Of a stretch of DNA of 64,000 bases, positions 1-64,000 are shown one piece after another. Source of the stretch: Psychrobacter sp. JCM 18901 (lineage in GTDB: Bacteria; Pseudomonadota; Gammaproteobacteria; Pseudomonadales; Moraxellaceae). The notes under the pieces are model-generated. The model saw nothing but the letters and a program-made list of their open reading frames with translations, was not told the DNA's origin and ran no database searches. A program made the position numbers and the translations under genes. Positions within the stretch are counted from its first letter, which is position 1. Every line of letters starts with the position of its first letter. The stretch covers positions 1-64,000 of the forward strand of contig NZ_BAWH01000004.1 in assembly GCF_000586435.1 (NCBI RefSeq), in the 5' to 3' direction.

Positions 1-30
1 TATCTGTACAGTATAAATCTGCCATAAAAA

Positions 31-56
31 AACCGCATATATTTCTATGCGGTTTT
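31..56 (-). terminator. Rho-independent terminator of the CsbD gene
   Basis: An inverted repeat (ACCGCATA paired with TATGCGGT, short AT-rich loop) is flanked by an A run on one side and a T run on the other. It lies just downstream of the minus-strand CsbD gene and could act in both directions. Confidence 0.7.
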
Positions 57-108
57 TCAGTTTATTTAGTACAGTAACTATGCAGCGAATAAATATGCAA
101 CGAATATA

Positions 109-312
109 TTAATATTTGTTTTCTACACGCCAGTCATCTACTTCACGCTCTGCGTCTTCTTTAGCATGACCGTAACGCTCTTGTACGCGGCCTACTAGCT
201 TGTCACGGCTACCTTCGATATGGGTAAGATCGTCGTCTGTTAGCTCAGCCCATTTTTGTTTAACTGAACCTTTCATTTGGTTCCATTCGCCTTTTAGAGT
301 ATGTTCGTTCAT
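109..312 (-). CDS. CsbD family stress-response protein
   Basis: A small, highly charged 67-residue protein matching the CsbD/YjbJ family throughout: it opens with a GEWNQMKG-type segment, has a central KLVGRVQERYG block, and ends in an acidic/basic helix. Family members are abundant general-stress proteins of unknown biochemical function, predicted to be helical, soluble and cytoplasmic. The ATG is preceded by a purine-rich AAGGAAG-type ribosome site on the minus strand. It appears monocistronic, with its own terminator. The family call is confident; the physiological role is not known. Confidence 0.9.
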   Translation of the reverse strand: MNEHTLKGEWNQMKGSVKQKWAELTDDDLTHIEGSRDKLVGRVQERYGHAKEDAEREVDDWRVENKY

Positions 313-750
313 TGTATTCTTCCTTTTATTGAACTTATTGTATTTGATCTATTTTTTTAATCACTATTTTGGTTTTTATTTCACGATATCGATTACTGAT
401 ACTACTATTTAATTTTTATTCTAATTGTATTGCACAAGAATAAAGGATCGGTTCCAAATATCTTGTTATATTAAATATAGGATTTTTCAATTCAGCTGTC
501 TGTATATGCTATGTTTACAGTGTTACTTAAATATAATGAGCGTTTACTAAGTGTTATCTGCAAGGCTGCTGTAGTAGTACCACGTAAATTACGTTTACTA
601 TGCGTGATAGTAATTTCTTCTATGAACTTGTTTTTTATATAAATATTAAGAAAAAAATATTATTTATCCAAAAATACTTATGTAAATAAGAAAGCAGAGA
701 CTCAAAAATAGAGTAGCTGCTTTTTTATTATCCTTGAAATTAATTAAAAT
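313..750. other. AT-rich intergenic region, no gene seen
   Basis: It presumably carries the promoter of the minus-strand CsbD gene at its left end. An interrupted hairpin at about 691-726 (AGCAG/CTGCT plus ACTC/GAGT) is followed by T6 on the plus strand and a weaker T-rich stretch on the minus strand. It is probably the terminator of the oxidoreductase ending at 751. No convincing ORF or RNA gene is visible. Confidence 0.5.
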
Positions 751-1991
751 TTATTTCGTCGAATATTTATTCAAATACTGATGATAGCGTTTGGTGAGTT
801 TCTTTATTCGTATACGATCAGAAATTAATGAGAAAATTGGCGACGCATTTGGTTTGGGTGATTTTCCTTGCCCCATGCGCTGTAATTGTCGCTTGATGAC
901 CGCCATTGTAGCAACTGCACTTAAGGTTTTATCTTTCCAGCGTACCACAGGATTGTGAGCACTAAGCGTACTATCATTTTCCCAGTCATTCGGTAGAGCA
1001 GGGTTCATGCTAATGCGGTTCCCATACCAACCACGTCAATCCCTTGCGCCAGTACATCTTCTGCGACAGCCAATCGCCTAACGCCACCTGTCGTCATGAT
1101 AGGCATTGTAGCAACTTGAGCAATCTCTTTTGCGAAATCTAAAAAGTAAGCTTCTCGTTGCAACGTGCGACCATCTGCTGTGCTGCCTTGCATGGCTGGG
1201 CTTTCGTAGCTGCCACCTGATAGTTCAACCAAATCTACGGCCAATTCATTCATCGCTGAAATAACCACTTTGGCATCATCTGCATCAAATCCTCCGCGCT
1301 GGAAATCGGCTGAGTTTATCTTCACAGCGACTGCAAAGGTAGGCGCAACTTGAGCACGAACGGCTTTGATTACTTCGATCAATAGTCGCATACGATTCTT
1401 AATCGAACCGCCGTATTTATCTTTACGTTTATTGGTAAGCGGTGATAAAAATTGAGAAATTAGATAGCCGTGAGCGGCATGAATTTGTACACCATCGAAG
1501 CCAGACTGTTCTGCTTTTAGTGCACTATCGGCGAACCGCTGTATCAGTTGCTCGATATCTTGCTGCGTCATCGCACGAGGTTTGCCAAATAGATGAGAGT
1601 GCTTGCCCAAGTCAATTGCCACGTCAGAAGGTGATAGCACATCACCGCCCATGGCAGCATATACTTGACGGCCAGGATGATTGAGCTGCATCCAAACCTG
1701 CGTATTGTTGTGCTTGGCAGCATTTGCCCACGCTCTAAAAGGCGCTATCTCACTGTGTTTGTCTAATACGACACCGCCAGATCCTGTCATAGCGCGGCCA
1801 TCAACCATCACGTTTCCAGTGATTAACAGACCTGTCCCGCCTTCTGCCCAGTTTTTATATAGACGGAGCAGAGTAGGGCCAGGGACTTGACCGATATCAG
1901 CCATGTTTTCTTCCATGGCAGCTTTCGCTAAGCGGTTGGGTAATGTAGCGCCACAAGGCAGCACTAAAGGGGAGAATACAGGTGATGTCAT
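751..1991 (-). CDS. NADH:flavin oxidoreductase (Old Yellow Enzyme family), frame broken near 1008
   Basis: FMN-dependent oxidoreductase of the OYE superfamily. The N-terminal barrel is clear: KAAMEENMAD near residue 24, QLNHPGRQ near 103, and the substrate-binding His pair in IHAAHGY near 170, followed by NKRKDKYGG. The main frame stops right after GMGTALA at 1005, and the expected C-terminus (NPALPNDWE onward, 85 residues) continues in another frame from 1008. One missing base restores a protein of about 413 residues, normal for the family. It lacks the Fe-S/FAD half found in FadH. It is divergently transcribed from the TetR-type regulator at 2160, which may control it. The substrate cannot be predicted. 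Confidence 0.85.
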
Positions 1992-2159
1992 GATGGTGGC
2001 CTAGAAATGGTTGTTTTGTGAAGCATGAGTTCTACTATGGGTTTGGCTATAGACATATGGTTTAAATGACTATAACCTTATAGCTAAGATATTCGCTGTC
2101 GGTAATTGACCATTATCACCACATTTTTTTGGCACAATAGCTCCTAAGGTAAATTACTG

Positions 2160-2894
2160 GTGTGTCGATATAATTATCTATTGAATAGGAATACCTTTGC
2201 ATTGAATGTATTAGCTCCAGATTTGACAGTCCCAGTAGAGTCCAAACGTGAGCTGGCGAAAGCTAAGACTCGGCGTGCGTTATTAAAAAGTGCCTTGCGG
2301 TTGTATAGTTTGGAAGGTGCTCAGGGCATGAGCATGAATAAAGTTGCCAAAGGTGCAGGGATTGCACAGCCCAGTTTTTACAATCATTTTGAGAGCCTAG
2401 AGGCGCTGCAAAACGAGCTGAGCACCCAACTAAAAGACAATTATCTATCCCCGATGCGACTGGCATGGGTCAATATGCTCAAAGATTATGATGTGTTGAG
2501 TAAAGATCAGTTTAATCAGCAATGTCGACAATGCCTGATTATGATTTTTGATTCTGCATTTGAGAATATCGCATTGTTTCAACACTTACTCGAAGACCGT
2601 CCTAGATTTAGTGACAGTATAGAAAACCAGTCATCATTAAATAATGGACTGGGCAATCTGATTACCGAAATACAAGAAGAATGGACAGAGATATTTATTC
2701 AGGGATTACAGTTATCCAATCGTACTTGCGAGCGTAGTGCTGTCAATCTATGCGTCGATATGGCGGCGGCACAGGTACATGAGTTGATATTGGGCTGTCA
2801 TCAGCAGCGTTACTCAAGACAACAAGCGATTGCCACGTTGAGTATCAGTTTTGACGCACTGTTCGCCAATTTTTTTGCACGGAAGCAATACTAG
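2160..2894 (+). CDS. TetR/AcrR family transcriptional regulator
   Basis: A 244-residue protein with an N-terminal TetR helix-turn-helix at about residues 33-80: KTRRALLKSALRL, then MSMNKVAKGAGIAQPSFYNHF, the typical recognition-helix pattern. The remainder is an all-helical ligand and dimer domain without a recognisable signature. The start is taken as GTG because the first in-frame ATG would remove half of the DNA-binding domain; an AAGG lies about 9 nt upstream. It sits between a divergent OYE-family gene and a co-directional molybdopterin oxidoreductase beginning 70 nt downstream, so either is a plausible target. The HTH resembles that of FabR, but similarity is too limited to assign that role. 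Confidence 0.85.
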   Translation: MCRYNYLLNRNTFALNVLAPDLTVPVESKRELAKAKTRRALLKSALRLYSLEGAQGMSMNKVAKGAGIAQPSFYNHFESLEALQNELSTQLKDNYLSPMRLAWVNMLKDYDVLSKDQFNQQCRQCLIMIFDSAFENIALFQHLLEDRPRFSDSIENQSSLNNGLGNLITEIQEEWTEIFIQGLQLSNRTCERSAVNLCVDMAAAQVHELILGCHQQRYSRQQAIATLSISFDALFANFFARKQY

Positions 2895-2964
2895 TCAGTA
2901 GTGATAATAAGCAAAAATTATTGTCATGAAGCCTAGAACAAAAAACACAACAGGGAGAGTGACT

Positions 2965-5139
2965 ATGGCCACAACCACGGCTGCACCAACGTTAGGCGAA
3001 GCGCAAACGCATTTTAGAACTTGTACATTGTGCGAGGCGATGTGCGGTGTCGAAATAAAACATGATGGCGAAAAAGTCTTGTCGATTAAAGGGGATAAAA
3101 ACGATCCCTTTTCGCAAGGCTATATTTGTCCGAAAGCCACTGCTTTACAAGATTTGCATGAAGATCCTGACCGTTTGCGTCAGCCGGTAGAAAGAACGGC
3201 TGACGGTTGGAAATCTATTAGTTGGCCAGAAGCGTTGGATAAAGTTGCTGCAGGTATTCAATCCATACAGCAAAAGTATGGTCAAAATGCGTTGGGTGTT
3301 TATTTGGGTAATCCTAACGTACATAACATGGGCGGTATGTTGACCATCAAACAACTGCTTACCAGTTTAAAGACGCGCAGTCGTTTTTCTGCCACTTCTA
3401 TCGACCAGCTGCCGCATCATATTATTAGCATGCATCTGTTTGGTCACATGCTGCGCATTCCAGTTCCTGATGTCAATAACACACAATACATGCTGATCAT
3501 CGGTGGCAATCCGCTGGCTTCCAACGGCAGTATCATGACTGCGCCTAACATGCGTCAAAAGCTAAAAGATATCAAAGCGCGCGATGGCAAGGTAGTGGTG
3601 GTTGATCCAAGACGTACTGAAACTGCCGACATCGCTAGTGAGCACCACTTTATTCGTCCAGCGACGGATGTATTGCTGCTATTAGCCATGCTCAATGAAA
3701 TCTATACGCAAGGCTATGCAAAGCTCGATACTAGAGTGGCTGCCTTGGCACCAGAGATCGATCGACTTGCTTTGTTTGCTGAACAATATACGCCTGAGTC
3801 AGTGGCAGATATCACGGGTATTACCGCAGCCGAAATCAAACGTATCGTCAAAGAGTTTTGTGAAGCGGAAAGCTCTGTTTGTTATGGCCGTATGGGTATC
3901 TCGGTGCAAGAGTTTGGTTTGCTGAGCCAATATCTATCTATGGTCATTAATATCGTCACGGGTCGTTTAGATGAAGTGGGCGGACTCATGTTCCCAAATC
4001 CTGCCGTCGATGTTGTGAACAGCTCAGGCCCAGGCTATTTGGGTAAACGTCATAGCCGCGTCAGCAACTTGCCAGATTTTAATGGTGAGTATCCAGTGGT
4101 TGCGATGGCAGATGAGATGTTAGTCGAAGGGGAAGGCCAGTTAAAAGGATTCGTTACGGTCGCTGGTAATCCTGTTTTGAGTACCCCAAATGGTGAAAAG
4201 TTGGATGAAGCATTATCTCAGTTAGAGTTTATGGTTTCGCTTGATTACTTTGTGACTGAGACCAGTCGCCATGCCAATATTATTCTGCCGCCTGTATCGC
4301 CATTAGAGCGCGACCACTATGACATTACTTTTAATGGTTTTGCCGTGCACAATGTCGCCAAATATTCGCCTGCTTTGTTTGATAAAACTGACGATACCAA
4401 GCATGATTGGGAGATTTATTTAGGACTGGCAGATCGCTTAGACAAAGATGCGCCAGAAGCAACGCAAAAAGAACGTGCCGCGACAAAAGCCTTTGGTCCT
4501 AAGTTCTTGTTAGAGCAAGGTCTAAAGTATGGACCTCATAAAGACGTGACATTCGAAGCCTTAGTCGAAAACCCACATGGTATTGATTTAGGTCCGTTGC
4601 ATCGGATGTTGCCAGAGGCTATTAAACACGCTGATAAACAAATTCATCTTCATGTCGATTTTTATCAGTCAGATTTGGCACGTGTTAAAGAAATGGTGCA
4701 ACAGTACAACAGTAATGAGATTGTGCTAATCGGTCGTCGTCATGTACGTAGTAACAATTCATGGTTGCACAATAGCCATCGATTGGTAAAAGGTAAATCT
4801 CGCTGTACATTGATGTTGCATCCGCAAACGGCAGCGCAGCATGGCATTGCAGACGGTCAAGATGTCAGAGTAACTTCTCGAGTGGGTAGCGTGGTCATTG
4901 CAGCAGAAGTGACGGATGAGCTGATGCCAGGAGTGGTCAGTATCCCGCACGGCTTTGGTCACGGCCGCAAAGGGGTTAAGCAAAAGATTGCTCAAGCGCA
5001 TGCAGGTGTCAGCGTTAATGATTTGACTGATGAAACCCTAATTGACCAATTAAGTGGCAATGCGGCAGTTAATGGTGTGCCTGTACAACTGGAAGCGCTT
5101 GAATCAGCAACAGATGACGCATTGGCTACCGCATCATAA
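2965..5139 (+). CDS. Molybdopterin-dependent oxidoreductase with N-terminal 4Fe-4S cluster
   Basis: A 724-residue member of the formate dehydrogenase/nitrate reductase (Mo-bisPGD) superfamily. The N-terminus carries the iron-sulphur pattern CTLCEAMCG, then a further Cys in YICPKA, followed by the DRLRQPV segment. Mid-protein it has IIGGNPLASNG, VVVDPRRTETA and ATDVLLLLAM, typical cofactor-domain blocks; the C-terminal cap carries IPHGFGHGRKG. No Sec codon, Tat signal or membrane segment is seen, so it is probably cytoplasmic. ATG 2965 is preferred over an upstream ATG at 2926 because GGGAGAG lies 7 nt before it. No electron-transfer subunit or chaperone gene is adjacent. The substrate is unknown. 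Confidence 0.85.
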   Translation: MATTTAAPTLGEAQTHFRTCTLCEAMCGVEIKHDGEKVLSIKGDKNDPFSQGYICPKATALQDLHEDPDRLRQPVERTADGWKSISWPEALDKVAAGIQSIQQKYGQNALGVYLGNPNVHNMGGMLTIKQLLTSLKTRSRFSATSIDQLPHHIISMHLFGHMLRIPVPDVNNTQYMLIIGGNPLASNGSIMTAPNMRQKLKDIKARDGKVVVVDPRRTETADIASEHHFIRPATDVLLLLAMLNEIYTQGYAKLDTRVAALAPEIDRLALFAEQYTPESVADITGITAAEIKRIVKEFCEAESSVCYGRMGISVQEFGLLSQYLSMVINIVTGRLDEVGGLMFPNPAVDVVNSSGPGYLGKRHSRVSNLPDFNGEYPVVAMADEMLVEGEGQLKGFVTVAGNPVLSTPNGEKLDEALSQLEFMVSLDYFVTETSRHANIILPPVSPLERDHYDITFNGFAVHNVAKYSPALFDKTDDTKHDWEIYLGLADRLDKDAPEATQKERAATKAFGPKFLLEQGLKYGPHKDVTFEALVENPHGIDLGPLHRMLPEAIKHADKQIHLHVDFYQSDLARVKEMVQQYNSNEIVLIGRRHVRSNNSWLHNSHRLVKGKSRCTLMLHPQTAAQHGIADGQDVRVTSRVGSVVIAAEVTDELMPGVVSIPHGFGHGRKGVKQKIAQAHAGVSVNDLTDETLIDQLSGNAAVNGVPVQLEALESATDDALATAS

Positions 5140-5183
5140 ACCTTGATGAATAGCGTAATCACTTAAGAATTGTCCTAAAATAA

Positions 5184-5220
5184 AAAGAAGGCGCTTACTA
5201 TAGGTAAGCGCCTTCTTTTT
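5184..5220 (+). terminator. Strong Rho-independent terminator
   Basis: A long perfect stem (AAGAAGGCGCTTAC with GTAAGCGCCTTCTT) is followed by T6. It ends the molybdopterin oxidoreductase transcript and, because an A run precedes the stem, could also serve the convergent dadA gene. Confidence 0.9.
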
Positions 5221-5251
5221 TGCACAAAATTTTAATCTATCGCTTATCCGA

Positions 5252-6603
5252 TTAAGCACTTATACCAATAAAGTCAAAATCAACGCTAGGTATTTCGCCC
5301 TGTATCAATAAGCTAATGGCTTTTGCAGAACCACAAGAATGTGTCCATCCCAATGTACCGTGTCCGGTGTTGAGCCATAGATTGTCAAAAGTCGCTGAAG
5401 CCTTACGACTGCCATGTTTGACTTGACCACAGTGCGCGCGTCCAATTAAAGGTACGTTCGATGGGGTCATCGGGCGCAGTCCTGTCCAATATTGCACCGA
5501 GTTTGCGATGATGCCTTTTGGAAATAATTGCTGCACACGCCGAGTGATGGCTTCACAGCGCGTAGCATTTAGGTCTAGGTTATAGCCATTGAATTCAGCC
5601 GTACCAGCGACTCGCAATTTGTCACCCAGTCGTGAGGTGACCAGCTTAAATTCATCATCAATCAAACTAACAAAAGGTGCTAAGTGGGGTGCGCGCGGAT
5701 TCACCGTATACGTAGCCGAATATCCCTTTGCTGGAAAAATAGGCACATGAATATCTAGTGGTTTTAAGAGAGGAACGCTATAGCTGCCAAGCGCGACCAC
5801 ATGACTATCAGCCGTAAAAGTCTGCGCATTTTCGCCTTTTGGACGGATAGTAATACTGTGTACATGCGGACGGGCAGAGTCGGTATCGGTATTGAGCGCT
5901 AAAATTTCGGTATCATATAAAAACTGTACGCCAGCATCGATACAACGCTGCGCCAAGCGCTGGGTAAACAGGTGCGCATTGCCAGACTCATCACGACTGG
6001 TATAAGTCGCTCCAGTGAGCTTATGCGCAATTGGGTAAAGCGCTGGCTCTAAATTGACAGCATTGTTAATATCAATCACATGGCGCTCACAACCAAGCGC
6101 TTGCATGCGTTCAGTTGGTTCGATAGCCGCATCAAACTCTGCCTGATTGGTATAAAAATGCATGATACCGCGTGTTTGCTGCTCGTAGTTGATGCCAATA
6201 TCCGCGCGTAGCTGTTGTAAGGTATCTCTTGAATATAGACCTAGGCGCACCATTTGCACCAGATTGGCATCGGCTCTATCGGCGCGGCACTCTTGCAGAA
6301 ACTGCATGGCCCATTTGAGCTGAGCTTTATCAGCGCGCAAACGATACAGTAGCGGAGCATCTTCTTTAAACAACCACTTGAGCGCTTTCATCGGGGTCGC
6401 AGGGTTGGCCCAAGGCGTGGCATGTGAGACAGATATTTGACCGCCGTTGCAAATGATGTTTGCATACCTGCCGCTGACTCGCGTTCAATCACGGTCACAT
6501 CATAGCCTGCCTGACGTAGATACCATGCGGTGGTCACGCCCACCACGCCTGCTCCGAGTACCGCAATATGTGTCATAGGATTCTCTATGCTCATGTTAGT
6601 CAT
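5252..6603 (-). CDS. dadA: D-amino-acid dehydrogenase small subunit (FAD), frame broken near 6447
   Basis: FAD-dependent D-amino-acid dehydrogenase that oxidises D-amino acids (typically D-alanine) to 2-oxo acids and feeds electrons to the respiratory chain at the inner membrane. The N-terminus has the dinucleotide fold [17 protein letters not shown]. The middle and C-terminal parts contain [26 protein letters not shown] and [16 protein letters not shown], all typical of DadA. The frame changes within the segment expected to read SFANGGQ; one A is missing (AAC read as AC), and restoring it joins the two parts into about 450 residues. Alternative starts exist at 6603, 6594 and 6576; the last begins directly at the Rossmann strand with AGAG upstream. 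No dadX racemase gene is adjacent. Confidence 0.85.
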
Positions 6604-6667
6604 GACGGTAACTCTTTATTGAACTACCGTCACCTTTGCTGCGTCGCTTGCCTGATTCGATGTGCTT

Positions 6668-7421
6668 TTATTTTGGGCGTGCGACATCTACTTGTAGGGC
6701 AGCTGGCAAGTCCAATATGCTCAAATCACTCTCTGCCAATTGTTCAGGGCGTGCCACGACCAAAGCGGTAAAGCCATCATCATTTTTCATCGCATTGACT
6801 ACTTGGATTTTATCGAGCTTGTCGCCTGCGCTTGGTGCTGCACCGGTGCCTTGTACATAGTGCAAAAATGCTTTGGGTGCAGATTTAAAGTAGATGCGAG
6901 CGATGACTTCTTGGCCTAAGTAGCAGCCTTTATCATAGTCCATGCCGCCGCGTTGATGTAGACGCAGCTCTTGCGGTTGGAATTCACCTTGAGTCGCGGC
7001 TACGATCCAATAGTTACCAGTGGCAATACTGCATTGCATCCAAGCTTGTGTATCCTCAGTCGTATTATGGTCGTCTTTATGACTAAAAGTTGGTACATTA
7101 TCAAGGACACAAGGATAAATTGGTGTCGGCGCGCTGGTTTCAAATTTAGAAAATGCACCATATTTTTTTAAGGTGGGCTTGTAGAGCATCCGCGCAGTCA
7201 GCACTAATGACCACATCATATTGCTTTTCTGCTTGTTTCTTAATCCAAATACCAAATTCAATGCGTCCCTTTAAATTACCAATGGCAGCAGCTTGATAGC
7301 TGAGGCCAAGCTTAGTGACATCACAGGTCAATTGTCCTTGAAAGAATTTTTCGGCATCCTCGCCTTGAATGGTTAATTGTGAAAACTGCGGCAGTGCTGA
7401 TGTGTCTGGAGACTGAGTCAT
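6668..7421 (-). CDS. ygfZ: YgfZ/CAF17-like folate-dependent Fe-S assembly protein, frame broken at 7163-7169
   Basis: A GcvT-like tetrahydrofolate-binding protein that helps maintain certain Fe-S enzymes such as MiaB. The diagnostic motif KGCYLGQE, with its conserved cysteine, is present in the second half. The N-terminal part ends in a wrong frame exactly at a T7 run on the plus strand (A7 in the gene). With A6 the text reads AHLKKYGAFSKFETS without interruption, giving about 250 residues, slightly shorter than E. coli YgfZ. It is transcribed towards dadA, with a small gap. Confidence 0.85.
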
Positions 7422-7451
7422 TGTTATTATCCTTCTGATGAGAGCTTATTT

Positions 7452-7630
7452 ATTAGGGCATATCCCTAATTCAAATGTTTATGACTAAATGGGCTAAAAA
7501 TGGATATATCTTTAGCAAACGGCGTCAAATAGCTAGCCAATAGCTCGATATTACCCGCGCTATTTTCCTTGTTTACCTGCGATTTATCTCATTTTTATCG
7601 CCATTTTTAAAATAGGGACACGCCCTAATA
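7452..7630. mobile_element. Possible MITE-like element of about 180 bp with terminal inverted repeats
   Basis: The left end reads ATTAGGGCATATCCCTAATT and the inverted right end reads ATTAGGGCGTGTCCCTATTT, matching at about 16 of 20 positions. Each end is itself a small palindrome (AGGG-N5-CCCT). The interior has no ORF. TA dinucleotides at both outer edges would suit an IS630/Tc1-type target duplication, but this is inference. The alternative is a pair of operator sites in the divergent ygfZ/yjdM intergenic region. Confidence 0.4.
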
Positions 7631-7892
7631 TAGAGGGTAAATCGAAGTGATAAAAAAATTATACGGGCACTTTTATCATTGACAGTATATGTGCACATTA
7701 AACTAAATGAAGCTAAGAAGAGTACCACAAAAAAACCCTGTCATAAAAAAACGTCATCAATAAGCGATGAGTTAAGTGTTAAATTGGGCATAGCGTTTGA
7801 TTTTCAAGCGTACAAATTGGTTAAAGATGGTGAGTTACGGTACAATATCAGCTCTACAATTAACCTAATGTACGATGGCTGCCGAGGAAATA

Positions 7893-8246
7893 ATGAGCTT
7901 ACCAAATTGCCCTAAATGTGATGCTGAATATACGTATGAAGATGGTGCGTTACTGGTATGTCCTATGTGTGCTCATGAATGGACGGCGGCTGAGACTGAT
8001 GCAGCGCAAGCTGAAGACCAAGACGCAGTTATTCGTGATGCTGTTGGCAATGAGCTACAGGACGGCGATGCGGTGACGGTCATTAAAGACCTAAAAGTCA
8101 AAGGCTCTTCAATTGTAATTAAAGTAGGGACGAAAGCGAAAAGTATTCGCCTGTTGCCAGATGCTACTGACGGTCATGATATCGACTGCAAACTTGATGG
8201 CTACGGACCAATGAAGCTTAAGTCTTCTGTGGTCAAAAAAGCTTAA
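7893..8246 (+). CDS. yjdM: Zinc-ribbon domain protein YjdM (PhnA homologue)
   Basis: A protein of about 117 residues with an N-terminal zinc ribbon (CPKC ... CPMC, near residues 5-28) and a C-terminal beta-rich PhnA domain containing [17 protein letters not shown] and a [14 protein letters not shown] end. Despite the old name alkylphosphonate utilisation protein, homologues are not phosphonate hydrolases in most bacteria, and the function is uncertain. The ATG at 7893 is preferred over 7875 because GAGG lies 7 nt upstream and the protein then starts with MSLPNCPKC, as in relatives. The coding A6 run near the end is intact. Confidence 0.9.
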
Positions 8247-8349
8247 ATTGTAAAAACTTCTTGAAAGATTCAATAATAAACAAATATAAAATAGACGCTC
8301 AATCACAAAACATTGTCGTTATAAATGTCGCTATAAGTAGAGAATAATT

Positions 8350-9650
8350 ATGAGTACTAAAAACGAACAGCTCTTTGCACAAGCACGTAAACATATCCCA
8401 GGTGGTGTTAACTCGCCAGTTCGCGCCTTTGCAGGAGTTGGTGGTACGCCAATCTTTATGCATCGTGCCAATGGCAGCAGAATTTATGATACCGAAGACA
8501 ATGCCTATATCGATTATGTTGGCTCGTGGGGCCCAATGATTTTAGGTCATGCGCACCCAAAAGTCATCGATGCGGTGAAAAAAGCCGCTGATGATGGTTT
8601 GAGCTTTGGCACACCAACGCCGTTTGAAACCACCGTTGCTGACAAGATTTGCGAAATCGTGCCTAGTGTTGAAATGATTCGTATGACTAGCTCTGGTACA
8701 GAAGCGACCATGAGTGCGATTCGCTTAGCACGTGGTTATACTCAGCGTGACAAAATCGTTAAGTTTGAAGGTTGCTACCATGGGCATTCAGACAGCTGCT
8801 AGTAAAAGCAGGGTCGGGCATGCTTGATATTGGTGAGCCAACGTCTAAAGGCGTGCCTGCAGACTTTGCTAAGCATACCATTACGATTCCTTATAATGAT
8901 CCGCAAGCGATTAAGGACTGCTTTGAAAAATGGGGTGAAGAAGTCGCCTGCGTTATCTTAGAGCCTATCGCTGGCAACATGAACATGGTTATCCCGACAC
9001 AAGAGTTCCATGATACGTTGCGCGCAGAATGTACGGCTAATGGCGCAGTATTGATTTTTGATGAAGTCATGACTGGCTTCCGCGTTGGTCTTGGCGGTGC
9101 ACAAGCACATTTCGGTATTGACCCAGACTTGACTTGTTTTGGTAAAATCATCGGTGCTGGCTTACCTGTTGGTGCTTTCGGTGGTAAAAAAGAAGTGATG
9201 TCTTGCATCGCGCCACTTGGCGGTGTCTATCAAGCTGGTACATTATCAGGCAATCCACTAGCGATGCGCGCTGGTATCGCTATGTTTGAGGACTTAACCG
9301 CAGAGGGTTTCTACGACGAGTTAGCAGCGAAAGTTGATCACCTAGTGGATGGTTTCCAAGCAGCAGCTGATAAACATGGCATCCATCTACGTACCAATAA
9401 GCTGGGTGGCATGTTTGGCATGTTCTTTGTTAAAGACAATGAAACTGACACGCCAAAGAACTTCGATGACGTGACAGAGTGTGACATGGACATATTTAAT
9501 ACTTTCTTTCACGGCATGCTAGATCGCGGAATTTATTTGGCACCGTCTGCTTATGAAGCAGGCTTTATGTCAATCAAGCATAGCGATGAAGATATTGATG
9601 TGTCAATCAAAGCGGCTGATGAGATATTTGCAGAAATGGCAAAAGCATAG
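8350..9650 (+). CDS. hemL: Glutamate-1-semialdehyde 2,1-aminomutase, frame broken near 8796
   Basis: PLP enzyme converting glutamate-1-semialdehyde to 5-aminolevulinate, the second step of C5 tetrapyrrole synthesis; hemA, the first step, is also in this window. Clear motifs are [12 protein letters not shown] at the start, [26 protein letters not shown], and the PLP lysine in [17 protein letters not shown]. The first part stops just after YHGHSDS. One missing C (AGCCTG read as AGCTG) restores [11 protein letters not shown] and yields about 432 residues, the usual length. A good terminator follows. As an essential enzyme its interruption is most likely an error in the sequence. Confidence 0.93.
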
Positions 9651-9692
9651 TTTAGCCATGTAAGTTATTAGCTAACTAAAAAGTTAAAGCTT

Positions 9693-9738
9693 AAAAAAAC
9701 CAGCAAGGTCATCCCGTGATCTTTGCTGGTTTTTTTGT
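9693..9738 (+). terminator. Rho-independent terminator of hemL
   Basis: Stem AACCAGCAAG with CTTTGCTGGTT, followed by T7 on the plus strand, 50 nt after the hemL stop codon. Confidence 0.85.
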
Positions 9739-9915
9739 TTATCGATATCTTATTTATAATCATATTGGGAATAATATAAAGTATTTTTGAAGATTGTTTG
9801 TATAGACATTAGCGTGACTGATGCTTATACAGTTCTTGCCTGCGCATCCGAAAAACAGACAATAAGTTATGATATTCTGAGGTAAACCCAGACAATTGAG
9901 CAAGGATGCAAACGA

Positions 9916-11647
9916 ATGAGTACCAGTACTTCTAGCAATACCGCGCCATTATGGCAAGCCACTTACGACCAATACGGCCTAGACAATCATTTGAATGTAT
10001 TGGAAGGTAAGCAAAATCTGATTGACTTACTGCAACCAAAGATTGAGCAACATAGTGAATTTCCAGCTTTTAGTATGGGTGCGGCGTCGCTCACTTTTGG
10101 ACAGTTAAACATTGCTAGTCGACGTTTCGCTGCTTTTTTTACAAGCGCAAGGTATTGAGAAGGGCGATCGCATAGCGGTACAACTGCCAAATATACTGCA
10201 GTATGCCGTGGTACTGTTGGGTTGCCTACGTGCAGGTGTGGTATTGGTCAATGTCAATCCCATGTATACCCAATATGAATTGGCACATCAGCTCACTGAC
10301 GCTCAAGCCTGTGGTCTAATTGTGCTAGATGGTATGAGCACTGCTTATGAGCAATTAGATGACACAGTCAAAGCGCAGTTAAAATGGGTGGTCAGATGTT
10401 CCATTGATCTTAGCATTGCTGATAACGACATTGCCTTGCTCAGTCAAATTGGCACAGCACAATCTGCGAACGCAGATGAGCAAACACATGCCTCGACCAA
10501 ATCATCAAATGAGTCATCACAGCACAACATAATGTTTGCACATATTATGCAGGCCTATGATGCAGAAGCGTTTAAAGCCGTTACGATTGTACGTGAAGAT
10601 TTGGCCCTACTGCAATATACAGGCGGTACGACTGGCAAGCCAAAAGGCGCCATGCTAACTCATTATAATGTCATGGCCAATGTCTGCCAGTGCTACGCGA
10701 TGTTTGGTAAAACGATTGAAGCCAATCGTAGCGAGCAGATTAAAATACTTAATCCCTTACCGCTTTATCATATTTTTTCGTTTACGGTCTGCGGCTTGCT
10801 AGGTCTTTATGGCGGCTGGGAAGATATATTGGTCACTAATCCACGTGATATCGATGGTTTAGTGAATACCATTGAACAGCACGGACCTCATGTTATCCCT
10901 TCAGTGAATACATTATTCATTGGCATGCTGCATCATCCAAAATTCGCTAGTCTAGATTTTAGTCGTTTAGCCTTATCTATCGGTGGCGGCACAGCGATTA
11001 TCAAAGCGGTTTCTGATCAATGGCAGCAAGTGACAGGTATGATTATTAGCGAAGGCTATGGTATGTCTGAGACGGCACCCGTTATTTCTTTCAATCCGTC
11101 TGGCATTACAGAGTTCAATGGTAGCGTCGGACTGCCGCTTGCTTTGACAGATATCCATATCATTGATGAGAATGGGAATACGTGTCCAACAGGTACAAGG
11201 GGTGAGGTCTGTATCAAAGGGCCACAGGTCATGCGCGGTTATTGGCAGCGCGCCAATGCAGATACTTTCACCCCAAATGGCTACTTTAGATCAGGTGATA
11301 TCGGCGTAATGAATGATGAGGGGTTTTTGACACTCGTCGACCGTAAAAAGGACATGATACTGGTATCAGGATTTAACGTATATCCCAATGAAGTAGAGGC
11401 TTCATTGACTGAACATCCCAAAGTGCTCGAAGTCGCTGTAGTCGGGGTGGCAGATGACCATAGCGGAGAAGTACCAAAAGCATTTGTGGTCAAAAAAGAT
11501 GCGAATCTCACCGTAGAAGAGCTACAAGACTTTGCGAGTAAGCGCCTAACTGGCTATAAGCGTCCACAGTCCTATGAGTTTATCGATGAGCTACCTAAGA
11601 CTGCTGTTGGCAAAATTTTGCGTAAAGAACTGAACTGCGATAAGTGA
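9916..11647 (+). CDS. Long-chain fatty-acid--CoA ligase (AMP-forming), frame broken at 10134-10140
   Basis: An ANL-superfamily acyl-CoA ligase that activates fatty acids to acyl-CoA via an acyl-adenylate. The AMP-binding signature YTGGTTGKPKGAM is present, with SEGYGMSETAPV, the adenylate-binding YFRSGDIG, DRKKDMILVSGFNVYP and the C-terminal catalytic lysine in PKTAVGKILRKEL. The first 80 residues end in the wrong frame at a T7 run; with T6 they read RRFAAFLQAQGIEKGDR and join to about 576 residues. Residues near 180 contain a low-complexity Ser/Thr/Asn insertion. It may be a FadD paralogue; a second family member is at 35064. A palindromic terminator follows. Confidence 0.9.
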
Positions 11648-11698
11648 GCAGTGTATTTCACTTATAAGAGTGACATCGAGATAATTCTTAAAATAAAC

Positions 11699-11738
11699 AA
11701 AAACAGGGCTGCTATTTTTAGCAGCCCTGTTTTTGTTT
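11699..11738. terminator. Bidirectional Rho-independent terminator
   Basis: A perfect stem ACAGGGCTGCT with AGCAGCCCTGT, flanked by A- and T-rich runs, lies between the convergent acyl-CoA ligase and the Mpo1-like gene. Confidence 0.9.
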
Positions 11739-11763
11739 ATTTAACTTATATGACGACTAAACG

Positions 11764-12135
11764 TTATCTTGTTTTATCAAACTTGCGATCTCTCAAGCTA
11801 AGATTGCCTCGTAGCACATCGCTATACATACGAAAATCACTGACAAAGCTTTTCAATGGAAACTTAAAAGAAGCGGGTTTGTTTTTTTCAAAGAAAAAGT
11901 GTCCAACCCATGCACAGGCATATCCAGCAGCAATACCCTTTACCAAAGGTTTGGCTGAGCCAGTTTTGACAGACTTTGCCAGTCCTAATAAGCCAAAACT
12001 ACTGCCTGCGAAATGTAGGCGGCGACAGGCCATGTTTTGATGCTCATCTAAGTAAAAATCATAAAATGCCTGTTTGGGCGAGTTTTCAGTTTTTACCATG
12101 TCTTTTTTTAGCGCTACTGATGGGGGTTTCAGCAT
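11764..12135 (-). CDS. Mpo1-like (DUF962) membrane protein
   Basis: A 123-residue protein of the DUF962/Mpo1 family. Characteristic features are FYDFYLDEHQN near the N-terminus, RRLHFAGSSFGL, a small hydrophobic segment GIAAGYACAWVGHFFFEKNKPASF, and a C-terminal FVSDFRMYSDV. The conserved histidines (EHQN, LHF, GHF) match those that bind Fe2+ in the yeast dioxygenase Mpo1, which shortens 2-hydroxy fatty acids by alpha-oxidation. Whether the bacterial protein does this is not established. It is probably an inner-membrane protein and lies alone on the minus strand. Confidence 0.8.
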   Translation of the reverse strand: MLKPPSVALKKDMVKTENSPKQAFYDFYLDEHQNMACRRLHFAGSSFGLLGLAKSVKTGSAKPLVKGIAAGYACAWVGHFFFEKNKPASFKFPLKSFVSDFRMYSDVLRGNLSLRDRKFDKTR

Positions 12136-12604
12136 TTTGGGTTGCGTCTTTTGTCGTGGTCTGATTCATATGACTAGCTTCCTTGCTGGTGAGGTTGATA
12201 ACTACTAATTGCGGATGATTTTTAACCGATTAGTTGGTGGCTTTTGAAGTAAGTGATACGGATAAAAATTCTGTAAATAACGGTTTTTTATCATGATATT
12301 GATAGCTTTCAATGTAGCAAACCGATATACGTAACACAAGCGCTAGATGCTGAGTCGATACCTGTCAGCTCATAGGGTGGTCTCCGATGTTCCCGCTATA
12401 GTTTTGCATCGCTTGCGAGTGTTTAGCATAAATGCTTTAATGACAAAATTGCCCTGGTTTTTGTGGTTACTACTTTTTTTCTATACATGTGATTTTATAA
12501 CTATATAGCACGTGATTTTGGTAAACTATCCACTCTCTCTAACACGGTGACAACTTGTCCTATGCCTATTGACTACCTTACGAATCCGCAATTGGCGATG
12601 ATGA
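12136..12604. other. Divergent intergenic region, no gene seen
   Basis: It separates the Mpo1-like gene and ppx. I see no convincing RNA gene, repeat or terminator. A short out-of-frame ATG stretch at 12562-12604 (MPIDYLTNPQLAMMN) runs into ppx and may be the true start of that gene if one base has been lost. Confidence 0.4.
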
Positions 12605-14125
12605 ATGATGGCAGCCATCGATATTGGTTCCAACAGTTTCCATTTAGCTATTGCTCGTCTTGACCACGGGGAAGTGCGAAAAGTAGTCTCGATGTCTGAA
12701 AAGGTACAGCTCGCCGCCGGTCTGGACGAAAATAATATTCTAAGTGCAGCCGCTGAGCAGCGGGGTCTTGATTGTTTAAGCCGCTTTGTGGCGCGTTTGG
12801 ATTCAGTACCACCAGAGCGTATTCGTGTGGTCGCGACTAATGCGCTGCGTCAAGCCAAAAACGCCAACGACTTTATTTCCCGTGCCAATAAAATCTTGCC
12901 AAAACCTATTGAGATTATTGCGGGCCGCGAAGAGGCGCGATTGATTTATTTGGGCGTCTCGCATACCAACGAGAGTAGTGATAAACGCTTGGTTATGGAT
13001 ATTGGCGGTGGTTCGACAGAGTTTATTATTGGTCAAAATTTTGATCCATTATTGACTGAAAGCTTACAAATGGGCTGCGTTTCTTTTACCCAAAAATTCT
13101 TCGCTGATGGTCTGATTACTAAAGAAGCTTTTAATAGTGCGATTTCAGGTGCACGCAAAGAAGTCTTAGCGATTAATGGTCGCTATCAAAAGACAGGCTG
13201 GAGCAGTGTGGTTGGTTCAAGCGGTACGATTAAAGCGGTGCGTAATGTCCTAGTGTCAAAGGGTTGGGCCGATGAGCAAGAACGCATTACCTATAAAGGT
13301 GTCAAAAAGTTAGAGAAATTGCTGATCAAGATTGGCAATATCGATGATATCGAGTTAGAAGGCGTCAAAGAACATCGTAAAGCTGTATTTCCTGCTGGTG
13401 TGGCAGTACTGCGTGCAGTAATGAAAGTATTAGGCGTTGAAACCATTACCTACTCAGATGGTGCGTTACGTGAAGGCGTTATGTACGATATGCTTGGCCG
13501 TTTTGCTAGTGAAGATGTGCGTGACCGCAGTGTATTGGCGTTAATCAAGCGTTATTCAGGAGACAAAAAGCAAGCCAAGCAAGTGGTGAAAACCAGCCGT
13601 CATTTATTTGAACAAGTAAAAGACAAGCTTGCGCTGTCCAATGATGATTGCGACTTGCTCAGACGTGCTGCTTTCTTGCATGAGATAGGGCTGGCAATCA
13701 GTCATAGTAGTTATCACAAGCACAGTGCGTATTTACTTGAATACTCTGATATTCCAGGATTTTCGCAAGTTGATCAAAAACGCATGGCGCAGTTGATGCT
13801 CAATCATCGCCGCAAGCTCAAAGCCGATATGCTAGAGCAGACTTGTCAGATTGGCGGTGATCAGTTGGTTTATCTCTGCTTATTGTTGCGCCTCGCCGTA
13901 CTGGCACATCATAGCCGCAGTGATTACGCGCTACCAGAGCTAGAATTAAAGGTAGTCGCTGAAAACAGTTGGCAAATTACCTTAGCGGATAGCAGTGAAC
14001 ATTATGCGTTCTTGCTCGCAGACTTGCGTACTGAGATTGACCAGTTTGCTAAATGGGGCGTACAGCTTAGTGTGATTGAAGCTCAAGAGGCTGAGACTCC
14101 AGAGGTTGAGCAGTTACCATTGTAA
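12605..14125 (+). CDS. ppx: Exopolyphosphatase / Ppx-GppA family phosphatase
   Basis: An ASKHA-fold phosphatase hydrolysing polyphosphate end groups or pppGpp. The N-terminal phosphate-binding motif AAIDIGSNSFHLAI is present, followed by VVATNALRQAKN, the catalytic IAGREEARLIYLGV and the second glycine loop MDIGGGSTEFIIG. The C-terminal region carries an HD-like domain, LHEIGLAISHSSYHKHSAYLL. The 506 residues match normal Ppx length. The ATGATG start follows directly after a stop codon and has no clear ribosome site. An upstream ATG at 12562 in another frame could provide an N-terminal extension. Cytoplasmic; monocistronic as far as visible. Confidence 0.9.
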   Translation: MMAAIDIGSNSFHLAIARLDHGEVRKVVSMSEKVQLAAGLDENNILSAAAEQRGLDCLSRFVARLDSVPPERIRVVATNALRQAKNANDFISRANKILPKPIEIIAGREEARLIYLGVSHTNESSDKRLVMDIGGGSTEFIIGQNFDPLLTESLQMGCVSFTQKFFADGLITKEAFNSAISGARKEVLAINGRYQKTGWSSVVGSSGTIKAVRNVLVSKGWADEQERITYKGVKKLEKLLIKIGNIDDIELEGVKEHRKAVFPAGVAVLRAVMKVLGVETITYSDGALREGVMYDMLGRFASEDVRDRSVLALIKRYSGDKKQAKQVVKTSRHLFEQVKDKLALSNDDCDLLRRAAFLHEIGLAISHSSYHKHSAYLLEYSDIPGFSQVDQKRMAQLMLNHRRKLKADMLEQTCQIGGDQLVYLCLLLRLAVLAHHSRSDYALPELELKVVAENSWQITLADSSEHYAFLLADLRTEIDQFAKWGVQLSVIEAQEAETPEVEQLPL

Positions 14126-14302
14126 GTACCGGGTTAAAGATTAACGTAACAAAAGCGGCGTTGTCGATAATGTCATGCTATTTAAGATGTGCTACTATAG
14201 CTCCTATTGAGTTTACAACTGTACTTTCATTATCTGAATACGGATAACGATATTATTCTTAAACATAAATACATTAAGTATAATTATTAAAGGGAAGCGT
14301 CT

Positions 14303-15104
14303 ATGAGCACTGTCTGGGATAGTGTGCAGCTTGCACGACACGCCAAGCGTCCATTATTTATGGACTATGTTAATCAGCTTTTTACCGAATTTGACGAGTT
14401 GCATGGCGACCGTGCTTTTGCCGATGACAAAGCCATTCTAGGTGGTCTTGCACGTTTTGATGGTCAGCCTGTGATGGTAATTGGTCAGCATCGTGGTCGT
14501 AGCACCCGTGAGCGTATTGCTCATAACTTTGGTATGGCCAATCCTGAAGGCTATCGCAAAGTGATTCGTTTGGTCAAAATGGCTGAGCGCTTTAACATTC
14601 CAGTGATGACCTTTGTGGATACCCAAGGTGCTTATCCTGGTATTGGCGCAGAAGAGCGCGGACAGGCGCAAGCGATTGCAGAAAGCATCGCTGTGTTTTC
14701 TAGTCTGAAAGTGCCTGTGATTGTGACTATCATTGGTGAAGGTGGCTCAGGCGGCGCATTGGCAATTGGTTGGTGATAAAGTAAATATGCTACAAAATAG
14801 CATTTACTCAGTGATCTCGCCAGAAGGCTGTGCTTCTATCCTCTGGAAAACCGCTGAGAAAGCACAAGATGCTAGTGAAGCGCTAAAACTAAACGCCATT
14901 AACCTTTATCAAATGGGTTTGATTGACGCTGTCATCGAAGAAGGCGAGGGCGCACATGTGCAGCCACAACCTGTAATGAATGCCTTAAAAGCATTAATCA
15001 CTGAACAGCTCGATGAAATTAAAGACTTAGATCCTCAAGAGCGTTGTGAGCTACGTTATGAAAAGCTAAAGTCTTTCAATTCAGAAGTGATGCTGCCTGC
15101 TTAA
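14303..15104 (+). CDS. accA: Acetyl-CoA carboxylase carboxyltransferase subunit alpha, frame broken near 14774
   Basis: Transfers the carboxyl group from carboxybiotin to acetyl-CoA, with AccD, in fatty-acid synthesis. Recognised by [47 protein letters not shown] and [14 protein letters not shown]. The frame is lost directly after GGALAIG, where VGDKVNML is expected and appears in the next frame; about two bases are missing. Reconstructed length is about 267 residues. The N-terminus begins at [13 protein letters not shown], without the roughly 50-residue leading segment of E. coli AccA; as I recall, other Moraxellaceae have the same short form. AAAGGG precedes the start. Confidence 0.93.
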
Positions 15105-15189
15105 TTGGTTGTTATGGCGCTTTCGTTAAGTCACTATTATTAATAATGGGCTTTTCATATTAGAGCCTGAGTCTTAGTGCTAAAATAAA

Positions 15190-15217
15190 AACGTGTCATT
15201 TAATGGCACGTTTTTTA
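15190..15217 (+). terminator. Rho-independent terminator of accA
   Basis: An imperfect stem ACGTGTCATT with AATGGCACGT, followed by T6, about 85 nt beyond the accA stop. Confidence 0.75.
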
Positions 15218-15266
15218 TGGCTGTTAGTATATAAAGCATCTAACGTAACTAAGAATAAGGCTGAAT

Positions 15267-16853
15267 ATGACCAGCAGCGCAATCATCTCGCATCCTATTA
15301 AACCAATTGCTGATTTGCCAGTTGATGAGACACTAGAAACCGCCTTATTGAACAGTATGTCTGAGTATAGTGATCAGTTGCATGGTCGCCGTCTTTGGCT
15401 GGCATGTAGTGGTGGACGTGATTCATTGGCACTTGCAGCGCTGTGTGTGCAGCTCTACCGACAAGGTAAATTGCCATGTCTGCCGCAGCTGTTACATGTC
15501 GATCATGGGTTACAGTCGGATAGTTGGCATTGGGCTAAGCATGTTGCCAACTGGGCGCAAGCGCAGCAGATACCTTGTCGCATTTTACAGGCACAAGTGA
15601 ACGGACATGATGAGCAGGCCGCTCGGCAAGCACGCTATAATGTTATGCGAGCTCATATCAATCAAGACGATGTATTGCTATTAGCGCATCACGCTGATGA
15701 CCAAGCCGAAACGGTATTGATGCGGCTCATTCAAGGCGCTGGAGTCAATGGTCTCTCTGGTATGCAGCCATGGCGAGTGCAAACACAGGGCGTACAGTAC
15801 AATATCCTGTGGCGACCTTGGCTCACGATACGACGAGTCACTATTAGCGCCTACGCCAAGCGCTTAGAGCTGCCTTATATAGATGATCCTACCAATGACA
15901 GCGGCGACAACGTACGTAGTGGGCTACGCTGCGATATCATGCCAATACTGGCTACATACAATCCTAATGTTATTGATAATATTGCTCGCAGCGCTCAGCT
16001 GTTAAGTGATGCACAGGATACAATCAATTCTCAAGCTATGCAGGATGTGCAGCAGACAGAAAATACAGACCTGCAACTTTTACCCGCACAGCGCGTACTA
16101 GATATCAATGCGTTGCAAAAGCTACCCATGTATCGTCAGCGGCAATTATTGCACTATTGGCTCGGTCAAGATGAGCCGTTACCACCTGCTAAGCAACTCG
16201 TCGATGATGTGCTAACTCTCAGCCAACGTGACGACCAAGATCATCAGACAGAACTGTTTTGGCAAGGTCGTAAGGCATCTTATACCATTCGCCGCTATCG
16301 TCAGCAGCTCTATCGTATGAGTAGCGGGTGGCTGTCTTGGCTGAAGTTACCACTGACCGAGCAGGTGCTGCCACTATCCAGACTGACCTTATCTAGTAAC
16401 TTATCTAGTCATTCAGCTAATAATTTAACATCACTCACCATACGTAGCAGTGATCGTTATACTTGGCAGTTGCAAGTAAAAGCAGATGCGCTGGTACGAT
16501 TGTTAGAAAATAGTGCGGGCGGTATAGCACAGCAGGCAGTGTTAAAAATAGCACCGTTAGACCGTAAGCAACGGTTAAAAACTAAGATGGCTGCGCGTCC
16601 ACAAGCAGGAAAAAAACTGTATCAAACGCTTGGGATTCCACTATGGCTACGAGGAAGCTTGGTTGTGGTTAGCATTACCTTTATAAATGAATTCGAAGAT
16701 GGAAATGATATACAAACTGATATCCCTCTATTACTAGCGTCACCATTTGAGAGTTGGCTCTTGAGTTCTGAGCAGACGGGTAACGATACCGATAGCGATG
16801 CTAAAAGCAATCAATTGGCTGAGTACATTGCAAGTGAGCTTAGTCTAAAATAA
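15267..16853 (+). CDS. tilS: tRNA(Ile)-lysidine synthase
   Basis: Modifies C34 of the CAU anticodon of tRNA-Ile2 to lysidine, changing codon and amino-acid identity; essential in most bacteria. The PP-loop ATP-binding motif LACSGGRDSLALAA lies near residue 45, followed by LHVDHGLQ, AHHADDQAETVLMRL and YIDDPTNDSGDNVRSGLR, all typical TilS blocks. At 528 residues it is about 100 longer than the E. coli enzyme, with a Ser/Asn-rich stretch near 380-395. The C-terminal TilS domain contains QAGKKLYQTLGIPLWLRG, including an intact coding A7 run. Transcribed alone. Confidence 0.92.
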   Translation: MTSSAIISHPIKPIADLPVDETLETALLNSMSEYSDQLHGRRLWLACSGGRDSLALAALCVQLYRQGKLPCLPQLLHVDHGLQSDSWHWAKHVANWAQAQQIPCRILQAQVNGHDEQAARQARYNVMRAHINQDDVLLLAHHADDQAETVLMRLIQGAGVNGLSGMQPWRVQTQGVQYNILWRPWLTIRRVTISAYAKRLELPYIDDPTNDSGDNVRSGLRCDIMPILATYNPNVIDNIARSAQLLSDAQDTINSQAMQDVQQTENTDLQLLPAQRVLDINALQKLPMYRQRQLLHYWLGQDEPLPPAKQLVDDVLTLSQRDDQDHQTELFWQGRKASYTIRRYRQQLYRMSSGWLSWLKLPLTEQVLPLSRLTLSSNLSSHSANNLTSLTIRSSDRYTWQLQVKADALVRLLENSAGGIAQQAVLKIAPLDRKQRLKTKMAARPQAGKKLYQTLGIPLWLRGSLVVVSITFINEFEDGNDIQTDIPLLLASPFESWLLSSEQTGNDTDSDAKSNQLAEYIASELSLK

Positions 16854-17030
16854 AAAGTGTCAAAAGTTTAATATCCGTTGGCTGACTCATTGATTTTTAT
16901 CAGGTTGATGTCAGGCGTGACATTTTGAATTTATCAAACGGTAATAGTGGCAGTATGATAAACTGAGTGTCATTTTACATATCAGTATGTTAAGTTGAAT
17001 ACCTTTGAATTTTGTGACTAGGAGACAAGT

Positions 17031-17863
17031 ATGTCGGTATTAGATAATAAAAAAATCAGTTTTATTGGTGGCGGAAACATGGCACAAGCGCTCATTAGCG
17101 GGCTTGTGGGTTGCGGCATCAAACCAAATCTAATCACGGTCGCCGATCCTAGCAGCGATGCACGTGAGCAATTAGCCGCCAAAGGTCTAAATACTGTTGA
17201 TCCAATGGCTGATCCAAAGTCTGCTGTGATCGGTGCGGATATCGTGGTGCTAGCAGTCAAACCACAAATGATGAAGGTGGTCGTTGGTGCTTTTGCTGAT
17301 GTGCTAGACAATCAATTGGTCATTTCAGTGGCGGCAGGCTTGTCGACTGATCTTTTATCAAACATGTTGGGCGGCTATAGCAATATCGTCCGTGCAATGC
17401 CAAACACGCCTTCTATGATTCAAATGGGTGCGACTGGCTTTATGGTACAGATAACATTTCAGCAGAACAGAAGCAGCTAGCAACGGCCGTTATGGAAGCC
17501 TCAGGTTTGGTCATGTGGGTTGATGACGAAGAACATATGCATGCGGTCACAGCCGTATCAGGTTCAGCGCCAGCGTATATGTTTTACTTCATTGAATCGA
17601 TGGTCGATGGGGCAGTTGCATTAGGGTTAGATAAAGAACAAGCCTCAGCACTTGCTATGCAGACCATGTTAGGTGCTGCAAAAATGGCGATGAACAGTGA
17701 TGATGCGCCAGCTGAGTTACGCCGTAAAGTGACTTCACCGAACGGTACTACTCAGGCAGCGGTCGAGTCAATGCAAGCAAATGAGATTGGTCGTCAAATC
17801 AGCGAGGCCATGCAAGCTTGCTATGATCGTAGCCAAGCGTTAAGTGAAGAGATGAGTAAGTAA
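17031..17863 (+). CDS. proC: Pyrroline-5-carboxylate reductase, frame broken near 17445
   Basis: The last step of proline synthesis, reducing 1-pyrroline-5-carboxylate with NAD(P)H. The Rossmann motif SFIGGGNMAQALI is at the start, with VLAVKPQMM and RAMPNTPSMIQMGATG in the middle. The second part has TAVSGSAPAYMFYFIESMVDGAV and the conserved C-terminal KVTSPNGTTQAAVESM. The frame breaks after GFMV: adding one base before ACAGATAAC gives TDNISAEQKQL and a protein of about 277 residues, the normal length. A coding A7 run near the start is intact. yggT follows, as in many gammaproteobacteria. Confidence 0.92.
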
Positions 17864-17982
17864 ACACTGACAAGGTGTGCTGTGAGTCACCACTGACGAC
17901 ACACCTTATGTAATCATCAGCATCTGATAATGACATTTGTCATCCTAGAATCTGTTAATAATGTCACATTGAGTAGCACTTC

Positions 17983-18552
17983 ATGAACAACATGTTATTT
18001 CAAATTTTTGATTTGGTCACCACATTCGCTATGATGCTGGTGTTTATTCGTTTTATGTTGCAGTTTGCAGGGATGGATGCGAGCAATCCGATGATTGCAC
18101 CTGCTTATAAAGCGACGCATATCGTCGATGTGTTCGGGCGTATTTTTCCGACTGTTGCACAGGGTCGTATTAGCATTGCCGCTATCGTGCTGATGTTTTT
18201 GATTCGTCTAATCGACATTTCTGGAAAAGCCGCATTGACGCATAAAGGTATTGCCCCTGTACCGCTATTCTTTACGGGTACGACTAGCTTATTGTTAGAC
18301 TTTTTACGCATGTGTCGCTATTTAGTGATTGGTTCTATTATCGTTAGCTGGATTGTGGTGTTTACCAGATCTGAGCATCCGATTATTGGCATTATTATTA
18401 ATTTGGCTGAGCCTATTTTGGCCCCGTTTCGTCGTATCACGCCGAATTTAGGTATGCTCGACTTATCGCCAATGGTGGCTTTCTTAGCATTTTATTTGCT
18501 GGAGATATTCATCGGTGGTTTGGCCGCGAGTGTGTTGCCAACCTTGGGTTAA
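17983..18552 (+). CDS. yggT: YggT family integral membrane protein
   Basis: A 189-residue inner-membrane protein with two YggT repeats and about four to five hydrophobic segments: FDLVTTFAMMLVFIRFMLQF, ISIAAIVLMFLIRLI, YLVIGSIIVSWIVVF and MVAFLAFYLLEIFIGGLAA. Typical family residues are seen in FIRFMLQFAGMDASNP and EPILAPFRRITPNLGMLD. Function is unknown in most bacteria, with suggested roles in osmotic tolerance and envelope or division complexes. It lies 119 nt downstream of proC, the usual neighbour. An inverted repeat without a T run (17872-17907) separates the two. Confidence 0.9.
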   Translation: MNNMLFQIFDLVTTFAMMLVFIRFMLQFAGMDASNPMIAPAYKATHIVDVFGRIFPTVAQGRISIAAIVLMFLIRLIDISGKAALTHKGIAPVPLFFTGTTSLLLDFLRMCRYLVIGSIIVSWIVVFTRSEHPIIGIIINLAEPILAPFRRITPNLGMLDLSPMVAFLAFYLLEIFIGGLAASVLPTLG

Positions 18553-18580
18553 GTCTAATCAAATTTAAAGACTGTCATAA

Positions 18581-18617
18581 AAAGGCGTTCTATAGAAATA
18601 TAGAGCGCCTTTTTTTA
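18581..18617. terminator. Bidirectional terminator between yggT and thiD
   Basis: The stem AAAGGCG-TCTATA pairs with TATAGA-GCGCCTTT, with one bulge and a GAAA loop, followed by T7 on the plus strand and preceded by an A run. It lies between convergent genes. Confidence 0.85.
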
Positions 18618-18655
18618 TGTCTGCTACTTGGGTAAGCTATTGCTTTGTAAATATT

Positions 18656-19491
<836 letters not shown>

Positions 19492-19698
19492 CTATAGCCA
19501 CCTACTACTAAAAAAATCTATCATAGTCTTATGCTTGTGGATGGGGCATAAAACGGTAGAATGAGTAGACCTAATATTAATAAGCAGTTTGGTCGTTAAA
19601 TTTAGCAATGATATGCCGCAATTTTCCGTATAAAAATGCAATATAAGTACTTATATTTATAATTTTGATAAAAGCCGCATTAAATCTGTAGACAACGC

Positions 19699-19726
19699 TT
19701 GCAATTCGTTTCGGCTTTGTTATAAT
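19699..19726 (+). promoter_or_regulatory. Sigma-70 promoter of tRNA-Ser
   Basis: A TTGCAA -35 element and a perfect TATAAT -10 with 16-bp spacing lie about 78 nt upstream of the mature tRNA. Confidence 0.7.
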
Positions 19727-19803
19727 ACTCGCCCACGACATGAGACGTATTGTTAGCATCAATACTATGTTTATAGAAATTTTATAAATGTCTTGAATCG
19801 TTA

Positions 19804-19892
19804 GGTGAAGTGGGTGAGTGGCTGAAACCAGTTCCCTGCTAAGGAACCATACGTGTAAGCGTATCGAGGTTCGAATCCCTCCTTCACCGCCA
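19804..19892 (+). tRNA. tRNA-Ser (anticodon GCU)
   Basis: A class II tRNA with long variable arm. The acceptor stem GGTGAAG pairs with CTTCACC, the anticodon loop contains CTGCTAA, the T-loop reads GGTTCGAATCC, and an encoded CCA is present. It reads AGC/AGU serine codons. Confidence 0.95.
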
Positions 19893-19988
19893 TTTATTCA
19901 GTTGTTATTAGAGTAATAACGCAATATACTGCGTTAAACATTTTAATAATTAATTCAAAAAAATAATTTTTTTAATTAAAAAAAGATG

Positions 19989-20016
19989 TTGACACAAGCG
20001 ATATTATCTATATAAT
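19989..20016 (+). promoter_or_regulatory. Consensus sigma-70 promoter of tRNA-Arg
   Basis: A perfect TTGACA -35 and perfect TATAAT -10 are spaced 16 bp, about 60 nt upstream of the tRNA-Arg gene. Confidence 0.8.
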
Positions 20017-20074
20017 GACCAACCTAATTTACTGCAAAAGATATTATCTGCGCAGTGGATAAAGTGCAAAATAC

Positions 20075-20151
20075 GCGCCTGTAGCTCAGTTGGATAGAGC
20101 ACTTGGCTACGAACTAAGGGGTCGGGAGTTCGAATCTCTCCAGGCGCACCA
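20075..20151 (+). tRNA. tRNA-Arg (anticodon ACG)
   Basis: A cloverleaf with acceptor GCGCCTG/CAGGCGC, D-arm AGCTCAGTTGGATAGAGC, anticodon loop CTACGAA, T-loop GTTCGAATC and encoded CCA. The ACG anticodon is normally edited to ICG and reads CGU, CGC and CGA. Confidence 0.95.
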
Positions 20152-20194
20152 TTTGCATAATAGCTTAATTTAAGCTGATAAAACATTAAAATAA

Positions 20195-20227
20195 TCGCCT
20201 GTCTTATGACAATTGGCGGTTTTTTTA
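20195..20227 (+). terminator. Rho-independent terminator of tRNA-Arg
   Basis: The interrupted stem CGCC-TGTC with GACA-GGCG is followed by T7, 45 nt past the tRNA. Confidence 0.75.
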
Positions 20228-20295
20228 TGTCTGTAACTTTCACCCTTCTACTTATTTATTCTTCGACCATCTCTTGTATGTAGCATGATTGGACA

Positions 20296-20344
20296 GCCAT
20301 CTACGATTTTAGGCCATCTACGATGTTAAATAGTCATCTAGGAT
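20296..20344. repeat. Three spaced copies of a 12-bp repeat (GCCATCTACGAT)
   Basis: Exact copies start at 20296 and 20313, and a degenerate copy (GTCATCTAGGAT) starts near 20333, giving periods of about 17 and 20 bp. They lie about 70 bp upstream of the RDD gene. They could be regulator-binding repeats or simply a short tandem duplication. Confidence 0.45.
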
Positions 20345-20413
20345 AATGTACGATAGCCCCACCATTTACGGTACAATAGCGTTACTATTCACTGCTTGCT
20401 ATGAGCTTGTACC

Positions 20414-21094
20414 ATGTCAAAAAGTCCATCTAAACGTCCGTCAAAAACGACTCGCAAATCAAAGCCTCAATCTAGTGCGCCTGTACAGCAAGATCCTAAC
20501 GAAGAGCCAACCATCGCTAAGCCTATGATTCGTGTCGTGGCGATTCTCTATGATGGTATGCTGATTTTGGCATTACTGTTTTTGGTCGGTACTATATTGA
20601 CTGTGGTGGGTACACTGTTGACCATGGAGACGGGTACTGAGTCCTCACAAGCTCAGTCACTGCCGCTCTGGTATCAGAACGCCATTATGACGCCATCGTT
20701 TGTACTAACACTTGTGGCATTCTACGGAATATTTTGGCGCCGTGGTGGTCAGACATTAGGTATGCAGACGTGGCGATTAAAAACGATTAATGATGCAGGC
20801 CAATGGCTAACGTGGGGTCAGTCGTTTAAGCGTATTTTGGCCGCTTGTTTGATGCCGTTGATTTTCGGCATTATTGGCAGTCTTATTGATGGGTCACGCG
20901 CAGCCTTATTGGCCAGCGCGTTTCTTGGTTTGGTATTCAACTATGTGTTCTGTCTGTTCAACCCTCGCGGTCTGGCGGTACAAGATATGCTGTCCAACAC
21001 CATCACCCTAAAAATGCCAAAAGTGGCACATGAAGGGCTATGGCGCGGTTTTAAAAATCGTAAGAAAAATCTTAATCTGATTTTATTGACGTAA
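20414..21094 (+). CDS. RDD family membrane protein
   Basis: A 226-residue inner-membrane protein. A basic, Ser/Pro-rich cytoplasmic N-terminus (about 40 residues) precedes the RDD domain, here beginning MIRVVAILYDGMLILALLFLV with the conserved Arg and Asp. Further hydrophobic segments lie near 95-110, 150-170 and 175-190. The conserved GGQTLGMQTWRLKTIN motif and a C-terminal FNPRGLAVQDMLSNT are typical. The family is proposed to include ion or proton-coupled transport functions, but the role here is unknown. The ATG follows immediately after the repeat-containing upstream region. Confidence 0.88.
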   Translation: MSKSPSKRPSKTTRKSKPQSSAPVQQDPNEEPTIAKPMIRVVAILYDGMLILALLFLVGTILTVVGTLLTMETGTESSQAQSLPLWYQNAIMTPSFVLTLVAFYGIFWRRGGQTLGMQTWRLKTINDAGQWLTWGQSFKRILAACLMPLIFGIIGSLIDGSRAALLASAFLGLVFNYVFCLFNPRGLAVQDMLSNTITLKMPKVAHEGLWRGFKNRKKNLNLILLT

Positions 21095-21172
21095 CAATTT
21101 TTATTAACCTAGTAACTCTTATCGACGTGATAATTTAGTTGTAGCACTGCTCAGCTGGTTTAGCCTAAACAG

Positions 21173-22198
21173 TTACATACTAACGCTTTGAATCAGCCAT
21201 GCGGTGTAGCCCATAAAGAACAGCACCAACGTAGCACCTGACGTACGACCGAATTGGCGCTTTGTTTTAAAGGCAAACACGCATAGTGTCACTAGCAATA
21301 TCGTCAATAGTCCCATTGCCATTACATCACGCGATAGAATCACTGGGTCGGCGGCAATAGGAGCGATGACCGTTGCCAAGCCGACAACTGCCAAAGTATT
21401 GAAAATATTAGAGCCGATGATATTGCCGAGCGCCATATCATGCTCGCCTTTACGAGCTGCTGACAGGCTCGATACCAGTTCAGGTAATGAGGTCCCAACG
21501 GCGACAATCGTTAGACCAATGATAAGCTCACTAAGCCCCCATAGCGTTGCCAACTCGACAGCACCCCAAACGATAGCGCGTGAGCTGGCTACGAGCATCA
21601 GCATACCGATAATTAAACTGACAAGACCACGCGTTACGCTTGGTTCTAGCTTTTCTAAGCTCTCTGAGTTATTTAAGTGCTCTAAGTTATTTGAGTGCGC
21701 TGAGTCAGCACTAGCCACGACTACATCGTCTTCGTGCTCATGATAGCCTTCGCGTATACTCATTATGATCTGTAGTCCTAAAACGGCGACCAACAAAATC
21801 AACAATACGATACCATCAGCTTGGCTCAATGTCCCATCACGTAGCTGCCAAGCGGCGATGACAGTAATCAGTAGCAGCAAGGGCAAGTCGCGCTTTACGA
21901 TGCTTCTACGGATGATAATAGGGCTAATCAATACGGTTGCACCGAGTACCAATGCGATGTTGATGATATTTGAGCCATAAGCGTTACCTAGAGCCAGCTC
22001 AGGGCTGCCTTCTATCGCTGCTAGTACTGATACCACCATCTCAGGCGCTGACGTGCCTATACCCAATATTAAGACACCAATTAAGAAGCTAGGCACACTA
22101 AACTTCTTTGCTAGTGCTGTCGCCCCATCAATAAAGACATCGGCACTCCAAACTAAAATTGCTAACCCAATCAGTATTGCAAGCGCGGCCAACCACAT
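21173..22198 (-). CDS. Calcium/sodium antiporter (CaCA family, YrbG-like)
   Basis: A 341-residue cation exchanger of the inner membrane with two inverted five-helix halves. Each half carries the alpha-repeat signature: GIGTSAPEMVVS with GNAYGSNIINIALVLGA in the first half, and AVGTSLPELVSS with GNIIGSNIFNTLAVVG in the second, including the conserved ion-binding Glu in each. The central cytoplasmic loop (residues about 155-185) is acidic and has a short internal duplication around LEHLNN/SLEKLE. Most likely exchanges Na+ or H+ for Ca2+. The minus-strand start lies about 190 nt after the panD stop. Confidence 0.9.
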   Translation of the reverse strand: MWLAALAILIGLAILVWSADVFIDGATALAKKFSVPSFLIGVLILGIGTSAPEMVVSVLAAIEGSPELALGNAYGSNIINIALVLGATVLISPIIIRRSIVKRDLPLLLLITVIAAWQLRDGTLSQADGIVLLILLVAVLGLQIIMSIREGYHEHEDDVVVASADSAHSNNLEHLNNSESLEKLEPSVTRGLVSLIIGMLMLVASSRAIVWGAVELATLWGLSELIIGLTIVAVGTSLPELVSSLSAARKGEHDMALGNIIGSNIFNTLAVVGLATVIAPIAADPVILSRDVMAMGLLTILLVTLCVFAFKTKRQFGRTSGATLVLFFMGYTAWLIQSVSM

Positions 22199-22253
22199 CA
22201 GTATGTTTCCTTATATATGATGAAAAATGTGAATTTGATAAATAAAAGTGGCA

Positions 22254-22286
22254 TAAAAAAAGCCGAATCTTGATTTAGATTCAGCT
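22254..22286 (-). terminator. Rho-independent terminator of panD
   Basis: On the minus strand the stem GCTGAATCT pairs with AGATTCGGC (one G-T type mismatch) and is followed by T7, about 100 nt downstream of the panD stop. Confidence 0.8.
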
Positions 22287-22386
22287 TTCCCTTTAGCATC
22301 GAGATTTTTAGTAATAATAGCAGCTAATTCAAAGATGTAACTTTGTGTTTATCTTAAATTTACCAAAACCTCACCATCCTGTCATA

Positions 22387-22767
22387 TTAAGCAACTTGTA
22401 CAGGAATGATATTTGCAGTGTCTTTTACAGTGTTGTCTTCGTTGCAATAGACCAGTTTTGGCTGATACGTTGACGCTTCAACTTCATCAAAATGCGCGTA
22501 AGCACAAATGATAACGATATCGCCCAAATCTGCCATATGAGCCGCAGCACCATTTAATGAGATAATACCAGAGCCCGCCTCAGCACGGATAGCATAGGTG
22601 CGAAAGCGCTTACCGTTGGTCACGTTATAGATATCAATAGATTCATTTTCGCGTAGACCAGCAAGATCTAATAGATCGCCGTCGATACCGCAAGAGCCTT
22701 CATAGTGAAGTTCAGCGTGGGTAACACGGGCACGGTGTAATTTGCATTTAAGCATATTAAGTAGCAT
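22387..22767 (-). CDS. panD: Aspartate 1-decarboxylase (pyruvoyl)
   Basis: Converts L-aspartate to beta-alanine for pantothenate and coenzyme A. The 126-residue proenzyme has the self-cleavage site Gly-Ser in YEGSCGID (residues about 23-30), where Ser becomes the pyruvoyl group. Other family blocks are [14 protein letters not shown] at the start, [27 protein letters not shown] and [14 protein letters not shown]. The length is typical. Followed by a terminator. No other pan gene is nearby. Confidence 0.96.
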
Positions 22768-22867
22768 AGGTTGGTTCCTTGGCGTAACTGATATTAATTA
22801 ACTAAATCAAAAGGTTAATGGGGATAAAACTGCCAAAATAAAAGGTCATTATCATTGAATGACTATA

Positions 22868-23448
22868 TTATTCTGGTAATTTAAAGCCATTAATTTGTGA
22901 ACGTGCTTTTTCGACCTCTCCATCTAGCAATAAGGGGAGCGCTTCAAATGCCGCCGTCAATGCGCTGTCAATGGCGATTTGCTCATCGGAAGACGCTTTT
23001 GAGAGGACATGTCCACTGACTTTGGATTTGTGACCAGGATGACCGATACCCACACGCAGACGATGAAAGTCATTACCGATATGCGGCGTGATATCACGTA
23101 GGCCGTTGTGACCACCATGTCCACCGTCTGTTTTGAGTTTGATACTACCAGCTGGAATATCGAGCTCATCATGAGCAATCAACAATTCATCATTTTTGAT
23201 GCCATAGAAATTTACCATAGGCACCACTGACTGACCAGATTTATTCATAAACGTCAGCGGCATAAGTAAACGCACATCAGACCCATGAATTTGCCCACGC
23301 CCTGTCACTCCATGAAACTTCTTATCAGGGAGAGCGTGATATTAAACTGCTGAGCCAAATGATGGACAAACCAAAATCCTGCATTATGACGCGTAAACAT
23401 ATACTGCTGACCAGGATTACCAAGACCGACAATAAGCTTTATGGCCAT
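22868..23448 (-). CDS. pth: Peptidyl-tRNA hydrolase, frame broken near 23330
   Basis: Releases tRNA from peptidyl-tRNA dropped by ribosomes; essential. The N-terminus is [13 protein letters not shown] ... [10 protein letters not shown] with the catalytic His in RHNAG. The second part has [39 protein letters not shown] and [11 protein letters not shown]. The frame is lost where SPDKKFHG is expected; one C is missing from a CCCC run. The start is set at the ATG at 23448 (MAIKLIVG), not the longer upstream reading. Reconstructed length is about 193 residues. It follows rplY, the usual gammaproteobacterial order. Confidence 0.93.
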
Positions 23449-23525
23449 AAAAACACCCTGCTTGAATTTGATAAATAGGGGTAAGGTTTGAAGTACTGAT
23501 AGACAGTTTATTTTCAAACCTTACT

Positions 23526-23561
23526 TACAAAAACAGCAGGAGATTTTAATCACCTGCTGTC
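23526..23561 (-). terminator. Terminator between rplY and pth
   Basis: The stem ACAGCAGG with CCTGCTGT is followed by T5 on the minus strand, after the rplY stop and about 80 nt before the pth start. Confidence 0.75.
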
Positions 23562-23623
23562 TTATTGACTAAACGAATGTATCACTAACCAGCACAAAAT
23601 AATGCACTAGTTAGAAACAGTTA

Positions 23624-24304
23624 TTACTCGCTGTCTTTGTTTTCGTCAGTACCGTCGTTTTGCTCAGTTGCTGGTACTTCATCAGCATCAACGTCAGCAT
23701 CAGCATCAACTTCTTCTACTGTTGGTGGCTGCATGTTAACGATAGTACGGTCATGACCGTCTTCTAGCTCAAGCTCATGGATAACAACGCCTTCAGGAAG
23801 TTTGATGTCTGATAGACGGAACAAATCACCGATTTCCATGCCAGACACATCTACTTCTAGGTATTCAGGAAGTTGTGATGGTAAGCAGATAACTTCGATA
23901 TCAGATACTAGAGTAGATAGTACACCAGCAGCAGCAGTACCAGGCGCATCTTCACGACCAGTGAAATGAACAGGAACGTTCATGTGGATTTTCTGACCTT
24001 TTACAATGCGCTGGAAATCAGCATGCATTGGGAAGCCTTTAGCTGGATGGCGCTGCAAGTCTTTGATAACTGCTTGATGCTCTTCACCGTCAACGTTGAT
24101 AGTCAAGATGTGTGAGAAAAACGCTTCGAATTCTAGTGATTTTACTAGTTCGTTAAGCTTAATAGAGATAGCTGTTGGCTCTTCGTTACCACCATAGATG
24201 ATAGCAGGAACTAGGTTCTGCTTACGTAGGCGGCGGCTCGCACCTTTACCTTGTAGTTCAGCAGCACGATCAACGGCGTTTAGTTCAAAATGATTAATGC
24301 TCAT
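23624..24304 (-). CDS. rplY: 50S ribosomal protein L25/general stress protein Ctc
   Basis: The two-domain (Ctc-type) form of L25, 226 residues, which binds the loop E region of 5S rRNA. The N-terminal RNA-binding domain has GASRRLRKQNLVPAIIYGG and HILTINVDGEEHQAVIKDLQRHP. The C-terminal domain has VPVHFTGREDAPG and LSDIKLPEGVVIHEL. The last 30 residues are an acidic Asp/Glu/Val/Ala tail with simple DADAD repeats. Preceded by an unusually long leader that includes a terminator-like hairpin (24345-24374). Confidence 0.95.
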   Translation of the reverse strand: MSINHFELNAVDRAAELQGKGASRRLRKQNLVPAIIYGGNEEPTAISIKLNELVKSLEFEAFFSHILTINVDGEEHQAVIKDLQRHPAKGFPMHADFQRIVKGQKIHMNVPVHFTGREDAPGTAAAGVLSTLVSDIEVICLPSQLPEYLEVDVSGMEIGDLFRLSDIKLPEGVVIHELELEDGHDRTIVNMQPPTVEEVDADADVDADEVPATEQNDGTDENKDSE

Positions 24305-24344
24305 GGATATAATCCTATAAAAAAAAGATGAAGTGTCTGGTCAT

Positions 24345-24374
24345 AAAAAAAAGTGGATTTGCGACCAATCCACT
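24345..24374 (-). terminator. Terminator-like hairpin in the rplY leader
   Basis: On the minus strand a perfect 8-bp stem AGTGGATT/AATCCACT with a 7-nt loop is followed by at least eight T. It lies only about 40 nt upstream of the rplY start, so transcripts entering from upstream must pass it. It could be an attenuator of rplY or the end of a separate small RNA. Confidence 0.6.
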
Positions 24375-24607
24375 AATACGTGATGATAGCTAATATTATC
24401 GTTACGAATAAAACTCGTAATGTCTAAGCTTAGCCATTTGCTTATAGCAGCGCTCGCTATGATAATTACTATAACGATGGTTGCTGTTAAGCATGATCAG
24501 CACTTTTGATAGTGCTGGCCTAATAAAAACAACGAAAAGGTCAGCACAGGCGCGCATTATACGTGATTCTGTAGCAATAATAAAGACCTACGTAAAACGC
24601 CTACACA

Positions 24608-24649
24608 AAACAAAGCGCCAAGTAAGGATACTTGACGCTCTGTTTTTTT
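24608..24649 (-). terminator. Terminator downstream of prs
   Basis: The interrupted stem AGCG-CAAGTA with TACTTG-CGCT is flanked by T-rich sequence in both directions. It lies about 90 nt past the prs stop on the minus strand. Confidence 0.7.
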
Positions 24650-24727
24650 AACTATTTAAGATGTCTTATGACAGTCATTGCTATTCAAAATTAACGCAAT
24701 GGCTGTTTTAAAAATAACTGTATCAGA

Positions 24728-25676
24728 TTAAGCGTCAAACATCGCGCTAATAGATTCTTCGTTATTGATACGGCGTAAGCTTTCAGCCAGCATCGGTGCA
24801 ATACTTACCTGACGGATTTTGCTACATGCTTTGGCTTCAGCAGATAATGGAATCGTATCAGTCACAACCACTTCATCCAATGCAGATTCGCTGATGTTTT
24901 TTTAGTGCATTACCTGATAGGACAGGATGCGTGATGTAAGCTAAGACGCGACGTGCACCATTTTCTTTCAATGCTTCGGCCGCTTTACACAATGTACCTG
25001 CAGTATCGACCATATCATCAACGATAACGCAATCACGGTCACGAACATCACCGATGATATGCATTACTTGTGACTCATTGGCACGAGCACGGCGCTTATC
25101 AATAATTGCCATGTCGGTATCGCCTAACTGTTTGGCCATCGCACGTGCACGAACCACGCCGCCTACGTCAGGTGAAACAACCATGATATTGTCATAGTCT
25201 TGCTTTTGTAGGTCGTTTAGCAATACAGGTGTGCCGTAGATGTTGTCTACAGGGATATCAAAGAAACCCTGAATCTGATCTGAGTGCAAATCAACAGTCA
25301 TTACGCGATCGATACTGACGATGTTCAGCATGTCAGCGACCACTTTAGCCGAGATAGGTACACGAGCTGAGCGTGGACGACGATCCTGACGAGCATAACC
25401 AAAATACGGCATGACAGCTGTGATACGGCCAGCACTAGAGCGACGCAAAGCGTCAGCCATCATCATGATTTCCATCAAGTTGTCGTTGGTCGGTGCACAA
25501 GTAGGCTGCATGATAAACACATCTTTACCACGTACGTGTTCTTTGATTTCCACGGCAATTTCGCCATCAGAAAAACGCGTGATGTCAGCTTTACCAAGAG
25601 GTATGTGAAGATGATCGGCTACGGTTTTTGCTAATTCTGGGTGGGCATTACCCGTAAAAATCGCCAAATAAGGCAT
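24728..25676 (-). CDS. prs: Ribose-phosphate pyrophosphokinase, frame broken at 24897-24903
   Basis: Makes PRPP from ribose-5-phosphate and ATP for nucleotide, histidine and tryptophan synthesis; essential. Recognised by [61 protein letters not shown], the PRPP-loop [15 protein letters not shown] and [12 protein letters not shown]. The frame breaks in SGNALKNISESA, where the gene has A7 and A6 is required; the proper C-terminus then runs through [17 protein letters not shown] to the TAA at 24728. Reconstructed length is about 315 residues, the normal size. Confidence 0.95.
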
Positions 25677-25785
25677 GACAGAAGTCCTATTGATTGACTC
25701 AAGCAGCGACCGCTAAGCAGTGTCAAACTGCTCAAATTAAGAAAAGAGTGGTGAAGGTGTTGAAGTATACTATTACAGTAAAAAA

Positions 25786-25861
25786 TGGCAGGGGTAGCTG
25801 GACTCGAACCAACGGATGTCAGGATCAAAACCTGATGCCTTACCAACTTGGCTATACCCCT
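25786..25861 (-). tRNA. tRNA-Gln (anticodon UUG), downstream copy
   Basis: Minus-strand cloverleaf with acceptor AGGGGTA/TACCCCT, anticodon loop TTTTGAT, T-loop GGTTCGAGTCC and encoded CCA. Identical to the copy at 26103. T-rich sequence follows directly. It lies upstream of prs, as in several gammaproteobacteria. Confidence 0.95.
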
Positions 25862-26000
25862 GTAATGTCTAGGCTATGAACAACTGATATATAATAGCGA
25901 CTAAGTAGTCGTTCTCAATATAGTGTCATGACCTGTCAGTTATCTAAAAAACGGATAAACCGTTTAAAACATAACTTTTCCCTAGCGGTGTCCATTGCGA

Positions 26001-26030
26001 ACTATACCGAAACTGGGATAACGTTGTCAA
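26001..26030 (-). promoter_or_regulatory. Promoter for the downstream tRNA-Gln copy
   Basis: On the minus strand a perfect TTGACA -35 (26025-26030) and TATAGT -10 (26001-26006) are spaced 18 bp, about 140 nt upstream of the tRNA. Confidence 0.55.
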
Positions 26031-26102
26031 TGACAATAAGATAAGTGGCTGTCTATAAACCGCTTATACTCGATGTATCTCTAACGCTTCGTACTAAAAA
26101 AA

Positions 26103-26178
26103 TGGCAGGGGTAGCTGGACTCGAACCAACGGATGTCAGGATCAAAACCTGATGCCTTACCAACTTGGCTATACCCCT
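26103..26178 (-). tRNA. tRNA-Gln (anticodon UUG), upstream copy
   Basis: Identical in sequence to the copy at 25786, including the encoded CCA, and followed by a T run on the minus strand. It lies just downstream of ispE. Confidence 0.95.
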
Positions 26179-26191
26179 ATTGTGGCGACCT

Positions 26192-26219
26192 ATTATAAGT
26201 AAATTTTCAGATTTTGCAA
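26192..26219 (-). promoter_or_regulatory. Promoter for the upstream tRNA-Gln copy
   Basis: On the minus strand a TTGCAA -35 and perfect TATAAT -10 are spaced 16 bp, with the -10 only about 14 nt before the mature tRNA end. Confidence 0.65.
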
Positions 26220-26345
26220 GTCATTTGCAGCTTTTTCTGGTATTTATTCATCATAGGTTACTGCTGGCGCTGTTTTAGCAAATTAAAATAGGCAATCCTA
26301 CCGTTGTCATTATTTAGATGATAAGAAATCTAAAGGTTGTATGTG

Positions 26346-27312
26346 CTATTTTAAGTTTCCAACGACATACCCTGCACAAGGCGCATCTGCAATCCACTTC
26401 GCCACAAGTTTTTTTATTAATAGCCACACTCGCATCCAACGGCAAAAACACTGCGCTACCAGAGCCAGTCATACGTGCTGTACCGAGTGCTCGCGATTCT
26501 AACTCCTGCAAATAATTAAAGGCATCTGCAACAGCAGGCGCGAGGCTTGTGACCACTGGGGCAAAGACATTATGATAAGGCGTAAGTAAATCTTGAACGT
26601 AATAATTAGACTGACTTTGAATCTTCTGTATTGATAAGAGCGCGATATCTCGCTGTAGTTTAGGATGCGCAAATAGGGTAGCGGTATTGACATGAGCGTT
26701 AGGCGTCAGTACTAAATATTGCTGGTCAGGCAACTCAATCGTAGTCAGTTCTTCACCAATACCCATCGCAACAGCATCTTGGCCAAATATAAATATTGGT
26801 ACATCTGCACCTACAGTCGCGCCAATCTTTATAAGTTCATCACAAGTAAAATTAAGCTGCCAAACCTCATTGAGCACTAGCATAGTCGTTGCTGCATTAG
26901 ATGAGCCACCGCCTAGACCCGCGCCCATTGGCAAATGCTTATCTAAAGTGATATGCACTTTTGCTAACTGCTCAGGTAAAGTGTTTGACTGTATGGCAGA
27001 TGCTAGCAATGCGCGTGCCGCTTTGAAAATTAAATTGTCTTCTATACTAATAGTGATAGCCTCTGCACCATCTAATATCAGTAGCTGATGACAGAGTTGA
27101 TTAGCGCTTAATTCACTAGCTATAGTAGAAATTACGACATCGTTGCTAACCGAAAAATGCAAGTAATCGCCCCAGTCAAGTAGGCGAAATACCGTTTGCA
27201 AATTATGATAGCCATCGGCTCGTTTACCAGTGATGTGCAAAAATAGATTGAGTTTTGCAGGTGATAAACGGGTAATCATAGAAGCAAATGATGAAGCTAT
27301 ATTTTCAGTCAT
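26346..27312 (-). CDS. ispE: 4-(cytidine 5'-diphospho)-2-C-methyl-D-erythritol kinase, frame broken at 26409-26415
   Basis: A GHMP kinase of the non-mevalonate isoprenoid pathway; essential. SPAKLNLFLHITGKRADGYHNLQTVF at the start and the ATP loop MGAGLGGGSSNAATTMLVL are diagnostic, with DVPIFIFGQDAVAMG and MTGSGSAVFLPL further on. Near the end an A7 run replaces A6: with A6 the text reads NKKLVAKWIADAPCAGYVVG and stops at TAG 26346, giving about 322 residues. As written, the frame runs on to an artificial end at 26314. It lies between lolB and tRNA-Gln/prs, a conserved arrangement. Confidence 0.93.
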
Positions 27313-27402
27313 ATTTTTTTATCATACGGTGCAGTTATAAACAGCTATCTTAATTAGCAATGATGGTTTTTAGCGTAGTTCATATCATTAATCAATGATG
27401 GA

Positions 27403-28035
27403 TTAATGGTTAATCGTCATTACAACTTTGTTGCCTTGTGGTTGTACTGCGCTAATTTTACTAGGTAGCTTATCTGTACCTTTATAAGTAAAGCTGGCTG
27501 TCCACTCACCATTGACTGAGCTAACTAAGCGGCTCTGATCATCCATTTGTGGCGCACTATCTGAAGGTGCTGGGCGACCAGAAATCCAATAAGGCATTTG
27601 TGAAATTGGTGCTTGCCAACCAGTCGCTTTCTTTAGCAAGGTTTCAGGGTCGTCAGCGGTCAATGTGCCTGTCTTTTCGCTGACTAGAGTAGCGGTCTGA
27701 CCATTGTATTCGATGTTGGTTTTACCAATACCAAGTGCGCCAATCAGCTCAATAGCAAATCGGTCGTTTTGCTGACCCCATGCATAAAATGCACTACCAC
27801 CTTGGGTACCGGTCGAATCATTCGCAGGCGTCGTCACCCCAATTTTACCGGTGATATTAAAACTCTCTAGCTTTTTGGGTTGCTCAGCGTTTTGACCTTG
27901 TACAGTAGTCGTCGATTGGTTAGTCGCATTGGCTGTTTTTAATGACTGACAGCCAGAGGTTATGACCATGGCTGCAGTTATAGCAGTAAGCAGAGCCAGT
28001 TTATTTGGCTTATAAGAAGTGATTGATGCTGACAT
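27403..28035 (-). CDS. lolB: Outer-membrane lipoprotein insertion protein LolB
   Basis: Receives lipoproteins from LolA and inserts them into the outer membrane. The 210-residue precursor has a basic N-terminus, a hydrophobic stretch and a lipobox ending ITSGC (Cys near residue 29). The mature domain shows FNITGKIGVTTP, the aromatic-rich GSAFYAWGQQNDRFAIELIGALG and a C-terminal KISAVQPQGNKVVMTINH. Its position directly upstream of ispE, 90 nt apart on the same strand, is the classical gammaproteobacterial arrangement and supports the call. Confidence 0.9.
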   Translation of the reverse strand: MSASITSYKPNKLALLTAITAAMVITSGCQSLKTANATNQSTTTVQGQNAEQPKKLESFNITGKIGVTTPANDSTGTQGGSAFYAWGQQNDRFAIELIGALGIGKTNIEYNGQTATLVSEKTGTLTADDPETLLKKATGWQAPISQMPYWISGRPAPSDSAPQMDDQSRLVSSVNGEWTASFTYKGTDKLPSKISAVQPQGNKVVMTINH

Positions 28036-28226
28036 AATAGTTTCTCAAAATGGAAAGATGTACAAAGATATTAGCTTAAGCGTTATTTGTTGCTTGGTTA
28101 TGCATGGCTGTTAGCTTCTTATAACGACCTTGTAATTTATAAATGCTTCGTTATTTCTAAAAACCTTATCAACTATCATATCTCTGTGACTACAAAGCTC
28201 GAATAACATATCCAAAATCAGCGCTA

Positions 28227-30127
28227 TTAATACAGCTGTATGCGGTCATTGATATTATGTTGTCCAAACGAGAAGCGCTGCTGCAAATCTGCGAGTAATG
28301 CCTCAACTTTGTCATTGTTGCCTAAGCCTTGATAGGCGCGCAATAGCAGCGTACCTGAGCGCAGAGTTGGCAGCACATCATAAGGTGTCTGTAGATAGTC
28401 GATGACCTGCTGATAGTTTTCTTTGGCCAATGCATTGCCTGCCAAGACATTTAAGGCTTGCAGATGTAGGTCGTTATCATAACGTGGGTCATCGTAGCGA
28501 ATCTGAATAATTGCGGTAGCTAATGCTAGACCTTGTTCTGAGCTGCGCTCATTTGCCAGTAGCAACTGTGCATAGCTCAACTGATAGGATAAGTTACTAG
28601 GATCTAATGCTTGCAAATGGTTAAGCAGGGTACGCTTAACGACATAGTCTGCTTTATCATCTAACAGCTGAGCCCGCGCAAAGAGTAGCATCTCATTATC
28701 AGGATATTTACGAGCGGCACGGGTCAGTAAGCGCAGTGCTTCATCCGACTCGTTTTGTTGCCACAAGATATCGGCCTGCATGACAAAAGTGTCAGGCGCG
28801 AATACTGTGAAGTCTTTGCGCAGCTTCTCTAAAGTCGCGATTGCCCCATCGATGTCATTATCGAGTAATTCAAACGCCACTACCTTTCTACGCGCTTCTA
28901 ATACCAAATCCTCTTGCATGACGCCATTGAGGTAGTATTTAGCTTGATCGAACAACTGCTGACGCTCAGCACTGATACCTAGATAATAGTAGGCTTGATC
29001 AAGATACGCTGGACTCTTAGCAAGCATATTGAGTAGCTCATCGGCGCTAGCGTACTCTTCGATATCTAGGCTTACTAAAGCTGCAAGCAGGGTAATTTCA
29101 GAATCATCATTGAAACGGCTATGCGCCTCAAGCAGTAACTTCCACGCTTGTTCGCTTTGCTTTAAATCTAATAGATAGCGAATCTCATATAAATATAAGC
29201 TTTTGCTATCAGGGTTACGTAGACGAGCTTGACTGACATAATTGATGACGGTTTCTGCGGTCACGATTTTACGCAATATATCGGCTTTTAACGTAATAAA
29301 GGGCACGTAGTCTGGCTGACGCTCTAGCGCTCGATTGATATGAACGATAGCCACTTCAGGTTCGTTAAACTGATAGAGTAAACCTGCTTTTAATACTGAC
29401 AATGAGGCATTTTGCTCGCTATCTAGTGGCTGCAACGCGGCAAGAAGCTCACGTTTGTCATCATCATTATTTGGGTAAATGCCTATGAGAATTTCACTTA
29501 AGTCTGCGCGTGGGTCATAGCGCAAGATGCGGTTTAAAGTTTCACCCGCTAATATATAGTCGTGGGCGCGTAAGGCCAAATGCGCGACATAAAACCAAGC
29601 AGGTACGTGGTCAGGGTTTTGGCCTTGCCATGTCTTGGCAAACTGTAATGAGTCTTCAACCCTTTCGTTACGCAAAGACAAGCTAAGCGCTCTCTCGAAC
29701 ACGGCTGTCGCATCTTCTTTAAAAGACTGTTGCTTATAAATAGAGACCGCGCGTCGTTTGTCATCGCGATCGGCAGCAAACTCGGCATCCAGTAGAGCGT
29801 ACAAGCTTGGTTCACTAAGCTCAGGCTGCCATAAACTGGCTGGCGCTAAGCATTAATGTTTTTTACGTTTTCTATAGTAAGCGTGTCTTCATTATAAGGT
29901 GTATCAATCGCAGCACTACTATCATTTACTTTATTGCCATTTGGCTTATTGGCAGTTACCTTATTGTTAGCTGCCTTATTATCGGTAGCAACGGATACTT
30001 TAGGAATTTTTGCTTCTAGCAATATATCGGGATGGCTGGCATGAACAGGGGCTGCCAAACACAGGCACACAGCTAGAGACAACGCTAGCTTATACCGTTG
30101 ACACAGGCGCTCAATAGCGACATGCAA
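28227..30127 (-). CDS. Exported tetratricopeptide-repeat protein, frame broken near 29850
   Basis: A protein of about 633 residues after restoring one base. The N-terminal 93 residues carry a signal peptide (basic start, LALSLAVCLCLAAPVHAS with a likely AxA-type cleavage site), then a Lys/Asn-rich linker. The rest is a chain of TPR-like helical pairs across the whole length, for example DATAVFERALSL, AIVHINRALERQPDYVPF and EALRLLTRAARKYPDN. The frame break falls after KNINA, where the downstream frame supplies LAPASLWQPELSEP. It is located between hemA (divergent) and lolB, where many gammaproteobacteria also have a TPR protein. Probably periplasmic or outer-membrane associated; role unknown. 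Confidence 0.8.
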
Positions 30128-30745
30128 TAAAGCACGGAGCTAGAGTATTCGCTATAGGGATGTGGTGACCGAAGTAATGACCCAAAAAAATCATAGATAG
30201 CCGTATTCGCCCATGGTTTACCTACACAGATAAGGCAAGTTTGTTTTAATCATTTTAAGTTAGATATTGGCAATATGTACCCATGACAAACATTATAAGA
30301 GTAGACCGATGAGATAAACAATAGCATCCGTGTTACTCAGATATTGGCAGATCTGACTGTATGAATGTGCTACTAGTAGCGAGTACGTTGCCAAAGAATG
30401 ATACTGAAGATGATTAAATATAGATATGTCTGTCGAACTGAATATTATAGAAATATAACAAGTTAAGATAGAGTAAGCGAATGATTTAACATTATATTAT
30501 TGACCATAAGTTAAAACCCAGCTATTGATTTTATAAATCGTATGAGTAGTTGATTTGTTACATTTGCGACCAGATACAGAGATATGGTTATCATAGACGG
30601 GTGAGTGTTAATTAAAGCCCGCAATAATGATATAATAGGCGGTTTTTAGGGTCTTCCTTTTTAGCGCTGTCGTCAAAAACTGTCTTTTAAAAATAATAAG
30701 ATAGCGTAAGGGGCAACTGAGCGTCATGTTTATGGTCTATCGATA
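30128..30745. other. Divergent intergenic region upstream of hemA
   Basis: About 620 bp without a convincing ORF or RNA gene. A TATAAT at 30631-30636 with a weak -35 about 17 bp upstream is a plausible hemA promoter, leaving a leader of about 105 nt. No riboswitch or terminator is recognised. Confidence 0.4.
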
Positions 30746-32143
30746 ATGAGATTAGTGGTCATTGGGGTCAATCACAAAACTGCACCAGTCGCTCTGCGAG
30801 AGCGCTTGGCGCTTGTGGGTGACGATGTAAATGTCGCGCTCAAACAAATAGAAGCCTTTACTGATGGTAGCGTGATCGTCTCTACTTGTAACCGCACCGA
30901 AATCTATGCGCTAGTGCCGCACATTTCAACGTCGCAGCCCGCTAATAGCCAATTATCTGATGTGCAGGATATCAAAGCTGCTGGCCAATCATCATCCAAT
31001 AATACTTTTAGTAGTAGCATGAATATCTCGTCTGCTGCGATTAGTGCGCACATTACCAAAATCAAAACGTGGCTGGCTGACTTCAAGCAACTATCACTCG
31101 TTGATATTGATCCTTATCTCTATGTACATCGTGATACTCATGCATTGACTCATTGGTTAAGAGTGGCAGCTGGTCTCGATTCTATGATACTGGGTGAGCC
31201 GCAGATTCTCGGGCAAATCAAAAACTCTGTGCATCTGGCTCAAGACCAAAAAGTACTCAGTAATCAGCTCGGTTGGATCATCGATCAAGTATTCGCTGCC
31301 GCCAAACGAGTGCGTAATGAGACACAGGTTGGCGCACAGGCTGTATCGCTTAGTTTTGCTGCCGCCAAATTAGTCACACAGATATTTGATGATTTACCCA
31401 GCCGTACTCTACTGGTCGTTGCGGCAGGCGAGATGAATCGCTTGGTGGCCACCCATATCGCAGGCCTAGGGGTTGGACGAGTCGTTATCTGTAACCGTAA
31501 CCCCGAACGCGCCGAAGCATTAGCGGCTGAGCTACGTGGCCCTAATCGCCGCGTAGACGTTAGACCCTTACAAGAATTGCCGCAAGTATTGGCGGAAGCT
31601 GATATCGTTAGCAGTTGCAGTGGTAGTATGGATTTGTTGATTGATAAGACAATGACCATACAAGCGCTCAAGCGTCGCCGTTATCAGCCGATGCTTATGA
31701 TAGATTTGGCCGTACCGCGCGATATTGATTCTACCATTAGCCGTATTGATGACGTTTATCTGTACTCTGTCGATGATTTGCAGCATGTCATTGCAGGTAA
31801 TATCGAACAGCGTCGCCAAGCCGCAGTGGATGCTGAGCTGCTAGTGAGTCAATTGGTGGTTGAAATAGATCGCCGCTTTCAGGTTCGCCAAGTCGGCAAA
31901 GACATTCAGCAGTACCGCGCGTGTACTCAAGGTCAGGTGGATAAGCTGCTGCATGAGTCTATTGCTAAGCTGCAACAAGACGATGTCAGTCCAGAAGATA
32001 TCATCACTGAGCTGTCACGACGTCTGACTCAAACACTGACCCATGCACCATCGAAACTGATGCGTAAAGCTGCCCGCGAAGGCGATAGTGAGTTGCTAGA
32101 CTTCGTGGTGTCAGGACTACAAGATGCTCATCGAGGGCATTGA
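30746..32143 (+). CDS. hemA: Glutamyl-tRNA reductase
   Basis: Reduces glutamyl-tRNA to glutamate-1-semialdehyde with NADPH, the committed step of tetrapyrrole synthesis; HemL acts next. The start MRLVVIGVNHKTAPVALRER, the nucleophile Cys48 in STCNRTEIY, GEPQILGQIK, AAGEMNRLVATH in the NADPH domain and DLAVPRDID are all present. The 465 residues exceed the usual 415-430 because of a Ser/Asn/Gln-rich insertion at about residues 60-98, between the catalytic segment and KTWLADF. The gene is intact. No prfA gene follows directly, unlike in E. coli. Confidence 0.95.
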   Translation: MRLVVIGVNHKTAPVALRERLALVGDDVNVALKQIEAFTDGSVIVSTCNRTEIYALVPHISTSQPANSQLSDVQDIKAAGQSSSNNTFSSSMNISSAAISAHITKIKTWLADFKQLSLVDIDPYLYVHRDTHALTHWLRVAAGLDSMILGEPQILGQIKNSVHLAQDQKVLSNQLGWIIDQVFAAAKRVRNETQVGAQAVSLSFAAAKLVTQIFDDLPSRTLLVVAAGEMNRLVATHIAGLGVGRVVICNRNPERAEALAAELRGPNRRVDVRPLQELPQVLAEADIVSSCSGSMDLLIDKTMTIQALKRRRYQPMLMIDLAVPRDIDSTISRIDDVYLYSVDDLQHVIAGNIEQRRQAAVDAELLVSQLVVEIDRRFQVRQVGKDIQQYRACTQGQVDKLLHESIAKLQQDDVSPEDIITELSRRLTQTLTHAPSKLMRKAAREGDSELLDFVVSGLQDAHRGH

Positions 32144-32174
32144 TGTTTTTATCGTGGCTTTATAAATCAAAACT

Positions 32175-32210
32175 TATCAATCAATACCTATCAATCAATA
32201 CCTATCAATA
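32175..32210. repeat. 14-bp tandem repeat, about 2.5 copies
   Basis: The unit TATCAATCAATACC is repeated exactly twice with a partial third copy, in the AT-rich gap after hemA. The rest of the 32144-32515 gap shows nothing recognisable. Confidence 0.7.
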
Positions 32211-32515
32211 AATGCTCAATAGCGCAAGTCATATCGTTGCCTGAGCGTATCGTTGTCAACCTTCAGTATCAGTGCTAATATCAAGCTCTCATGGATGGCT
32301 TAGGTCAAGATATGTGCTGGTGTTTGCTCGTAATATGACTATAAATATATTAACTTCACGTTAGTAGACCTCATCAGTGTTCTTTGTTTTTTGTTTGTTT
32401 AAAGACAATACATCTCTAGACAGCGCAAGACCTCACCATCAAAAATAATAGCATTTGATTATAGTGCTATCTAATCCATGTCGCATATTATCTAACCATA
32501 CACTAGGAGTGTTCA

Positions 32516-33653
32516 ATGCCTGCATTACGTCAAGATATCGATCCAAACGGCTTATTAGAGTATTCAGTGGTTTACACCGATCGTGCGCTGAACCATATGT
32601 CAAAAGCCTTTCAGCAAGTAATGAATGACCTATCTAGTGACCTAAAATCTGTGTATAACGCGGACGCCGTGGTGATCGTTCCTGGTTCTGGTACCTATGG
32701 TATGGAAGCAGTCGCTCGCCAGTTGGCAAATGATGAAGACTGCCTAATCATTCGTAATGGCTGGTTCAGCTATCGTTGGACGCAAATCTTAGAAAAAGGC
32801 AAAATCGCCAAGTCATCTACAGTCCTCACGGCCAATCGTGCTGACGATAGTGAGTCGCCAAAGCCGTTTGCTCCAGTAGATATCGACGTTGCCGTAGCCA
32901 AAATCAAAGAAGAAAAGCCAGCAGTGGTATTTGCGCCGCATGTCGAAACCTCTTCAGGCATCATCTTGTCAGATGACTATATCAAAGCGTTGAGCGAGTC
33001 TGTGCATAGCGTTGGCGGATTGCTAGTCATTGACTGTATTGCTTCAGGTTGCGTATGGCTAGATATGAAAGCATTGGGCATCGATGTACTGATTAGCGCA
33101 CCGCAAAAAGGCTGGAGCAGTACGCCGGGCGCTGGCTTGGTCATGCTAAGCGACGCTGCTGTCAAAAAAAGTGGACAGTACTGAGTCTGATAGCTTTAGT
33201 ATCGACCTAAAGCAATGGTTGAACATCATGCGTGCCTACGAGAATGGCGGTCATGCGTACCATGCGACTATGCCGACAGACAGCTTACGTCAGTTCCGTG
33301 ATGCTGTGAATGAAGCCAAAGCAATCGGTTTTGATAAATTGTGTGACGCGCAGTGGACACTTGGCAAACGTATCCGCGAAGTACTAGAAGCCAAAGGCGT
33401 TGAGAGCGTCGCTGCTGAAGGTTTTAAAGCACCTGGCGTTGTCGTCTCTTATACCGATCGTGATGATATGCATAAAGGTAGCGCGTTCGCTGAAATCGGG
33501 GTACAAATCGCGGCTGGCGTACCATTGAAAGTGGGCGAGCCTGATAATTTCAAAACTTTCCGTTTGGGTCTATTTGGCTTGGATAAATTGACTGATATCG
33601 ATGGCACAGTAGCGCGTTTTGAGACGGCACTTGATAAAGTGTTGGGTCAGTAA
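32516..33653 (+). CDS. Class V aminotransferase (alanine/serine--glyoxylate type), frame broken at 33164-33170
   Basis: A PLP-dependent fold-type I class V aminotransferase of about 379 residues after correction. It has VIVPGSGTYGMEAVARQL near residue 55, FAPHVETSSGI, LLVIDCIASG (Asp that contacts the PLP ring nitrogen) and the PLP lysine in SAPQKGWSS. The frame is lost in a coding A7 run; with A6 it reads AVKKVDSTESDSF. The C-terminal half has the expected small domain with KAPGVVVSYTDRDDM. Relatives act on alanine, serine or glyoxylate, and the exact substrate cannot be fixed. GGAG precedes the ATG. A terminator follows at 33760. Confidence 0.85.
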
Positions 33654-33759
33654 AGATACCAAGTAAGATGGCTGATAAAGATAGTAATGTGATAGCTTAT
33701 TAAGTCTTTTTCATTGCCCTTTTTAAAGCCTTTGCAGGGCAGTCTTTACAGTTATAGAA

Positions 33760-33800
33760 AATACTGAACCATTAGTGTCATGCTAGGTTCAGTATTTTTT
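33760..33800 (+). terminator. Rho-independent terminator
   Basis: The stem AATACTGAACC with GGTTCAGTATT is followed by T7, about 110 nt after the aminotransferase gene. Confidence 0.85.
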
Positions 33801-33888
33801 TACCTTTTTATTATATTTTATAATATAATGTATTTTTATAAATTAATACTCAAGTACGTATTTAATAAATTTAATTAGGTAGTCCGTT

Positions 33889-34327
33889 ATGAGCATACAA
33901 ATAGACTGGCAAGCATTTACGTCGATCTCCTTAGTTGGGGGTCTGATGCTAGGCGTAGCGACGGTTATCTTACTGCTAGGTATCGGTCGTATAGCAGGTA
34001 TCAGTGGTATTTTTTTCAAGCCTACTAAAGCCCAAGCGTGTAGAGATGTGGCAGGTGCTGTTTATACTGGGTCTGGTCATCTCACCACTGCTATATCAGT
34101 TGGCAAGACCGCTACCTGAGGTAGCTATCAGTACTTCCGTGCCATTATTGATTGGTGCAGGGTTATTGGTCGGCTTCGGCACGCGTTTAGGTTCAGGATG
34201 CACGAGTGGGCATGGTATCTGTGGTAACGCACGGCTGTCTCCACGGTCATTGGCAGCGACTGTCACCTTTATGCTGTTTGGGATTGTGACCGTTTATATC
34301 GGTCGTCACGTACTAGGCCTACTATAG
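33889..34327 (+). CDS. YeeE/YedE family transporter subunit (first half), frame broken at 34010-34016
   Basis: A half-size YeeE/YedE membrane protein of about 145 residues. Hydrophobic segments are GGLMLGVATVILLLGIG, VLFILGLVISPLLY, VPLLIGAGLLVGFG and LAATVTFMLFGIVTVYIG. The family signature GFGTRLGSGCTSGHGICGNARLS, with the conserved cysteines implicated in thiosulfate or sulfur passage in TsuA, is intact. A T7 run breaks the frame; with T6 it reads SGIFSSLLKPKRVEMW. The partner half begins 97 nt downstream. Likely imports a reduced sulfur species; no sulfurtransferase or metallo-beta-lactamase gene is adjacent. Confidence 0.85.
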
Positions 34328-34424
34328 CGAACTCATGCAGATTGCCAGATGAAGACTGATAGTCGGGCTAACGCGTAAACGACATACGATGGTTAATAAA
34401 AGATAACAATAGCGAGATACGACG

Positions 34425-34845
34425 ATGCTAAAAAATATAATCGGATTGCTAGCAGGACTGCTGTTTGGACTGGGACTACTGGTGTCAGGTATGACCGATC
34501 CTGTAAAGGTACAAGGGTTTTTGGACGTATTTGGTGCATGGGATATCTCCCTTGCTCTTGTGATGGGCGGTGGTCTGATTGTCGCTTTCTTCGGTGTACG
34601 ATTAGCAAAGCGTCAACAAAGCAGCTGGATTGGTACACCGATTGATATGCCAAGCAAAACTGTCATTAATAAAAAAATTACTTATCGGTGCGATGTTGTT
34701 CGGTATCGGCTGGGGGCTAGTTGGTATCTGCCCAGGACCTGGAATTGTATTGCTCGGTACTGGTCAATGGCAAGCCTATGTGTTTATTCCTGCCATGATT
34801 ATAGGAATGCTGGTTTATCAATGGCTTGAGCCTAAGCTTGGTTAA
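34425..34845 (+). CDS. YeeE/YedE family transporter subunit (second half, DUF6691-like), frame broken at 34671-34677
   Basis: The partner of the preceding gene, about 140 residues. It begins with IIGLLAGLLFGLGLLVSGMTDPVKVQGFLD, then ISLALVMGGGLIVAFFGVRL, and after the break LLIGAMLFGIGWGLVGICPGPGIVLLG carrying the second conserved cysteine motif. The break lies in a coding A7 run; with A6 the sequence runs VINKKLLIGAM. The two genes form an operon and together equal one full-length YeeE/YedE transporter of the inner membrane. Confidence 0.85.
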
Positions 34846-34985
34846 CATAATTAGTTCTCTATAAATATAGTCAGAGAACTACTAAGCGGCTACGGCGTTA
34901 TCCTCCCTAGACGTACTATTTGTACAATCTGCAGTCGGCTGCCTTGTACCCGCTTTAGACTTCTTTGACTATAGGCTAGCACTCG

Positions 34986-35022
34986 AAAAAAGGTCAGTCA
35001 CTTATACGTGATTGACCTTTTT
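34986..35022. terminator. Bidirectional terminator
   Basis: The stem AAAAAGGTCA-TCAC with GTGA-TGACCTTTTT lies between the convergent YeeE/YedE pair and the acyl-CoA synthetase. Confidence 0.85.
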
Positions 35023-35063
35023 AATGGGTGTTGATTGATGATATGACTTAATAAATCACCGTT

Positions 35064-36728
35064 CTATTTCGCACTAGCGGTGACTTTTGGCGTTTCGTGT
35101 GCCAACGATTTAGCCGCTTGGCGTAGCTCAAATTTTTGCACTTTACCGGTACTGGTCTTCGGTATTTCTGCAAAGACAATATATTTCGGCACTTTAAAAC
35201 CTGCTAGGTGCTGACTACAATGTTCCATCACCGTATCACGTTGCAGAGTACTACCGGCGTGAATTTCGATAAAGGCGACAGGTACTTCGCCCCATTTGTC
35301 ATGCGGCGCGGCGACCACAGCACAGCTTTCAATCGCAGGTAATTTATACAAGACGTTTTCTACCTCGATACTAGAGATGTTCTCACCACCTGAGATGATG
35401 ATATCTTTGAGTCGATCCATAATTTTGATATAGCCATCAGGATATTTGACGCCCAAATCGCCTGTACGGAACCAGCCATCAGCGAATGCCTCTTCGGTAG
35501 CCTTGCGGCTTTTTAGATAGCCTTTCATCACCATATTGCCACGTAGCGCCAGCTCGCCCATCTCTTCCCCGTCAGCGGCGACTGGTTCAGTCGTACCTTG
35601 CTTAAATACTTCAAACCCTGCCATCAAGTGTGACGTTACGCCTTGACGTGATTTCTTTTGGGCACGGGTAGCTACATCAAGCTCATTCCATTCTTCCTGC
35701 TCAGCGCAGACCGTCACTGGCCCATATACTTCAGTGAGACCGTAGACATGAGAGATATGAAAACCCATTGCTTCCATTGCAGCCAGCATGGTTTCAGACG
35801 GCGGTGCACCCGCGACCCAACCTTTGACCGTATGGGTGATAGCGTCTTTATACTCTAGTTTGCCGCCAGCAATCATATTGTGCACGACTGGCGCAGAGCA
35901 ATAATGGCTAACTTGATGCTTGGCAATCAGCTGCAATATCAAATCAGCATCAATTTTTCTCAAGCATACATTGACCCCAGCACGTTCAGCGATGGTCCAC
36001 GGAAAGCACCAGCCGTTACAGTGAAACAGCGGCAGCGTCCACAGATACATCGGGTGCTTGGGCATGTCCCAATCTAAAATATTAGAGATAGCATTGAGAG
36101 TTGCACCACGATGATGATAGACCACGCCTTTAGGCTTGCCTGTCGTCCCAGAGGTATAATTTAGCGCAATGGCATCCCATTCATCTTTCGGCATCTCCCA
36201 GTTATTCAGGCTGTCTGAACTGGCTACTAATGCTTCATAGCTCATGTGCCCAAAGCGCTCGACATCGACAGCCTTGTCCGTTGAGTGAATGACGATTAAG
36301 TCTGGAAAAGTCTCATTGATGATATCGGCATAGTCAGCAAACTCGCTGTCTAAGATGAGAACCTTCGCTTCGGAATGCTGCAAACAAAAGGTCAGCGCAT
36401 TGATATCGAGACGGGTATTCAACGTACAGAGCACGCCGCCAGACATCGGGATGCCAAAGGCGCATTCGATCATCGCTGGGGTGTTCGGTAGCATGACCGC
36501 GACCGTGTCGTTTTTATCCACGCCCAGTTTGCGCAGACCATCAGCCAGTTGACGACAGCGAGTATAGGTCTGTTGCCATGTCTGAGTGAGGTTATTGTGT
36601 TCTAGATCGTCATAAATGATGGCAGTCTTATCAGGATAAACTTGCGCGCTGCGAATGATAAAATCAATAGGTGTAAGTGGTTGATGGTTGGCGGCATTTT
36701 TGCCAAGACCTGTATGGAAATCTGTCAT
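35064..36728 (-). CDS. Acyl-CoA synthetase (AMP-forming, medium/long-chain type)
   Basis: A 554-residue ANL-superfamily ligase, intact. The AMP-binding P-loop reads [18 protein letters not shown], followed by FHCNGWCFPW, VYGLTEVYGPVTVC, the adenylate motif WFRTGDLGVKYPDG, DRLKDIIISGGENISS and the C-terminal catalytic lysine in PKTSTGKVQKFELR. The CNGWCFPW pattern resembles the AlkK/medium-chain group more than FadD. It is transcribed alone on the minus strand, with a roughly 400-bp gap before fadH, which is divergent. Probably works with fatty-acid degradation. Confidence 0.9.
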   Translation of the reverse strand: MTDFHTGLGKNAANHQPLTPIDFIIRSAQVYPDKTAIIYDDLEHNNLTQTWQQTYTRCRQLADGLRKLGVDKNDTVAVMLPNTPAMIECAFGIPMSGGVLCTLNTRLDINALTFCLQHSEAKVLILDSEFADYADIINETFPDLIVIHSTDKAVDVERFGHMSYEALVASSDSLNNWEMPKDEWDAIALNYTSGTTGKPKGVVYHHRGATLNAISNILDWDMPKHPMYLWTLPLFHCNGWCFPWTIAERAGVNVCLRKIDADLILQLIAKHQVSHYCSAPVVHNMIAGGKLEYKDAITHTVKGWVAGAPPSETMLAAMEAMGFHISHVYGLTEVYGPVTVCAEQEEWNELDVATRAQKKSRQGVTSHLMAGFEVFKQGTTEPVAADGEEMGELALRGNMVMKGYLKSRKATEEAFADGWFRTGDLGVKYPDGYIKIMDRLKDIIISGGENISSIEVENVLYKLPAIESCAVVAAPHDKWGEVPVAFIEIHAGSTLQRDTVMEHCSQHLAGFKVPKYIVFAEIPKTSTGKVQKFELRQAAKSLAHETPKVTASAK

Positions 36729-37131
36729 AATGATAGTCCTTTATCGTATTTCTATAATGCGTCAGTACGTTAACGTCAGTATATTATTTAGTACAGTAAT
36801 CTAGCATAGAAGCTATAGGTATAAGTCGATATTTATCGATTTATATCTTAGTCTAATTTTTAGGTGACATTAAGCTAACGGTATATAATCTACCTCAAAA
36901 TTTGGCTGAGTTTTGTGGTGTTTGCTTAACCATATGCTACAGTGCAGCCTGTTACACCGTCCCGCTCGTTATAGCAATTAATATAGTGCTCACTCATCAG
37001 TCGCTTGTCTGCATAGCTGACAATAATCGCGGTGTGTTACGATATCGATGATGCTAAACCTCTTAGCTCCACTAATTCTAAAAAGCCGTTTTTAAGAAGT
37101 AGCCTCATAAACTATTCATAAGGAAAATGAT
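36729..37131. other. Divergent promoter region between acyl-CoA synthetase and fadH
   Basis: About 400 bp without a gene. It must hold promoters in both directions. Several short palindromic stretches (such as TCGATATTTATCGA near 36827) are seen, but none is a recognisable operator. Confidence 0.4.
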
Positions 37132-39269
37132 ATGTCTGCCAGCCATAGTGCCAATACGATCCAAACCGCTAGCACCAATGAACACTATCCGCATTTATTT
37201 GAGCCGCTAGATTTGGGCTTTACTACGCTAAAAAAACCGTATGGTTATGGGCTCAATGCATACTGGGCTTGAAGACCGTTTTTATAATTATGGCAAGTTG
37301 GCGGCGTATTTTGCAGAACGTGCAAAGGGCGGCGTGGCAATGATGATTACTGGCGGTATCTCGCCTAACCGCGAAGGTTGGTTGTTGCCTGCTGGCGGAA
37401 CGATGAATACCAAAGCTGACGTTATCAACCACCAGCGCGTTACTCGTGCTGTGCATAAGCATGACAGCAAAATCATCATGCAGATATTGCACAGTGGTCG
37501 CTATGGCTATCATCCTTTTGCCGTATCATCTAGCCCAATCAAGTCACCAATCTCACCGTTTAAACCGCGTAAGATGAGTATCAAAAACATCGAGCAGACG
37601 GTAAAAGACTATGCTCGCTCAGCCAAACTTGCCAAGCAAGCAGGCTATGATGGTGTCGAAATCATGGGCTCTGAAGGTTATTTGCTCAACCAGTTTTTAT
37701 CAAGCCATGTGAATAAGCGTAAAGACATCTACGGTGGTGATATTCATGGTCGTATGAAGTTCGTTGTCGACGTGGTCAAAGCCGTACGCGAGGCGACTGG
37801 CGAAGACTTTATTATTCTATTCCGTTTATCAGTGATTGATTTGGTCAAAGACGGTAACGTCATGGATGAAGTCATCACCGTGGCTAAGGCGCTAGAAGAA
37901 GCGGGCGTGACCATCATGAATACCGGTATCGGCTGGCATGAAGCGCGTGTTCCGACTATCGTGACTAGCGTGCCACGAGCCGCTTTCGTTGATTTCACCG
38001 CGGAAATTAAAAAGCACATTAGTATCCCGATGATGGCAGCCAATCGTATCAACATGCCAGAAACAGCAGAAGAAATCGTTGCGACTGGTCAAGCTGACAT
38101 GATTCAAATGGCGCGTCCATTCTTGGCTGATGCGCATTGGGTCAATAAAGCCAAAAACGGTCAGACAGATCGCATTAACACCTGTATTGCTTGTAACCAA
38201 GCCTGCCTCGACCATACGTTCGAAAACAAACGCTCGACTTGTTTGGTCAATCCGCAAGCCTGTTATGAGACTGAATTGGTCTATAAGAAAACCAAAAAGC
38301 CGAAAAAAAGTCGCCGTCATCGGTGGCGGTGTTGCTGGTATGTCAGCCGCTCATGTGGCAGCCTTACGTGGTCATGACGTAACTCTGTTTGAAGCAAAAG
38401 ACGTGCTAGGCGGACAGTTTAACTACGCCAAAGTCATCCCTGGTAAAGAAGAGTTCTTTGAGACTATTCGCTACTATATCAATGAGCTTGAGCATCTAGG
38501 TGTTGAGATTAAACTGAACACCAAAGTTGATAAGGACATGCTTGAAAAAGCTAAGTTCCATCATGTCATCGTGGCAACGGGTGTCGTACCGAGAAGTCTA
38601 GAAGGGAAGCTCGAAGGGGCTGAGCTGCCACAAGTCATGAGCTATGCTGAGCTGCTGTCTGGCGAAAAAGCAGTGGGCAATACCGTAGCGGTCATCGGTG
38701 CTGGTGGTATTGGCTTTGATGTCAGTGAGTATCTAACAGCCAATCATGGCAAGTCGCTGGATGAAATCGGCCCTGAGGGGCTAAAAGATCCAAGCTATCG
38801 CCCTGAGCCGCAATCAATCAGCGAGTGGCGCGAAGAGTGGGGTGTGACCAACGATACCGACTATCAAAGTGATGGTGGGCTGGTCAGACCAGCAGCGATT
38901 AAACCGATTCGCCAAGTGTATTTGATGCAGCGTAGTAAAGGCCGTCTGGGTAGTGGTCTGAACAAAACCTCAGGCTGGGTACATCGTGCACATATCAAAT
39001 CTCACGGTGTGATCCAAGTCGCAGGCGTGCAATATGACAAAATCACCAACGAAGGTATCTGGGTAACTAACCCACAAGGTCAAAGCCAGTTATTACGTGT
39101 CGATAGCGTCGTTGTCTGTGCGGGTCAAGAGTCAGTCGTTGAGCTGATGCCAAACGTTGGTGATGCACCAGACGCGCAGTATCATCTTATTGGCGGTGCC
39201 AAGCTCGCAGCTGAGCTAGATGCCAAACGTGCGATTCGTGATGGTGCTGAAGTCGCCGCTCAGATCTAA
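37132..39269 (+). CDS. fadH: 2,4-dienoyl-CoA reductase (NADPH), two frame breaks
   Basis: A three-domain enzyme of unsaturated fatty-acid beta-oxidation. The FMN barrel has MVMGSMHTGLED, QILHSGRYGYHP and GSEGYLLNQFLS. The 4Fe-4S segment is CIACNQACLDHTFENK followed by TCLVNP. The C-terminal FAD/NADPH domain has VAVIGGGVAGMSAAHVA and AVIGAGGIGFDVSEYL. Two coding A7 runs (37230-37236 and 38303-38309) break the frame; with A6 they read TLKNRMVMG and KPKKVAVIGGG. Restored length is about 712 residues, slightly longer than the usual 670. AAGGAAA precedes the ATG. Monocistronic, with a terminator. Confidence 0.93.
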
Positions 39270-39293
39270 ACTCTTTAGCATGAATGTTAAATA

Positions 39294-39331
39294 ATGGACG
39301 GCGAGGGGATATCTCTTGCCGTCCTTTTTTA
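39294..39331 (+). terminator. Rho-independent terminator of fadH
   Basis: The stem GGACGGC-AG with CT-GCCGTCC is followed by T6. Confidence 0.8.
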
Positions 39332-39414
39332 TTTAGAATGAAAATTTGACTTATTAAACTATATATTCAGTCCAACTTATATTTATTCTGAGAGAATATA
39401 GAGTTTTTGCTCAC

Positions 39415-40181
39415 TTACTCACGCTCTAATACAATCCCGTCAAAATACCCTCGCATACCACAATGCAGTCTTCTATATTGATCATCCATATCTCTTAATA
39501 GTAATTGAGTCTGGCCTTTATAAGTTGCTGGGTATAAACGCAGCTCAGCAGTTTTATTTGGCTGATCATCGTTGATGACCCAATGATTCTGTGACCATAT
39601 GGCTTTACTCTCTCCTAAATCACAAGTATGAGCATTGGTAAAAATCAAAACGCCCTCGATAATAGAAAGATAAGGTTTATTAGCGACACTATGAATCGAT
39701 ACCGTGTTTTTTGCCTCTCCCGTATCTTCCCAGCGTTGAGTACCTGAATTATATATTGAGATTTGAGAGGTTTGAGAAAACTTACCAAAGGCACTTTTAC
39801 TCGGTAAATCAGAAAGACTTAACTCATCTGAAAAATTCCAAGCCACACCGTAACTGCTTTGCGCTTCGATATACTCTTTATACTCACGTATCAGACATTC
39901 TTCACTTTTACAGGTATTACGCTGAAACGTAAGCCATGTGCGTTGGTTAGCAATGAACCTATCTTTAAAAGCTTTGCTGTCTTCATAGTCAGGAGCAGCA
40001 CTAAAATGCTTTTATATTTCTTCGCCATTGTGTCATCAAGCTTAGAAAGCTCAGAGCTTTCGCAAACGGTTTTTTCTACCCAGCTAGCAGCTTTGTTGCA
40101 ATCAAAACTTGCTGAATTTGCATAAGTGGAAAGTAGGCAAGTGCCTAAAATACCGATCGTAGTGATGCATAACTTTTTCAT
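39415..40181 (-). CDS. Secreted LprI-like (DUF1311) protein, frame broken near 40001
   Basis: A protein of about 255 residues after restoring one base. A signal peptide (MKKLCITTIGILGTCLLS) is followed by the lysozyme-inhibitor LprI-type domain: SFDCNKAASWVEKTVCESSELSKLDDTMAKKYKS, with paired cysteines, then in the other frame APDYEDSKAFKDRFIANQRTWL and a further Cys pair. The last 140 residues are a domain I do not recognise. The domain in LprI-type proteins is associated with inhibition of host or competitor lysozyme, but many members are uncharacterised. Likely periplasmic with disulphides. Confidence 0.7.
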
Positions 40182-40292
40182 ATTACCCTCATTTTTTAGA
40201 GCTTGATTGTATTTTAAGAAAGCTATAACTGTGATATACGTGTCATCATCACTTTCTGTAAAAAACGAATTAGCCTAGTCAGCCTCACTCAC

Positions 40293-40709
40293 CTACCAAC
40301 TGCCAATATTTTCCATCGAAATCCAAGGCTCAATAGGTTCTAAGTCTTCGCCATTTTGTAGCAGCTCAATTGAGATATTATTAGGGTCTTTAACAAAAGC
40401 CATATGGCCATCTCTAGGCGGTCTTAATATCTCGATCCCTGCCTGTATAAAGGTGTCGCACTGTGCGTATATGTTGTCGACTCTAAAGGCAAAGTGCCCA
40501 AAATTATCGCCATTGGTATATTCTCTTTCATCCCAGTTGTGTGTCACCTCAATCTCTGGCGCACCCTCATGCGTTGCTAAAAAAATATAAGCTGAATCTG
40601 CCTGATTCAGAGTCTTTCTTTCTTAGCAGTTGTAAGCCATAAGGTCACAATAGAAAAATAACGTTTCTTCTAGTTTGTTGGTTCTAATCATTGCATGTAA
40701 GTACTTCAT
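40293..40709 (-). CDS. Glyoxalase I / VOC-family lyase, two frame breaks
   Basis: Reconstructed from three frames: [24 protein letters not shown], then [34 protein letters not shown], then the C-terminal 84 residues with [12 protein letters not shown] and [19 protein letters not shown]. His5 of LHAM, a Glu in PEIEVTHNW, the His of GHFAF and the Glu of SIELL correspond to glyoxalase I metal ligands. This supports lactoylglutathione lyase (methylglyoxal detoxification), though other VOC enzymes remain possible. The breaks are a missing G near 40636 and a coding T7 run at 40579-40585. Length is about 138 residues. Confidence 0.78.
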
Positions 40710-40918
40710 GAAAATACCTTAATATTGATTATTCATAAAAAATGGAGTAATGGCAGGGTGGTTTTTATGCATCGTTAATATACAAAATCTCAAATGGCGT
40801 ATGTACGATGTCAATACCGTTAACTATATACAGCGCATTTGTGTCAGTAACTTTTTACCAAGCAGGGCAAGCGGCACACTCTGGGATACTTGCTAGATTA
40901 AATCTGACGTCGCAAAAT

Positions 40919-41923
40919 CTAACCTTCCATCTCACCAACCAACCATTTTTCAAAATCGCTCACTTGCGTTGCCAATTCAGGTTGCGCTATTGCTAGGTCA
41001 TCGAGCTTGTTTTTAATCTCAGGCTTATTATATTTAACGCCAGTCAATGTCTTTTTAAGCAGATCAATAAGTTCAACATTTAGCGCGTCAGAGAAAATGA
41101 CAACCTCTGTAATCATTGCCTGCTTCACATCCATATGCACATCCATCATGCCCCAATCAAAGCGTGTCTCGATATGATGGGTGAACTCAGGCGTTTTACC
41201 AAAGCGCAATCCCAGTCTGCCATCTGTTGATAGTAAGCGTTTAGCGTCGGCTGCTTAGCAAGGCTAGCCTCATCTAATTGCTCGACCTGTGCACTCTCTC
41301 CATGATATTCACAGAACGCTTCGATAATCGCATCAGACAATGTCTCGTGATTGATAGCCTCATTAAAATCTACCAAGTTTGCTACGCGAGCGCGCACAGA
41401 TTTGATGCCTTTTGCTTTGAGCTTTAGTGGATGCGGATTCAGATAATCGCCAAGCTTTTGCATGTTGGCATTGACCAGCAATGTGCCATGATGAAAGCTG
41501 CGATCGGCGGCATGTCTAAATGCGCTGCCCGATATTTTGCGGTCACTGACCTGCATATCGTTACGACCAGACAGCGTGGCGTCTATGCCGAGTTTCTTAA
41601 GCGCATTAATGATGACGGTGAAGTTTGCTTCTTGGTCGTAAGCATCACTGGGTGATAAAAAAAGTAAAATTGGTATTGCCCAAGTCATGGAATACTGCGC
41701 CGCCGCCGCTCTGACGCCGCGCTAAAAATACATCGTCTGCTTCCATCTTATCGGTTTTGCACTCTACCCATGGATTTTGCGAGCGTCCAATAACCACGGT
41801 TTCAGAGTTACGCCATAAAAATAGGGTATGCGAGTCGGGATTAAGCGTATTAAATATCCAATCCTCGGTGGCAAGATTAAACCAAGGATTGGTCACAGCA
41901 GACTTTAGGATGCGCAGTTTCAT
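40919..41923 (-). CDS. lplA: Lipoate--protein ligase A, two frame breaks
   Basis: Attaches lipoate to E2 and H proteins using ATP, salvaging exogenous lipoate. The catalytic domain starts [22 protein letters not shown] with [16 protein letters not shown] and [20 protein letters not shown]; then [28 protein letters not shown] (lysine and His motifs), and the small C-terminal domain [18 protein letters not shown]. Breaks are a T7 run at 41657-41663 (T6 needed) and one missing G near 41207. Restored length is about 335 residues, normal for LplA. Monocistronic on the minus strand. Confidence 0.92.
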
Positions 41924-42203
41924 GTATTTGACTCGTTAATAAACTGGGTTGGTAAGTAGGTTTTATAAATAAGTAGCATCATTCTTACCGATGCAGGGTT
42001 GTAATTCAATGGCTGTCTAACAGGGAGGTTGATTTTATCAGTGGCTTTGACAGTGGTGAAGACATTGAGTATATAGAAAAAACGGTGAGAGAACTTCATA
42101 GAGGATGGGGCTAAGGTTGATGCTTCAGTTTTTAGCGGGCGGCAATAAAAGCCAAGCAAAACACTCAGCTTTATTGCACTATAAATTGCTAGAGTACTCT
42201 GCT

Positions 42204-42623
42204 CTATTTAGCACAAATCTCCCACTGCGATTTTGTACTAAGATAACATTGCATAACCGCTTTACCAGACTGCGCATAGGCATCACTGACGATACGCTGA
42301 TTAGTCGGCAGACGATATCTGATGATCGCGGGCTCGTCATTGATGGTGGTCGTCCATCCAGTCACTTCATTACGGTCATTATAGTTTGCGCTGGTAGAGG
42401 TCGCCATTTTGCCAAACCCTGGCAGGTTATAGGAGACCTGTCTAAAACTATAACTCATCGCTGCACCCTCAGCGCCCTCATACTGACAGTTTAGCTTTTT
42501 TTGTAGTTTATCTTGTTTATAAACATAGCAAGTGGTCTCATCTGAGAACTGACCAACCCCGCAAAAACCTGCCGTTGCAACTGATATCATACCGATAAAT
42601 AACGCTATCCTTTTCATAATCAT
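42204..42623 (-). CDS. Small exported protein of unknown function
   Basis: I do not recognise this gene. The 139-residue product has a signal peptide (MKRIALFIGMISVATAGFC) and four to five cysteines in the mature part (TCYVYK, NCQYEG, MQCYL, EICAK), suggesting a periplasmic or secreted disulphide-bonded protein. Codon use looks like that of neighbours. The start may be the second ATG (residue 3). It stands alone between lplA and the EamA exporter, with about 280 nt and 600 nt of non-coding DNA on either side. Confidence 0.65.
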   Translation of the reverse strand: MIMKRIALFIGMISVATAGFCGVGQFSDETTCYVYKQDKLQKKLNCQYEGAEGAAMSYSFRQVSYNLPGFGKMATSTSANYNDRNEVTGWTTTINDEPAIIRYRLPTNQRIVSDAYAQSGKAVMQCYLSTKSQWEICAK

Positions 42624-43221
42624 TCCTCAATAATTTATAAATCCTACTAATGATGTTTGCCATCTATTTTGTGTATTGCCAAATGCTAACCAATACTTTT
42701 TAGATAGTAGAAAATTAGTGAACAAATATCAACTAATATATTTACGTAAAACTTGAATTGATTTATCAGAGCTACTTTTAACAACAGTATTATTAAGAGT
42801 AGCTGACGTAGAACAGGGTTATAAGAAGAGTTTACTATGACTGTGGATCTGTTTTTATAGGTATTGAACTGATTGTTTACTTAAGGATGACTTTGGAGTT
42901 CTTTAGTATGTGAATAGAAAGGCGCTGGGATAGGCTAAAGTATAGGAAATATAGGATAGGCGCTGCTTACTGTATGCTGCTTAATGAAAAGGATTTGTCC
43001 AAATTTACAGATTATCAAAAAGGTGAAAACCTTAAAACTGTGCTAGGAAAATTAATAAGTGGATAAAAACTCACTATAAATTTTATAAAAAATTACCCAT
43101 CAAACAATTAAAAAGTTATCATCATGAGTTTTTAATCACATGATAATTTTTACAACGCATCAGACGCTTATGACCGACACGAGTTGGTAAACGCAGTCTA
43201 AGCGCTTAATAGGATTACCCA
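42624..43221. other. AT-rich intergenic region, no gene seen
   Basis: About 600 bp with many stop codons in all frames. Only short direct repeats (such as AGGATAGG/ATAGGCTAAAG near 42950) are visible, and no tRNA, terminator or convincing small ORF. Confidence 0.4.
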
Positions 43222-44151
43222 ATGACCAACCGTGACCTCATCATCTTTGTGACGCTCTCTTTTATGTGGTCACTCTCTTTCGTTTTTTATCGTATTGGCG
43301 TGCCTGAGTTTGGCTCATTGGCATTCGCAGCTTGCGTGTGATATTCGCCGGATTGGTCATGTTGGTCTTTGTATTGCTCAATAAGAAAAACAGAGTAGGC
43401 ATCAAGGAGCATTGGAAAATGCTAGCGCTCGTTGGCTTGTTTTCAGCAGCGCTGCCTTTTGTGTTGTTCTCGTTTTCCGCGCAATCAGTGAACGCAGGCG
43501 TGCTAGCCGTGCTAAATGCTTCTGTACCGATGATGAGTGGTTTTATCGCTAGAGTCTTCTTTAAAGATAGGCTATCGAAAAAAACAAGCACTCGGTTTGG
43601 TCATTGGGGTGATTGGGGTAATCATACTGATGAGCGAAAGCTTGTTTGGTGGCGGCGAGCCAGGCAAAGGATTGATCGAAGGACTCCTACCGATGGGCTA
43701 CGCGCTACTAGCCTGTGTAGGTTATGCGCTTGGGGCCAACATCACTAAAAACTATCTGTACGAAGTATCGCCAGTCGCTATCACCGCAGGCTCGCTCATT
43801 ATCGGTAGTATCATTATGCTGCCTGTAGCCTTTAATGAGTTCCCTTATGGTAAAGATATCAGCATAAAGGCATGGGTTTCGGTGATCTGTATTGGTGTGT
43901 TTTCAACCGCCATTGCCCTTATTTTTATGAATCAGTTGATCAAAAATATTGGGCCAACGCGTGCCACGAGTATCACGTTAGTCATTCCAATTTTTGCGAT
44001 TATTTTGGGCTATCTATTGCTTGGCGAGGCGCTAAATATACAAGCCATCATTGGTTCGATTGTGATATTGATCGGCACGTATCTGTCACTAGAGCTGTCA
44101 ATTAAGAAAATGCTAAAGCCGAAAGACAAGACCCAGACGAACAGTATTTAA
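43222..44151 (+). CDS. EamA/DMT-superfamily transporter, two frame breaks
   Basis: A ten-helix inner-membrane exporter of the drug/metabolite transporter superfamily, about 308 residues when joined. The first EamA repeat has FVTLSFMWSLSFVFYRIGVPEFG and the second LLPMGYALLACVGYALGANITK. The pattern AILGYLLLGEALNIQAIIGS near the C-terminus is typical. Breaks are a missing base near 43330 (LAFAALRVIFAG expected) and a coding A7 run at 43578-43584 (SKKQALGLVIG with A6). Substrate unknown; relatives export amino acids, purines or other metabolites. Confidence 0.85.
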
Positions 44152-44392
44152 GGCTTAGTAAACAGTCTTCGTAGTAAATAAATACGAAGATTTGTATAGA
44201 TGAATATTACTGTATCTGTTTGTAAATATTGCTTGGAATAATGAAATCTGTTCCCTATAAAGGTAGGCGCTAAACGTAGATTTACTAATGATATTATAAG
44301 TTTTTCTAAACAGCATGCGATAATAATTAGTATGATTGATGGTTGCTATAACTAAAGATCATAGATAGCAGCAATAACCAATAGGACAGATT

Positions 44393-45497
44393 ATGGCACA
44401 CGATATTTTATTTGAGCCTGTAAAAATGGGCACACAAACGCTAAAAAAACCGCATTATGATGGCCCCACTGACACGTCTGCGTGCCGTTGAGCCAGGCGA
44501 TGTCCCTATCACATGGGCAGCAGAGTACTACTCGCAGCGTGCAGGGGCGGGCCTTGTCATCACTGAAGCGACGCAAGTATCGTTTCAAGCAAAAGGCTAT
44601 GCAGGCGCACCAGGGCTACATACTCAAGATCAAGTCACTGCATGGAAAGCCATCGTTGACAATGTCCATGCCAAAGGTGGCAAGATCGTCGTCCAGCTAT
44701 GGCACACAGGACTTGTCTCACATGAAAGCGTACAACCTGAACGCCGTGCGCCAATTTCAGCCTCAGATGTCGATGTAGGTATCCGTACCTCATTGCGTGA
44801 TAGTGACAACCAAGCCATTCGCGCGGATGCCACGCCGCCGCGCCCAGCCAGTCTTGATGAGATTCAGCAAGTGGTTACTGACTTTGCGCATGCAACCAAG
44901 TGCGCGCAGGAAGCGGGGTTTGATGGTATTGAGATTCATGGCGCGCATGGTTATTTGCTGCATCAGTTTTGGGCCGAGCATACCAATCAACGTGATGATG
45001 AATACGGCGGTAGCCGCGAAAACCGTGCGCGCTTGACGCTTGATGTTATCGATGCATGTGTGGATGCTTGGGATGCAGATCACGTGGGTATTCGTATTTC
45101 ACCACTGGGCACATTCAACAATGTTGAGGGAGGCTACGAAGAAGACGATAACATTTGGCTGATTGAACAAATCAATAAGCGTGGTCTAATGTATTTGCAT
45201 CTGTCAGAGCCAGATTGGGCAGGTGGTACGCCGTATAGCGATGAGTTCCGTCAGCGTGTCCGTGATGCGTTCGATCAGACCATCATCGCGGCGGGTGGCT
45301 ATGATGCGGACAAAGCTGAGAAGAACATCAAAGCAGGCTATATCGATGCGGTAGCATTCGGTCGTGATTATATTGCCAACCCTGATCTCGCTGAACGTAT
45401 TCAAGAGGGCGCACCGCTCAACGAGCAGCATCCAGAGAGCTTCTATGGTGGCAGCACGGTTGGCTACACTGATTATCCGTTTATGAATGAAGTGTAA
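44393..45497 (+). CDS. Alkene reductase (NemA-like Old Yellow Enzyme), frame broken at 44443-44449
   Basis: An FMN-dependent ene-reductase of the N-ethylmaleimide reductase/xenobiotic reductase type, about 367 residues. It has MMAPLTRLRA, GAGLVITEATQVS, VQLWHTGLVSH, the substrate-binding His-Gly-Ala-His segment IEIHGAHGYLLHQFWAEHTNQR, and ENRARLTLDVIDA. The start lies at 44393 (MAHDILFEPVKMG), out of frame by an A7 run; with A6 the text reads TLKNRIMMAPLTR. AGGAC precedes the ATG. It reduces activated C=C bonds or nitro compounds with NAD(P)H; physiological substrate unknown. Confidence 0.92.
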
Positions 45498-45548
45498 GCA
45501 ATTATCCATCCGTCAGTATCACTGAATAGGCAGACAAACGCGTTATAA

Positions 45549-45592
45549 AAAGCCCTTTGACTATCGATAGTTAGAGGGCTTTTTTTACGCAT
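45549..45592. terminator. Bidirectional terminator between nemA-like gene and pirin
   Basis: The stem AAAAAGCCCT with AGGGCTTTTTT encloses a further small palindrome (ACTATCGATAGT) and is followed by T7. It lies between convergent genes. Confidence 0.85.
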
Positions 45593-45601
45593 TTATTTTG
45601 A

Positions 45602-46566
45602 TTAATATCCAAAATTGCCTGTTTGATAATCACGGAACGTTTGTCGTAGCTCATCTTGGGTATTCATCACAAAGAGGCCGTGACCTACGATAGGTTCACC
45701 GATTGGCTCGCCGCTTAGCAGTAGCAATTTGATAGGTGTGTCTTCATCGGTAGTTGCAGGGTAGGTCAATTCGATAGTATCAGTAGCAGGTAATGATGAA
45801 TGTTCAGATTGAGTGCCTACATGATTTCGAATAGGCGCTGAAAATTCAATTAGGCTGCCTGCGCTGACGGCTGTACCGTTGACCAATATTTGACCTTCTT
45901 GTACCAGGAGTAGGGTATTGTGCGTTTTCGGTACTTGTAGCGTGGTTGTACCTGCTGTATGTAGCTCAATATCCCACATATTGACTGGCGTAAAGGTCGT
46001 TGCTGCTCCCGCTATCCCATGCCAGTCACCGGCAATAATGGCAGCTTGGCCGATGACAGTTTGCTCATCGCTATTGTCTATCAGGTCAACGATAGGCATA
46101 TCAGCACGTTTGATAGATTGGTATTTTGGGTCGGTCAGTTTATGGGCGCTTGGCAAGTTGACCCATAACTGCACCATACTAAATATACCACCACGTTGCC
46201 CAAAGGCTTCAGAGTGGAACTCTTCGTGCAGAATACCGCGACCAGCAGTCATCCACTGTACATCACCTTCTAAAATATCACCGCGCCCACCTGTCGAATC
46301 TACATGACTAATCTCACCTGCATAAGCAATGGTGACAGTTTCAAAACCTTTATGTGGGTGTTGACCAACGCCATGTGGCTGCATTTTATAAGCGGGGTTG
46401 GGTGAAAACGTTGTTGGCTTGGCATAGTCTAATAATAAGAAAGGATCAGTATGGCTATAATTAAGGTCTGGATTATCATCTAGATGACTGATCAGAGTTT
46501 TTACAAAAAAGCCGTCACCTACCAGTGCGACTCTTTTTCACCGTGAATGTGTTTAATTGAACGCAT
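45602..46566 (-). CDS. Pirin family protein, frame broken near 46522
   Basis: A bicupin protein of about 321 residues. The metal-binding N-terminal cupin is shown by HPHKGFETVTIAYAGEISHVDSTG, DVQWMTAGRGILHEEFH (His and Glu ligands) and AYKMQPHGVGQHPH; the C-terminal cupin by TLLLVQEGQILVNG and LLLLSGEPIGEPIVGHGLFVMN. The true start is the ATG at 46566 (MRSIKHIHGEKESHW), separated from the body by one missing G (expected WVGDGFFVKTL). Pirins of this type act as quercetinases or regulators; the exact role is unknown. Confidence 0.88.
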
Positions 46567-46731
46567 GGGTCACCTCATTAGTCTAATTAGAATTACTATC
46601 AATAGAAAAGCTATTATTAAGTAATACTACTATGAATATAAGAGTAGATTGTATGAGTTTTTATTACTATTTCATTCCTAGTGCTGTCGGCAGCGATTAA
46701 GCAAACGTTAAAAACTTATAAGTGTCCATGA

Positions 46732-48016
46732 TTAGACGATCTCACCACTCACAAAACCACTTGCCCATGCCCACTGAAAATTATAACCACCAAGCCAGCC
46801 GGTCACATCAAGCACTTCACCGATAAAGTATAAGCCGTCTTGTAAATTGCTTTGCATCGTTTTTGAAGAAACCTCATCAGTTTTGACGCCGCCGCGTGTG
46901 ACCTCAGCGGTACGGTAGCCTTCCGTGCCAGAAGGTTTGAGCTGCCAACCATTAAGGGTAATACCAAGCTCTGTGAGACGTTCGTCTTTAATATTAGCAA
47001 GCTCCGTATCTTTGATGTCTTCCCACAGATGCGTCTGTAGTGCTGCTAATAGCTTCTTGGGTAATGCATTATCTGTGTTTTCTGCCAATACGGTACGAAT
47101 AAGCTGGCGTGGATGTGACTTTTTGCGAGCAAGTAAAAGCTCAGTGACGTCTATTTCAGGCAACAAATTGATACTGATGGTTTCCCCAGTCTGCCAATAG
47201 TTGGAGAGCTGTAGCATGGCAGGGCCAGAGAGACCACGATGGGTAAATAGGACGGGCAATTTAAAAGAGATACGCTCGTTACTGGCAATAACTGGCAAAC
47301 TGATACCAGCCAAAGCACGGATAAGCTCGCCTGTTTTGTCAGTGAAGGTAAAGGGTACAAGGCTAGCGTCAGTTGGCACAAGAGTATGCCCGAACTGCTG
47401 CGCCAACTCATAGCCGATACCACTTGCTCCCATGGTCGGGATAGATAGTCCACCAGTGGCGATGACTAAAGACTCACAGCTATAGCCTGTTTGCGAAGAT
47501 TGAGTGCCGTTCGCAATGTCTTTTTTTACCAAGCTTTTTACTCGTCGTTAGATAAAAGCGCTCACCGTTATCATGAGCAGCAGTTTTAACGTGATCAATC
47601 TGAGCATTAAGCTTTACTTGTACGCCTACAGCCGTGCATTCATCTAGGAGCATAGACAAGATATCTTGTGCCGAGTCGTCACAGAACAGCTGACCGTGTT
47701 CGCGTTCATGGTAGGCAATCTTATGCGACTCTACCATGCCGATAAACTCCCAACTTGGGTAACGACTTAGCGCTGATTTGCAGAAGTGGGGATTGGCACC
47801 AATAAAGTGCTCAGGCTCTACAAAGTAATTGGTGAAGTTGCAGCGACCACCACCTGACATCAAAATCTTTTTACCAGCTTTATTGGCATGATCCAAAACC
47901 AATACGCGGCGACCGCGCCGTCCGGCAGTCAGTGCACAGTACAACCCTGAAGCGCCAGCACCAATAATAACGACATCATAGTGAGTATGGTTTTGTGCAT
48001 TGCGTTGATTAGTCAT
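46732..48016 (-). CDS. NAD(P)/FAD-dependent oxidoreductase of the BaiN/HI0933 (YhiN) family, frame broken at 47521-47527
   Basis: A flavoprotein of about 428 residues. The N-terminal FAD fold is YDVVIIGAGASGLYCALTAG, followed by AGKKILMSGGGRCNFTN, a family hallmark. The later part has LVIATGGLSIPTMGASGIGYELAQQFGH, FTHRGLSGPAMLQLSNYW and the C-terminal GEVLDVTGWLGGYNFQWAWASG. The break is a T7 run (A7 in the gene); with A6 it reads KKLGKKDIANGTQ. The start is set at the ATG at 48016 (MTNQRNAQ); the reading frame extends further upstream to 48136 but that part is poorly conserved. Function uncertain. Confidence 0.88.
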
Positions 48017-48468
48017 TGCGGTCTCGTAAAACGATGGGGTGAAAAAAAGTATAACCAGGCCAAGCATTGTTTTTATTAAAAACGCGGCTGACATTTTGTT
48101 AAATGAAGCAGTATGTTTAGTGTAGCTATTGTCCATATTTCACTAAAGGTTACAAGGATTAAATGCCCTAAGCCATACGCTGTTACCGTGTGATCACAAC
48201 CAGCTGTCATTTTAGTACTATCGTTATGATAGCTGCCCCTATAAATAGCATTATACGTACCAGTATAAGTACTAATATAATTATCTAAACATACAGATGT
48301 ACAGTGAAATTGTTATGTTTGGCTTTTGATGTCTTGCAACGGTCACGCTTATTTGTCAAACTAACGATGAGCGTCACACATTATGGAAGATGACTCTTAT
48401 TGCTTACATGGGGCGCGTCATAGACGTTTATCCGTGTAGGTCATAATAATTAAAAGGGACCCAACACT
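48017..48468. other. Divergent region upstream of acs
   Basis: It includes a possible N-terminal extension of the BaiN-type gene up to 48136 and the presumed acs promoter. No repeat, terminator or RNA gene is recognised. Confidence 0.4.
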
Positions 48469-50429
48469 ATGACTCAGAAATCATTTCCTATCTCAGCCGA
48501 GTTTATGGCTGCTGCCAATACCACACCTGATAAGTACCTTACAGACTACCAGCAATCTATCGAATCAGCCGAAGCAATTGATGCTTTTTGGGCGAAGCGT
48601 GCTGAGCTAATCGACTGGATAAAAAAACCGACTAAGGTCAGTAACGTCAATTATGACTTAGATGATTTTAGCATTAAATGGTTTGAGGATGGTGAGCTGA
48701 ATATTTCAGTCAACTGTCTCGATCGTCACCTCGAAGAAAACCCATACAAGCCTGCTATCATCTGGGAAGGCGATCACCCTTCGTTGCACAAAATCATCTC
48801 TTTTAAAGAGTTGCATGAAGCTGTCTGCCGCTTAGGTAATTCATTGCGCAAGCTTGGCGTTGTAAAAGGTGACCGCGTAACGCTATATATGCCGATGATA
48901 CCGGAAGCCATGGTAGCGATGCTGGCATGTGCGCGTATCGGTGCGGTACATTCAGTGGTGTTTGGTGGTTTTTCTGCCGAGAGTTTGGGTAATCGCTTGA
49001 TAGACAGTCGCTCAAAAGTTGTTATTACCGCTGACGAAGGTTTACGCGGCGGCAAGCACACACCGCTCAAAGCCAATGTCGATCACGCACTCGACATGGA
49101 TGGCACTGAGAGTGTCGAAAAAGTCATTGTCGTTCATCGTACGGGTAACTCTATACCGATGAGTGGGCGCCGTGATGTGTGGTATCACAATTTGGTCGAT
49201 GGTCAATCAGAGATCTGCGAGCCTGAAGTTATGAATGCCGAAGACCCACTATTTTTATTATATACTTCTGGCTCGACTGGTAAGCCAAAAGGTGTAGTGC
49301 ATACTACAGGCGGCTATATCACCTATGCTATCTCAACGTTCCGTGATGTTTTTGATATCAAAGAAGATGACGTCTACTGGTGTACGGCAGATGTGGGCTG
49401 GATTACTGGCCACACGTACTCAACCTATGCACCATTGGCCAATGGCACGACAACGGTAATGTTTGAAGGTGTACCAGAGCATCCAACATGGGCACGTATC
49501 GGTCATATCATTGATAAGCATGACGTGACCATCCTATACACTGCACCGACAGCTATTCGCGCGATGATGAAAGAGGGCGACGCTTTCGTTCGAGAGTCGG
49601 ATCGTTCTAGTTTGCGTCTGCTAGGTTCGGTCGGTGAGCCGATCAACCCAGAAGCGTGGGACTGGTACTACAATGTCGTCGGTGATGGTAAATGTCCTAT
49701 CGTCGATACATGGTGGCAGACCGAGACTGGTGGCATCTTAATGGCACCAATACCAGGCACGGTCGATCTCAAACCGGGCGCGGCAATGACACCACTATAT
49801 GGCGTCAAACCAGAAGTCGTCGATAGTGATGGTGCGATTTTAGAAGGCCCTGCAGAAGGCAATTTGGTGATCAGTAGCGGCTGGCCAGGCAGATGCGTAC
49901 TATCTACAATGACCATCCACGTTTCTTAAAGACCTACTTTAGCGATTATCCGGGTCATTATTTCACGGGTGATGGCGCTCAACGTGATGAAGATGGGCAT
50001 TACTGGATTACTGGTCGTGTCGACGATGTACTCAACGTGGCAGGGCATCGCTTGGGCACAGCAGAGATCGAGAGCGCCGTGGTTGCGCACCCTGCAACTG
50101 CTGAAGCTGCGATTGTCGGTATGCCGCATGAGATACGCGGTACAGGCATCTGTGCATTTATCATTCTAAAGTCAGGTGAAGAAAAGACCGACGATCTAAA
50201 AGCAGAATTAAAACGCCATGTGCGTGCTGAGATTGGACCAATTGCGACTTTAGATGCCATCTATATGGTCGATGCACTACCAAAAACGCGCTCAGGAAAA
50301 ATCATGCGCCGTATCTTGCGTAACCTTGCAGCAGGGCAATATGTAGGACTGGGCGACCTATCTACACTTGCTGATAGCTCAGTGATTAATGACTTGGTTG
50401 AAGAAGTCAAAGCGGGTCGTGGAGAGTAA
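48469..50429 (+). CDS. acs: Acetyl-CoA synthetase, frame broken near 49892
   Basis: Activates acetate to acetyl-CoA through acetyl-AMP. Motifs are [40 protein letters not shown] (AMP-binding), [52 protein letters not shown] and the regulatory catalytic lysine in [14 protein letters not shown], the site acetylated in other bacteria. The frame is lost after SSGWPGR, where one base is missing before ATGCGTACT. Reconstructed length is about 653 residues, standard for Acs. A ribosome site AAAGGGA precedes the ATG, and a terminator follows. Confidence 0.95.
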
Positions 50430-50510
50430 GTCAGCCTGCTAACGAACCTGTAGTGTTAAGGATAGTGACTCAATACTAGCCATTAATATTCATATATCGA
50501 AGTTAAATAA

Positions 50511-50548
50511 AAGCCATGTTATCGAGAATAGCATGGCTTTTTTTTACG
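50511..50548 (+). terminator. Rho-independent terminator of acs
   Basis: The stem AAGCCATG-TAT with ATA-CATGGCTT is followed by T7 to T8. Confidence 0.85.
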
Positions 50549-50712
50549 TAGACGATATTGATATTGGCGCATTTTGAAGGTTCAATAATGCTAACAAGAC
50601 AACATCGTTACCATTTTAATTGAGAATTAATTGACGAGCCACTCGGTACTTACTAGGCTAACTAATTAATATAGTAGCGACTCATAAATACTTTATAAGG
50701 TCCACTGTCATC

Positions 50713-51906
50713 ATGACTGATCATGCTTCGTGCTCAATTGCTCTATCTGCCCCAAAAATCGCCATCATCGGTGGTGGCCTAACGGGATTGCTCACAGCAA
50801 CACTATTAGAGCGCGCGTCAAACCAATCAAGCTCGTCATCTAACACCCCGCAAATCACTATCTTTGAAAAATCACGCAGTGTAGGCCGTTTAGCGACCCG
50901 TTATCGCAGCGATAGTAAAACTGATAAAAACTGGCAATGGTCGTTCGGTGCACAGTTTTTTACTGCGAAAACTGCTGTCTTTCAACAATTTATCGCGCCT
51001 TGGTTAGATACAGGGTTGCTACAGCCATGGTGTGCTGAAGTGATTGAGTTAACTCCTGCAAGTGACAATGGGCAACCGCCTAATATCCAAAGCAAAGAAC
51101 AATGGGACGCGGTGCATGCACGCTACATCAGTACACCGAAAATGACCAGTTGGGGCCGTGAATTGGCCGCCGCGCTCAAGCATACGACCATAATATTTAA
51201 GACCCGTGTCGCACCGCTCACTCAGTATTTGCAGTCTCAAAATCAGCAGCGGTCTCAGATCCAAATTTTTAATCAAAACAGCAAGCAAACTGAGCTATTT
51301 GACGAAACTGGAGCCAGTCTGGGCTGGTTTGATTGGGTTATTTGCACAGCGCCAAATGGTCAGGCGGTAGAGTTGATGGCAAATAGTAAGTTTAGTCAGC
51401 AAGACAAAATTACTAAACCACAAATGCAAGCCTGCTATACGCTGATGCTTGGCTGGGATGATGTGCAAAAACTACCTGAAACATTAAATGGCCAGCTAAC
51501 ACCGCAATGGGATGTCGCTTATTTAAATAGCGCTATTCTCGATAGAATATTTATTGAGCATCAAAAACCTGCCCATGGTGAGCTACTACCAAGTATCACC
51601 ATTCATGCACGTAATGACTGGTCAGAAGCTCACGTCGATGACGATATGGAGTCAGTCGAAGAACAATTATTACAGGCGGCAAAACAAGCATTAAATTGGA
51701 ATGAAGACAGCGCACCTAGCCAAACAGATTGTCATCGTTGGCGCTATGCAGCTACTATTGTAAATAAGGATGCTGAAGAGCTAGGCATATTAATCGATGC
51801 AACCAAGCAATGGATCGTCAGTGGTGACTGGTGTGCAAAAGGTAATATTGAGAGCTGCTATCGAATAGCGCAGCAAACCGTTAAGGCAATCATGCAAACG
51901 CAGTAA
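50713..51906 (+). CDS. Renalase-like FAD-dependent amine oxidoreductase
   Basis: A 397-residue flavoprotein, intact. The N-terminal dinucleotide fold is KIAIIGGGLTGLLTATLLER, followed by a FAD-binding EKSRSVGRLATRYR. FGAQFFTAKTAVFQQF corresponds to the GAQYFTAR block of bacterial renalase-type proteins, and the C-terminus has IVSGDWCAKGNIESCYRIAQQTV, the usual second FAD-contact motif. Bacterial renalases oxidise aberrant dihydro-NAD(P) forms; whether this one does is untested. The Ser/Thr-rich N-terminal loop is lineage specific. Cytoplasmic, monocistronic. Confidence 0.82.
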   Translation: MTDHASCSIALSAPKIAIIGGGLTGLLTATLLERASNQSSSSSNTPQITIFEKSRSVGRLATRYRSDSKTDKNWQWSFGAQFFTAKTAVFQQFIAPWLDTGLLQPWCAEVIELTPASDNGQPPNIQSKEQWDAVHARYISTPKMTSWGRELAAALKHTTIIFKTRVAPLTQYLQSQNQQRSQIQIFNQNSKQTELFDETGASLGWFDWVICTAPNGQAVELMANSKFSQQDKITKPQMQACYTLMLGWDDVQKLPETLNGQLTPQWDVAYLNSAILDRIFIEHQKPAHGELLPSITIHARNDWSEAHVDDDMESVEEQLLQAAKQALNWNEDSAPSQTDCHRWRYAATIVNKDAEELGILIDATKQWIVSGDWCAKGNIESCYRIAQQTVKAIMQTQ

Positions 51907-51972
51907 GCGTGATATCCATGCTCATTATTTTGCATCGTTTTACGATATCTGGGTTTAGCAAAACGTAAGTAA

Positions 51973-52073
51973 AAAAAGGCCCACAGAGGAGGTACTGTGG
52001 GCTGAGGAAAACGGGGCATGTATTAGCTACAAAGGCCGTGGTCAAGAGTTGTTGTAATTATTGGTGCTCTCTA
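51973..52073 (-). ncRNA. Candidate small regulatory RNA (about 100 nt)
   Basis: Between two plus-strand genes lies a minus-strand intrinsic terminator: a perfect 8-bp stem GCCCACAG/CTGTGGGC followed by T7 (51973-51979). Its loop reads TACCTCCT, so the RNA would display CCUCCU, complementary to Shine-Dalgarno sequences. About 100 nt upstream on the same strand is a promoter (52080-52107) with a Fur-box-like spacer. There is no ORF in the interval. The predicted transcript is C-rich and largely unpaired 5' of the terminator, as in many base-pairing sRNAs. Its identity with any known sRNA family was not established. Confidence 0.55.
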
Positions 52074-52079
52074 CTGTTA

Positions 52080-52107
52080 TTTATAAGGGTAATAATTATC
52101 AATACAA
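52080..52107 (-). promoter_or_regulatory. Promoter of the candidate sRNA with Fur-box-like sequence
   Basis: On the minus strand TTGTAT (-35) and TATAAA (-10) are spaced 16 bp. The sequence at 52088-52106 matches the classical 19-bp Fur consensus at 13 positions (core TAATAATTATCA), and it covers the spacer and the -35. This suggests iron-dependent repression; both calls are by eye. Confidence 0.5.
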
Positions 52108-52472
52108 TAGGTGGAGATATTTACTTAGCTATTTACATCTACTGATTTAAGTGTACAAGTGTTCTGGTACAGTCGCTATGATAGCGCAATTGAGTGCTGT
52201 CTGGCAGTTTTGGTTACAGTATATTACGTTGTAAAAATCCAAAAGACGCAAAGACTGGTATGAAGCACTGATATTTAGAGTAAGTAGCGGAGCTTTATGA
52301 TGCAATCATTGATAAAGGCTGCTAATAATTTCAATAGCTTATGTCGATAATAGGGCGTCTAGTCAACCTTGATATCTTTGATAACTCAATCGCTGCAGAG
52401 ATGGCATGACGCCTTGTCCGAAAAATGCTAAGCTATCTGCCATTATTATGTTCATATTAAACTGGGTTTGCC

Positions 52473-53156
52473 ATGACTGACAGCACGCATTTGCATACGC
52501 AGGAAGAACCGCCAAGTTCGCAAAATACCAAGAGTATTTTTAACTTGCCTAACAACCTTACGATTGCGCGTATCTTGATGATTCCGCTATTTGTCGCTAT
52601 TGCTTATTGGCCGCCAGCCATGGGTATTGGTATGCCTGCGATTTCAGACAATGTCATTGCGCGGGTTGGGATGAGCGAGTTTAGCGATAGTTTGTTGCGC
52701 CATTTGTTATTGACCGGCGTCTTTATTATTGCCGCGATTACCGATTGGCTCGATGGGTATTTTGCTCGTAAACTAAATGTTATGTCAGCCTTTGGTCGAT
52801 TTTTGGACCCTGTTGCTGATAAGTTAATGGTGGCTGTAGCGCTCATTGTCCTTGTACAGTGGCATCCCAATATCATTATGGCGATAGCGGCTATCGTCAT
52901 TATTTCGCGTGAAATCGCAGTATCAGCGTTACGTGAGTGGATGGCAGAGCTGGGTAAGAGTACTAGCGTCGCGGTATCTTATGTGGGCAAACTAAAAACC
53001 ACGTTCCAGATGGTAGCAATTACCGTACTACTGCTTAATTGGCAGTCGCTTGAAACCATCGGTTATGTATTAATGGTCGCCGCTGTGATACTTACCTTAT
53101 GGTCGATGATGATTTATCTAAAAGCTGCTTGGCCTTATTTAAAGCAAAGCGGATAA
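52473..53156 (+). CDS. pgsA: CDP-diacylglycerol--glycerol-3-phosphate 3-phosphatidyltransferase
   Basis: Makes phosphatidylglycerol phosphate in the inner membrane, the committed step to acidic phospholipids; essential. The CDP-alcohol phosphotransferase signature D-x2-DG-x2-AR-x8-G-x3-D-x3-D is seen as TDWLDGYFARK followed by FGRFLDPVADK (residues about 90-115). NLPNNLTIARILMIPLFV opens the domain, and several further hydrophobic segments follow, including the C-terminal YVLMVAAVILTLWSMMIYL. At 227 residues it is somewhat longer than the 182-residue E. coli protein, from a polar N-terminus and a loop near residues 50-65. Confidence 0.93.
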   Translation: MTDSTHLHTQEEPPSSQNTKSIFNLPNNLTIARILMIPLFVAIAYWPPAMGIGMPAISDNVIARVGMSEFSDSLLRHLLLTGVFIIAAITDWLDGYFARKLNVMSAFGRFLDPVADKLMVAVALIVLVQWHPNIIMAIAAIVIISREIAVSALREWMAELGKSTSVAVSYVGKLKTTFQMVAITVLLLNWQSLETIGYVLMVAAVILTLWSMMIYLKAAWPYLKQSG

Positions 53157-53197
53157 TTCCATAAAACGAAAATAGTTAGCTCAAAACTTAGACAATA

Positions 53198-53237
53198 AAA
53201 ACGCAGTCGCATTAGCCACTGGCGTTTTTGTTTTTAC
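53198..53237. terminator. Bidirectional terminator after pgsA
   Basis: The stem AAAACGC-AGT with ACT-GGCGTTTT, flanked by A and T runs, lies between convergent genes. Confidence 0.75.
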
Positions 53238-53256
53238 TGCTTATAAATCAGACAAC

Positions 53257-53751
53257 TTATAGTGTCACTGAGTTGTTTTCGCCTAAGTTGGTCGCTTTCT
53301 TACCGTCCATTACTGCAGCAGTGGTCATCTTAAACATATTGACTACTGAGCTACCGCTTAGCCAGTATTCTGCACCATGTGGGACGACTTTGATTAACTG
53401 TACATTTGGATCTTCTTTACCTTGCTCATAAAACGCATTGTAAATTGGCGACCATAGCTCATCTAACTTCTCTTGGTCTTCGACCAATTCTGCTTTACCG
53501 TTAATTGAGACATAATCTTTTGAATCTTGACTGACATAGGCCAAGTTTACTTGTGGGTCTTTTTCAATATCTTTGATGGTCTCAGTGGTTTTATCACCAA
53601 TAAACCAAATCTCTTTTGCGCCAATGCTCGTCTCGCTAGTAGTCATTGGGCAGGCATGTAAATGGCCTTCGTGAGTACGAGTGGTCATCATGGTAAATTT
53701 CACTTCTTTTACCAGTTCTTGTACTTTATCGATATGGTCTTGTCTACTCAT
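53257..53751 (-). CDS. PNPOx-fold general stress protein (GSP26-like)
   Basis: A 164-residue pyridoxamine 5'-phosphate oxidase-like split-barrel protein of the general-stress subgroup. Typical blocks are FTMMTTRTHEGHLHACPM, EIWFIGDKTTETIKDIEKDPQVNLAYVS, YVSINGKAELVED and WSPIYNAFYEQGKEDPNVQLIKV followed by AEYWLSGSS. Members bind flavins or related cofactors, and the catalytic role is unclear. Transcribed divergently from purL across a structured intergenic region. Confidence 0.88.
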   Translation of the reverse strand: MSRQDHIDKVQELVKEVKFTMMTTRTHEGHLHACPMTTSETSIGAKEIWFIGDKTTETIKDIEKDPQVNLAYVSQDSKDYVSINGKAELVEDQEKLDELWSPIYNAFYEQGKEDPNVQLIKVVPHGAEYWLSGSSVVNMFKMTTAAVMDGKKATNLGENNSVTL

Positions 53752-54025
53752 AATAAATTTCCTTTTTTATAGTATTTTAATTGGGCTTATATAGCGTTGT
53801 TTTAATTAGCCGAGTTGAACAGTTGATTATTTATAGTAATTTTTCTTTAGGCTAGATTGATTCAACAATCAAATAAATATAAAAGTTAAACGTCATCGTC
53901 GCCTTAACAACTGAGACTAGAATACCGAGTTGTCACCCTACATTTATATAGGTTCCCAGTAATGCGATGTGAGAGTTTGTAAGGAATATGAAGGTTAGGT
54001 AAAAATTGTGACAGCGTAGATTTGA

Positions 54026-54118
54026 GCGTTCTATTTTTCGATGGATAATTCAAAAACAAATTAAAAACCTACTTTTTTTGAATTATCGATTCGCAAATAG
54101 TAAGTCGGGATAGAACGC
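54026..54118. repeat. Nested inverted repeat upstream of purL
   Basis: An outer 8-bp pair GCGTTCTA (54026-54033) / TAGAACGC (54111-54118) encloses an inner perfect 13-bp pair GATAATTCAAAAA (54044-54056) / TTTTTGAATTATC (54075-54087). The 483-bp gap otherwise has no gene. It may be a small mobile-element relic, a structured leader or a protein-binding region. Confidence 0.55.
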
Positions 54119-54144
54119 AACTTATCGGCAATTTATCTTGGTTT

Positions 54145-54177
54145 AGACCTGCTTATTACAGGTCTTCTTGTTATAAT
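54145..54177 (+). promoter_or_regulatory. Probable purL promoter with palindromic operator
   Basis: A perfect inverted repeat AGACCTG-N7-CAGGTCT (54145-54165) lies immediately upstream of TATAAT (54172-54177), where a -35 and repressor site would be. No E. coli-type PUR box is seen. Distance to the purL ATG is about 58 nt. Confidence 0.45.
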
Positions 54178-54234
54178 ACCCAGACCATTTACTTAGCATG
54201 GCAGAGATGCCTTGATCTTACGGATTATGCCTTT

Positions 54235-57200
54235 ATGATGACCATCGCCGGACAACCGTTTCTTACCGATTTTCAGACGCAGCAACTCATCAGTCAGTTT
54301 CAGCAAAAAACCGAGCTAAATGTCAGTCAAATAAGTACACAGCAAGTGTATGTGCTATCACGAGAGCTATCTGGTGATGAACATAAAAAAGCGCTAGATT
54401 TACTAGCGGTTGACCAGTCAGCAACGCTAAATGCGCCGCAAGACAACCAACTACAAGTCATCGTTGGGCCACGTTTTGGTACGATATCGCCATGGGCAAG
54501 TAAAGCGACAGATATCTTTAATAACTGTGAAATCGAGATTAATCGTGTTGAGCGTGTTGTCGTTTATACGTTAACCCTTGATGAAAAAAACAGACGGTGA
54601 CGCAGGCGAAAAACTACCAGTAGACGCTGAGCAGTTATTGTTTGACCGTATGACTCAGAGCTTGGTTTATGACTTGAGCGATGTCAGCAAATTGTTTGAT
54701 GATCAATCGCCAGCATCACTAAATCATATCGATGTGATCGGACAAGGTCAGTCAGCACTAGAATCGGCCAATACCGAGTTCGGCTTTGCGTTATCCAGTG
54801 AAGATATCGACTATCTAATGAATGCGTACGTCAATGAGTTGAAACGCAACCCAACTGACGTTGAGCTGATGATGTTTGCACAGGCCAACTCAGAGCATTG
54901 CCGTCATAAGATCTTTAATGCCCAGTGGACAGTTGATGGTGACGTACAACCAAAGTCACTGTTCCAAATGATTAAAAACACGTACCAGTCGAACCCGCAA
55001 GGCATCTTGTCAGCGTACAAAGACAACGCTGCGGTGATGGCTGGGTCTGATGGTATGCGTTTTTATCCTATTCCGATTGACGCAATGGATGCCAATTCAA
55101 TCCATCCTTACGACTTTCATCAAGAAAACATCGATATCTTAATGAAAGTTGAGACGCACAATCACCCAACAGCGATTGCCCCTTACTCTGGTGCGGCAAC
55201 AGGTGCTGGCGGTGAGATTCGTGACGAAGGCGCGACTGGTCGTGGCGGCAAGCCAAAAGCGGGCCTAACAGGGTTCCACGTATCACATCTGCATATCCCA
55301 GAGCTTAGCGAAAAGTGGGAGCAGTCAGGTCAATTGAGCACTCAGGCTTATGGCACGCCAGATCGTATGGCAACCAGCCTTGAGATCATGACCGAAGCGC
55401 CATTAGGCAGTGCCAACTTCTCAAACGAGTTTGGTCGTCCAAATCTATGCGGTTACTTCCGTAGTTTTCAGCTAGACACTTCTGCCGCAAAAGACGGTAG
55501 CGAGATGCGGGGCTATCATAAGCCAATCATGCTGGCAGGTGGTTACGGCAATATCAAACGCAACCTGATTGAAAAGAATGCAATCAAAAAAAGGCGATTT
55601 GCTAATCGTCCTTGGTGGCCCTGCGATGCAAATCGGTCTGGGCGGCGGTGCCGCATCGTCAGTCGATAGTGGTGACCTTGATGAAGGTTTAGACTTTGCC
55701 TCAGTTCAGCGCGATAACGCTGAAATGGAGCGTCGTTGCCAAGAAGTCCTTGATCGCTGCTGGGCCTTAGCTGGTAATGAAGAGTCGGGCGATGATGTCG
55801 ATGTAAGCAATAACAGTAAAGACGGCAACCCAATCGTTTCACTACATGATGTCGGGGCAGGTGGTCTGTCTAATGCAATGCCAGAGCTGGTCAATGACCA
55901 TGAAATGGGCGCGCATCTGAACTTGCGTAAGATTCCATCATTAGAAGCTGGCATGTCGCCAATGGCCATCTGGTCAAACGAAGCGCAAGAGCGTTATGTC
56001 CTCGCGATTCGTCCAGAGAGCAAAGATCAGTTCGATGCCATCTGTGCTCGTGAGCGCTGCCCATATGCCATCTTGGGCGAGGCGACTGATATTCGTCAGC
56101 TAATCGTTGATGATGAGCTATTGGACGAGCAACCAGTCGATATGCCAATGCAAGTACTGCTCGGTGGTACACCAAAAATGCAGCGTAGCTTTGAGCGTAC
56201 TGAGGGCACGTTACCAGCATTAGAGCTTAGTGATGTGAATCTAGCTGAATCAATCACCGATGTATTGCGTCACCCAACGGTCGCTAGCAAATCATTCTTG
56301 ATCAGCATTGGTGACCGTTCTATCACGGGTATGGTCGTGCGTGATCAGTATGTGGGTCGCTATCAAGTGCCTGTATCGGATTGTGCGGTGACGGCATCAG
56401 GCTTAGTGGCACTAGGTGGTCAGCCAATGACTGGCGAAGCCATGAGTGTCGGTGAGCGTACGCCTGTTGCACTTATCAGTCCAAAAGCTTCTGCACGTCT
56501 AGCAGTCGGTGAAGCGATTACTAACATCGCTGGTGCGCGTATTGCTCAGTTGTCTGATATCACCATGTCAGCGAACTGGATGGCAGCATGTGGTGATGAT
56601 GCAGAAGATGCAGCATTGTTTGACGCGGTCTATACAGTCGGCGAAGAGCTGTGCCCAGCATTGGGTATCGCGATTCCAGTCGGTAAAGATTCGCTATCGA
56701 TGCGTGCCAACTGGACTGATAACGACAATGGCGAAAGCAAAGACAAATCAGTCGTGTCACCTATGAGCTTGGTGATTACGGCCTTTGCTCCTGTCGTTGA
56801 CGTCTCAAAAACGCTAACCCCTGAGCTAATCAATGGCGACAGCGCGTTCTACCGCATTGACTTGTCTAAAGGTAAATTGCGTTTAGGTGGTTCAATCCTT
56901 GCGCAGACGCTTAGCCAATTAGGTAACGACTGCCCAGATTTGGCGCAGCCAAGCGACTTGATCGACTTCTTTAACTTTATCCAAGCGGGTAATGAGCAAG
57001 GCGTCATCAGCGCTTATCACGATATCGGTGATGGCGGTCTATTAGCGACCATCGCAGAGATGCAGTTCACCGGCCGTCAGGGTATCAAGCTGTCATTAAA
57101 TGATGACAACTTACTCGGTCAGCTATTCAGTGAAGAGCTGGGTGCGGTCATCCAAGTATTACCAGAAAACGTCGCTGCTTTAATGCAATTGGCAGAGCAA

Positions 57201-58263
57201 AACAACGTCAGCGATATGCTAAGCCTCGTCGGTCAAAGCTCTGAAGAAGACAGCTTACTAATCCAAACGCCAACGCTCATGGGTGATGACACCTTACGCT
57301 TTAGCCGTGCTGAATTACAGCAAGCGTGGACGCAGGTCAGCTATCAAATCGCGCGTCGCCGTGATAATCCAGCCTGCGTACAGCAAGAGTATGACTTGAT
57401 TGCCGATACTAATCATAAAGGCCTTATCGCAGCGCCAAACTTTGATCTGAATCAAAAAGGTCGAAGAACCCTATTTAGCCAGTCGCGAGAATAAACCAAG
57501 AGTTGCAATCCTCCGTGAGCAAGGCGTCAATGGTCAGACAGAGATGGCAGCAGGCTTTACTCAAGCTGGCTTTGAAGCGGTCGATGTACACATGAGTGAT
57601 CTACTCAGTGGCCGTATCAACCTACGTGACTTCGACGGACTGGTCGCTTGTGGTGGCTTTAGTTATGGTGATGTACTGGGCGCTGGCTCTGGCTGGGCAA
57701 ACTCTATCTTGTTCCATGACGAGCTACGCATGCAGTTTGTGCGCTTCTTTGCCCGTCCTAATACCTTTAGCTTGGGTGTCTGTAACGGTTGTCAGATGAT
57801 GGCACAGCTCAAAGACCTTATCCCAGGTGCAGAAAACTTCCCACGTTTCGTCGCAAACAAATCAGCTCGTTTTGAAGCGCGTACCGTCAATGTAAAAGTT
57901 GAGCGTACCAAGTCGATCCTGTTCAAAGGTATGCAAGACAGTATCTTGCCAATCGCTGTGGCGCATGGTGAAGGTTACGCCACGCTAGACAACACAGAAA
58001 TCGACGGTATGGCAAAACACGGTCAGCTTGCGATGCGTTATGTCGACAGCCAAGGTCATCCAACCGAGACTTATCCGCTCAATCCAAACGGTTCGCTCGG
58101 CGGTGTCACGGGTCTGTGTAGCACTGATGGTCGCGTTACTATCATGATGCCGCATCCTGAGCGTAACCTAAAAGCGTATAACCATAGCTGGAAACCAGAA
58201 GAGTGGGACGAAGACGGCGCGTGGATGCGTATGTTCCGTAACGCCCGTGCTTGGTTTAGATAG
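54235..58263 (+). CDS. purL: Phosphoribosylformylglycinamidine synthase, three frame breaks
   Basis: The large single-chain FGAM synthase of purine synthesis, converting FGAR, ATP and glutamine to FGAM; about 1,340 residues when joined. It shows [13 protein letters not shown], the first catalytic domain with [54 protein letters not shown], and the C-terminal glutaminase domain [10 protein letters not shown]-like, with the nucleophile cysteine in [10 protein letters not shown] and HPERNLKAY. Breaks are at A7 runs 54584-54590 and 55586-55592 (A6 needed) and an A5 run at 57454-57458 (A4 needed); each correction gives seamless homologous text. Essential for purine prototrophy, so errors in the sequence are likely. 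Confidence 0.95.
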
Positions 58264-58302
58264 GCTAAGCTAAGTTAGCTTAAAGTATTATTTTAGATGT
58301 AA

Positions 58303-58331
58303 AAAAAGGTGAGCGCAAAGCTTACCTTTTT
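58303..58331. terminator. Bidirectional terminator after purL
   Basis: The stem AAAAAGGT-AGC with GCT-ACCTTTTT lies between convergent purL and the MltR-like gene. Confidence 0.8.
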
Positions 58332-58348
58332 CGTGTTTGGGGTTTTAA

Positions 58349-58909
58349 CTACTTAGCATTGTTTCTAGGAAGTATAGAGTTCGATGTAGGTGTAATTGGT
58401 CTGTTATTAGATAACTTCTCACTACGATCTAAAATAGTAAGACATAAACTGAAAACTAGAATCTGAAACTTGTCTCTCGGTTTAGAGAAATGGTGCACTA
58501 ATGAAGGATGATCTGTTTCGGCTTCCTTGACCAAGTTAAATTCAGAACAACGAGACTTAATGGAATGAGATTCAAATGTAAGTTCACCCTCGGTATGCGC
58601 GAACTCATTACGAATTTTTCGGATTAAGTTTAAATCACGATATTCTTCTTCACCGATTTGTCCTAGGGCATAGCAAGTATCTACTCTAGAAGAAAATGTA
58701 GAAAAACTACCTGTTCCAGAAAATAATTTTTTTTCTATCTCTTTCGGTAAATTTATACACAGTCTTTTTATAAGATTGCCCAGTCTATTCTCTAAGTTTG
58801 ACGAGAGTATAAGTGCACAACCTCTATCAGATTCTGTATTTGCTGAAGCAATCATTTGTTCAAGTGCTAAGTATTCTTGACTTTTCATTACATAGTCCTG
58901 ACTTTTCAA
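58349..58909 (-). CDS. MltR-like (mannitol operon repressor domain) protein
   Basis: A 186-residue helical protein matching the MltR family: ESDRGCALILSSNLENRLGNLI near residue 28, GSFSTFSSRVDTCYALGQIGEEEYRDLNLIRKIRNEFAHT, then a polar tail. MltR acts with mannitol operons in enterobacteria, but no mtl gene is nearby, and most homologues elsewhere are uncharacterised; a toxin-antitoxin-like or HEPN-type role for the RxxxxH-like EFAHT helix is only speculation. The start could be the internal methionine at residue 8. The next gene upstream on the same strand is the small coiled-coil protein at 58960. Confidence 0.75.
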   Translation of the reverse strand: MKSQDYVMKSQEYLALEQMIASANTESDRGCALILSSNLENRLGNLIKRLCINLPKEIEKKLFSGTGSFSTFSSRVDTCYALGQIGEEEYRDLNLIRKIRNEFAHTEGELTFESHSIKSRCSEFNLVKEAETDHPSLVHHFSKPRDKFQILVFSLCLTILDRSEKLSNNRPITPTSNSILPRNNAK

Positions 58910-58959
58910 AAGTTAAAGGGTTATCTTTCAATTAATGTTTCAAATATATTTTCATCTAA

Positions 58960-59148
58960 CTACTCATTCTCTGAACGCTGATTAGTTTTCTTCCGAGCCT
59001 CAGCAATCAACTCATGAATCTTAGCACTTTCCTTTAGCACACAAGCATCATAGTTAGAGAGTGACTCAGACTCTTGTTGTTTTTCCTGATCTTGCTTGGC
59101 TTTTTCTGCTAAATAATTTTCAAGTTTATCAGCTTCAGAATCGCCCAT
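58960..59148 (-). CDS. Small charged protein, paralogue of the gene at 61937
   Basis: A 62-residue protein of unknown function. An acidic/basic coiled-coil-like N-terminal half (LENYLAEKAKQDQEKQQESE) is followed by a conserved block YDACVLKESAKIHELIAEA with one cysteine. The block is identical in the 63-residue protein at 61937, and the DNA is nearly identical there, so the two are recent or constrained duplicates. No signal peptide or membrane segment. It lies directly downstream of the tdh terminator, and has a GAGG-type ribosome site (ACGAGGGATAA on the minus strand). Confidence 0.75.
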   Translation of the reverse strand: MGDSEADKLENYLAEKAKQDQEKQQESESLSNYDACVLKESAKIHELIAEARKKTNQRSENE

Positions 59149-59182
59149 AGTTTATCCCTCGTATGATTTTTACCCTATAAAA

Positions 59183-59208
59183 AAAACGGCACTGAAATCA
59201 GTGCCGTT
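59183..59208 (-). terminator. Rho-independent terminator of the kbl-tdh operon
   Basis: A perfect 11-bp stem AACGGCACTGA/TCAGTGCCGTT with a 2-nt extended loop is followed by T8 on the minus strand, about 60 nt after the tdh stop. Confidence 0.92.
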
Positions 59209-59267
59209 CTATCAGTCGTGACAATTTAAAAGCTAACCACGACTACCCAAATGCTGAATCGCTAAAA

Positions 59268-60293
59268 TCAATCCCAGCTTAAAATTACCTTACCGCATTG
59301 CCCACTTTCCATGATATCAAAGCCTTCTTGAAAGTCATCGATGTGCATGCGATGGGTAATGATTGGCGACAGATCAATACCGCTAATCAGCATTTGCTCC
59401 ATCTGATACCACGTCTCCCACATCTCGCGGCCATAGATACCTTTTAGGGTTAACGCCTTGAAGATAATCTTGCTCCAGTCCACCGTGGTGGTGTTGGGCA
59501 AAATGCCCAAGAGCGCAATTTTAGAGCCGTTATACATATTGCTAATCATCGAATCAAAGGCCTGAGGCGAGCCTGACATCTCAAGCCCAATATCAAAGCC
59601 GTGCATTTTTAACGTATCAATAGCGCCTTCGATGGTTTCACCCTTGGCTGGATTGATGGTCATCGTTGCGCCCATTTTTTTGGCAAGCTCTAGGCGATAA
59701 TCACTAATATCACTGACCACAATGTTACGTGCCCCTGCGAAGCGACAAATCGCCGTTGCCATTGAACCAATCAGTCCTGCACCCGTGATTAGCACATCTT
59801 CACCAAGTACTGGAAATGATAGGGCAGTATGCGTGGCGTTGCCAAAGGGGTCCATAATGGCGGCCATCTCATCGCTGATACGCTCATCGAGTTTGATGAC
59901 ATTATCGGCAGGTATCACCAAATATTCGGCAAACGCGCCATCGCGGTCAACGCCCACGCCGATGGTGTTTTCGCACACATGAAGCTTACCACGGCGGCAG
60001 TTACGGCAATGCCCGCAAGCGATATGGCCTTCGCCTGTGACTCGGTCACCTACTTCAAGATGCTTGACGCCATCGCCCATTTCACTAATGACACCGACGT
60101 ATTCATGTCCGATAATCATCGGCGTGTTTATGGTTTTTTGTGACCACTCATCCCACTTATAAATGTGCAAGTCTGTGCCACAAATGGCGGTTTTTTTAAT
60201 TTTAATTTTAACGTCATTGATGCCAACCGTTGGTTCTGGCATATCTTGCATCCAGATGCCTTTTTCGGCATGAGCTTTAACCAGTGCTTTCAT
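59268..60293 (-). CDS. tdh: L-threonine 3-dehydrogenase
   Basis: Zinc-dependent medium-chain dehydrogenase oxidising L-threonine to 2-amino-3-ketobutyrate with NAD+. The 341 residues match E. coli Tdh. Catalytic zinc ligands are in ICGTDLHIY (Cys) and GHEYVG (His, Glu); structural zinc cysteines in [15 protein letters not shown]; the NAD fold is [14 protein letters not shown]. The coding A7 run near the start is intact. The partner gene kbl lies 58 nt upstream on the same strand, so the two form an operon for threonine catabolism to glycine and acetyl-CoA. Confidence 0.97.
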
Positions 60294-60351
60294 ACTTTTC
60301 TCTTGTTTAACTGTATTTAATTATTGAATCTAGATAAATATCGAACGACGC

Positions 60352-61542
60352 TTAATCAATCACTTTCATTTGCTTGGCGACTTTGATAAAGGCGGCGATA
60401 CACTGGTCGAGCTGCTCGCGAGTATGAGCAGCAGAGAGCTGCACACGAATGCGAGCTTCATTTTTGGGTACGACAGGATAGAAGAAGCCAATCACATAAA
60501 TGCCTTCTTCAAGCAGTGCGTCTGCCATTTGTTGCGAGATATTGGCATCATAGAGCATCACCGCACAAATAGCTGATTCAGTAGGCTTGATATCGAAGCC
60601 TGCATCTTGCATTTGCTTCACAAAATAGGCGGTATTTTCATGCAATTGGTCTTGTAGGGTATTGTCTTGCGATAGCATCTCAAACGCTTTTACCCCAGCG
60701 GCAGCCACCATAGGCGGAATAGAATTTGAAAATAGATACGGGCGTGAGCGTTGACGTAGCATCTCAATCATTTCTTTTTTACCCGTGGTAAAGCCGCCAA
60801 TAGCACCGCCAAATGCCTTGCCTAAAGTGCCAGTGATTAGCTCAATGTCACCACGTAGATCAAACAATTCAGTCACGCCGCCACCAGTGCGACCGACTAC
60901 GCCTGCTGAATGCGATTCGTCAATCATGACCATGGCATCATATTTTTGTGCCAACGCATGAATCTCATCCATTGGCGCTACGTTACCATCCATTGAAAAC
61001 ACACCATCGGTCACAATCAAACGAAAACGCTGTGCTTGCGCCGCTTGTAATTGCGTCTCTAAATCTTGCATATCCGCATTGGCGTAGCGATAACGCGCGG
61101 CTTTACACAGGCGCACACCATCGATGATTGAGGCATGATTTAACGAATCAGAAATAATGGCATCTTCGCTGGTTAGCAGTGGTTCAAAGGCACCGCCATT
61201 GGCATCGAAACAGGCGGCATAAAGAATTGTATCTTCGGTATTAAAGAACTTAGAAATTGCCGCTTCTAATTGCTTATGCAAATCTTGCGTACCACAAATA
61301 AACCGCACCGATGACATGCCATAACCTGAGTCTTCGATGGCTTTGATAGCTGCCTTTTTAATCTCAGGGTGGTCAGACAATCCAAGGTAATTATTGGCAC
61401 AGAAGTTAAGCATCTCACGGCCATCGGCGATCTTGATGAGCGCATCTTGCGGAGAGGTAATAACGCGCTCGTTTTTATACAGTCCTGCCGCGCGTATATC
61501 GCTGATTTCTTGTTGTAGGTGTTTTTGAAAGGCTTGATACAT
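60352..61542 (-). CDS. kbl: 2-amino-3-ketobutyrate coenzyme A ligase (glycine C-acetyltransferase)
   Basis: PLP enzyme of the alpha-oxoamine synthase family that cleaves 2-amino-3-ketobutyrate with CoA to glycine and acetyl-CoA. Diagnostic blocks are INFCANNYLGL-like MLNFCANNYLGLSDHP, SVRFICGTQDLHKQLE, DSLNHASIIDGVRLC, MVMIDESHSAGVVG and the PLP lysine in TGTLGKAFGGA. The start is set at the ATG at 61542 (MYQAFQKHLQ), which has AAGGAA upstream and gives 396 residues, the family length; an in-frame upstream extension to 61605 is not conserved. First gene of the kbl-tdh operon. Confidence 0.97.
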   Translation of the reverse strand: MYQAFQKHLQQEISDIRAAGLYKNERVITSPQDALIKIADGREMLNFCANNYLGLSDHPEIKKAAIKAIEDSGYGMSSVRFICGTQDLHKQLEAAISKFFNTEDTILYAACFDANGGAFEPLLTSEDAIISDSLNHASIIDGVRLCKAARYRYANADMQDLETQLQAAQAQRFRLIVTDGVFSMDGNVAPMDEIHALAQKYDAMVMIDESHSAGVVGRTGGGVTELFDLRGDIELITGTLGKAFGGAIGGFTTGKKEMIEMLRQRSRPYLFSNSIPPMVAAAGVKAFEMLSQDNTLQDQLHENTAYFVKQMQDAGFDIKPTESAICAVMLYDANISQQMADALLEEGIYVIGFFYPVVPKNEARIRVQLSAAHTREQLDQCIAAFIKVAKQMKVID

Positions 61543-61936
61543 AAATATTCCTTTTTTTAGTATTATTGGTGTTCGTTTGATAATAGAGATATTGAGACTG
61601 GTCATAGAACTAGGCTATCAAAGCCAAGCTATCAAAGCCGTGCAGCATCCTAGCCATCATTAAAACCAATGATAAAATCAATAATGCGGGAAGCCAACGA
61701 GATGGTGCGAGCAGTGATACTATCTATAACCCTGTGATCGGTGATTTTATCATTAGCCTATCGCAATAAATAGCCTAAATAGTTGGTAGATAGGCCTTCT
61801 TTTATAAAGTGATATAGTGCTGTTTAGTTGTGGTATTGGTTTCATAGCGGCTTAGCTATGTCTCAAAACATAAGACATCAACTTGCGCATCTTTATCATC
61901 TTGAGTGGTAAGCATTGATAAGTACTGTCTATCCAG
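61543..61936. other. Region upstream of kbl
   Basis: It presumably contains the kbl promoter. A short imperfect direct repeat (GCTATCAAAGCC twice near 61613-61640) is seen; no ORF or RNA gene is convincing. Confidence 0.4.
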
Positions 61937-62128
61937 TTATTCATCTTTGGGACGCTTCTGAGCCTCAGCGATCAACTCGTGAATCTTGGCACTTTCCTTT
62001 AGCACACAAGCATCATAGGCAGAAAGCGGCTCAGGTTCTTGCTCCTCTTTCTTTTTCTGCTCCTGTCTGGCTTTTTCTTCTAGATATTCTTGTAGTTCGT
62101 TTTGCTCATCTTTTTGAGAATTATTCAT
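61937..62128 (-). CDS. Small charged protein, paralogue of the gene at 58960
   Basis: A 63-residue protein with a Glu/Lys/Gln-rich coiled-coil-like first half (LQEYLEEKARQEQKKKEEQE) and the conserved block YDACVLKESAKIHELIAEA. It is identical over this block to the 58960 product. Unknown function; cytoplasmic as far as visible. It lies 29 nt downstream of the amidase gene on the same strand and may be cotranscribed with it. Confidence 0.75.
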   Translation of the reverse strand: MNNSQKDEQNELQEYLEEKARQEQKKKEEQEPEPLSAYDACVLKESAKIHELIAEAQKRPKDE

Positions 62129-62157
62129 GGTTTATGTCTCCTGATAGTCTGTATTCT

Positions 62158-63043
62158 TTAATAAAAATCATCCCGACCAGCATATTTCTTATTTAGCGCC
62201 TGCAATATCGCATAGGTCTCACTATCCATATTACCCGTTGGCTGCTGCGCTCTGAAATGCAGCTGAAACGCATAGACGACATCGCGACTGGCCTTGTCCC
62301 ACGTATCGGTATCGTTGATTTGATAGCCATACTTGCGAAACGCTTGCTTGATTTCAGGTATCGTGGCCGACGCAAATCCCTCTTGATTCATAAAGAATTG
62401 CTTATCAAATTCATCATACCAAGCGCCGATACCGTAATCGAAATACAGTCGCTCCCACGGGAACTTTGCACCAGGGTCTATCTTGCGCGAGGGTGCCATA
62501 TCGGAGTGACCAATGATATTCTTCGGTGAGATGTCATAGCGCGTGGTGATATCTTGCACCAGTTGTGCGACTTTTTTTAATCTGCAACTCATCAAATGCC
62601 ACATAGTGCTCATAAGGGTGATAGTCGAGCGTGCCATTTTTTTTAGTGCGTCTCGATATTCAGGCTTGATACCGCTATTGACGATCTCGATACCGATAGA
62701 GGTATCATTTAATATCGTCCGTCCTGCAAAGCCGCCATCACCTGCATGCCATGCGCGCTCGCTCTCTGGTACGAGGTTATAGATTCTATTGTCATCGTTG
62801 TCTAATACTAAATAGTGCGCGCTCACATTGCCTGTGGTCAATGTCTTTATCGAGCGCTCATTATCAGAGACTGTATAGTGCAGGACGATGGTTTTGATGC
62901 GCTCGCTTTTGCCAGTTGCTTGGTAGCTATCGCTATCGATTACATACTGCGGCGTTGACGTTGTTACGCAGCCAACGAGCGATAGCATAGAGGATGATAT
63001 TAATACTGATGCCAATGCAATCGAGGAAATGTTTTTTTGCCAT
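62158..63043 (-). CDS. N-acetylmuramoyl-L-alanine amidase lipoprotein (AmiD-like), three frame breaks
   Basis: A zinc amidase of the Amidase_2 family that cleaves the bond between MurNAc and the peptide stem. The true start is the ATG at 63043 (MAKKNISSIALASVL), giving a lipoprotein signal with lipobox SLVGC. Zinc-ligand regions are VLHYTVSDN, a catalytic YHPYEHYVAFDE segment and NIIGHSDMAPSRKIDPG, and the C-terminus has a peptidoglycan-binding-type domain ending LNKKYAGRDDFY. Breaks: T7 at 63032-63038 and 62572-62578 (each needs six) and an 8-base run at 62637-62644 (nine or six needed). Corrected length is about 295 residues; probably an outer-membrane lipoprotein. Confidence 0.85.
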
Positions 63044-63144
63044 GAAATGCTCTATATAGGAAGAGTTGCGGTTATAGCTTCGTTTGCGTTTGCGTTTGAT
63101 GCTACTGGTGTCTATCTCTCTCGACAGGTAAATGCTATTTGCCG

Positions 63145-64000
63145 TTAATTAATGACAGAATCAACGTTGGAATTGACTGCGATTTTTTTATAACCAATTG
63201 CCCCAAGCAGAATAAAGAATCCCAGCAAAACATAAGCGTTGAACGACAGCGCTGCTGGTGAAAATGGTAGCAGTAATAGCGATATAAAGACCACACTGAT
63301 TAATACAGAGAGATAATTTAGCAAGCCTGCTTGTTTCTTTTTTTCGCTCATTGATGAGGTCAGCGGTCGTGACATAAGCGAAGCCAACGGTTATACCCAA
63401 AGACGCCATTGTCACGATATCGAGTAGGTAGTTTCTACCCAGCCAAGGAGAGAGTAGGCACACCAAGCATATCAATATAACGGTCTTTTGCTTACTGAAT
63501 TGGTTGTGTTTATCTGTAAATACGCTGGGCAATAATGACGTGTCGCCCATAGATTCCAAGAGCTTAACCGATGACAATATAAAGCCGTTGATACCGCTCA
63601 TTATCGAGCCAATCATAGCGATCGATAGCAGCCAGATGCCAATGCTACCAATCCGATTGTCTATGCCTTCACCTGTCGCCCAGTGGCTGTCTTTGATCGC
63701 TTGATAGTCAAAGCTCATGTTTAGCGCGGTAAAGTAGTTGATTAAAAAGTAAAACAACACACCAGCGATAAGTGAAATTAGGATAATGCTTTTGGTCTTG
63801 GTTTTTGAATCGCTAATCGCCTTTGAAATTTGCGGTGTGGTCTCAAAACCGACATACGCCCACGGCATAACGGCCAAGATAGGTAACCATGCCAGACTAG
63901 TGATAGAGCTGCTAGACATATCAGTTGGCAAAAATGCTTGGGTCGTTGGTGTCATCCAAAGTGAGGCAAAAAACAGCGCGGTGACTGATAGAATCATAAA
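63145..64000 (-). CDS. APC-family amino-acid permease, partial at window edge, frame broken at 63338-63344
   Basis: The C-terminal part of an amino acid-polyamine-organocation transporter; its N-terminus lies beyond the right edge. Hydrophobic segments include ILISLIAGVLFYFLINYF, IGIWLLSIAMIGSIMSGINGF, KTVILICLVCLLSPWLG and SVLISVVFISLLLLPFSP. WAYVGFETTPQISK and GINGFILSSVKLLESMG are typical of yjeH/puuP-like permeases. A coding A7 run (T7 on plus) breaks the frame; with A6 it reads INERKKKQAGLLNYL, joining the last 60 residues. The substrate cannot be assigned from the fragment. Confidence 0.85.

Follow-up and report, generated by a model that had tools for sequence, protein, structure and literature searches.

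The perfect 8-bp hairpin on the minus strand at 52002-51979 of the window (the whole 64,000-nucleotide stretch of Psychrobacter DNA analyzed here), evident both in the sequence and in a terminator scan, is, on comparative grounds, the 3′ end of a real small RNA gene of about 103 nt (51971..52073, minus strand), delimited by a promoter, a terminator and conservation. We consider it probable that the product is a stand-alone, trans-acting sRNA of the Hfq type, carrying two anti-Shine-Dalgarno seeds and selective for few mRNAs, and that it probably acts by blocking the translation of a few messages. A small RNA gene had been proposed at this place in a preliminary description of the sequence, and conservation and covariation now support an independent gene of this kind.

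Structure and conservation of the gene

By its sequence, the gene lies in an intergenic region and has its own promoter and intrinsic terminator. The terminator hairpin GCCCACAG-TACCTCCT-CTGTGGGC (51979..52002, minus strand) consists of the 5′ arm GCCCACAG (52002-51995), the loop TACCTCCT (51994-51987) and the 3′ arm CTGTGGGC (51986-51979), after which come a C and a T7 tract (51971..51977); as first described, no minus-strand gene is near it, both flanking genes being on the plus strand. The promoter boxes described about 100 nt upstream are also present, with the −35 box TTGTAT at 52107-52102 and, 16 nt from it, the −10 box TATAAA at 52085-52080. Because TTGTAT-N16-TATAAA sits at 52107-52080, the transcript would start near 52073, about 7 nt past the −10 box, which gives the length of about 103 nt; the 5′ end is thus derived from the position of the promoter. 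A 111-nt fold has a z-score of −2.9, with 1 of 200 shuffles equally stable, and this value, together with genus-wide conservation and compensatory changes in the stem, argues that the hairpin is not due to chance. A coding reading was rejected: judging from 10 of the 71 regions, internal-start frames vary between species and continue beyond the T tract.

The sRNA has a variable 5′ half and a nearly invariant 3′ module made of the single-stranded UUUUCCUCA, the terminator hairpin, usually with a CUCC loop, and the U tract. The core alignment (A3) leaves out the matches in group g36 and two g28 matches past a same-strand gene (L064 and L066). Covariation in the stem was assessed over 32 diverse cores: 98.4% of the cells are paired, 21 cells carry double changes, and in six of the eight pairs both bases have changed. 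In 500 shuffles the pairing, the double changes and the covariation score were never equalled, and the observed number of pair types was reached 59 times. Of 36 distinct cores, 35 have UUUCCUC (TTTCCTC in the DNA), within UUUUCCUCA at 52003..52011, and 31 have CUCC in the loop UACCUCCU (51987..51994), while the stem around it changes; the other five cores lack the CUCC loop, and the searches used favour copies with both motifs. These counts come from 56 loci not selected by exact pattern; the pattern-selected loci L182-L228 were excluded from them because the pattern forced those motifs, and were included in the counts of upstream regions. An example of a changed stem is genome G105, where the arms are GCCUAUUGU and GCAAUAGGC and the loop CCACCUCCU, at the place divergent from pgsA. 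We take UUUUCCUCA as probable seed 1, which also supplies the U-rich stretch by the terminator, and the loop as probable seed 2. In the five forms that were folded, both are predicted to be mostly open, with the loop unpaired and the last base of UUUUCCUCA less so. The U-rich UUUUCC before the hairpin and the U tract after it are also conserved. In profiles over 19 divergent species the strongest conserved block is AGTTTTCCTCAGCCCAC with its CCTCC loop, and the other blocks are the pgsA-side region, ACASTTGTACACT with TTGTAAGCARATRTA, the −35 box and the A-rich 5′ stretch.

Distribution and genomic context

A blastn search with a 191-nt query matched 31 of 57 genomes, all of the same genus, many of them aligning only over the last 40-53 nt. 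R1, a covariance model that covers the 3′ core of 56 nt, was searched at E ≤ 0.01 and matched 113 of 299 genomes of the family: 94 of 105 Psychrobacter genomes (no match in the other 11), 5 from group g28, 8 from g31 and, weakly, 6 from g36. Each matching genome of the genus has a single match except G286, which has two. An exact-pattern scan of named genomes returned 47 stretches, all from Psychrobacter. A broader model matches the window once (E 6.7e-12), its second-best value there being E 2.2; of 390 genomes drawn from the order it matched 14, 10 of them from the genus, one from g31 and three, weakly, outside the family. In one genome the terminator and its 3′ flank recur as a second, partial copy, with 88% identity, about 12.5 kb from the sRNA (G003:C14:50863-50912). 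From these comparisons, the gene appears to belong to Psychrobacter and, in part, to two other genera of the family.

The three matches outside the family have E-values of 1.2e-4, 3.5e-4 and 3.9e-3 per genome, which over 390 genomes correspond to roughly 0.05, 0.14 and 1.5 chance expectations, these E-values being rough; given the first two expectations, the first two matches may be more than chance. The best of them (L300) is a similar-looking module. We rejected it as an sRNA and read it as a gene terminator because it lies directly 3′ of a same-strand gene, and for the same reason the likeness, striking as it is, is possibly convergent. The sequence at L300 (minus strand, about 1501-1553, in another family) reads TTCCTCC, then a hairpin with loop CCCCTCCTCC, then T8. 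The g36 matches (six genomes, E 1e-4 to 7e-3) were likewise not accepted, as a terminator past a same-strand gene is common to four of them; no promoter is conserved among those four loci. The four (L071, L073, L074 and L085) have in common the terminator GTTTTCC-(A/G)AGCCTAGAG-loop-CTCTAGGC ahead of a gene that looks by eye like thiE.

Such cases bear on the reading in which the element is a terminator or relic only, with no separate RNA function. Its intrinsic terminator is indeed strong, similar terminators in the four g36 and in two g28 genomes end 81-418 nt past same-strand genes, and the L300 match directly follows one. In Psychrobacter, however, no gene runs into the sRNA terminator, the promoter and an upstream block are conserved with it, and the seed and loop are kept better than a terminator requires; this retention would be more than a plain terminator needs, and we regard a mere terminator as very improbable. 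The individual element at L061, in g31, may nevertheless be one, since its core ends only 114 nt after a gene on the same strand.

On the downstream side, a gene with an NAD(P)/FAD-binding domain (50713..51906, plus strand, from a domain search), called renalase-like in the preliminary description, converges on the sRNA; it often, though not always, adjoins it and is taken as a neighbour only. Further away, an acetyl-CoA synthetase-like gene (by eye) at 48469-50429 on the plus strand is split into two overlapping frames of 486 and 178 aa, which join near 49893-49929, a frameshift that is either real or an artefact of the draft assembly. On the other side, pgsA (52473..53156, plus strand; Pfam CDP-OH_P_transf, CDP-alcohol phosphatidyltransferase) is the divergent neighbour retained by synteny: it lies upstream of the sRNA in 41 of 43 genomes of the genus inspected, the remaining two loci being cut at contig ends, and three g28 genomes and as many from g31 have the same arrangement. 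In G105 the sRNA is at the pgsA-divergent place and a second place scored better in the first search; the second, weak match of G286 (L087) has no pgsA adjoining it.

This association raises the question of whether the element is a local regulatory RNA that tunes pgsA, by divergent transcription or by pairing. Such a role would suit the near-constant neighbourhood, seen in the loci read from the genus and in part of g28 and g31, and also the conserved blocks that the shared region has on its pgsA side. Against it, five g31 genomes hold the element elsewhere, upstream of a large gene (the L062 copy has TPR domains), and by eye the pgsA leader contains no complement to the seeds, so that we think local control of pgsA improbable and continue to favour a trans-acting RNA. 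The five displaced loci have promoter-like boxes, TTGAAA-N16-YATTTA in four and TTGAAA-N16-TATTAA in L061, and three of them, near-identical to one another, have an A-rich start. RNA lengths of about 55-70 nt in g31 were derived from these boxes.

Promoter, upstream element and the iron hypothesis

The promoter is kept well beyond the close relatives of the window. The −10 box (52080..52085) takes the form YATNTT/A in many relatives and the −35 box (52102..52107) that of TTGAAT/A in many other species. Of 71 distinct upstream regions, 46 fit the pattern TTGWAW-N-(T/C/A)AT when the spacer is set at 16 nt, compared with 1, 1, 2 and 7 at lengths of 14, 15, 17 and 18 nt. The spacer is therefore conserved in length but not in sequence.

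Its sequence is the basis of the iron-responsive role given to the RNA in the preliminary description, in which the 16-nt spacer (52086..52101) was said to match the Fur consensus at 13 of 19 positions. A match is present, and at 14 of 19 the best one at the promoter is slightly higher than reported. This likeness carries less weight as evidence than the hairpin does: on both strands of the window, 45 stretches of 19 nt match this consensus at 13 or more positions. With the shorter Fur core (7-1-7), the spacer sequence TGATAATTATTACCC matches 12 of 14 positions, and the window has two sites with at most two mismatches, one of them the sRNA spacer, versus 0.37 expected, a number equalled in 5 of 100 shuffles. 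The score in the close clade of the window is 11-13 of 14, reaching 13 in the relatives L006 and L008. These figures would fit a Fur-repressed, RyhB-like RNA that spares iron. Opposed to them is the rest of the genus, which retains promoter and RNA: there the highest score within about 330 nt is in most cases 9-10 of 14, and the few scores of 11-12 fall at other places in this region. The best Fur-box-like sites of the window's own genome, moreover, score 13-14, matching TGATAATNATTATCA at 13-14 of 14 positions in eight of the nine loci read. These strong sites (L229-L237) could define the Fur regulon of that genome. Among the few candidate targets seen there is no iron gene, and the partial target tests turned up nothing for the claim that the RNA represses iron-using genes.

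Hairpin, loop and promoter, all expected in related genomes, are thus conserved there, and the Fur box, expected with them, is not kept outside the close clade. The Fur-like spacer appears to be confined to the window's own clade, with promoter and RNA kept beyond it, and we rejected Fur control as a trait of the family because the box is lost outside the clade while the promoter stays. A RyhB-like role in iron sparing seems to us improbable. As judged by this distribution, Fur control would not be a general property of the gene, and control local to the clade is conceivable; a Fur-like spacer in one genome can be local to a clade.

A different element is conserved further upstream. The block ACACTTGTACACT (52150..52162, minus strand), a probable activator site that also stands out in the profile, occurs as ACASTTGTANAC in 53 of 71 distinct upstream regions and is missing by this pattern from the other 18. 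A second half of the element follows (52117..52149), with TTGTAAGCAGATGTAA as its consensus form; the clade of the window has a longer variant of it, which contains GTAAA repeats. The upstream element contains direct repeats of TTGTA(A/C), with GTAAG-N5-GTAAG in part of the genus. We take these repeats to resemble sites of OmpR-family response regulators, such as the GTAAA-N5-GTAAA of CpxR, and the spacing of ACASTTGTACACT and the TTGTAA repeats is presumably of the same kind. At no more than two mismatches the consensus element was found in six of eight genomes searched, always at the sRNA gene, and at three mismatches one further locus appeared in two genomes. In the window's genome the first block is intact and the second half is the longer variant; the consensus-type pattern misses the sRNA there, and a related pattern matches two other places. 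Between this gene's upstream block and pgsA lies the palindrome CGCTATGATAGCG (52174-52186), where the sequence is partly conserved from species to species.

Proposed action and relation to known sRNAs

The mechanism that we propose starts with an activator that would bind ACASTTGTACACT and the TTGTAA repeats behind it and turn the gene on. Hfq, which is encoded in the window's genome (PF17209, E 2.5e-29), would hold the RNA through its U-tail and through the A-rich 5′ stretch AATAATTACAACAA (52049..52062), a possible distal-face (AAN) site of which a TAAYAAYAA-type stretch recurs in the alignments. The two pyrimidine seeds would then pair with the ribosome-binding sites of a few mRNAs, those with unusual GAGGAAA or AGGAGG leaders, and block their translation. 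The earlier suggestion that the exposed CCUCC loop pairs with ribosome-binding sites agrees with the conservation of this loop, which would suit it to such pairing. We do not envisage a general anti-Shine-Dalgarno RNA, because ordinary Psychrobacter leaders read AAGGA. In 174 orthologous start regions of three species, sampled from 400 kb (about one eighth) of each genome, leaders usually read AAGGA(A/T), and the three species together gave 3 occurrences of AGGAGG and 7 of GAGGAA; since AGGAGG is rare near the sampled starts, we expect the seeds to be selective and not general in action.

Target prediction by pairing, as proposed at the outset, was run on these 174 genes, and none stood above chance: conserved pairings were no better than those of shuffled seeds, of which 40 of 60 and 12 of 60 did as well. 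In the window's genome GAGGAAAA occurs near an ATG at 11 places versus 9 for a backward control, which is no clear excess; one of the 11 places is the sRNA gene, and a single site accounts for two of them. Matches in this genome lie at genes named by eye as mscL-like and lon-like. Two candidates were rejected. A recurrent 53-aa gene with CTGAGGAAAA has this leader in only 8 of 50 orthologous loci, most others having a leader of the AAGGA type, and the match proved to be clade-specific. A pilin-like gene (A242, named by eye) with GGAGG in three species gave the best loop match, equalled by 12 of 60 shuffled loops. The 53-aa product (L163:1515-1673; orthologues L238-L287) is a hydrophilic protein without a Pfam match, found, in some cases weakly, in 56 of 60 Psychrobacter genomes, with the G000 copy at C51:58092-58250.

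The lack of mRNA targets among those sought would also be expected of an RNA that titrates a protein instead of pairing with mRNAs, and short conserved motifs in single strands and loops could be protein sites. RNAs that titrate CsrA carry GGA motifs. The motifs found here are unlike these, being pyrimidine stretches complementary to ribosome-binding sites, and we see titration as a highly improbable explanation next to pairing with a few messages.

The preliminary description could not assign the RNA to a known family by eye, and Rfam did no better: there is no match at the sRNA at the gathering score, none on the minus strand at E ≤ 5, and none for the sRNA in the loci of eight relatives. 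Sub-threshold matches on the plus strand to STnc350 and SraC/RyeA (E 0.22 and 0.38) were taken as chance. By its features, this would be a new sRNA family of a known kind, without an Rfam counterpart. The trait characteristic of anti-Shine-Dalgarno sRNAs, a conserved CCUCC-type motif that stays unpaired while the stems vary, is present. RyhB, PrrF and ArrF are of the same size class and share the intrinsic terminator; the Psychrobacter sRNA differs from them in having neither a conserved Fur box nor an Rfam match. Judged by titles and the beginnings of abstracts, no paper listed by searches of open-licence PubMed Central describes a Psychrobacter sRNA, and two papers on Acinetobacter sRNAs gave no hit for pgsA, thiE, hemL or CCUCC.

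Several described systems come close. According to excerpts of the reports on meningococcal NmsR, two UC-rich anti-Shine-Dalgarno regions, one single-stranded and one looped, block ribosome binding (PMC5362039, PMC9973317). The likeness of NmsRA/NmsRB of Neisseria (NgncR_162/163) lies in this pair of single-stranded and loop motifs; in the portions consulted, however, these RNAs are a sibling pair with three stem-loops and the seed loop in SL2, whereas Psychrobacter has one gene with the seed loop in the terminator, the comparison being one of descriptions. In rhizobia, as far as the excerpted account goes, alpha-r14 / NfeR1 carries CCUCCUCCC in hairpins with variable stems (PMC10746234). It shares with our sRNA an ultraconserved CCUCC-type loop motif, varying stems and a conserved upstream stretch, and differs, in the same excerpts, in being alphaproteobacterial, with three hairpins and reported independence of Hfq, versus one loop and a linear seed in Psychrobacter. 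Aar of Acinetobacter, from the same bacterial family, is also about 100 nt long and, in the text available, uses a CUCC seed on ribosome-binding sites (PMC11472050). That text reports it solely in Acinetobacter, with the CUCC at 29-32 and two 3′ hairpins, points in which, by description, it differs from the Psychrobacter sRNA.

Taken further, these observations lead to a tentative proposal, to which we give somewhat less than an even chance: an sRNA family in which the terminator doubles as the hairpin that presents an anti-Shine-Dalgarno seed, which may shrink to about 55-70 nt (leader, seed and terminator, as in g31) and change its place in the genome with a similar promoter retained, and which in Psychrobacter would be switched on by an OmpR-family regulator to silence a few mRNAs with non-standard, strong ribosome-binding sites. 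The selectivity of the anti-Shine-Dalgarno seeds would follow from the usual Shine-Dalgarno sequence of the genus, AAGGA as opposed to AGGAGG. Psychrobacter is a genus with many cold-adapted species, and a genus-wide sRNA whose two seeds are separable and whose stem covaries would offer a tractable entry to post-transcriptional control in it.
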